The position numbers were made by a program, and so were the translations under genes. The notes beneath the pieces are model-generated. The model had not been told where the DNA came from. It saw only the letters and a program-made list of their open reading frames with translations, and made no database searches. Of a stretch of DNA of 28,696 bases, positions 1-28,696 are shown one piece after another. The stretch comes from a virus, in the IMG/VR virus record IMGVR_UViG_3300020390_000013, positions 1 through 28,696 of that record. The stretch is one strand, 5' to 3'. Every line of letters begins with the position of its first letter. Positions within the stretch are counted from its first letter, which is position 1.

Positions 1-103
1 CGCGCGAGCCGAGCGGCGTGGTGAGGATGTCGCCGACGGATTGCCGGATATCGGCGATTTCGTCGGTGAGCGCGTGGCCGGTGTGGCGGTCCATGCCGGT
101 CAT
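1..103 (-). CDS. W: Baseplate wedge protein gpW (gp25-like), N-terminal fragment
   Basis: Only the first 34 residues lie in the window; the gene runs off the left edge. The ATG overlaps the stop of the preceding V gene as ATGA. The visible peptide starts MTGMDRHTGHALTD and contains IRQSVGDILTTPLGSR, the N-terminal signature of the P2 gpW / T4 gp25 family: a helix followed by the 'ILTTPLGSR' segment. In P2-like phages this protein forms the inner baseplate wedge and lies directly after V, as here. A second in-frame ATG three codons in could also start it. The identification rests on this short motif and on gene order. Confidence 0.85.
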   Translation of the reverse strand, partial: MTGMDRHTGHALTDEIADIRQSVGDILTTPLGSR

Positions 104-810
104 GCGACGGTGCCGGTGCTGCTGCCGCCGGACTGCACGCCGGTATGGCGGTGCGTGCTGTCGATGGTTTTGCCGTTGTGGGTCATCGGCGCGGCGAAAT
201 CGGTCGCCTGCTTGAACGCGACCGGGCTGTTGAACGTGACGCTGTGGCCGCCGGCGCCGGTGAATGCGCCGTTGAGTTGCAGGTTGCCGTTGATGGTGGT
301 GGTGGGCGCGGTGATATCGGCGCCGCCGGCCGCGTTGAGCGTGGCGCGGGCGGGCGTGCTGGCGTCGATGCCGGCCTGGGCGGTAGCAGCGATTTTGCCG
401 CCGGCGGTGACGGTGACGTCGGTTGTCGCGTCCAGCGTGGCGCTGCCGGGGATGGTGGCTTGCAGGTGGTGCGCGGCGTGGTCGTATTCGATTGTGGCGC
501 CGTCGGGGTAGACGCGGCGGTTTAGATCCGGGCTGCCAGACGGTGCGGGGTTTGCGTCGCTGAATAGGCCGGTGAGCACGATGCCGTTGGCCGGGTCGCC
601 GGCGGGGCTGAAGAGCATGCATTGCTCGCCGATGGTGGGCGGGTCCCAGTCGCGCGTGGTGCCGGCGCGGCGTTCGAGCCAGGGCAGCCAGGCGGTTTGC
701 AGGTTGCCGTCGCTAAACCGAACGCGCGCGGCGGCATGGTCGACGTCGGCGATGGTGCCGACGCGAATGAGGTTGTGCAGCAGGCGGGCGAGTTCGGCGG
801 CGCTGTTCAT
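100..810 (-). CDS. V: Baseplate assembly protein V / tail spike tip (gpV)
   Basis: 236 residues. The N-terminal half has the gpV OB-fold type sequence (RVGTIADVDHAAARVRFSDG... WLPWLERRAG). The C-terminal part (about 120-215) is rich in short beta repeats (TIPGSATLDA, DVTVTAGGKIAA), as expected of a trimeric beta-helix. Near the end an HxH motif (H220, H222) matches the histidines that hold iron at the needle tip in P2 gpV. It forms the membrane-piercing spike under the baseplate. It is the first gene of its transcription unit: a predicted late promoter fills the gap to S. No clear Shine-Dalgarno precedes the ATG, consistent with a very short leader. Confidence 0.95.
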   Translation of the reverse strand: MNSAAELARLLHNLIRVGTIADVDHAAARVRFSDGNLQTAWLPWLERRAGTTRDWDPPTIGEQCMLFSPAGDPANGIVLTGLFSDANPAPSGSPDLNRRVYPDGATIEYDHAAHHLQATIPGSATLDATTDVTVTAGGKIAATAQAGIDASTPARATLNAAGGADITAPTTTINGNLQLNGAFTGAGGHSVTFNSPVAFKQATDFAAPMTHNGKTIDSTHRHTGVQSGGSSTGTVA

Positions 811-879
811 GCTGCCAATGCTGACGCGCGCGCGCGCGAATTCGCAGGCGGGCGGCGTGTGGCGCGGCGGCGTTACACG
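811..879 (-). promoter_or_regulatory. Predicted late promoter for V with Ogr-type activator palindrome
   Basis: The 24-bp palindrome at 856-879 has arms CGTGT and ACACG around 14 bp; read inward it is TGT-N14-ACA. A copy with 17 of 20 matching bases over TGT...ACA lies upstream of P (7711-7734). After the site come exactly 32 bp and then GTCAGCAT (825-818), and the V ATG follows 7 bp later; the P site has the same 32 bp and the same GTCAGCAT. If GTCAGCAT holds the -10 element, the site is centred near -55. That is where P2 Ogr binds its TGT-N12-ACA site, as I recall it. No -35 hexamer is visible. The background is GC-repetitive, so the inner match alone is weak; the spacing and second motif make the case. 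Confidence 0.68.
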
Positions 880-1338
880 CTAGGGCTCGGCGAGGTGGTT
901 GATGATGCGGTCGCGGATGGATTCGCGGGTAGTGCGGCGAAAGCCGAGCAGCCGGCGCTCGGGGTATTCGACGGTGGTGCCGTCGGCGTTGACGGTGTCG
1001 CGCTGGCCGTATTGATGCACGCGGGCGATGCGCGCGGCGTTGCCGGTGAAGGATACGAGCGCTTCGTTGGGCGTGCCCTTGGCTTTGAGATAGCGCGGCA
1101 AGCGGATTTTGCGAAACATGGCGCGGCGGCGAATGCTGCCGGCGGCTTCTCGGCCGCGCTGGCGCTTGCGCGGGGCGAATGCGCTGCCGTCGGGGTTGCG
1201 CTGGGCCTTGATGTCTGCCACGCGTTCGCGGCGCAGGTCGCGGGCGACGTCGCGGGCCAGGCGGCGGCGCTGGGAGGGCTCGAGCTTGCGAATGAGCGGG
1301 CCGAGCCAGTCCTCTAGCGCTTCGAGGTTGTCGCTCAT
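880..1338 (-). CDS. S: Tail completion protein S (phage virion morphogenesis protein)
   Basis: 152 residues from an ATG that overlaps the stop of R (ATGA). A longer reading to 1371 exists, but MSDNLEALEDWLGPLIRKL is the typical family start. The sequence matches the P2 gpS / virion morphogenesis family: an N-terminal helix, a basic stretch (RRRLARDVARDLRRERVADIKAQRNPDGSAFAPRK) and a C-terminal part ending in a PERRLLGF-type segment before the last helix. The protein helps to complete the tail and join it to the head. It is the last gene of the O-to-S operon; the V promoter palindrome begins right at its stop codon. Confidence 0.92.
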   Translation of the reverse strand: MSDNLEALEDWLGPLIRKLEPSQRRRLARDVARDLRRERVADIKAQRNPDGSAFAPRKRQRGREAAGSIRRRAMFRKIRLPRYLKAKGTPNEALVSFTGNAARIARVHQYGQRDTVNADGTTVEYPERRLLGFRRTTRESIRDRIINHLAEP

Positions 1339-1844
1339 CGCGCGGTGGTGGGTTCGCTCTGGGCGGGCCATTCGGCGACCAGGCGGTATTGGTCGTCGTC
1401 TACGTGGTTCCAGACGTAGAGCTGCCAGTTTTGCGGGCCGCAGGCGTCGGCGTCGCCGTAGTCGTGCATGAGGTGCGTGGCTTCGATGCGGCCGGTGGCG
1501 CAGTCGGTTTTTGCGATGACGCGCTCGGTGATCTGGATATCAAGCTCGAGATCGACGGTTTCATGGTCGATCACCAGGATTTCGAAGCGCAGCCCGTCGT
1601 TGGGGTCCAGATCCGGCTCGAAGCGGTTGAGCCATTGGAGCACGGGCAGGATGACGGCGTCCGGCTCGCCGACGTAGTCGGTTAGGACCAGGCGCACGGT
1701 GGCGTGGTATTCGTGCGTGAGCGCGGGGCCGCGGTTGAATTCGATGCGGCCGTCGTCGACGAACGTGAGCAAGCGGTCGGGGTCGCGCCTTAGCTGCGGC
1801 ACGGCGGCGATAATGTGCGCGCGCAGGGCGTGGAGTTTTTTCAT
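1335..1844 (-). CDS. R: Tail completion protein R
   Basis: 169 residues. The start MKKLHALRAHI followed by a Pro-Gln-Leu-Arg segment and DRLLTFVDDGRIEFN is characteristic of P2 gpR (Phage_tail_R family). The C-terminal region has several aromatic residues (NWQLYVWNHVDDD). It acts with gpS in tail completion, and R-S order is as in P2. The start overlaps the preceding stop by four bases (1841-1844), and its own stop overlaps the S start the same way. Confidence 0.93.
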   Translation of the reverse strand: MKKLHALRAHIIAAVPQLRRDPDRLLTFVDDGRIEFNRGPALTHEYHATVRLVLTDYVGEPDAVILPVLQWLNRFEPDLDPNDGLRFEILVIDHETVDLELDIQITERVIAKTDCATGRIEATHLMHDYGDADACGPQNWQLYVWNHVDDDQYRLVAEWPAQSEPTTAR

Positions 1845-2272
1845 GCGGAACCGTAGGTTACGAGCATGTTCTTAGGCAGTATCGCGCGTTGCTCGAGGCG
1901 GTATTGATCCGGCGGCACGGGGTTGGGCGGCGGCAGGCGCAGGGCGCTGGAGAGCACGAGTGATTCAATGATGGGGCGTTCGTAGAGCTCGGGCAGCCAA
2001 ACGGCATCGCTGGCGCGGCGCTGCATGCGGTCTTCCCAGATGGCCAGGCGGGTTTCGACGGTGGTCATGCGGTTGCGCAGGGCGTCGCGTTCGTCGCTGG
2101 CGACGGTAATCATGGCCAGCGCGCGCTCGGCGTTGCGTGTGTTTTCGGCTACGGCGTCGCGCAGGGCGCTGGCGCCGTAGATCAGCGTCAGGCAGAGCGC
2201 AGCAAGCAGAGTTGCGAGCACGGATGCCCAGAACGATTTGAGTTGAAACGTGACGACGTTGCTATTGCTCAT
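1841..2272 (-). CDS. Membrane-anchored coiled-coil protein, candidate inner-membrane spanin
   Basis: 143 residues. There is one N-terminal hydrophobic segment (about 12-33, FWASVLATLLAALCLTLIYGA). It is followed by a long charged helix with heptad character (about 36-85) and a proline-rich C-terminal third (PPPNPVPPDQYRL). A single N-terminal anchor with a periplasmic coiled coil is the layout of Rz/LysB inner spanins. The position between the holin-lipoprotein pair and R is where P2 has lysB/lysC. Its start overlaps the lipoprotein gene by 11 bases. Sequence similarity to named spanins is not evident by eye, so it could be another lysis or tail accessory protein. Confidence 0.5.
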   Translation of the reverse strand: MSNSNVVTFQLKSFWASVLATLLAALCLTLIYGASALRDAVAENTRNAERALAMITVASDERDALRNRMTTVETRLAIWEDRMQRRASDAVWLPELYERPIIESLVLSSALRLPPPNPVPPDQYRLEQRAILPKNMLVTYGSA

Positions 2273-2660
2273 GAGTTAGCCGTTGCAGTTCAGCCCCGAA
2301 GGCGTCGGACAGGTCGCGATATTGCTCGGCACATTGGAGCTTGACGCGCATTTCGCGTTCGCGAGCGAACGCCATGCGCTCGAGCGTGATGGTGCCGTGG
2401 TCATTGAGCCAGGATTCGCGCGTGTCGATGGTTTGTCCGGCGTAGGGCGCTACGGTTTTGCGCAGACGCGCGGCGATGCGGGCGCGCTCGCTGGCGCGGA
2501 TCGCGGCTTCGGCGGCGCGGGCCTTGGCTCGCTCGGCATTCGCGCCGTCGGCGTGCCCTGCTTCGTACATTTGCAGGGCGCTGACCGGCGGCGGCGCGTC
2601 GCCGGGCGGTGCGGCGGTGCAGGCTGCGAGCAGTAGGCAAACGAGCAGCAGCGCGCGCAT
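2262..2660 (-). CDS. Small lipoprotein, candidate outer-membrane spanin / lysis accessory protein
   Basis: 132 residues starting MRALLLVCLLLAAC. The lipobox L11-A-A-C14 after a short hydrophobic stretch predicts a lipoprotein cleaved before Cys14. A Pro/Ala-rich linker (15-27) leads into a long Ala/Arg/Glu-rich helix (about 32-75) and a C-terminal helix. It starts two bases before the holin stop and overlaps the membrane-anchored coiled-coil gene that follows. A lipoprotein paired with a single-anchor membrane protein right after a holin suggests a two-component spanin, but the order is the reverse of Rz/Rz1 and the protein is longer than usual Rz1 proteins. Longer upstream starts in this frame lack a signal sequence and were rejected. 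Confidence 0.6.
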   Translation of the reverse strand: MRALLLVCLLLAACTAAPPGDAPPPVSALQMYEAGHADGANAERAKARAAEAAIRASERARIAARLRKTVAPYAGQTIDTRESWLNDHGTITLERMAFAREREMRVKLQCAEQYRDLSDAFGAELQRLTHEQ

Positions 2661-2661
2661 A

Positions 2662-3138
2662 TCAACCCTTGCGCTTGGCGCCGGCGGATTCACGCGAGGA
2701 GCCGAAACGCTCGATCGCGGCTTTGGCGATATCGCCCATGTGCGGCGCGGCGAAGTAAAAACCAAGGATCAGCATCATGGCGCCGTTCATCTCGTAGGCG
2801 CGTTCGCCGATGATCTGGGCGGCGGCTTGGAGGTTTTCGGTCATGATTTTGCCGGTCCAGACCGCGGCAAACGAGAGCGCGGTGGTGACGGCGTACATGA
2901 ACAGCCATACAACGGTGACGATGAGCGCGATGAGGCGGCGTGCGAGGTTCTGGCCCTGGGTGGCCTGCATCCATTGCACAACCATGCCGCGCGCTTCGGC
3001 GCGGTCTTTCGCGGCGGCTTCGTTCTTTTCCTGCTCGGTGTAGACGAGCGAGTCCAGGCCGTTCTTAACGCCGTCGACAATGCCGGTCAGCGCTTTTTCG
3101 GTGCCGAAAATCTTGCCGAGGGTGGACATTCCGAGCAT
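2662..3138 (-). CDS. Holin of the three-transmembrane (GTA-type) family
   Basis: 158 residues. An N-terminal amphipathic part (TLGKIFGTEKALTGIVDGVKNGLDSLVYTEQEKNEA) precedes a charged helix. Two clear membrane segments follow, about 69-94 (LIALIVTVVWLFMYAVTTALSFAAVW) and 119-133 (GAMMLILGFYFAAPHMG). The 'YTxQEK' region, the central WLFMYAV stretch and the LGFYFAxPHMG end recall holins of the 3TM / gene-transfer-agent family. It would permeabilise the inner membrane so that the endolysin reaches the cell wall. GAGG lies at good spacing before ATG 3138; an in-frame ATG three codons later is an alternative start and could give a dual-start product. Confidence 0.8.
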   Translation of the reverse strand: MLGMSTLGKIFGTEKALTGIVDGVKNGLDSLVYTEQEKNEAAAKDRAEARGMVVQWMQATQGQNLARRLIALIVTVVWLFMYAVTTALSFAAVWTGKIMTENLQAAAQIIGERAYEMNGAMMLILGFYFAAPHMGDIAKAAIERFGSSRESAGAKRKG

Positions 3139-3140
3139 GG

Positions 3141-3218
3141 CTAGGCCTCGATGCGGTGGAGCACGGCGCCGACCAGCGGCGAGAGTGCGAGTAGTAGTAG
3201 TTCTATGAGGTGACGCAT
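3141..3218 (-). CDS. Possible 25-residue hydrophobic microprotein between endolysin and holin
   Basis: The gap between the endolysin stop and the holin start holds a complete ATG-to-TAG reading frame of 25 codons, MRHLIELLLLALSPLVGAVLHRIEA. It is nearly all hydrophobic and could span the membrane once. Its 3' end supplies the GAGG ribosome site of the holin, so translation of the two could be coupled. No good Shine-Dalgarno of its own is visible and I recognise no family. It could be a holin modulator, or simply spacer sequence. Confidence 0.4.
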   Translation of the reverse strand: MRHLIELLLLALSPLVGAVLHRIEA

Positions 3219-3223
3219 GGCGA

Positions 3224-4054
3224 TCAGGCGGCGTGGGCGATCAGCCGGCTATGACGACGGTAGGCCGTGGCCATGCGGGTGTGATAGCCGTGTTCGGCAT
3301 AGGCGCTGCCGTTGTAGATGCGCGCGAAGGTGTCGAAGTCGAGCGCTTGGAGGGCGCGGTGCAGGCGGTCGTCGGTCTGGATGAAGCGCACGAAGGCGTC
3401 CAGGTGGGCCGGCTCGCCCGTTTGCATGGCTTGGACATAGGCGCGCACGCTGGCGTAGCCGAGCCGCTGCCAGTGGTAGCCCATGATCTGAAACGCGCCC
3501 CAGCTGCAGGATTCGAACGCGCTGTTGGCGTCGATGGCCATGGCGTGGTGTAACCGGGTGTATTCGGCCGCCCCGCCCTTGTAGCCGCCCCGGCGCGTGT
3601 TGACGAGGCTGGGTGCCTGCTGCATGGCAAGCGCCGCGTTGAGTCCATGGCTCACGAGCTGCCGATGCATGACATGGCGTTCGTAGAGAATCACCGGGCT
3701 GGCGCTGCCGGGGAGGAATCCGCGGCCGCGGGATTCGACATCGTTGACGGCCATGATGCCGGCGAGCTCGACATCAAGCGTGAGCGCGGCTTCGTTCAGG
3801 TCGCTTTGGCGCAGCGTGGCGGGCAGCGGATTGCCGGCCAATGCGTGGCGTGTCTTGGGGCCGGCGAGGCCGTCGACTACGAGATTTTGGGCGCGCTGAT
3901 AGGCGCGCACGGCGGCTTCGGTGTCGTCGCCGAACCAGCCGTCATCTTCACCTGCGGCGAGGTGGCCGGCGGCGATCAGCGTTTGCTGGAGCTGTTCGAC
4001 GGCTTCGCCGACGTCGCCGTTGCGCAATACGTTTTCGGGCTGGATCAGGTCCAT
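3224..4054 (-). CDS. Endolysin: peptidoglycan-binding domain plus N-acetylmuramidase
   Basis: 276 residues from ATG 4054, which overlaps the end of X by 10 bases; the much longer upstream reading is a shadow of L and X. Residues about 11-72 are a PG_binding_1 domain (NGDVGEAVEQLQQTL ... DGWFGDDTEAAVRAYQ ... DGLAGPKTRHAL). Residues about 85-276 are an N-acetylmuramidase (DUF3380 type), with the likely catalytic glutamate E107 in NDVESRGRGF and the family motif SWGAFQIMGYHW. It cuts the glycan strands of peptidoglycan at lysis. There is no signal or signal-arrest sequence, so it should depend on the holin just downstream. Confidence 0.95.
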   Translation of the reverse strand: MDLIQPENVLRNGDVGEAVEQLQQTLIAAGHLAAGEDDGWFGDDTEAAVRAYQRAQNLVVDGLAGPKTRHALAGNPLPATLRQSDLNEAALTLDVELAGIMAVNDVESRGRGFLPGSASPVILYERHVMHRQLVSHGLNAALAMQQAPSLVNTRRGGYKGGAAEYTRLHHAMAIDANSAFESCSWGAFQIMGYHWQRLGYASVRAYVQAMQTGEPAHLDAFVRFIQTDDRLHRALQALDFDTFARIYNGSAYAEHGYHTRMATAYRRHSRLIAHAA

Positions 4055-4257
4055 AGTTGCACCATTTTCTGTTCGGGCTCGGCGGCGATATCGGGCAACG
4101 TGACGGGCGTGCCCTGCGGTAGACGCGGGCCGTGGTCGGCGAGGCCGTGGTTTTCGGCCAGGGCGAGCGTTTGCTCGGTGACGCCGGCGGTGCGGCCGAA
4201 TTCGCGGTAGCAAATTTCGTCCACGGTGTCGTGTTGCTGGGCACGCACGACACGCAC
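4045..4257 (-). CDS. X: Tail protein X (LysM-like)
   Basis: 70 residues. It starts at GTG 4257, whose first base is the last base of the L stop (TAGTG). The sequence RAQQHDTVDEICYREFGRTAGVTEQTLALAENHGLADHGPRLPQGTPVTLPDI is a textbook P2 gpX / Phage_tail_X protein. A LysM-like fold of this type is a small structural part of the tail. The order L-X-endolysin is as in P2. Confidence 0.95.
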   Translation of the reverse strand: MRVVRAQQHDTVDEICYREFGRTAGVTEQTLALAENHGLADHGPRLPQGTPVTLPDIAAEPEQKMVQLWT

Positions 4258-4727
4258 TAGATAAGCTCCACGGTGGTGTGCGTGCGGCCTTCGATATCGG
4301 CAATGGCGTTCATGGCGTCGCGGCGGTAGTCGTCGGCGGCGGCGTCGCGCACTTCGCCGCGGTGTTCGCCGGTGCTGCGGGTGGCGTAGTCGCGGTAGCG
4401 CTCCATGATGTCGGCCTGGGCGAACGCATAGACGGCGCGCACGTACAGCGCGGGGTAGTGCTCGACGGTTTGCCAGCGTTCGCGCGGAATTTTTGCGGCG
4501 GCGTCGATGCCCTGCGCTTCTTGCCGGGCTTGGAATTCGGCGAGCAGGCCGTTGACGTTGGCCATGGCGGACAGCAGCGCGCGGCGTACGCGGCGGTCGG
4601 TGATGTCGTGGCCGATGCGTTCGTCGTCGCGAAAGTCGGCGATGTCGAGCGCGGGCCAGAAGCCGTTGTTTTCGATGGGGGCGGCCGGCGTTTCGCTGCT
4701 GGGGCTATTGGTGGCGACGAACGACAT
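4257..4727 (-). CDS. L: Head completion/stabilisation protein L
   Basis: 156 residues. NNGFWPALDIADFRDDERIGHDITDRRVRRALLSAMANVNGLLAEFQ is the hallmark opening of the P2 gpL family; a YVRAVYAFAQADIMERYRDYATR helix and a C-terminal VELI follow. It finishes the filled capsid before tail joining. A 114-bp gap with a strong hairpin separates it from M. The stop overlaps the X start. Confidence 0.95.
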   Translation of the reverse strand: MSFVATNSPSSETPAAPIENNGFWPALDIADFRDDERIGHDITDRRVRRALLSAMANVNGLLAEFQARQEAQGIDAAAKIPRERWQTVEHYPALYVRAVYAFAQADIMERYRDYATRSTGEHRGEVRDAAADDYRRDAMNAIADIEGRTHTTVELI

Positions 4728-4746
4728 GCGCGGGCCTCAAGGGGTT

Positions 4747-4807
4747 GCGGGGGTGGGCGCAGCCGCCGCGCGGCGGGAGAAGACCGGCTGCGGCTGCGCG
4801 CCCCCGC
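4747..4807 (-). repeat. Large GC-rich hairpin in the M-L intergenic gap
   Basis: 4747-4766 and 4790-4807 can pair. The inner 10 bp (GCGCAGCCGC with GCGGCTGCGC) and the outer 7 bp (GCGGGGG with CCCCCGC) are perfect, separated by a 3x1 internal loop; the apical loop is 23 nt and GC-rich. There is no run of U after it in either direction, so it is not a typical intrinsic terminator. It sits just after the M stop inside the late operon. It may act as an mRNA stabiliser or processing site that sets expression of M relative to L. Confidence 0.6.
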
Positions 4808-4841
4808 GACGTCGCGGTGCGACTCGGGTACGGGCGCGGCG

Positions 4842-5699
4842 CTAGGCGCTGCCCCCGGTGTTGGGGTTGTTGGGCTCGTTGGCGGGCTTGGCCTGCTGGG
4901 GCTTGCCGTCGGCGGTGCTGGGCTGCGCCTGCTTGGCGGTGGCGGTGTCCGGCTGGCCGGCGGCGCCCTGCGGCTGGCCCTGTTGCTGGGCCTGGCCTTC
5001 GTCTTTCGCTTCGGCTTCGGCCTTGGCGATGGCGCGCTCGAGCTTTTCGATGTCCTTTTTCACGCCGACCTGGCTGTTGAGCTCGAGGGCGCGCTTGAGG
5101 TGGTGGACGGCTTCGGCGTCGTGACCGCCCTTGGCGCGCAGGGCGTAGCCCCAGGCTTTGTGCAGCTTGGCGCGCACCTGGTCGTGCATGTCGTGGCGTG
5201 CGGTGAGCGTGCCGGCCGTCGCGGCGTGCTCGGCCAGCGCGTTGGCGACTGCCTGCCCTTCGGGCGTAGTCGGGTCGATCGCGTTGACCTGGCCGAGGAT
5301 GGTTTCGGCGGTTTGCTCGGCGACGATGGCGGCGGTGGTCCGCTCGTAGCGGTCGGGCGCGTCGAGGCCGTGGCGCAGGGCGTAGCCGGCGATATCGAGC
5401 CCGCCGGCGAGGTCGCCGATATCGAAGCGCCAGACCATGATCGTCATGAGCACGGTATCGTTGCCGCCGGCGTCGGATTCGAGCACGCCGGCGACGTAGT
5501 CGGTGTACTTGGGTACGATTTCGTCGCGCTTGAGATCGATTTTGCGCTCGATGGACTGCACCTTCTTGAGACGGCGATAGTCTTCGTGCAGGGCGGCGCC
5601 CATGAGGTCGGCCTGCTCGGTGGCCTGGCGGTTGGCGGCGAGGCCGGTACCGGCGTTGGCTGCGGTCATGCGCTGGCGATGGCGGCGTGCGAGGCTCAT
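4842..5699 (-). CDS. M: Terminase small (endonuclease) subunit M
   Basis: 285 residues. The N-terminal part (MSLARRHRQRM ... ANRQATEQADLMGAALHEDYRRLKKVQSIERKIDLKRDEIVPKYTDYV) and the middle (MTIMVWRFDIGDLAGGLDIAGYALRHGL) are diagnostic of P2 gpM. The C-terminal tail (about 235-285) is a low-complexity Gln/Ala/Pro stretch. With gpP it makes the cohesive-end cuts at cos during packaging. A good ribosome site (AGGA) precedes ATG 5699. It sits between N and L, as in P2. Confidence 0.95.
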   Translation of the reverse strand: MSLARRHRQRMTAANAGTGLAANRQATEQADLMGAALHEDYRRLKKVQSIERKIDLKRDEIVPKYTDYVAGVLESDAGGNDTVLMTIMVWRFDIGDLAGGLDIAGYALRHGLDAPDRYERTTAAIVAEQTAETILGQVNAIDPTTPEGQAVANALAEHAATAGTLTARHDMHDQVRAKLHKAWGYALRAKGGHDAEAVHHLKRALELNSQVGVKKDIEKLERAIAKAEAEAKDEGQAQQQGQPQGAAGQPDTATAKQAQPSTADGKPQQAKPANEPNNPNTGGSA

Positions 5700-5743
5700 G
5701 GGCGTGTCCTGGTGTGAATGGCGGCGCGGTGCGGCGGCGCGGC

Positions 5744-6760
5744 TTAGGCCGCGTCGCCCGGCATCTCGATGTTTTCGATGAGGCAGCCGTACCCGTAGTC
5801 TTCGACGACATACGCGTCGTTGGACGATTCGAAGTTAGCGACGCGCTTGCGCTCGGGCTGGTCGACAATCCGACGGCGCCGGCTGCCGCGCTGCCAGTAT
5901 CGGGAGAGGTTGGCTGGGTCGGTAATGAGAATCGAGCGATCCGGCACGAACGGCACGCGGGCGGCGGCTTTGCCGCCGATCTGCGACTGATTGATGATCG
6001 TCTGCAGCGCGCGGTGTTCGGTGGGCTGCTCCCATTCGTTGATGAGCGGCAGGTATTTGTCGGCCATGAGCTTGCGGCCGACGATGACGACCAGGTCGGT
6101 GGATTCCCGATACCAGGGCTCGATCAGCTCATTGACGGCGTCGTATACGAGCGCGTCGAGGTTGGCATAATCGCCGCCGGCGCCGATGGAGATTTTCCCG
6201 GCGGTGGCGCCTTCGGACAGCACCCGGCCCGGCGCGTTGTTGCGGTACTGCTGGAGCCAGCCGATGTTGACGTCCTGCAGCAGCGGGTTTGCGAGGCGAT
6301 CGGTTTCTGTTGCGGCGTGGGTGCCGTTGAAACCGATCATGAGCATGTCGAGCGCCTGCTGTTTGATGATTGCGTTACGCAGGCGCGTCTGAAAATCGGG
6401 GAACTTGCTCCAGGCGTCGAGCGTGGCCCAGCGGACGTGGGTGTCGTACTCGGTGGATTCGCACTGGTACTTGTCGTTATCCAGCGCATGCACGTCACGG
6501 GGCTTGCGGTCGTTCTGGTTGACGTCCGTGCGGCCGGCGATCGGGCCGGAGACGCCAATTTTGACCTTCTCGCCGACGATGTCGTCGACGCCGATGGAAT
6601 TGGTGCGCGCAAGGAACGCATCGGTTTCCTGAATTTTGGATTCGAGCGTCTGCTGCACCGTAGGTTCGACGGCGAACGTCTGCCCCGCGCTTTGCATGCC
6701 GTTGAGCGTGGCGACACGGTCGGCGAATCGGTTGAGGGCGATGCGGGTATCGTTGCGCAT
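5744..6760 (-). CDS. N: Major capsid protein N
   Basis: 338 residues. MRNDTRIALNRFADRVATLNG, the segment PISGRTD-like 'GPIAGRTDVNQNDRKPRDVHALDNDKYQCESTEYD' and 'MIGFNGTHAATETD' near the middle are the conserved blocks of P2 gpN. It is the HK97-fold shell protein; in P2 it is matured by N-terminal cleavage by the gpO protease. It is followed by M after a 44-bp gap. Confidence 0.97.
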   Translation of the reverse strand: MRNDTRIALNRFADRVATLNGMQSAGQTFAVEPTVQQTLESKIQETDAFLARTNSIGVDDIVGEKVKIGVSGPIAGRTDVNQNDRKPRDVHALDNDKYQCESTEYDTHVRWATLDAWSKFPDFQTRLRNAIIKQQALDMLMIGFNGTHAATETDRLANPLLQDVNIGWLQQYRNNAPGRVLSEGATAGKISIGAGGDYANLDALVYDAVNELIEPWYRESTDLVVIVGRKLMADKYLPLINEWEQPTEHRALQTIINQSQIGGKAAARVPFVPDRSILITDPANLSRYWQRGSRRRRIVDQPERKRVANFESSNDAYVVEDYGYGCLIENIEMPGDAA

Positions 6761-6822
6761 GGGGCGTTGTCTCGTGCTGTCTTTCGGTGCGGTCGGGCGC
6801 GGTGCGTTCTGTTATTGGCGGT

Positions 6823-7623
6823 CTAGCAGTCGGTTTCGACTACGCTGCCGTTGCCGCCGGTGGCGTGGGTGCGCGGCGGTTGGTCGGAGATGCTGTCGAG
6901 CGCGTTGTAGACTTCGTCGAGCTTGGTCTTGAACGCTTGGAATTCTTCGGCGCTGGGCAACGCGTTGACCTTGCCGGTGAGCGATTCGTGATGGCTTGCG
7001 AACTCGATCAAACTGGCTTCGACGTCGTCGCGCAGCGCCTTGTCGCCGTCGGCGAACTGCTGGTTATGGCGACTGAAAAGCGCGGCGATCTTGGCCTTGA
7101 GGCCGCCGGGCTTCGGCGGGTCGCTCGGCGCCGGCTCGTCGAGATTGAACTCGATGGGCTGGCTGAAGACGTCGCGCTCGTGCGCCTTGACCTTTTTGGT
7201 CTTGGACTCGGCGGCGGACTGGATGGAGAACTTGAGCGCTTCGGTGCCGAGGCTGGCCGGACTGTCGGTGACGCCGAGGCCCATGAGGTAGGCCTGTCCG
7301 GTGCCTGCGAAATCCGGGTCTACCTCGATGGATGTGTAGATTTTCTGACCGGCCTTGTTCATGGCGACCAGGTTGTCGAGCGGCTTGAGGTCGGCGTGCA
7401 GCTCGAGCTTGCCGGCGTTGGCGCCCTGGCCTTCCTTGGTGGAGAGCTTGAGCACGTCGCCGAGCGCGGAAAACGGGCCGTCCGGCAACAGGCCGCGGAT
7501 ATGTTCCAGCCAGATGCGGGCGCCGTACTTGGCCGGGTCGTAGTTGGCGGCCATCTGCTCGATCCACTGGCGGCTGATGGTGCGGCCGTCGGTCGTGGCA
7601 CCTTCCAAAGCGATACGCGGCAT
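6823..7623 (-). CDS. O: Capsid scaffolding protein and maturation protease O
   Basis: 266 residues from ATG 7623, which has AGGA 8 bases upstream. A longer reading uses a TTG at 7701 and lacks a ribosome site. The N-terminal protease domain keeps the P2 gpO triad by alignment to remembered P2 sequence: D12 in TTDGR, H41 in WLEHIRG and S98 in IYTSIEV. The C-terminal half (about 190-245) is a coiled-coil scaffold (DDVEASLIEFASHHESLTGKVNALPSAEEFQAFKTKLDEVYNALD), and the protein ends ...VVETDC. It guides assembly of gpN and then cleaves capsid proteins and itself. It is the first gene of the leftward late operon. Confidence 0.95.
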   Translation of the reverse strand: MPRIALEGATTDGRTISRQWIEQMAANYDPAKYGARIWLEHIRGLLPDGPFSALGDVLKLSTKEGQGANAGKLELHADLKPLDNLVAMNKAGQKIYTSIEVDPDFAGTGQAYLMGLGVTDSPASLGTEALKFSIQSAAESKTKKVKAHERDVFSQPIEFNLDEPAPSDPPKPGGLKAKIAALFSRHNQQFADGDKALRDDVEASLIEFASHHESLTGKVNALPSAEEFQAFKTKLDEVYNALDSISDQPPRTHATGGNGSVVETDC

Positions 7624-7710
7624 GGTCGAGTCCTGTGCTGGTGTTTCGTTCAATAATTCGCGGTACGGTGTCAGGTTCGAGCGCTTTTGCTCTGCGCTCA
7701 ATGTGTTGGG

Positions 7711-7778
7711 CGTGTTGGGCGGCGGCGTGACACGGGGCTGCGAATGGCGGCGCGGGCTGTGCCCGTCAGCATGTCGGC
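7711..7778 (+). promoter_or_regulatory. Predicted late promoter for P with Ogr-type activator palindrome
   Basis: The palindrome at 7711-7734 (CGTGT-N14-ACACG) matches the site upstream of V. It is followed by 32 bp and then GTCAGCAT (7765-7772); ATG 7779 comes 6 bp later. The predicted start of transcription falls within a few bases of the ATG, and no Shine-Dalgarno is seen, suggesting leaderless or near-leaderless mRNA. The same palindrome lies 100 bp upstream of O on the other strand and might serve both directions, but I found no matching second motif for O. A further inverted repeat (GAGCGC-N9-GCGCTC, 7679-7699) lies between the site and O. Confidence 0.65.
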
Positions 7779-9560
7779 ATGGCTGCCGTACTGCCCGACA
7801 CGACCGATTCCCCTCGCCTACAGGCCCGCAATCTGTATTGGCAGGGCTGGCGCATTGCGCGCCTGGCCGAGCATCTGGATGTGCCGGCGGCGACGCTGCA
7901 CAGCTGGAAAAAGCGCGATGGCTGGGACGATGCCCGCCCGATCGAACGCGTGGAGGGCGCGCTCGAGGCCCGCTATATCCAGCTGATATGCAAGGACGTC
8001 AAAGAGGGCAAGGATTTCAAGGAGATTGATCTGCTCGGGCGTCAGCTGGAGCGGATGGCGCGGGTGACGCGCTATCAGTCGTCGGGCAACGAGGCGGATC
8101 TGAACCCGGCGGTTTCTAACCGTGGCACGTCGGCACGCCGGAAAAAGCCTAAGAATTTCCTAGACGATTCGCAGATCGCGGCGGTTAAGGAGGAATTCTG
8201 GCGGGAGACGTTCGATTATCAGCGCGACTGGTATCGGGCGGGTATCGATAACCGCATCCGCAACATATTGAAAAGCCGGCAGATCGGGGCGACGTGGTTT
8301 TTTGCGCGCGAAGCGCTCGTTGATGCGCTGGTGACGGGAAAGAACAAGATTTTTCTAAGCGCGTCCCGTGCGCAGGCTTATGTTTTTCGTAGCTACATTA
8401 TCGCGCTGGCGATGTCTGCCGCCGACGTTGAGCTCAAAGGCGGGCGTGATTCGCCGCTGGTGCTGGCAAACGGCGCGGAGCTGTACTTTCTCGGCACGAA
8501 CGCGGCGACGGCGCAGGGCTACCACGGCGACCTGTATCTTGACGAATATTTCTGGATTCAACACTTTCAGGAATTCCGAAAGGTCGCGTCCGGCATGGCG
8601 ATGCATAAAAAGTGGCGTCAAACCTACTTTTCGACGCCGTCGAGTATTGCGCATGAAGCATACCCGTTCTGGACGGGTGAGCTGTTCAATCAGCGCCGGC
8701 CGCGCGATCAGCGCGTCATCATCGATACGTCCCACGAGGCCTTGAGGAACGGCGCAAAGTGCGCGGACGGCCAGTGGCGACAGATCGTGACTATTGACGA
8801 CGCGATCGCCCGGGGCTGCGACCTGTTCGACCTTGACCAGCTGATGCTCGAGTATTCGCCCGAAGAGGCGGCGAACCTGCTGCGCTGCCAGTTCATTGAT
8901 GACAGCGAAAGCGCGTTCCCGCTGTCGTTTATGCAGGGCTGCATGGTCGACAGCTGGGACGTGTGGCGCGACTTCGACCCGTTCGCGCCCCGCCCTGTCG
9001 GTGACGATGCGGTCTGGCTGGGGTATGACCCGGGCGGCGATAACCCGGACGGGGACGGCGCGGGGCTTTCGATCGTCGCGGCGGCGGATCGCCCAGGGGG
9101 CACGCATCGCGTTATCGAGCGGCATCGTCTGCGTGGCGAAGACTACGAGGCGCAGGCGCAGTTCATCCGCGAACAGATGAAACGCTTCAACGTGACCCAT
9201 ATCGGCGTCGATACAACCGGCATCGGCGACAGCGTGGCGTCGCTGGTCGAGAAGTTCTTTCCGACGATGGTGCGCTACCGGTATACGCCGGAGGTCAAGA
9301 GCGCCCTAGTGCGTCAGACGCAGCAGATGATTCGCAAAGGCCGGCTTGAGTTCGATTCAGGCTGGTCCGACCTGGCGCACAGCTTTATGGCGATCAAAAA
9401 GACGATAACCGACGGCGGGCGCCAGATTACTTACAAAGCGGGCCGATCGAGCAAGACCGGTCACTCGGAATTTGCCTGGGCGACGATGCACGCGCTTGGC
9501 GCGGCACCGATCGACGGCGATATGCCCAATTCGGGCGGTGTTATGGAGATTTACGGATGA
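7779..9560 (+). CDS. P: Terminase large (ATPase) subunit P
   Basis: 593 residues. The N-terminus has a helix-turn-helix (about 18-48, YWQGWRIARLAEHLDVPAATLHSWKKRDGW). The ATPase follows with a Walker A-type loop at 165-173 (KSRQIGATW) and Walker B at 252-256 (LYLDE). The C-terminal RNase H-like nuclease has acidic residues D417 (GYDPGGD) and D478 (GVDTTGIGDSV), and an EFAWATMHAL helix near the end. It drives DNA into the prohead and cuts cos with gpM. The stop overlaps the Q start (ATGA), so P and Q are co-translated. Confidence 0.97.
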   Translation: MAAVLPDTTDSPRLQARNLYWQGWRIARLAEHLDVPAATLHSWKKRDGWDDARPIERVEGALEARYIQLICKDVKEGKDFKEIDLLGRQLERMARVTRYQSSGNEADLNPAVSNRGTSARRKKPKNFLDDSQIAAVKEEFWRETFDYQRDWYRAGIDNRIRNILKSRQIGATWFFAREALVDALVTGKNKIFLSASRAQAYVFRSYIIALAMSAADVELKGGRDSPLVLANGAELYFLGTNAATAQGYHGDLYLDEYFWIQHFQEFRKVASGMAMHKKWRQTYFSTPSSIAHEAYPFWTGELFNQRRPRDQRVIIDTSHEALRNGAKCADGQWRQIVTIDDAIARGCDLFDLDQLMLEYSPEEAANLLRCQFIDDSESAFPLSFMQGCMVDSWDVWRDFDPFAPRPVGDDAVWLGYDPGGDNPDGDGAGLSIVAAADRPGGTHRVIERHRLRGEDYEAQAQFIREQMKRFNVTHIGVDTTGIGDSVASLVEKFFPTMVRYRYTPEVKSALVRQTQQMIRKGRLEFDSGWSDLAHSFMAIKKTITDGGRQITYKAGRSSKTGHSEFAWATMHALGAAPIDGDMPNSGGVMEIYG

Positions 9561-10591
9561 GCGAGAGCGAGCAGGCAACCGTCAATGCGCCCGGCATGGA
9601 GGCGTTCACGTTCGGCGAGCCGACGCCGGTGACGTCGTTGCGCGATGTAATTTATGAGGGGTGCTGGTTGTCGCCCGATGAATGGTATGAGCCGCCGGTG
9701 CCGTTCCCCATCCTGTCAGCGAGCTACCGGGCAACCGCGCACCATGGTTCGGCGCTGCAGGTTAAACGTAATATCCTCAAATCGACGTTCATGCCGCACC
9801 CGCTTTTGACACGGCGAACCTTTGGCGGGGTCGCTTTAGATTTGCTCGTGTTCGGGAATATGTATCTTGAGCAGCGCCGCAGCCGCATGGGCTCACCAAT
9901 GCCCTATCAACGGTTGATGGCGAAGTACACTCGCCGCGGCGGCAAGAACGCGGATCGCTACTGGTGGGTGCCGAACTACGTTGATGCCACTGAAATTCCG
10001 GGCAAGCGCGTGGTACACGTGATGGAGCCGGATGTAGACCAAGATATTTATGGTCTGCCCGACTATCTGGGCTCGCTCCAATCGACATGGCTCAACGAGT
10101 CGGCCACGCTGTTCCGCCGCCGCTACTATCTGAACGGCTCGCATGCCGGGTTCATCATGTACGTCAACGACCCGGCGCAGGACCCGAAAGACATCGACGC
10201 GATGCGCCAGGCGCTCAAAGACAGCAAGGGGCCTGGCAATTTCCGCAACCTGTTTCTGTACTCGCCCAACGGCAAAAAGGACGGCATTCAGCTCATCCCG
10301 ATCAGCGAGGTGGCGGCGAAAGACGAGTTCTGGAACATTAAGAACATTACGCGCGACGACCAGCTCGCAGGCCACCGCATCCCGCCCCAGCTGATGGGCA
10401 TCGTGCCGCAGAATACGGCCGGGTTCGGTGATATCGAGAAGGCCGCCGGGGTATTCGTCGAGAATGAGCTCGGGCCCCTGCAGGAAACGCTGCGCGAGAT
10501 CAACGAGATTGTCGGCGAAGAGATCGTGCGATTCCGCCCCTACAGGGTGGGCGGCGCCACAGCGCCAGCGCTAGACCCAGCGCGCAGCTAG
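9557..10591 (+). CDS. Q: Portal protein Q
   Basis: 344 residues. The blocks EAFTFGEPTPV, WYEPPVPFPILSASYRATAHHGSALQVKRNIL, FGNMYLEQRRSRMG and ITRDDQLAGHRIPPQLMGIVPQNTAGFGDIEKAAGVFVENELGPLQ are those of P2 gpQ. It forms the twelve-fold ring at the head vertex through which DNA passes. It is the last gene of the rightward late unit, and a terminator follows 54 bp after the stop. Confidence 0.97.
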   Translation: MSESEQATVNAPGMEAFTFGEPTPVTSLRDVIYEGCWLSPDEWYEPPVPFPILSASYRATAHHGSALQVKRNILKSTFMPHPLLTRRTFGGVALDLLVFGNMYLEQRRSRMGSPMPYQRLMAKYTRRGGKNADRYWWVPNYVDATEIPGKRVVHVMEPDVDQDIYGLPDYLGSLQSTWLNESATLFRRRYYLNGSHAGFIMYVNDPAQDPKDIDAMRQALKDSKGPGNFRNLFLYSPNGKKDGIQLIPISEVAAKDEFWNIKNITRDDQLAGHRIPPQLMGIVPQNTAGFGDIEKAAGVFVENELGPLQETLREINEIVGEEIVRFRPYRVGGATAPALDPARS

Positions 10592-10604
10592 CTACAAAGG
10601 CAGC

Positions 10605-10632
10605 CGTCGCGCGCTCGACGGGGCGCGCGACG
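10605..10632 (+). repeat. Perfect 10-bp hairpin after the portal gene
   Basis: CGTCGCGCGC (10605-10614) and GCGCGCGACG (10623-10632) pair perfectly around an 8-nt loop, 14 bp after the Q stop. It has no U tract. It may stabilise the 3' end of the P-Q message or form part of a packaging region. Confidence 0.65.
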
Positions 10633-10644
10633 ATCAGCACCCAA

Positions 10645-10670
10645 GGCCACCAAATCGGTGGCCGTTTTAG
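10645..10670 (+). terminator. Rho-independent terminator after P-Q
   Basis: GGCCACC (10645-10651), a 5-nt loop and GGTGGCC (10657-10663) form a perfect 7-bp stem followed by GTTTTAG. Placed 54 bp after the portal stop, it should end the rightward late transcript. The U run is short, so termination may be partial. Confidence 0.7.
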
Positions 10671-11060
10671 TGCTCGCGTTGCCGCGTAGAGCGGCCGCAC
10701 TTGCCCATTAGTATAGCAAAATCAGCCGCTTAATTGTGGCCTATATTGGCCCGCTGGACACCCATGCAGCCCACCAATGCCGGCCCTACCAGCCGCCCGG
10801 GCCAGCGCGCGTAACCGCGCGATCCACGATCAGCAAGCACACGCCAGGGCCACCCAGGCCCCGGCCCAGCCGGCGGCGCGCGCAGTCGACACCCCGCCCC
10901 GCCTGCGGTGTTCGGGGCGTGGTTTCCATGCAACCCGTGCGAGCCGGGAAATCCAGCCAGCGCAAGGCGGCCAGAGCGGCGGCCAAGCACACTAAATGCT
11001 TCCGAAATCATGCGTTTATCGCCCGTGATAGCCAGCGTATCGCCCAGGTCGCGCCGCCAG

Positions 11061-11378
11061 AATCCGTGACGCCATCGGAAAAGAGTTACAAAGGTAACAG
11101 GCTCGAAAATGGCCCGCATCTTGCTGATTAATAACAAAAAAGTTTGTAACTTTCTTGGGGTTACAAAAAGTGACAAGAAAGCAACGCAAGCACTAACCCA
11201 TTGAAGATAAAGCCGTTTATGAAGTCATGGCGTTACGTCAATAAAAAGTAACAAGTAACTTAAACGTCACTTATTTGTAACTTCTTAGCGCCGCTCACTT
11301 TCTTTTCTAGAACAGCGACCTATGCCTTTTTTTATGGCTTGTTACCTTTGTAACTCTTTTCCGATGCCCTCACGGATT
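11061..11378. repeat. AT-rich nested inverted repeat with ten GTAAC/GTTAC boxes; candidate origin or att/cos region
   Basis: The outer arms 11061-11099 and 11340-11378 are a 39-bp inverted repeat with two mismatches; 27 bp are perfect. Each arm ends in GTTAC-AAAG-GTAAC or its complement. The inner arms 11160-11174 and 11266-11281 (GTTACAAA-AAGTGAC, one-base indel) share almost the same centre, near 11220; close to the centre lies ATAAA-GCCG-TTTAT (11207-11220). GTAAC or GTTAC occurs at 11085, 11094, 11146, 11160, 11232, 11248, 11255, 11277, 11341 and 11350. The interior is far richer in A+T than the rest. No transposase or other gene fits between the arms. Iteron-like boxes in AT-rich DNA suggest a replication origin for the primase-helicase; recombination or packaging roles are alternatives. 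Confidence 0.75.
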
Positions 11379-11441
11379 TTAGAAGCCTCGCAGACACGGG
11401 AAGGTTTTTCCCGCCGTCCCTCGTGTTTCGGTTGCTCGTGG

Positions 11442-13010
11442 CTACGCCGCTTTGCCGGCCACGACGGCCAGCAATATGGGTGGCAAACTATCGGGTCCCC
11501 TTGGGGACGCCATACATGGCCACGCGTCCACTGTCATTCGATAGTGGATCGTGGTTTCAAGGCTAGCTGGGTCCAGGGTTACGTGGCTTATAAAGCCACG
11601 TAGCTCTGGCTTCAGTTTTTCCCTCTCTGTTTCCGCCAGCGCATTCGATACCGTTTCCAGCGCTGCGCGAATCTCCTTATCCGTAATACTGGCCAGCGTG
11701 CTTTGTTGCCGCTGCTGCTCTTCTGCGCGCGTGATCGCATCGGCCAGCGCCTTGCGCTCGCGCTCGAGGCCATCGACGCGGCGAAGCGCGGGCGCGGGGT
11801 CTTCCATCTTCTCGGCGAGTTCCATGGCGCGGTCGATGCGTGCGTTGACCTGGTCGATCTGCGCGCGCAGCTGCTGGATGTCGGTTGCGTCGGTCTGCGC
11901 GGACTCTCGCGCGGCTTCGGCCATCGCCTCGGCGAATTCTTCGCCGCCGATATCGCTGGCCAGCTGCTGCAATACAAGATTGTCGACGTCTGCGCAGTTC
12001 ACGTAGCGGCCTCGGCTGCCCGCGTCTGGCCGGTAGCGGTATTGGCGGCGCTTGTGGCCATACCAGGGCTGACCGTCCGGCGTAACCAGCAGGCCAGACA
12101 GTAGGTAACTGCTGTTGCCCGACTTGGCCTCGCTCACGCGGCGGCCGGTGTCGCTGTTCTCCAAGCGCTCGATCAGCGCTTCGGCGTGATTCTTCTCGAT
12201 CAGCGCTTCGTGTGTGTCGTGCTGAATGATCCATTCGCTGCGCGGCCGGCGTTTTGAGCCGCCGCGATAGCCGCCTTCGGGCAGTTTTTCGGCGTGAACA
12301 TTCCAGACGGTGGCGCCGGCGTAGGTGAGCGCGTTCCATTCCATGCCGATCAGCGTGGACGTGCTGCGCTCGATGCCCGATGCCTCGATCGCGGCGCGGC
12401 GCGTCGCGCCTTGGGCGCGCGCGGATAGATAGCGCTGCGCCTGGCTGGCCTGGGGCTGCTCGGGCTGGAGGCGGGTTTTCGTGACCTCGCGGCCGTCGCG
12501 CACGGTGCCCACGCCGACCGACGCCAAGCGATAGCCGAACGGCGCGCGGCCGCCGGCGCGCCATCCGCTGCGCACATTCTCGGCCATGCCGGCGAGCCCC
12601 TTCTCGCGCGACATGAGGCTGTGGACCTCGTCCATGGCTGTCATCGTGCTGTAGACGATGACCTCGGTGATGGGGTCCATTTCCTCCGGCATTTTCGCGT
12701 ATCGCACTTCCACGCCCCGCTTTTTCGCTTCGTGGCGGAATGCGTGGGCGAAATACGTGCGGCGCGATATGCGGCTCGTGTCGATGGCCAGCAGCACCGA
12801 CCAGTTACGATCGTTGCCGCGTAGATCCTGCAGCAGCGTTTGGAATTGAGGGCGGAATTCGTCTTTCGCGCTTTCGACCGTGTCGCTGTACTCGGCGACC
12901 ACGGTGATGCCCTGGCGTCTAGCGAGGGCCGTGAGTTCCCGACGTTGTGAACTGATGGATACGTCGGATCTGTCTTTGCTGCTGCGCAGGTACATCGCTG
13001 CGTTGGTCAT
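11442..13010 (-). CDS. Large serine recombinase (phage integrase)
   Basis: 522 residues from ATG 13010, which has GGGAG 8 bases upstream; a 546-residue reading has an unlikely N-terminus. The resolvase domain (1-150) has Y7-L-R9-S-S11 with the likely catalytic S11, and DTSRISRR (77-84). The recombinase domain carries GRAPFGYRL. The region that is normally a zinc beta-ribbon (LLSGLLVTPDGQPWYGHKRRQYRYRPD...VNCADVD) has lost its cysteine pairs. A long coiled coil follows (QQLRAQIDQVNARIDRAMELAEK ... LERERKALADAITRAEEQQRQQ). It would integrate the phage by attP x attB recombination, replacing the tyrosine integrase of P2. It is the last gene of the leftward early operon. Confidence 0.93.
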   Translation of the reverse strand: MTNAAMYLRSSKDRSDVSISSQRRELTALARRQGITVVAEYSDTVESAKDEFRPQFQTLLQDLRGNDRNWSVLLAIDTSRISRRTYFAHAFRHEAKKRGVEVRYAKMPEEMDPITEVIVYSTMTAMDEVHSLMSREKGLAGMAENVRSGWRAGGRAPFGYRLASVGVGTVRDGREVTKTRLQPEQPQASQAQRYLSARAQGATRRAAIEASGIERSTSTLIGMEWNALTYAGATVWNVHAEKLPEGGYRGGSKRRPRSEWIIQHDTHEALIEKNHAEALIERLENSDTGRRVSEAKSGNSSYLLSGLLVTPDGQPWYGHKRRQYRYRPDAGSRGRYVNCADVDNLVLQQLASDIGGEEFAEAMAEAARESAQTDATDIQQLRAQIDQVNARIDRAMELAEKMEDPAPALRRVDGLERERKALADAITRAEEQQRQQSTLASITDKEIRAALETVSNALAETEREKLKPELRGFISHVTLDPASLETTIHYRMTVDAWPCMASPRGPDSLPPILLAVVAGKAA

Positions 13011-13121
13011 CGGCCATTCTCCCGTTAGGCACGACCAAAGGTAGCAGGCGCCGGGCCGCCTCGCGGCCCGGCTTGCCGACACTCGGCTTGATGGTGGGTT
13101 TCTGGGCCTGGCGAGTCATGG

Positions 13122-13349
13122 CTAGCGCCGGTCCAGCACGGTGATGATGGTCATATCGCGAACGATGGCCGTCGCGCCCGGGCATAGGGGCACGCAGCCA
13201 TCGCCGACGAATGCCATGGCATCGACCGTGCGCGGCGTCAGAATTTCGGCCCGGATGGCCTCGACATCGAGGCCGCGCACCCGCTCGAGGTAGCGCACCA
13301 GCGCGTGATCGCTGACGCGGGGCTTGAGTTGGTCGGGTGCGTGGCTCAT
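13122..13349 (-). CDS. Small conserved phage protein of unknown function
   Basis: 75 residues: MSHAPDQLKPRVSDHALVRYLERVRGLDVEAIRAEILTP ... FVGDGCVPLCPGATAIVRDMTIITVLDRR. The pattern SDHALVRYLERV followed by a short beta-rich half ending in ITVL is shared by many small phage proteins related to toxin-like nuclease folds (BrnT/DUF4258 style). It lies 111 bp upstream of the integrase, between it and the rest of the operon. Because of this position it could also be considered as a recombination directionality factor, but nothing in the sequence supports that directly. Confidence 0.7.
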   Translation of the reverse strand: MSHAPDQLKPRVSDHALVRYLERVRGLDVEAIRAEILTPRTVDAMAFVGDGCVPLCPGATAIVRDMTIITVLDRR

Positions 13350-13360
13350 TGCGTAGCGCG

Positions 13361-13579
13361 CTACGAAAACGCGTTCTTTGCGAGCTCGAGCGCCTGGGCT
13401 TCGGTGAAGCCTTCGGCGATCAGGGCTTTGAACTTGGCGCGCTGGATCTGGGCCAGGGCCGATTGCAGCTCCACCAGGTCGTCCATGTTTTCGCGCAGCT
13501 GGCGTATGGCCTGTTTTGTCTGGTCGGGCTTGCCGCCGCCAGGTACCAGGCGCAGTGTTTTGTCGTTTTCGTTGCTCAT
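13361..13579 (-). CDS. Small helical protein of unknown function
   Basis: 72 residues: MSNENDKTLRLVPGGGKPDQTKQAIRQLRENMDDLVELQSALAQIQRAKFKALIAEGFTEAQALELAKNAFS. The second half is helical and ends in an 'EGFTEAQALELAK' segment common in small phage proteins encoded near integrases. GGGGA lies at good spacing before ATG 13579, and the start overlaps the stop of the small membrane protein upstream (ATGA). I do not recognise a function. Confidence 0.75.
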   Translation of the reverse strand: MSNENDKTLRLVPGGGKPDQTKQAIRQLRENMDDLVELQSALAQIQRAKFKALIAEGFTEAQALELAKNAFS

Positions 13580-13725
13580 GTACTTCCCCAGATCAGGAAC
13601 AGGCCCAGCACGGCCCAGCCGATGCCAGTCGGCTCGGGCGATGTGGTTGTCAGATACATCGAATAGGCGCCAAGAGCGCAGACCGCTACAGATGCGACGG
13701 CGCGCGCGATCATCGCGATATCCAT
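13576..13725 (-). CDS. 49-residue membrane protein with two predicted helices
   Basis: The gap between the cupin gene and the 72-residue gene is filled by an ATG-to-TGA frame of 49 codons. Its start shares a base with the cupin stop (TGATG), and its stop overlaps the next start (ATGA). Two hydrophobic segments are visible, about 5-25 (MIARAVASVAVCALGAYSMYL) and 32-47 (TGIGWAVLGLFLIWGS). The double stop-start coupling is the same as in other genes of this operon and argues strongly that it is real. Function unknown; a membrane role is inferred only from composition. Confidence 0.75.
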   Translation of the reverse strand: MDIAMIARAVASVAVCALGAYSMYLTTTSPEPTGIGWAVLGLFLIWGST

Positions 13726-14234
13726 CAATCACCACACCCGCGGCCGATTTGGCCGCTGTCGGTGGGGTCGGTGAACTGGCGCCAGTGGCGCCAGCCTTTT
13801 GGGCACCAAAAGCCCCATTCGCGGTGGCGCCGCCCGGTGATGAACAGGGTGATGACCGGGTTGGTGGGCGTTGCGTGGCGCGGCGGCACTTCGATGCGAT
13901 GGGCCGCTGCCGCGGCGCGGATGGTGATGTCGCCTTCGCGGCGCAGGTACAGCAATGTGCCTTCGCCGGCCGGGTTGGCCGGGTTCGACGGCCGATGCTC
14001 CCAATACCGGCCGCGCAGGATTATGGACATGCTGCGATATGGGTGGTCGTGCAGCGCGCGGTCGTCGTCGCTGCCGGTGAATTCGTGCAGGTAGACGTTG
14101 AGACGGTCGTTGCGGGCGACCAGGTGCCAGCGGCGCAGGTACTGTGTGCCGATGACTCGGTCGGGTTCGCGCTCGCGCATGATGCGCTCGGCGCGCCGGC
14201 ACAGGGCGCGGGTGATGGGTGACGGTAGGCGCAT
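13725..14234 (-). CDS. Cupin-fold phage protein with an intact metal-binding set
   Basis: 169 residues. YLRRWHLVARNDRLNVYLHEFTGSDDDRALHDHPYRSMSIILRGRYWEH and the later AHRIEV form a small cupin. H62 and H64 (HDHP), E79 (RYWEH) and H112 (AHRIEV) would make the usual His-His-Glu-His metal site. The end (WGFWCPKGWRHWRQF) is a conserved aromatic block in phage copies. Proteins like this recur in phages of proteobacteria without a known role; a metal-dependent enzyme acting on nucleotides or small metabolites is possible. It is coupled to the small membrane protein that follows and preceded by the free-standing ATPase. Confidence 0.75.
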   Translation of the reverse strand: MRLPSPITRALCRRAERIMREREPDRVIGTQYLRRWHLVARNDRLNVYLHEFTGSDDDRALHDHPYRSMSIILRGRYWEHRPSNPANPAGEGTLLYLRREGDITIRAAAAAHRIEVPPRHATPTNPVITLFITGRRHREWGFWCPKGWRHWRQFTDPTDSGQIGRGCGD

Positions 14235-14237
14235 GGT

Positions 14238-15098
14238 TTAGGCCTCCCGCTGGTGCTGGTGCGCGAGATTGGCCGCGAACTGCATTGCGCTGTCGCCGGC
14301 TACCCCGGTTTCGAGCACGTCGGCAACGGCCGGGCCAATCGCTTCTATTAACGCCATGAGCTGGCCATAGTTCTTAGCCAGGCGATCGCTCTTGATGCCT
14401 CTACGCTGCAAGCCGTAGCCCCACGCGTCAGCATTGGCCGCCACGTGGTCGGCGATCGCTGGCGCGCAGGCGGCAACCTTTCGGCCGAATTCGCGCGCGT
14501 CGTCTACTGGCCAGAGTGCGAGCCGATTCGCGGCCGCGGCGGCCGCGGCCGGATCATCGCGGCATATGCGGCCCAGATCGATACGACAGGTACGTTCGGC
14601 CAGCGCAGGCGATACGTCTGCCGGGCTGTCCGGTGTGAAAACAACGCCGGCTGACGCGGCAATCTCGGTCACTGCATCGCTGTATTTCGTGCCGCGCGCC
14701 GCGATGCGATCGCCTTCATAACAGGGCTTCAAGTCATCCCATGTAAAACTGGTCGGCGTCCATTTCGTCGGCCTATCAACAGTCACGAACACCGCGGGCT
14801 TGCGATCGTCGCCGGCCAGCGCTTTGATAAGCGCGTTGGGCGTCGCATGTAACGGCGCGATGCCTTCGTAATCTGGAATGCCATACAGGCGCCACAGGAA
14901 TTCCAGTAGCGTGCTTTTGCCAGTGCCTTCGCCGCCCGTGAGCATGAGCAGCGGGAACGTGCGTTGTTTTTCGCGGATCTCGCGGGCCGCGATCGCGCCC
15001 GCCCAGAACGCGACGGCGCAGATGCCGGCGTTGCCGAAGCTGGCGAGCAGGTCTTCTTTCCACGCAGCTGGCGTAGTTTCTTGGGGCTTTACGGTCAT
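14238..15098 (-). CDS. Free-standing ATPase, paralogue of the primase-helicase C-terminal domain
   Basis: 286 residues from ATG 15098, with GGGAG upstream; the longer frame is a shadow. Walker A is G55-GEGT-G60-K61-S62, and a likely Walker B strand is AVFVTVD. Residues about 20-160 align collinearly with about 521-660 of the primase-helicase. For example FWAGAIAAREIREKQRTF matches FWTGALFAEQIRARHKSF, and TLLEFLWRLYGIPDYEGI matches TLIEFLWKLCGRQDYEGF; both continue with a (T/F)-W/DWD(D/E)L block and GD/GRxIAARG-like RGxK. It has no zinc finger or Toprim domain. It could be a helicase partner, loader or regulator that mixes with the primase-helicase ring. The C-terminal half is more divergent. 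Confidence 0.85.
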   Translation of the reverse strand: MTVKPQETTPAAWKEDLLASFGNAGICAVAFWAGAIAAREIREKQRTFPLLMLTGGEGTGKSTLLEFLWRLYGIPDYEGIAPLHATPNALIKALAGDDRKPAVFVTVDRPTKWTPTSFTWDDLKPCYEGDRIAARGTKYSDAVTEIAASAGVVFTPDSPADVSPALAERTCRIDLGRICRDDPAAAAAAANRLALWPVDDAREFGRKVAACAPAIADHVAANADAWGYGLQRRGIKSDRLAKNYGQLMALIEAIGPAVADVLETGVAGDSAMQFAANLAHQHQREA

Positions 15099-15118
15099 GG
15101 GTTCTCTCCCTGTGGGGC

Positions 15119-15325
15119 TTACCGGCGGTGCCGGGCGTCGTGGTCTTCTTGGCAGCTGGTGCAGCGTGTGCAGCCGGCGATGGCCTTGCGGCGGCGCTCG
15201 GGTATCGGTTCCTCGCAGTCGATGCACTCGTGGCGGCTGATGCCGCGGTAGCGAACGCGGTTGGCGTCGCGCAGCCGGGCTTCGGCCTCTTCGCGCTGTA
15301 CGGAAATGTCGGCGGCGTCTGCCAT
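15119..15325 (-). CDS. TraR/DksA-type zinc finger protein
   Basis: 68 residues from ATG 15325; the longer frame upstream is a shadow. Cysteines C34, C37, C55 and C58 give CX2C-X17-CX2C, the exact DksA/TraR spacing, after RGISRHECIDCEEPIPERRRKAI. Proteins of this family reach into the RNA polymerase secondary channel; short phage and plasmid copies can change host transcription like DksA plus ppGpp. The N-terminal coiled coil is short, as in TraR. It stands between two early-operon genes. Confidence 0.9.
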   Translation of the reverse strand: MADAADISVQREEAEARLRDANRVRYRGISRHECIDCEEPIPERRRKAIAGCTRCTSCQEDHDARHRR

Positions 15326-15342
15326 GGGTCTTCCTTCCTCGG

Positions 15343-15558
15343 TCAGTGGGTGGCGGCGCGTGCGAGTTGGCGCTGCACGGCCAGGGTGGGTGCGGTGGAG
15401 GCACAGACGGGCACGCCGTCGATGCGGTGCTCGGCCTGCCACCAGCCGCGGCGTACGCGCAGCACGCGCACGGCGTAGCGCTGGCCGGCAGCGGTGCGGC
15501 CCATGCCGAGCCATAGGCCGGCATGCAGGCAGCGAAAGCGCAGCGGGCGCGTGTTCAT
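15343..15558 (-). CDS. Small basic protein of unknown function
   Basis: 71 residues: MNTRPLRFRCLHAGLWLGMGRTAAGQRYAVRVLRVRRGWWQAEHRIDGVPVCASTAPTLAVQRQLARAATH. It is rich in Arg and Trp with a beta-like pattern, and ends in a helix. ATG 15558 overlaps the stop of the preceding gene (ATGA), which is the main reason to call it. No family recognised; nucleic-acid binding is possible from the charge. Confidence 0.65.
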   Translation of the reverse strand: MNTRPLRFRCLHAGLWLGMGRTAAGQRYAVRVLRVRRGWWQAEHRIDGVPVCASTAPTLAVQRQLARAATH

Positions 15559-15932
15559 CGGGTGCTGGCCTCGTCGAGCAGCGTTTCGGCCGGCACTTCG
15601 ATGCCGGCGTCGGGGAAGTGGGCGCGCAGCTTCTGGAACAGCTCGCCGACCTGGGCGGCTTCGTCGGCGCCGACGTCGGCCTTGAGGGCGCGCCACGCGT
15701 TGTTGATGCGGCGCTTGTCGGCGGGGTCGTCGCGCTCGAGCCGGGTGATATCGACGGCGCCGGTTTCCCAATCCTCCGACACGCCGACGGGCCACGGCTG
15801 GGCGTCGTGGCCGAGCACGTCGGCCGGCGGCGGCAGCTCGAACGCGGCGCCGGTGTGCTGTTCGCCGGCGCGGTCGCGCAGCTTGGCCGTAGTCCGGCGT
15901 AGCGGCGTGGTGTGTTTGCGTTCGCGCGCCAT
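15555..15932 (-). CDS. Protein of unknown function (125 residues)
   Basis: The N-terminus is basic (MARERKHTTPLRRTTAKLRDRAGEQHTG). The middle is Pro/Trp-containing (PPPADVLGHDAQPWPVGVSEDWETGAVDITRLERDD). The C-terminal part is helical (ADKRRINNAWRALKADVGADEAAQVGELFQKLRAHFPDAG). The start sits two bases from the previous stop. The next gene starts inside its stop. No catalytic motif or known domain is visible. It belongs to the replication operon and may be a replication accessory factor, but that is only context. Confidence 0.7.
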   Translation of the reverse strand: MARERKHTTPLRRTTAKLRDRAGEQHTGAAFELPPPADVLGHDAQPWPVGVSEDWETGAVDITRLERDDPADKRRINNAWRALKADVGADEAAQVGELFQKLRAHFPDAGIEVPAETLLDEASTR

Positions 15933-15934
15933 GA

Positions 15935-16231
15935 CTAGCCCCGGCGGTCGCGTTCGGTCTGGGCGACGACGGCGGCGGCGGTCTGGCATTCGTCCAGCAG
16001 CTCGCTGTAGCGATGGTCGCCGGTGGCGTCGGCGCCGCCTTCGATGATCGCGGCCAGGTAGTGCAAGCGCTCGCGGTTGTTCTGGTCGGCGGCGGCGTGG
16101 ATTTCGCCACGCAGCGCGTGCAGATGGGCAGACGTTCGTCCGGCCTGGCGAGCCTGCATGCGTTCGGTTCGGGGCACGTCGCGGGCGCTGGTGGGCGCGA
16201 TATCGCGGTCGGTCATCGTTTTGCGGTCCAT
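15935..16231 (-). CDS. Small helical protein of unknown function
   Basis: 98 residues. After a basic, probably disordered N-terminus (MDRKTMTDRDIAPTSARDVPRTERM), a helical bundle is predicted from about 30 (GRTSAHLHALRGEIHAAADQNNRERLHYLAAIIEGGADATGDHRYSELLDECQTAAAVVAQTER). An in-frame ATG five codons in is an alternative start. The GAGCCCG before ATG 16231 is a modest ribosome site. No family recognised. Confidence 0.65.
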   Translation of the reverse strand: MDRKTMTDRDIAPTSARDVPRTERMQARQAGRTSAHLHALRGEIHAAADQNNRERLHYLAAIIEGGADATGDHRYSELLDECQTAAAVVAQTERDRRG

Positions 16232-16240
16232 TGCGGGCTC

Positions 16241-16528
16241 CTAGTGCTGGGTCGGATTGGCGCTGTCGAGCGGCAGCTCGAGGCGGCGGGCGATGTGGCG
16301 CAGCCCGCGGGCGGTGATGACGGTTCGGCTGTAGGGCACGCGGCCCTTGTCCGGGTGGCGGTAGTGCTTCTTTTCGACGCGCAGGTACGGCGAGCCGCGG
16401 TATTTGCCGGCCGGCAGGTTGTGGGCGTCGAGCATCCGGGCCTCGGTGCGCAGGCGCTTTGTGAGCGTGTTGCGGCCGATGTGGAGCGCCTTGGCGGCTT
16501 CGGCGAAGGTGAAAATCTGTTGGCTCAT
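16241..16528 (-). CDS. KilAC (antirepressor C-terminal) domain protein
   Basis: 95 residues from ATG 16528, which overlaps the stop of the ASCH gene (ATGA). MSQQIFTFAEAAKALHIGRNTLTKRLRTEARMLDAHNLPAGKYRGSPYLRVEKKHYRHPDKGRVPYSRTVITARGLRHIARRL follows the KilAC/ANT pattern: an FTFxEAAKxLxIGRxxLxxxLR helix-turn-helix, then NLP, YF/YLRVxE, and T.ITxKGLxxI. In P22-like antirepressors this is the C-terminal domain after a Bro-N or Rha domain; here it stands alone. It may bind DNA or a repressor and help with induction or with replication control. Confidence 0.82.
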   Translation of the reverse strand: MSQQIFTFAEAAKALHIGRNTLTKRLRTEARMLDAHNLPAGKYRGSPYLRVEKKHYRHPDKGRVPYSRTVITARGLRHIARRLELPLDSANPTQH

Positions 16529-16932
16529 TGCGAAGCCCCCGTGGTCCAGTTCCAGAGCCCCAGCGCGCCTCTGCACGGCACCGGCTCGATACGCTTAACG
16601 TTGGCGAGCACCCAGCAATACGGCCCGAAGGTGTGCTCGTGGGCTGCGAGCCAGGGGTGCTTTTCGTCGTAGCGTCCGCGGCGCACGTCGTCGATGTGAC
16701 AAACATCAACGAGTCGCGCCATCGCGATGACGGCTCCAAAAGTCATTTCAGAAACCGGGTCCGCCTCGTCGATGTGCTCGCGGCTCTTACCCGCATGGAT
16801 AGCGAGGGGGCCGCGATAGGCTGTAAACCACGTCCGGTTCTCGACCGGCTTCTCACGGACCGCGATCAGGTGCGCGAACGGCTGGCACACGGTCAGTGCC
16901 TTGATCGGCGTATTGCCTTGCCCTTGGCTCAT
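16525..16932 (-). CDS. ASCH-domain protein
   Basis: 135 residues from ATG 16932, overlapping the primase-helicase stop (ATGA). IKALTVCQPFAHLIAVREKPVENRTWFTAYRGPLAIHAGKSRE is the ASCH signature (QPxAxLI..G.K..E.R.W...YRGxLxIHA). It is followed by a beta-rich stretch (FGAVIAMARLVDVCHIDD ... YCWVLANVKRIEPVPCRGALGLWNW). ASCH proteins are PUA-like RNA- or modified-nucleoside-binding folds; some, such as YqfB, hydrolyse acetylated cytidine. Phage copies are common near replication genes, with unknown role. Confidence 0.88.
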   Translation of the reverse strand: MSQGQGNTPIKALTVCQPFAHLIAVREKPVENRTWFTAYRGPLAIHAGKSREHIDEADPVSEMTFGAVIAMARLVDVCHIDDVRRGRYDEKHPWLAAHEHTFGPYCWVLANVKRIEPVPCRGALGLWNWTTGASQ

Positions 16933-19613
16933 GGCTTCTCTCCCGCAAAAACCCAGACCCGTACGCTCGGCCCGCCTTCGAGCACGCGCGAGCGAATGCA
17001 GGTGTTGGATTGGATGAAACGGCGCGATTTGGAGGACTTGAGGTAGCGCTTGACCTCTTTCATGGGCGGCATATGCAGGCCGCGCCGGGAGCACTCGGAT
17101 TCAAACTCTTTGAGGTTGATCGCGATGCGGTTTTTGTCGTCGAAGTCGCCGGCGTGGTTGAGCTTGGTGCCCTCGTGGACGGATTCGATGTACTCGTAGG
17201 CGTCCCAGAATTCTTCGACTATGGGGTGGTCGGCGTTGATCGATTGCTGGCGCTCTTCGGCCATCTCGATGACGCGCTGGCTGGCTTCGGCGAGTGGCTT
17301 TTCGTCGATCAGGTCCAAGCCATCGGGGCCGAGCGCTTCGACCAGCGTGAGCAGCTGGGCGTGGTTTTTCGCGATACGCAGGTTGGAGACGCCTTCTCGT
17401 GCGAGCAGCATGTCCTCGTAGCTGCCGACGCGGTTGTCGAGCATGTCGAGGATGCGTTTCTCGGCGATGGTGGCTTCTAAGATGTAGCCGCTGACCGCCT
17501 CGACCGGCTCGCGCTCGAGCGCTTCGGCCATGCGCTTGGTTTCGGCCGTCTGGCCCGCGATGGTGGTTTTGATGTGGCAGATGCGCGACTGGATCGCCGG
17601 CGAGGCCTGTACCTCGGCGTTTTGCGATATGACGATGGCGCCGCGAAACGGCGGTTCGTACGTCTCGTTGCCGGAGTTCTTCACGCCCCGGGCGCGGATT
17701 GAGCGGCCGTTGTAGGCGGTCTTGAGCTCGTCCCAATCGAACTGTTTTTGTTTCGCCCCGCCCTCGGCGTCGCGGTCGGACTCGATAAGCACGACGGGCA
17801 GATTGGCGACCTGGGCGAAGTTACGCGCCCTCGCCGGCATGCTGGCCTTGGCGGGGTCGAAGCCTTCGTAGTCCTGGCGGCCGCAGAGCTTCCAAAGAAA
17901 CTCGATAAGCGTTGATTTACCCGTGCCCGGCTCGCCTACGATTTCGAGAAACGGAAACGATTTGTGGCGGGCGCGGATCTGTTCGGCGAACAGCGCGCCC
18001 GTCCAGAACGCCAGCGCGACCACGCCTTTCGCGCCGTAGGCGCCGACCAGGTTGGGCACCCAGCGGCGGGTGAATTTCTCGCGCTCGCCGTTGATGGCCA
18101 GCTGGGCGGACTGCGACAACGTTTTGAGCCGCAACCGGCCCAGGTTGAAATAGTCCTCGCTGGTCTGGCGGTACACGCGGCCACGGGATACGGCCAGGTC
18201 GCCGAGCACCCAGGTTTCGTGCTCGCGCGAGTAGCCGACGAAATCAATCGTTTCGACCGTCTTGATGCGGCCGACCTGATCCTGCAGCAGCCGGTCCAGC
18301 TGGGCCGAGCTGCCGGTATAGATCGCGCCGGCGCAGACGTGCATGACGCGCTTTTTGAACTCGGCCGCGGCGCCCAAGTGGCCGCTCGTGAACGTGTTTT
18401 TCGCCGAGTGGCCGTCGGGCGAGTCGATGCGCCAGTAGTACCAGGCTTCGTCCGTGACCTCGTTGCGCTGGTAATACAGCGCGTACGGCATGGCGGTGCA
18501 GATGCGCGTGGCTTTGGAGGCCTGGGCGATCGCGCTTTCGCGTTGCTCGCGCATCAACAGCTTTGCGTCGCCGTGGTCGGCTTCGGGGTCGTCGAGAAGC
18601 GTTTTGATGGCCTTGTCGTAGGCGCCCATATCGAGCGCGAACCAATAGAGTTGGCTTTGATACTCGAACCAGAATTCGCGCTGCTCGCGGCGGGTGTACA
18701 TGAGCCGCCCCTTGTCGAGCGGCGTGGGCGCTAGCAGCAGGTCGCCGTAATAGCGATAGGTTCCGATATCCGCCTTTTCGAGCTTCCCGTAGCGGTGCAG
18801 GTCGGACCAATCACGCCCGACGGGCGGCTGTGCGGCGCGGCATTCCCAACCAGCCTCGCGTGCCTTGGCAACGTGATCTTGCGTGGCGCGGCGGCCGGCG
18901 CGGTTGGAATCCAGCGCCCAGACCAGCGTGGGTAGTTTTTCGCGGGCCGCGTGGGCGGCGTCGGCGATGCGTTGCAGCGCGGCCCCGGGGTAGTTGTTGC
19001 AGCTCATGGCCGCAATACCGGGGATATCGGCATGCGCCAGGGCTATATCGTCGAAAATGCCCTCGACGATCCAAACCTCGCCGGCGGCGACGAAATCGGC
19101 ATCGGCGTGCATTTGCCACGCCTCGCCTTTGTAGTCGCCGGCGAACCGGGCTTTTTGTTTGCCGAAGCGGTGCGGGCGGTCGATGAAGCGTTCCCATGTC
19201 GCGCCGTTGGGCAGCGTGAAACGCACCGTGGCAGTTCCGGCCTGCAGCTTCTCGCTGAAAAAGGATTCCTGTAGATACAGGCCCTTGATGCGCTCCAGGT
19301 CGAAGTGGCGATCCTCGGCTAGATACAGCTTTGCGGCGCCCAGCGGGTCCGGCATTTCTTCGCGGCTTGCCGGCTTGGCGCGCTCGGACCAGCTCTCGAA
19401 GATCTCGGGGAACAGGTCGCGTACATGATTCGTGCTGCCGCAGTTGTCCATGCGGCCGCAGAACACGAGCGTGGGCTTGTCGGCATACGCCCAGGCCTCG
19501 CGCTTGTGGCAGTCCGGGCAGGCGATGCGCTGGATATAGCGGCCCTTCTCGACGCCCTGGAAAACGGGGTCTTTGAGCCGGTGCAGCACGTCTTGGCGGA
19601 TGGAATCGAGCAT
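16929..19613 (-). CDS. Toprim primase fused to a P-loop helicase
   Basis: 894 residues. The N-terminal zinc finger has C32, C35, C52 and C58. The Toprim domain (about 175-265) has E184 (VEGIFDD) and D235 in ALDSNRAG, where the usual DxD is DxN. A P-loop domain follows with Walker A G560-EPGTGKST and the strand VVLIESDRD. A long middle part (300-520) joins them. It would make RNA primers and unwind DNA at the phage fork. P2 itself uses the rolling-circle nickase gpA, which is absent here, so this phage probably replicates by a theta or P4-like scheme. The start shares a base with the upstream stop (TAATG). It is the largest gene of the early operon. Confidence 0.93.
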   Translation of the reverse strand: MLDSIRQDVLHRLKDPVFQGVEKGRYIQRIACPDCHKREAWAYADKPTLVFCGRMDNCGSTNHVRDLFPEIFESWSERAKPASREEMPDPLGAAKLYLAEDRHFDLERIKGLYLQESFFSEKLQAGTATVRFTLPNGATWERFIDRPHRFGKQKARFAGDYKGEAWQMHADADFVAAGEVWIVEGIFDDIALAHADIPGIAAMSCNNYPGAALQRIADAAHAAREKLPTLVWALDSNRAGRRATQDHVAKAREAGWECRAAQPPVGRDWSDLHRYGKLEKADIGTYRYYGDLLLAPTPLDKGRLMYTRREQREFWFEYQSQLYWFALDMGAYDKAIKTLLDDPEADHGDAKLLMREQRESAIAQASKATRICTAMPYALYYQRNEVTDEAWYYWRIDSPDGHSAKNTFTSGHLGAAAEFKKRVMHVCAGAIYTGSSAQLDRLLQDQVGRIKTVETIDFVGYSREHETWVLGDLAVSRGRVYRQTSEDYFNLGRLRLKTLSQSAQLAINGEREKFTRRWVPNLVGAYGAKGVVALAFWTGALFAEQIRARHKSFPFLEIVGEPGTGKSTLIEFLWKLCGRQDYEGFDPAKASMPARARNFAQVANLPVVLIESDRDAEGGAKQKQFDWDELKTAYNGRSIRARGVKNSGNETYEPPFRGAIVISQNAEVQASPAIQSRICHIKTTIAGQTAETKRMAEALEREPVEAVSGYILEATIAEKRILDMLDNRVGSYEDMLLAREGVSNLRIAKNHAQLLTLVEALGPDGLDLIDEKPLAEASQRVIEMAEERQQSINADHPIVEEFWDAYEYIESVHEGTKLNHAGDFDDKNRIAINLKEFESECSRRGLHMPPMKEVKRYLKSSKSRRFIQSNTCIRSRVLEGGPSVRVWVFAGEKP

Positions 19614-19867
19614 TAGACCGTCAGCGCGAACAGCGAAAAGATGCCGGCGAAATAGATCAGCGCGGCCAGGCCTGCGGCGGCGCCGGTGGCGGCCGTGCGG
19701 ATGGTTTGGCCGTGGCTACGCCAGACGCGTCGGGCGTGGCGCTCGGCCATGCGTAGCGGTGTGCGCAGCGCGGCGATACGCGCTTGCTGACGGCGGGCGC
19801 GGATGGCGCGGGGGGCGTAGTCGGCGGCCATGCGTGCCGACACGCGAACGGGGGCGTAATCGATCAT
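19613..19867 (-). CDS. Small protein with C-terminal membrane anchor
   Basis: 84 residues. A strongly basic N-terminal two thirds (MIDYAPVRVSARMAADYAPRAIRARRQQARIAALRTPLRMAERHARRVWRSHGQTIR) is followed by one membrane helix at the very end (about 60-83, TGAAAGLAALIYFAGIFSLFALTV). The stop overlaps the primase-helicase start. A basic cytoplasmic part on a membrane anchor could hold DNA or the replication machine at the membrane; that is speculation. Confidence 0.7.
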   Translation of the reverse strand: MIDYAPVRVSARMAADYAPRAIRARRQQARIAALRTPLRMAERHARRVWRSHGQTIRTAATGAAAGLAALIYFAGIFSLFALTV

Positions 19868-19873
19868 GGTGGG

Positions 19874-20026
19874 CTACCGGTTGCAGTGGGCGAAGCGGCG
19901 CGCGCGGCGGCGCCGGCGGCGTTCGTTGTAGGCGCGGGCGAGCCCCGGCACGGCGAGCACGGCAGCGACCACGAGCATGGCCAGGGCGTACAGGCACACG
20001 AGCACGGACAGGGTTGCGATGCTCAT
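19874..20026 (-). CDS. 50-residue single-span membrane protein
   Basis: MSIATLSVLVCLYALAMLVVAAVLAVPGLARAYNERRRRRRARRFAHCNR: an N-terminal membrane helix (about 3-28) followed by an arginine-rich tail. ATG 20026 overlaps the stop of the upstream zinc-finger gene (ATGA), which fixes the start. It is the mirror image in topology of the next small membrane gene, and the two may work together. Function unknown. Confidence 0.7.
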   Translation of the reverse strand: MSIATLSVLVCLYALAMLVVAAVLAVPGLARAYNERRRRRRARRFAHCNR

Positions 20027-20844
20027 GATTGGGCCTTGCTGGCGTCGTGGCCGGTGCCTTTGCATGCGGTGCATGTCGCGCCGGTGCCGGGCGTTTCGGT
20101 ATCTGCGTCGTACAGTCCGGTCCCTTCGCAATCAGGGCACGGCTCGCACTCGCGACAGCCGGCGCACTGGCCCACTTCGCGGCGCTGGGCGCAGGGGGTG
20201 CCATGCGGGCAGCAGCTCGGGCATGGCGCGTAGCGGCCGCCCTGCCCCGAGCTTTCATCCCAGATGGTCTGTTCGTCGCGGCAGACAGCGCAGCTGGGTA
20301 GTCGGGCGCGTTCGCTGGGGGTGTAGGGGCGTACCCACAGCGCGCTCGGGCCAGGCGTGGCACCTGCGTCCAGTTCGCACCACCGTTCGATAATCGAGCG
20401 GCTGATGCGAACGCCATTTCCCGACACAAGCGACCATCCGCCACCGTCACCCGGCGGCCAGGTGCCGACATAGCGCACTTCTTCGGCATGGCGATCAGAG
20501 CCGCTTGCCCGGTCGTACGCGATGATTGGGCCGGGCTCGCTCGCCTGCTTGAGCTGTTCGACGACGTCCTGCGGGATGGTGATCTTTTCCAGCGGAATGC
20601 CGGGCTCGAAGATGGGCCGCTTCGCGGCGCGCTCGGCCTCGTCGGCCGCCTGCAGCCACAGCGCGGCTACGGCGCGCGCGTCTTCGGGCGTGAAGTGAAA
20701 CTGTGTGAAGCTGGGGCCGAAGCTCAACGAGAGCACGCAGCCATGGGTTGCGTGGCCGTCGATGCCGGCCCGGAAATCCAGCGGCAAGTCGGGCCGCCAG
20801 CGGTCGGGCGCGGCGTGGCTGCCAATGTGTTGAATAGTGGTCAT
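20023..20844 (-). CDS. Protein with DnaJ-like cysteine-rich zinc region at the C-terminus
   Basis: 273 residues from ATG 20844, with GGGAG upstream. The first 60 residues include a short beta domain (GCVLSLSFGPSFTQFHFTPEDARAVAALWLQAADEAE). From about 190 there are many CxxC pairs: CAVCRDEQ, CPSCCPHG, CAGCRECEPCPDCEGTGL and CTACKGTGHD. The last two match the CxxCxGxG repeats of the DnaJ zinc domain. It has no J domain, so it is not a cochaperone of the usual kind. Such cysteine-rich phage proteins may bind nucleic acid or unfolded protein; the role is unknown. Confidence 0.72.
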   Translation of the reverse strand: MTTIQHIGSHAAPDRWRPDLPLDFRAGIDGHATHGCVLSLSFGPSFTQFHFTPEDARAVAALWLQAADEAERAAKRPIFEPGIPLEKITIPQDVVEQLKQASEPGPIIAYDRASGSDRHAEEVRYVGTWPPGDGGGWSLVSGNGVRISRSIIERWCELDAGATPGPSALWVRPYTPSERARLPSCAVCRDEQTIWDESSGQGGRYAPCPSCCPHGTPCAQRREVGQCAGCRECEPCPDCEGTGLYDADTETPGTGATCTACKGTGHDASKAQS

Positions 20845-20870
20845 ATGAACGTCTCCCGGCGTTCGGTGAA

Positions 20871-21209
20871 TCAGTCGGAGGCCACGCGGCCGCGTTTGGA
20901 CTCGGCCTCGTGGGCAGCGAGGGCGCGTTGCAGCGTTTGGGCGGCGCGGGGCGAGAGCGGCAGCTGCACGGCGTCGCGCGGGCAGTGGCTCGGCGTGCGG
21001 GTTTCGACGATCGAGGCATCGCATGTGCCCCGCCAGCCGCATTGGTCATTCGTGCATTCGAATAGCGCGCGGCGGTAGGTCGGCGAGATTTTTTCGCTGC
21101 TGCGCACGACCACGTCGGCATCGCAGTGCGGGCAGCCGAACTGCAACCCGCGGCGGTAGCTGTGTTTGCGGCCACGCTGGGGGCGCGGCGCGGTGTCGGG
21201 CTGGCTCAT
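20871..21209 (-). CDS. ogr: Ogr/Delta-like zinc-finger activator of late transcription
   Basis: 112 residues. FGCPHCDADVVVRSSEKISPTYRRALFECTNDQCGWRGTCDASIVETRTPS has C26, C29, C52 and C57, spacing CX2C-X22-CX4C, the same as P2 Ogr and P4 Delta. The chain is longer than Ogr (about 72 residues) at both ends. In P2 this protein binds upstream of late promoters at about -55 and contacts RNA polymerase alpha. P2 ogr lies just after D; here it is inside the early operon, so late genes would be turned on after early ones. Candidate target sites are at 856-879 and 7711-7734. The start overlaps the previous stop (ATGA). Confidence 0.88.
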   Translation of the reverse strand: MSQPDTAPRPQRGRKHSYRRGLQFGCPHCDADVVVRSSEKISPTYRRALFECTNDQCGWRGTCDASIVETRTPSHCPRDAVQLPLSPRAAQTLQRALAAHEAESKRGRVASD

Positions 21210-21397
21210 GAGCGGCCTCGTTCGCGAACAAGATGTAGGGCGCGGCCGCGGCCGCTGACGTTGTGCGCGGCGCGGCGCAAATAGCGCTTGAGCAAGAACT
21301 CAATCGCGTCCTCTCGGGTTTTGATGCCGTAGCGCTCGCACACGTCGTCGATGAGCGCGTTGAGCTCGGCGTCGGTGAGAATCTTTTCTTCGGGCAC
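21206..21397 (-). CDS. Small protein, possible ribbon-helix-helix-like regulator
   Basis: 63 residues: MPEEKILTDAELNALIDDVCERYGIKTREDAIEFLLKRYLRRAAHNVSGRGRALHLVRERGRS. The central helices (ELNALIDDVCERYGIKTREDAIEFLLKRYLRR) recall the two helices of ribbon-helix-helix proteins, but an obvious N-terminal strand is missing. It is the first gene after the attenuator-like terminator at 21421-21446 and is coupled to the Ogr-like gene. Function not recognised. Confidence 0.65.
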   Translation of the reverse strand: MPEEKILTDAELNALIDDVCERYGIKTREDAIEFLLKRYLRRAAHNVSGRGRALHLVRERGRS

Positions 21398-21419
21398 TTT
21401 TCAGGGCCTCAAAAGGGAC

Positions 21420-21446
21420 GAAAAAAGGCCGCGCTTTATGCGCGGC
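21420..21446 (-). terminator. Intrinsic terminator overlapping the stop codon of the upstream gene
   Basis: Read leftward, GCCGCGC (21446-21440), loop ATAAA and GCGCGGC (21434-21428) form a perfect 7-bp stem, followed by C and then T6 (21426-21421). The TAA stop of the 66-residue gene lies in the loop (21438-21436), so a ribosome finishing that gene would cover the 5' arm. This is the geometry of a translation-sensitive attenuator within the early operon: with efficient translation the polymerase reads on, without it transcription stops after two small genes. Confidence 0.85.
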
Positions 21447-21636
21447 GCACCGGCACGCTGTCGGCATGCGAATCGACACCCAACACACGCAGCGCCTCGG
21501 ATACGACGAACTGGCGCAGCAGCGCCGCCCGCTCGACGCCCGTGAACTCGGCAACGGCATCAATCAAGCGGGACTCGTATTCGTCCAGGTTCACGCGGCC
21601 GTAAGGCCGGCGGACACGTTTGGGGTCGTCATACAT
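21436..21636 (-). CDS. Small ribbon-helix-helix-like protein
   Basis: 66 residues: MYDDPKRVRRPYGRVNLDEYESRLIDAVAEFTGVERAALLRQFVVSEALRVLGVDSHADSVPVRRA. A short basic strand (GRVNLD) is followed by two helices (EYESRLIDAVAEFTG and ERAALLRQFVVSEALRVL), the ribbon-helix-helix pattern of Arc/CopG/TraY. It is the second gene after the early promoter. In P2 this place is held by cox, so it may act as an early repressor or an excision factor. The last codons form the 5' arm of the terminator. Confidence 0.72.
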   Translation of the reverse strand: MYDDPKRVRRPYGRVNLDEYESRLIDAVAEFTGVERAALLRQFVVSEALRVLGVDSHADSVPVRRA

Positions 21637-21648
21637 GGCGGGTACTCC

Positions 21649-21855
21649 CTAGCGATCCGATGCGGCGCGGTCGGCTTCGAGGGCTTCGAAGCCGCGCTGC
21701 ATCAACAGCCGCGCCTGCGCCGAGCACGAGCGGTGTTCGCGCCGGGCCAGATCCAGCACGCGATCGCGCTCGGCCTGCGTGCAGGCAATGCGCAACTGGG
21801 AAGAACACCCATTCGGGGCGCGCTGGGGGCGGTCGGGCTTGCTCGATTCGTGCAT
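21649..21855 (-). CDS. First gene of the early operon; small Arc-like protein
   Basis: 68 residues from ATG 21855; a longer frame would run through the switch region and was rejected. MHESSKPDRPQRAPNGCSSQLRIACTQAERDRVLDLARREHRSCSAQARLLMQRGFEALEADRAASDR: after a disordered N-terminus a strand (SQLRIACT) leads into two helices, as in ribbon-helix-helix repressors. It begins about 30 bases after the predicted transcription start and has no clear ribosome site. By position it is the counterpart of Cox/Apl-type switch proteins. Confidence 0.68.
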   Translation of the reverse strand: MHESSKPDRPQRAPNGCSSQLRIACTQAERDRVLDLARREHRSCSAQARLLMQRGFEALEADRAASDR

Positions 21856-21891
21856 GGCGTAGAATTGCGGACAGGATTTATCGACAAGCTG

Positions 21892-21921
21892 ACTATGACG
21901 CACGAAACGTGTGGCGGTCAA
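21892..21921 (-). promoter_or_regulatory. Predicted early leftward promoter
   Basis: Read leftward, TTGACC (21921-21916) and CATAGT (21897-21892) are separated by 18 bp, a fair sigma70 promoter in the only intergenic gap upstream of the long early operon. Between them is the small palindrome CACG-AAA-CGTG (21901-21911), which may be an operator. The divergent CI-type gene starts 44 bp beyond the -35 end. Confidence 0.6.
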
Positions 21922-21955
21922 TACCTTTCGTGCCGTTCCGCTCATACCTTTTCGG
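21921..21955 (+). promoter_or_regulatory. Two direct repeats in the switch region, candidate repressor operators
   Basis: ATACCTTTCG at 21921-21930 and ATACCTTTTCGG at 21944-21955 are direct repeats 23 bp apart, close to two turns of the helix. As I recall, P2 C repressor uses direct half-sites about 22 bp apart. One repeat touches the -35 of the early leftward promoter, the other lies close to the CI-like start codon. They fit binding by the CI-like repressor, or autoregulation of its own gene. Confidence 0.5.
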
Positions 21956-21964
21956 AATAACAAG

Positions 21965-22435
21965 ATGAAAAGTGAAGGCGAAGAGATTCTTTTGAGGCTG
22001 CGCGAGGCGGTGGGCGTAGACACCAACAGCGCGCTGTCGCGTCATTTCGGGCTGGGGCCAAATACGCTTTCCAAGCGGGTTAGCGAAGGTGGGCTACCGC
22101 TCAAAGAGGCTGTGCAGCTCGCTGGCGAGACGGGGTTAAGCCTCGATTGGCTGGTTTTCGGTCGCGCCGAGCCTAACGTTTCGTATGCGACTAGCGCACC
22201 TGACGTTAGGGGTGTTGCCGACTCGGCAAGCGAGCCCGTAATAGAGCGCGATTACGCCACGCGGCTGGTGCTGGCGATCGTTGACGGCGTGGAGCGGGCG
22301 CTCGACACTTCGGATGCGGAGTTATCGATCGAGCGAAAGACCAAGGCGGTGGGTGCCCTATTCCGTTTGTTCGCGATACGCGGGACGCTGCCGACCCAGG
22401 CCGAGATCGACTCGATTATTGAGTTGATGCAATAA
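21965..22435 (+). CDS. CI-type lysogeny repressor
   Basis: 156 residues from ATG 21965; the upstream frame runs into the promoter region. The N-terminal domain (MKSEGEEILLRLREAVGVDTNSALSRHFGLGPNTLSKRVSEGGLPLKEAVQLAGETGLSLDWLVFG) matches the phage CI repressor helix-turn-helix family, with the 'LDWLLxG' end typical of it. The C-terminal part (about 95-156) is helical with no LexA-like Ser/Lys protease motifs, so it should not self-cleave; induction would need an antirepressor or another signal. It is divergent from the early operon and most likely represses it. Confidence 0.85.
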   Translation: MKSEGEEILLRLREAVGVDTNSALSRHFGLGPNTLSKRVSEGGLPLKEAVQLAGETGLSLDWLVFGRAEPNVSYATSAPDVRGVADSASEPVIERDYATRLVLAIVDGVERALDTSDAELSIERKTKAVGALFRLFAIRGTLPTQAEIDSIIELMQ

Positions 22436-22455
22436 CAACGACGAACGGGGGATGT

Positions 22456-22989
22456 ATGGCGCTATTCAAGTGCCCGGAATGCAAGCAGAAGATCAGCACG
22501 CAGGCGGCGGCCTGCCCTCACTGCGGGGCGCCGGTCGATAACGCGAAGGCCGAAGAGACGGTTAAGAACGACCGACAGGCTTCTATTTTCGGCTTCGTAA
22601 TTGTTGCGGTGGTGATTGCCTGGCTGGTGTGGCCGTCCGGCAACGACGGCGGTGATGGCGCGGATCGTAAAGAGAATGGATCGGCTGCGGCCGACGCAAA
22701 GCCCGCCGCGGATAGCGACTGGACGACGCGGGACAATTCCAGCATGGCGTACATCATGATGGAGGATTTCGTTAAGCGGCGCCTCAAGGCGCCATCGACG
22801 GCTGAATTTCAGGGGATATGGAGCGGGCGCGGGGATGCTATCAAGCGTCTCGGCGACCAAACCTATCGAATTGACTCATACGTCGATGCGCAGAACGGCT
22901 TCGGGGCACAAATTCGCATGCGGTTTTCGGGGCGCATCAAGCAGATATCGAAGAATGAATGGCGTCTGCTGGAGCTGGATATCCAGTAG
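22456..22989 (+). CDS. Zinc-ribbon membrane protein downstream of the repressor
   Basis: 177 residues. A zinc ribbon with C6, C9, C20 and C23 (FKCPECKQKISTQAAACPHCGAPV) is followed by one membrane helix (about 43-60, SIFGFVIVAVVIAWLVWP), a Gly/Asp/Ala-rich linker and a folded C-terminal domain (about 95-177, MEDFVKRRLKAPSTAEFQGI ... GAQIRMRFSGRIKQISKNEWRLLELDIQ). The KAPSTAEF phrase occurs in many small zinc-ribbon or lipoprotein-like proteins. GGGGGA precedes the start. It is 20 bp after the repressor and is probably made in the lysogen, so superinfection exclusion or host modulation is plausible but unproven. Confidence 0.8.
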   Translation: MALFKCPECKQKISTQAAACPHCGAPVDNAKAEETVKNDRQASIFGFVIVAVVIAWLVWPSGNDGGDGADRKENGSAAADAKPAADSDWTTRDNSSMAYIMMEDFVKRRLKAPSTAEFQGIWSGRGDAIKRLGDQTYRIDSYVDAQNGFGAQIRMRFSGRIKQISKNEWRLLELDIQ

Positions 22990-23034
22990 CGCCGTGGCGG
23001 TTTCGGATGAAAGCCGGTGCCGCGAAAGAAAAGC

Positions 23035-23062
23035 TTGACGTTACGCGGTAACCGCGTATTAT
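23035..23062 (+). promoter_or_regulatory. Promoter with a perfect palindromic operator in its spacer
   Basis: TTGACG (23035-23040) and TATTAT (23057-23062) are 16 bp apart, the best sigma70 promoter in the window. The spacer contains TACGCGGT-A-ACCGCGTA (23042-23058), a perfect 8-bp inverted repeat around one base that runs into the -10. A protein bound there would block RNA polymerase. The core also reads GTTAC-GCG-GTAAC, recalling the GTTAC/GTAAC boxes at 11061-11378 but with different spacing. The transcript leader is about 60 bases, with GGAG before ATG 23130. The regulator is probably one of the DNA-binding proteins of the same cassette. Confidence 0.82.
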
Positions 23063-23129
23063 ATGAACTGTGAGTTGAGCACGACGCACCCGCCCCGGCG
23101 GCACCGGGCATCCTGATTGGAGCAACATC

Positions 23130-23423
23130 ATGAGTAACCGCACGATCACCGCCATCCGCGTCTACAACGTCAACATCGACATGGACCCGGAATTGACCGA
23201 ATCAGACGCGAAGGGCTATGCGCATTGGCTTGAAAACCAGCTGCGCGCCGAATACCCCAATGCCGAAATTGACGTGAGCGACGAAACGCAGACCTACGCG
23301 CTCGCGCTTGAAACCAGCGACGGCGAAGAAACGATCATCTCTGGCGGCTTCTCGGCCGAGCGTGATGAAGTCGAGCAGTTTCTTGCCGATTGCTGGGACC
23401 GCTGCCCCTGGACCTGGGTTTGA
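23130..23423 (+). CDS. Small, strongly acidic protein; candidate DNA mimic or anti-defence protein
   Basis: 97 residues with 21 Asp/Glu against 6 Lys/Arg (net about -15): MSNRTITAIRVYNVNIDMDPELTESDA ... AEYPNAEIDVSDETQTYALALETSDGEE ... VEQFLADCWDRCPWTWV. TTGGAGCAAC gives a good ribosome site. It is the first gene after the operator-promoter. I recognise no family. Small acidic proteins at the head of a tightly regulated phage operon are often DNA mimics or inhibitors of host defence, but other roles are open. Confidence 0.8.
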   Translation: MSNRTITAIRVYNVNIDMDPELTESDAKGYAHWLENQLRAEYPNAEIDVSDETQTYALALETSDGEETIISGGFSAERDEVEQFLADCWDRCPWTWV

Positions 23424-23466
23424 TATCGCTGCCGAATAGGCAGACACCCCACAACCGGAGCAAACC

Positions 23467-23655
23467 ATGCAGTGCATTATCTGGAAAGACGGCGAAGAGT
23501 CTTACGCCCAAGTCATCAGCGCGAGCGACGCCGACGAGGCAATAGCACAAGCCGCAGATGTTCTCGATGTTGAGCCGGACGAGGTCAACATTTTGTTTGA
23601 AGAGCGGTTTGGCGAGGCGGGATATTACGGCGTCCGTCATGCGGTGCCCGCGTGA
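23467..23655 (+). CDS. Second small acidic protein of the cassette
   Basis: 62 residues with about 14 Asp/Glu and 3 Lys/Arg: MQCIIWKDGEESYAQVISASDADEAIAQAADVLDVEPDEVNILFEERFGEAGYYGVRHAVPA. It has a good ribosome site (CGGAG). Its stop overlaps the GTG start of the next gene (GTGA), so the two are translationally coupled. The pattern strand-helix-strand (QCIIWKD / SYAQVISASDADEAIAQAADVL / VNILFEE) suggests a compact alpha/beta fold. No family recognised. Confidence 0.75.
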   Translation: MQCIIWKDGEESYAQVISASDADEAIAQAADVLDVEPDEVNILFEERFGEAGYYGVRHAVPA

Positions 23656-24086
23656 GCGAAGCCACTATCCATATGCGAGTACCAGCGGCGCTCAAGCGCC
23701 GCTGGGTTCAGCTCTCCCGTGCTGAGGGCTACAAGCTAACCGACTGGATCATCGCAGCTGTGGAGCGCGATATGTCGCAACGACTCACACGCATCGCCAT
23801 TCCTCATGACCTGACATTCTCGGATCTCAATCTTTCTCGCGACGCGGACGGTCAGGTGAGCTTCGATCGGAGTGTGATCGAGCGCATATGCGCCGCCAGC
23901 GATATACCGCCTGCGCTATTTTTCGATACGAGCGAGGACAACGTCGCGGGCTTGATCGTGGAGTGGTATCACGCGCATCTAAACGCGGGTGGCGCGCGTG
24001 ATGCCGTAGCCGATGACCTGATCGCCGAACAGCAGGCCGAAGACCGCGCGGGCCAACCATTCAGTTACCCGCCCGGCACGGCATGA
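23652..24086 (+). CDS. Arc-like DNA-binding protein with extra C-terminal domain
   Basis: 144 residues from GTG 23652. ATIHMRVPAALKRRWVQLSRAEGYKLTDWIIAAVERDM is a ribbon-helix-helix-like N-terminus (strand about 4-10, helices 12-22 and 27-39). The C-terminal half contains a helical segment (SVIERICAASDIPPALFFDTSEDNVAGLIVEWYHAHLNAGGARDAVADDLIAEQQAEDRAG). It could bind the palindrome in the cassette promoter. Both ends are coupled to its neighbours (GTGA before, ATGA after). Confidence 0.72.
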   Translation: MSEATIHMRVPAALKRRWVQLSRAEGYKLTDWIIAAVERDMSQRLTRIAIPHDLTFSDLNLSRDADGQVSFDRSVIERICAASDIPPALFFDTSEDNVAGLIVEWYHAHLNAGGARDAVADDLIAEQQAEDRAGQPFSYPPGTA

Positions 24087-24607
24087 CGCTGGGCGAGCGC
24101 AATCAAAAGCGGTTGCGCGCGGCCTTGAAACGCCATCGCGTGACTCAGGCCGAGTTCGCCAGTCGGCTGACAGCCATAGGCCAACCTACGACGCGCCGGC
24201 AAATCGAGTCTTGGCTCGCAGATCCTCGCAGCGGCAGCTACAGGACGTGCCCCGCATGGCCTCACCTGCTAATTGAAGCGGGTGTTGTTTGGCACCCCAC
24301 TAGAAAAGCGTCGGAGCGCCGATTTTTTACGCCTGATGAAGACGAATTTCTAAGGCGTCATTATCCGAACAAAAGCCGTGCGTGGTGCGCCGCCGAGCTG
24401 GGCCGAAGCATCGGGTCGATAACAAACCGGGCCGGCATAATGGGGATACGAAAGGCGCACAATCGCCCAGGGGGCTGGAATGGTGAGAGCGACCGGCTCT
24501 TAGCGCAATACATTGAGCAAGGCATTCCAGTGCAAGAGATTGCCAAGCGCTTCGGCGTGAGCAGCGTGACGATATACACACGGCGCCGACGCCTAGAACG
24601 CGGGTAA
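24083..24607 (+). CDS. DNA-binding protein with Myb/SANT-like and helix-turn-helix parts
   Basis: 174 residues. The N-terminal HTH (ALKRHRVTQAEFASRLTAIGQPTTRRQIESWLADPRSG) is followed by a SANT/Myb-like module (RRFFTPDEDEFLRRHYPNKSRAWCAAELGRSIGSITNRAGIMGIRK) and a C-terminal HTH (ESDRLLAQYIEQGIPVQEIAKRFGVSSVTIYTRRRRLER). Three potential DNA-binding parts in one small protein are unusual. The start overlaps the previous stop (ATGA). It is probably a transcription regulator; its target is unknown. Confidence 0.78.
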   Translation: MTLGERNQKRLRAALKRHRVTQAEFASRLTAIGQPTTRRQIESWLADPRSGSYRTCPAWPHLLIEAGVVWHPTRKASERRFFTPDEDEFLRRHYPNKSRAWCAAELGRSIGSITNRAGIMGIRKAHNRPGGWNGESDRLLAQYIEQGIPVQEIAKRFGVSSVTIYTRRRRLERG

Positions 24608-24613
24608 ACAGGT

Positions 24614-24862
24614 ATGAACAGCCCCACAAACTCCCTTTCTTCGCCGTCTCGCGGAACCGTTCGGCAAGCGCGAAAAAATGCAGCCATGACCCAGGCTAAC
24701 GCCGGTGCGCTCGTATATCGCTCGGTACGCCGCTGGCAGGAATGGGAATACGGCGAGCACGCGATGGATGCGGCGCTTTTCGAGTATTGGCTGATTCTCG
24801 CCGGGCTGGCGCACGATCGGGCCAGCGCGCTTGCTTATTGGGATTCGCTGCCGGGCGATTGA
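24614..24862 (+). CDS. Small HTH protein at the end of the plus-strand cassette
   Basis: 82 residues. GTVRQARKNAAMTQANAGALVYRSVRRWQEWEYGEHAMDAALFEYWLILAGL is a Cro/CI-type helix-turn-helix. The RxWQxWExG core resembles small phage regulators, including some Aca (anti-CRISPR-associated) repressors as I remember them. It begins 7 bp after the preceding stop. Its last 28 bases overlap the end of D, which is read from the opposite strand. In P2 the place after D belongs to ogr. Confidence 0.72.
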   Translation: MNSPTNSLSSPSRGTVRQARKNAAMTQANAGALVYRSVRRWQEWEYGEHAMDAALFEYWLILAGLAHDRASALAYWDSLPGD

Positions 24863-25872
24863 TCGGCGCCGCCGTTGGCTACCTCCATTTCCAGCGGCAT
24901 GATGTAGGCGCTTTCGCCCAGGTCGTGGACCACGCGGGTGAGGCGCCAGGGCGTGGCGTCGATCTGGGGTTTGAAGCCGTTCACGGTGACGGGTGTTTCG
25001 GGGTATAGATCCGGGCGGCCGCGGGCGAGTGTGATCGAAAAGGACTGCTCGCCGCGCTGGATGCGTGCCCATTCGGCGCGTGCGGCTTCGAGGGCGTCGG
25101 CTTCGTTGGCGTAGGTTTCGCGCAGGGTTTTGGCGTTGTCGGTGCTGCCGGCGACGGCTTGGCGTTTCTTCGCGCTGTTGATGTCTTGCCAGTGGGCAAT
25201 GACGCCGGAGACGCTGTCGCGGTCGGCGGTGAGATAGCGGTGCTGGTCGCCCGTGGCGCGGGTGATGACGGCGGGCGGTATGGGCTGGCCGCTGACGGTG
25301 ACGCCCTCGCCGGCCGGCATGAATAGCAGCAGCTCGTTTTTGACGGTGGCGATGGCGTCGAAGCGCTCGGCCAGGCGCGTGAGAAAGTTGATATCCGATT
25401 CGCCGGTTTGGTCGATGTGCTTGAGCTGCCGGCTGGCCAGCGCGTCGGCGATGCGGTAGTCGATGCCGTGGCGGCCGGCGATGGCGTCGATGATGTCGCG
25501 CAGGGTGACGTTGTCCCAGCTGACCGTACGCGGGCGCGGCAGGTCGCCGCGCAGGTTGGCCGAGCGGGCACGGATATGGATGCTGTCCGGCGCGCCTTCG
25601 TGCTCGACCTCGTCGACGGTGTACGCGCCCTTGTCCACCAGGCCGGTGGATTGCCAGCCGAGCGCCACGCGGATGGTGGCGCCCTTGGGCGGCAGGGCCA
25701 GCGTGCCGTCGTCGTTAAGGGTGAGCTCGAGCCGGTCGGCCTCGCCGCCGCGGTTATCGGTGAGCCTGAGCCGGTTGAGATAGCCGCGCAACGTGGGCGT
25801 GATGACGGTACCGTCGACGACGATGCGGTAGTCCGGGGCGTTTGCGACGCGGGGCTGGGTGCGGTTGGCCAT
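24835..25872 (-). CDS. D: Baseplate hub / tail protein D
   Basis: 345 residues from ATG 25872, which shares a base with the U stop (TAATG); the longer frame is a shadow of U. The start (PDYRIVVDGTVITPTLRGYLNRLRLTDNRGGEADRLELTLND) and the middle (LKHIDQTGESDINFLTRLAERFDAIATVKNELLLFMPAGEG) are diagnostic of the P2 gpD late control D family. It forms the hub at the top of the spike. It ends on TAA inside the 3' end of the opposing HTH gene; no terminator was seen between the converging units. Confidence 0.96.
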   Translation of the reverse strand: MANRTQPRVANAPDYRIVVDGTVITPTLRGYLNRLRLTDNRGGEADRLELTLNDDGTLALPPKGATIRVALGWQSTGLVDKGAYTVDEVEHEGAPDSIHIRARSANLRGDLPRPRTVSWDNVTLRDIIDAIAGRHGIDYRIADALASRQLKHIDQTGESDINFLTRLAERFDAIATVKNELLLFMPAGEGVTVSGQPIPPAVITRATGDQHRYLTADRDSVSGVIAHWQDINSAKKRQAVAGSTDNAKTLRETYANEADALEAARAEWARIQRGEQSFSITLARGRPDLYPETPVTVNGFKPQIDATPWRLTRVVHDLGESAYIMPLEMEVANGGADQSPGSESQ

Positions 25873-26330
25873 TAGCGCAGCACCGACCGCGATGTGCGGG
25901 TAATGAGGCGTTCGACGTCGCGCTGGGTGAGTTCGCCCATGCGTACGGTGCGGTCGTCGTCCACGCGGCCCAGCTGCAGCGTGAAATCGATTTCTTGGGC
26001 GGCGCCGTCCTTGAAGAACGTGCGGCGGGTGTCGTCGAGGGATTCGATGACGAACACGCCGTAGTTGTACCCCGTGCCCTCGATGAGCGGCCAGGCATAG
26101 CCGTCGTCTCCCATTTCGCGCAGGTCGTCGATATTCGACGGGCCGCCGGTGAACTGGGGCATGAGCTTGCCGGTGAGCGTGATGGTTTCCTCGCCCACGC
26201 CCAGGAACTGGCGCGACGGGCGCCGGCCGATGCGCGACTGCGAGGCGTGGCGCCATTTCGTCTGGCGCTGGAGTTCGTCGTAGGCGGCGGTTGATAGGCC
26301 GAAGACGAACAGGCCGTAGGTCATGAGCAT
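25872..26330 (-). CDS. U: Tail protein U
   Basis: 152 residues. MTYGLFVFGLSTAAYDELQRQTKWRHASQSRIGRRPSRQFLGVGEETITLTGKLMPQFTGG matches P2 gpU strongly, as does the later YNYGVFVIESLDDTRRTFFKDGAAQEIDFTLQL. It closes the tail tube region near the baseplate. Two in-frame ATG codons (26330 and 26324) are possible; MTYGLF is the more usual family start. It follows the T stop by three bases. Confidence 0.95.
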   Translation of the reverse strand: MLMTYGLFVFGLSTAAYDELQRQTKWRHASQSRIGRRPSRQFLGVGEETITLTGKLMPQFTGGPSNIDDLREMGDDGYAWPLIEGTGYNYGVFVIESLDDTRRTFFKDGAAQEIDFTLQLGRVDDDRTVRMGELTQRDVERLITRTSRSVLR

Positions 26331-26333
26331 GGC

Positions 26334-28696
26334 TTAATCCGTGTCGTAAAGCGCCGAGCGACGGGCGGCGCCCTGGCTGCGGCTGATGCGTTCGAGCGCG
26401 GCTTCGACGCGCTGCTCGACAAGGCGGGCTATGGCCTGCTCGTCCATGCCCGGCGCGGCGTTGATCTCGATATTGATATCGCCCATGGACAGGCCGGCGC
26501 CGCCGCTGCTGGCGGCGATCGGCGGGCGGTTGTCGAAGGTGATCGCGGGGCCGCTGTCGGCGGTGGCCACGCCGGCGCCGGCGAGCATGGCCGCGCCGGC
26601 CCCGGCGGCGGTAAGGCGTTGGGTGAGGCGTGTCATGTCGCGTAGGGCGCTGGGCTCGCGCTCGCCCAGGCCTTGGCGGTAGCCGTCGACGGTGTTGCGG
26701 CCGAAATCCATGAACACGCGCGACGGGCTATTGATGCCGAGCTTGTCCTTGAACCAGCCGGAGACGTTGCCGCCGAGGTTGAGCACGCTGTCTTTGAGCG
26801 CGCCGGCCTGGGATTTGATGCCGTCGATAATGCCGTTGACGATTTGCGTGCCGAGGTTGAGGAACTGCTTGGGCAGGTCGATGAGCAGGTAGCCCAGGCC
26901 GCTTTTAAGTGCGCCGCCGATGCCGTCGATGATGGCGCTGCCGAGCGTTTTGTATTTGGCGGGCACTTCGACGCCCAGCCATTCGAGCCCGGCCGTGACG
27001 GCGCGGTAAATCAGGCCGATGGGGTTCCAGTCGATCAGCAGCCGGGCGACCTCGCCGATGCCGCCGGAAAACGCTGCTTTGATGTCGCGCCAGCGGTCGA
27101 CGAAAAACTGGCGGATATCGCCCCAATTGCTGTAGATGAGATAGCCGGCGGTGGCCAGCAGGCCCAGCGCGGCCGTGACCGGGTTGAACATGGCCGCGAG
27201 GCGTAGGCCGGTGAGCGCGTATTTCACCATCGCGATCGGGCCGAGAATGGAGCCGAGCGTTAGCGCGATGGCGCCGCCGGCGGTGACGACCAGCGCCATG
27301 GCGGCGGCGGCTTTGGCGAGCGTGCCGGCGAGCTGGGGGTTGGCCTTGATCCAGTCCCCCACGCCGCGCAGCACGCCGGTAATGTTCTGGATGGTGTCGC
27401 GTAGCGGGCCTTCGTTGACGGACGTGAGGGAAATGCCGACCTCTTCCCACGCGCTGGCCATTTGCCGGATGTCGCCCCGGGCGTTGTCGGCCATGGTGCC
27501 GGCCGTGCGGGCGGCTTCGCCGCTGGCGTCTTGCAAATCGGCGATGAGTTTGCCGACATTGCCGCGCTTCATCTGCTCAACGAGTTCGGCCATGCCGCTG
27601 CCGGCTTCGGCCTCGAACAGTGATTTGAGGATGCCGGCGCGCTGGGCGTTGCCCATTTGGTCGGTGGCGGTGGCGATATCGCGCAGGATGTCGGTAATGG
27701 GCCGTAGATTGCCCTCGCTGTCCTGCACCTCGAGATTCATGGCCGCCATGGCTTCCTTGACGCTCTTGGTGTCGGACGTGAGGCGGTTGAGCATAGCCCG
27801 CATGGTGGTGCCGGCCTGGCTGCCCTGGATGCCGATATTGCCGAGCAGGCCCGCCATGGCGGCGGCTTGCTCGAGCGTGACGTTGAGGCCTTCCGCCTGG
27901 CCCAGATATTTCATCGTCTCGCCGAGCATTTCGATGTTGACGTTGGCGCGCGTGCTGGTGGCGGTGAGCACGTCGGCCACGCGGGTCATGTTCCCGATGA
28001 TTTCGGGGTTGATCTTGAACGCGCCGGCGATGTTGGAGCCGATATCGGCGGCGCGGCCCAGATCCATGCGCCCGGCGAGCGCGAGGTTGAGCATGTCGCG
28101 CATGGACGCGCGGATAGCGTCTGGCGTGAAGCCGGCGCGGGCCAGGAACGTCTGGCCGGCGGCGGCCTGGCTGGCGGTGTACGCGGTGCTGCTGCCGAGT
28201 TCGCGCGCCTGGGCGGCCAGCTGTGAAAGCTGGGCGCTGTCTTTCTGCAGGCGTAGGACGGCCTGCAATTCGCTGATTTGCTCGCCGTAGTCGAGGCCGG
28301 GCGAGAGCAACCGCCCGCCGGCGTAGAGCGCGGCCGTGCCGGTGGCGAGCCCGCCGGCGCCGGTGGTGACCATGCCAGTGGCTCGCGACTGCATGCGGGC
28401 GTAGTCGCGTGCGGCCTGGGCGCTGTCTTTTTGCTTGCGCGCGAGCTTGCCGAGGCGGTTTTGCTGTTCGCGGATTTCGCGATTTGTGGCGCCGATGCGG
28501 CGTTCGAGCTCGCGCTGTTGCTGGCTGAGCGTGCCGGAGACGCCGTCCACCTGGCCCATACGGCGGCGGAGCTCTTGGAGCTTATGCTGTTCAGCGTCGT
28601 ACCGCTGGGTCAGCGTGCGAGACGCCTTGATGGCGGCGTCGCGCTGGCGTGTGAGCTGTTTGGTAGGGCCTTCGGCCGCCTCGATCTGGCGCGTGA
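26334..28696 (-). CDS. T: Tape measure protein T, N-terminus outside the window
   Basis: The frame stays open through the right edge, so at least 786 residues are present and the start lies outside; the methionine at 28559 is internal. The N-terminal part is coiled coil (QRYDAEQHKLQELRRRMGQVDG... LSQQQRELERRIG). Next comes the TP901-type tape measure core (about SELQAVLRLQKDSAQLSQLAAQARELGSSTAYTASQAAAG ... LNLALAGRMDLGRAADIGSNIAGAF). Hydrophobic segments lie in the middle (AAMALVVTAGGAIALTLGSILG, AALGLLATAGYLIYSNWGDIRQFF). The C-terminus has INSPSRVFMDFGRNTVDGYRQGL. It sets tail length and is probably ejected with the DNA. Confidence 0.96.
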   Translation of the reverse strand, partial: TRQIEAAEGPTKQLTRQRDAAIKASRTLTQRYDAEQHKLQELRRRMGQVDGVSGTLSQQQRELERRIGATNREIREQQNRLGKLARKQKDSAQAARDYARMQSRATGMVTTGAGGLATGTAALYAGGRLLSPGLDYGEQISELQAVLRLQKDSAQLSQLAAQARELGSSTAYTASQAAAGQTFLARAGFTPDAIRASMRDMLNLALAGRMDLGRAADIGSNIAGAFKINPEIIGNMTRVADVLTATSTRANVNIEMLGETMKYLGQAEGLNVTLEQAAAMAGLLGNIGIQGSQAGTTMRAMLNRLTSDTKSVKEAMAAMNLEVQDSEGNLRPITDILRDIATATDQMGNAQRAGILKSLFEAEAGSGMAELVEQMKRGNVGKLIADLQDASGEAARTAGTMADNARGDIRQMASAWEEVGISLTSVNEGPLRDTIQNITGVLRGVGDWIKANPQLAGTLAKAAAAMALVVTAGGAIALTLGSILGPIAMVKYALTGLRLAAMFNPVTAALGLLATAGYLIYSNWGDIRQFFVDRWRDIKAAFSGGIGEVARLLIDWNPIGLIYRAVTAGLEWLGVEVPAKYKTLGSAIIDGIGGALKSGLGYLLIDLPKQFLNLGTQIVNGIIDGIKSQAGALKDSVLNLGGNVSGWFKDKLGINSPSRVFMDFGRNTVDGYRQGLGEREPSALRDMTRLTQRLTAAGAGAAMLAGAGVATADSGPAITFDNRPPIAASSGGAGLSMGDINIEINAAPGMDEQAIARLVEQRVEAALERISRSQGAARRSALYDTD

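What the first reader, a model, noticed from the sequence alone, without database searches (positions are those of the whole stretch)
11061..11378. Nested inverted repeat with GTAAC boxes: candidate origin, att or cos of unusual form
A 39-bp outer inverted repeat (two mismatches) and an inner 15-16 bp inverted repeat share nearly the same centre near 11220, where there is also a small palindrome. Ten GTAAC/GTTAC pentamers fall in 270 bp, where about one would be expected by chance. The segment is an AT-rich island in GC-rich DNA and holds no gene. It lies between portal and serine integrase. Because gpA of P2 is missing and a primase-helicase is present, a P4-like iteron origin is the most attractive reading.
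Basis: partly seen in the sequence, partly recalled or inferred. Interest (0 to 1): 0.75.

Follow-up and report, generated by a model that had tools for sequence, protein, structure and literature searches.

The report
Replication origin of a P2-like phage
The nested repeat is very probably the DNA replication start site of a P2-like phage: a 320-bp cluster of short protein-binding boxes that is kept in many related phages sharing one kind of primase-helicase and is missing from relatives that replicate in another way.

Summary
In detail: a 37/39-bp outer inverted repeat, a co-centred 15-16-bp inner repeat and ten GTAAC/GTTAC boxes in 270 bp (0.8 expected, 0 of 5000 randomised sequences) in a 40% GC island within 65% GC DNA. 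A profile built from relatives without the window finds 11060-11382 end to end (E=5.5e-30), so it is a conserved, two-fold symmetric element. It occurs in P2-like phages that carry the window's primase family (phrog_1139; 12 of 15 testable records) and in none of 15 testable gpA-type (rolling-circle) relatives with the same portal, terminase and cos. cos lies about 155 bp to its left, in phages with and without the island. In Smp131, which has the island, published cos and attP map elsewhere. Box sequence changes between phages (GTAAC, GGTAATT, GGTGAG, GGAACA, TGTCAG, TGTGATG) while the layout stays; in phi3 the cluster directly follows the primase gene. Best reading: an iteron origin, read by the primase-helicase, functionally like P4 and SaPI origins. 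Origin activity and the binding protein are inferred, not shown. A helper-phage variant of a known kind; I found no earlier description in the papers searched.

The parts
11061..11378 (.). Whole element: two-fold symmetric iteron island, proposed replication origin
   Evidence: profile without the window hits 11060-11382 at E=5.5e-30
11061..11099 (+). Outer inverted-repeat arm, left (37/39 with the right arm; 49 nt at 88%), carrying the box pair GTTACAAAGGTAAC
11340..11378 (-). Outer inverted-repeat arm, right, carrying GTTACCTTTGTAAC
11160..11174 (+). Inner inverted-repeat arm, left (GTTACAAAAAGTGAC)
   Evidence: read directly
11266..11281 (-). Inner inverted-repeat arm, right (GTCACTTATTTGTAAC)
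   Evidence: read directly
11085..11098 (.). Boxes 1-2 (11085 GTTAC, 11094 GTAAC; 9-bp phase)
11146..11164 (.). Boxes 3-4 (11146 GTAAC, 11160 GTTAC)
11232..11281 (.). Boxes 5-8 (11232 GTTAC, 11248, 11255 and 11277 GTAAC)
11341..11354 (.). Boxes 9-10 (11341 GTTAC, 11350 GTAAC; 9-bp phase)
11201..11220 (.). Central 70% AT stretch (TTGAAGATAAA...), counterpart of the conserved central TTGATTTTATT of relatives; candidate melting region
   Evidence: the role is inferred
10878..10907 (-). P2-type cos element (GCGCGCAGTCGACACCCCGCCCCGCCTGCG); not part of the origin, shows that cos is separate
   Evidence: matches the annotated cosL of AP3
16929..19613 (-). Proposed initiator: Zn-ribbon/Toprim primase with P-loop ATPase (helicase-like) domain, phrog_1139
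16929..17258 (-). C-terminal domain of the primase (about residues 786-894), proposed box-reading domain; also found fused to Bro-N in genes near two islands
   Evidence: role inferred

Best explanation
11061-11378 is the replication origin (ori) of a P2-like phage in which gpA-type rolling-circle initiation is replaced by a Toprim primase with a P-loop ATPase/helicase-like domain (phrog_1139). Proposed mechanism: about ten GTAAC half-sites, set as two mirror-image sets around an AT-rich centre with a 9-bp-phased pair at each outer end, are bound by the initiator, probably through its C-terminal domain. Two oligomers assemble face to face, melt the centre and load as helicases; the Toprim domain primes, and host polymerase extends. 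Shown here: existence, symmetry, conservation, one island per genome in the records examined, association with the primase family, separateness from cos and (in a homologue) from attP, and replacement of the box sequence within a constant layout. Inferred: protein binding, the domain that binds, melting, loading, and direction of replication.
For: (1) Homology: a profile without the window finds it end to end, E=5.5e-30; the profile also matches its own reverse complement end to end in most members. (2) Co-occurrence: primase and gpA never occur together in 50 portal-selected records (19 and 24). The island is in 12 of 15 primase records and 0 of 15 gpA records with at least 800 bp held beyond the portal (Fisher p=1e-5, related sequences). 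0 of 26 further records, most of them island-bearing, have gpA. (3) Blind scans for the outer box pairs, made without reference to any gene: in IMG/VR and in 257 Gb of prokaryote genomes nearly all true islands with enough flank lie beside a P2-like portal. (4) Named isolates with the primase: Smp131, Dobby, phage-plasmid pPHPALO552 and Halomonas phage 4908 have it; phi3 (GGAACA x16, directly after the primase gene), PfPro (TGTCAG x10) and ESSI2 (TGTGATG x6) have the same layout with other boxes; L041 uses GGTGAG. (5) AP3, FLC10 and KS14, with other primases or initiators, lack it. (6) cos is a separate element; attP of Smp131 is elsewhere (PMC3931495). (7) SaPI and SCCmec helicases read short iterons through a C-terminal domain (PMC7581432).
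Against: No replication or binding data. GC skew does not change sign at the island, so a bidirectional origin is not visible. Three primase records lack it: G030 (an IS-like transposase follows the portal and the record ends), G040 (record ends 2 kb beyond the portal) and G039 (rearranged); truncation is my explanation for the first two, not proven. Mae-JY29 and the Azospirillum and Sphingomonas replicons carry the primase but no clear cluster. The C-terminal domain model has no significant PDB match. C-terminal domains do not diverge specially when boxes differ, so the identity of the reader domain is open. In the window the island lies 5.5 kb from the primase gene.
Confidence: 0.83

Rival explanations
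1. Packaging site: the island is part of cos (cosN, or cosB-like terminase binding sites).
For: P2-family cos lies next to the portal gene; the island is 130-250 bp from the cos element in most relatives.
Against: The cos element itself is identified about 155 bp away and is present with near-identical sequence in gpA-type relatives that lack the island although their portal is 72-76% identical to the window's. In L078 the two are about 1 kb apart. Presence follows the primase, not the packaging genes.
Confidence: 0.03
2. Attachment site (attP) or integrase arm-site array.
For: It ends 64 bp from the serine integrase stop codon; in Halomonas phage 4908 the record starts at what looks like a tRNA 3' end just outside the island.
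Against: Occurs with tyrosine integrases (Smp131, Dobby, Halomonas) and serine integrases (window, L041) alike. In Smp131 attL/attR were sequenced and attP is at 30738-30783 while the island is at 33028-33346. gpA-type phages lack it although they also integrate.
Confidence: 0.04
3. Regulatory operator array or centromere-like site for a phage repressor, antirepressor or partition protein, not an origin.
For: Bro-N antirepressor-like proteins that share the primase C-terminal domain are encoded near the island in G045 and G004. A GTTACGCGGTAAC palindrome sits in a sigma70-like promoter at 23035-23062 of the window, so the same half-site may be used in control.
Against: No gene start is tied to the island in the window; the neighbouring genes change between relatives while the primase family stays; no ParB-like gene was seen near it; two-fold symmetric clusters around an AT-rich centre are the form of initiator-helicase origins.
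Confidence: 0.08
4. A mobile miniature element (MITE) with long terminal inverted repeats.
For: Long terminal repeats around a short non-coding body.
Against: One copy per record in those examined, constant length (about 270-330 bp) and position beyond the portal and cos in phages of several bacterial classes, linked to one gene family, internal boxes conserved; no clear target duplication.
Confidence: 0.01

Closest known systems
SaPI rep-ori (SaPIbov1/SaPI5 Rep) and SCCmec Cch/Cch2 origins
   Same: Clusters of about 5-bp iterons read by a self-loading initiator helicase through its C-terminal domain; [quoted passage not shown] phi3 has its cluster directly after the initiator gene, as SaPIs do.
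   Different: Primase is Toprim/DnaG-type and fused to the ATPase domain; the host element is a full P2-family phage, not a satellite; in most members, including the window, the origin lies several kb from the initiator gene, next to cos.
Satellite phage P4 alpha protein with ori/crr
   Same: Primase and helicase fused in one initiator, which drives autonomous replication (PMC7145576); repeats in a non-coding origin (own knowledge).
   Different: No sequence relation tested or found; one symmetric ~320-bp island and no second crr-like region seen; different box sequence (P4 boxes from memory).
Phage P2 gpA/ori
   Same: Same virion and packaging genes and a similar cos.
   Different: P2-type phages use gpA rolling-circle initiation; window and island phages have no gpA and gpA-type phages have no island.
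Iteron plasmid origins
   Same: Several short repeats, AT-rich segment, replicon-specific box sequence.
   Different: Inverted, two-fold symmetric order instead of tandem iterons; initiator is a primase with a P-loop helicase-like domain.

Membership tests
Iteron-type origin of a primase-helicase initiator (P4/SaPI kind) | Cluster of short repeated boxes far above chance in non-coding, AT-rich DNA | tested here: met
Iteron-type origin of a primase-helicase initiator (P4/SaPI kind) | Linked in presence and absence to a cognate initiator family | tested here: met
   12/15 against 0/15; named phages; exceptions listed
Iteron-type origin of a primase-helicase initiator (P4/SaPI kind) | Initiator carries primase and ATPase/helicase domains | tested here: met
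   Toprim_2 E=5.6e-11, conserved P-loop GEPGAGKS, weak DUF5906; helicase activity itself not testable here
Iteron-type origin of a primase-helicase initiator (P4/SaPI kind) | Initiator C-terminal domain binds the boxes | not testable with these tools
   Indirect only: shuffled C-terminal domain near islands; sequence co-divergence test uninformative
Iteron-type origin of a primase-helicase initiator (P4/SaPI kind) | Confers autonomous replication | not testable with these tools
   Circumstantial: the phage-plasmid record pPHPALO552 has primase and island and no other annotated initiator
P4 alpha/ori family by descent | Homologous initiator with P4-type boxes and crr | not tested
   P4 was not compared directly; no claim of membership
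P2-type cos | Contains the GC-rich cohesive-end core | tested here: not met
   That core is at 10878-10907, outside the island
attP | Position at the prophage-host junction | tested here: not met
   Tested in the homologue Smp131; not mapped for the window's own serine integrase
P2 gpA/ori | gpA initiator present | tested here: not met
   no PF05840 match; the record is a fragment

The most novel reading that the evidence does not exclude
P2-family phages carry an interchangeable origin cassette whose box sequence is private to each lineage, so that the boxes set replication identity. Bro-N proteins that borrowed the primase's C-terminal domain would bind the same boxes and switch or block replication of resident or rival phages, a copy-control or exclusion layer not described before.
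Probability: 0.25. Interest if true: 0.75.

Novelty: new variant of a known kind. Interest (0 to 1): 0.56.

Why it matters
P2 is the textbook rolling-circle phage, yet 19 of the 50 portal-selected relatives carry this other replication module. Locating its origin makes initiation testable in isolates already deposited (Smp131, Dobby, phi3, Halomonas phage 4908), offers small replicons for Pseudomonas, Stenotrophomonas and Burkholderiales hosts, and shows that head genes and replication modules are exchanged independently, with the origin beside cos.

Tried and rejected
Direct blastn of the region in named phages and plasmids found nothing because only the boxes and layout are conserved; blastn with the L082 island gave nothing and with L017 only chance hits. 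I first took L168 as a non-P2 replicon with a free-standing primase C-terminal domain next to the island; fetching the whole record showed a decayed P2-like prophage with terminase and a broken primase, so that argument was dropped. GC skew as an origin mark: uninformative. Foldseek of the C-terminal domain against PDB: only insignificant matches, ORC first, E>=0.13. Divergence of the C-terminal domain against box type: no signal, and the Smp131 primase C-terminus looks frameshifted in the record. Box-agnostic symmetric-pair scan: clear hits (11 or more boxes) in Dobby, Smp131, ESSI2, phi3, pPHPALO552 and L041, none in 24 gpA loci; it misses the window, PfPro and Halomonas because their outer pairs are imperfect. 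Rfam: no match. Literature searches for an earlier description of this origin found none.

Full report
What was checked. The window is a linear 28.7-kb IMG/VR fragment of a P2-like phage: terminase P (7779-9560), portal Q (9557-10591), the island (11061-11378), a serine integrase (11442-13082, minus), a Toprim primase (16929-19613, minus), and the tail genes D and T at the right end. The island is as described: a 37/39 outer inverted repeat, a co-centred 15-16-bp inner repeat, a small central palindrome and ten GTAAC/GTTAC boxes in 270 bp where 0.8 are expected.

The element is conserved. Portal relatives in IMG/VR showed the same kind of island 0.2-3 kb downstream of the portal in more than fifteen loci. 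Aligned, most share a frame TCGGAAAAAGGTAAC ... GTTACCTTTTTCCGA, 9-bp-phased outer box pairs and central TTGATTTTATT-like stretches. A profile from the relatives alone finds the window at 11060-11382 with E=5.5e-30. The profile matches the reverse strand of most members from end to end, so the element is a true two-fold symmetric structure.

What it goes with. In 50 portal-selected records the primase family phrog_1139 (19) and gpA (24) exclude each other. Islands occur in primase records and in no gpA record: 12 of 15 against 0 of 15 when at least 800 bp beyond the portal are held (sequences are related, so p=1e-5 overstates the evidence). The gpA group includes phages whose portal is 72-76% identical to the window's, closer than most island carriers (about 58%), so the link is with replication, not packaging. 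Scans made with the outer box pairs alone returned 23 IMG/VR stretches and 21 genome stretches; two (L162, L166) and two (L178, L185) of these are different clusters, and nearly all the rest with enough flank lie beside a P2-like portal in Pandoraea, Ralstonia, Cupriavidus, Undibacterium, Thauera, Aliidiomarina, Moraxella and others.

Named phages. tblastn with the primase finds 23 phage records. Smp131, Dobby (Citexvirus), Halomonas phage 4908 and the P. aeruginosa phage-plasmid pPHPALO552 have the island. phi3, PfPro and ESSI2 have the same layout with GGAACA, TGTCAG and TGTGATG boxes; in phi3 it starts about 75 bp after the primase stop codon. L041, with a serine integrase 50% identical to the window's, has GGTGAG boxes. 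Boxes within one island change together while spacing and symmetry stay, as expected for sites read by a replicon-specific initiator. AP3 and FLC10 (primase phrog_5629) and KS14 (which carries a replication-initiation protein gene) lack it. ZY1 has the primase but its record starts and ends exactly at gene boundaries, so the intergenic gap where the island would lie is not in it.

Not cos, not att. The annotated cosL of AP3 (AGGTGGGGCGGGGTCACAACT) identifies one conserved element, GCGCGC..GTCGACACCCCGCCCCGCCTGCGCGCT, at 10878-10907 of the window; it lies 130-250 bp left of the island in nearly all island loci and is also present in gpA loci without island. In Smp131 the cos fragment and both att junctions were sequenced by others (PMC3931495): attP is at 30738-30783 and cos at the record ends, while the island is at 33028-33346. 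That paper does not mention the island in the passages read.

How it probably works. The primase has zinc-ribbon, Toprim, a conserved P-loop ATPase domain and a C-terminal domain. The C-terminal domain (FWEA..LNH..IAINL...LKR.LK.S..R.F...VKCWVF) also occurs fused to Bro-N in genes near the islands of G045 and G004, so it is a shuffled module; its model (pLDDT 83-87) has a strand-helix-helix-two-strand order like a winged helix but no significant PDB match. In SaPI and SCCmec elements the initiator helicase reads short iterons through its C-terminal domain, probably as two hexamers (PMC7581432). By analogy I propose that the primase binds the mirror-image box sets, melts the AT-rich centre and starts replication there. 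Binding, reader domain, melting and direction are inferred.

Weak points. No experiment; no skew signal; three primase records without island, of which two end early; distant primase carriers (Mae-JY29, Azospirillum, Sphingomonas) without a clear cluster; the co-divergence test was uninformative. L168, which at first looked like an independent replicon, is a decayed P2-like prophage.

Verdict. The element is a new, helper-phage variant of a known kind of origin.

Noticed in passing
window 14238-15524 (-): A 428-aa protein matches only the ATPase part of the primase family (phrog_1139 positions 501-756, E=2.8e-36), without Toprim or C-terminal domain; a second, partial copy between integrase and primase. 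Role unknown.
   Followed up: partly
window 23035-23062: GTTACGCGGTAAC palindrome overlaps the spacer of a sigma70-like promoter (TTGACG, 16 bp, TATTAT) before the ORF at 23130; the island half-site may also serve as an operator.
   Followed up: no
L151:3591-4382 (+) and L136:12452-13258 (-): Bro-N antirepressor-like proteins whose C-terminal part is the primase C-terminal domain, about 75 bp and about 0.85 kb from islands.
   Followed up: partly
L168:3702-7315: UvrD-like helicase plus OLD-like Toprim ATPase (Gabija-like pair) and an Abi_2 gene between a decayed portal and the island: defence genes in the portal-cos hotspot.
   Followed up: partly
L162:2164-2520: Box cluster of GGTAAC type directly after a DUF927 primase/helicase gene in an AT-rich phage, in SaPI-like arrangement; the island profile does not match it.
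   Followed up: partly
L185:5029-5330, L178:1224-1494 and L166:8584-8893: Unrelated symmetric GTAAC clusters in Saccharothrix, a Clostridia bacterium and an AT-rich phage (before a VapE-like helicase gene).
   Followed up: no
window 11442-13082 (-): Large serine integrase in a P2-like phage; nine relatives at 38-48% identity in IMG/VR and one at 50% in L041, while the named relatives use tyrosine integrases.
   Followed up: partly
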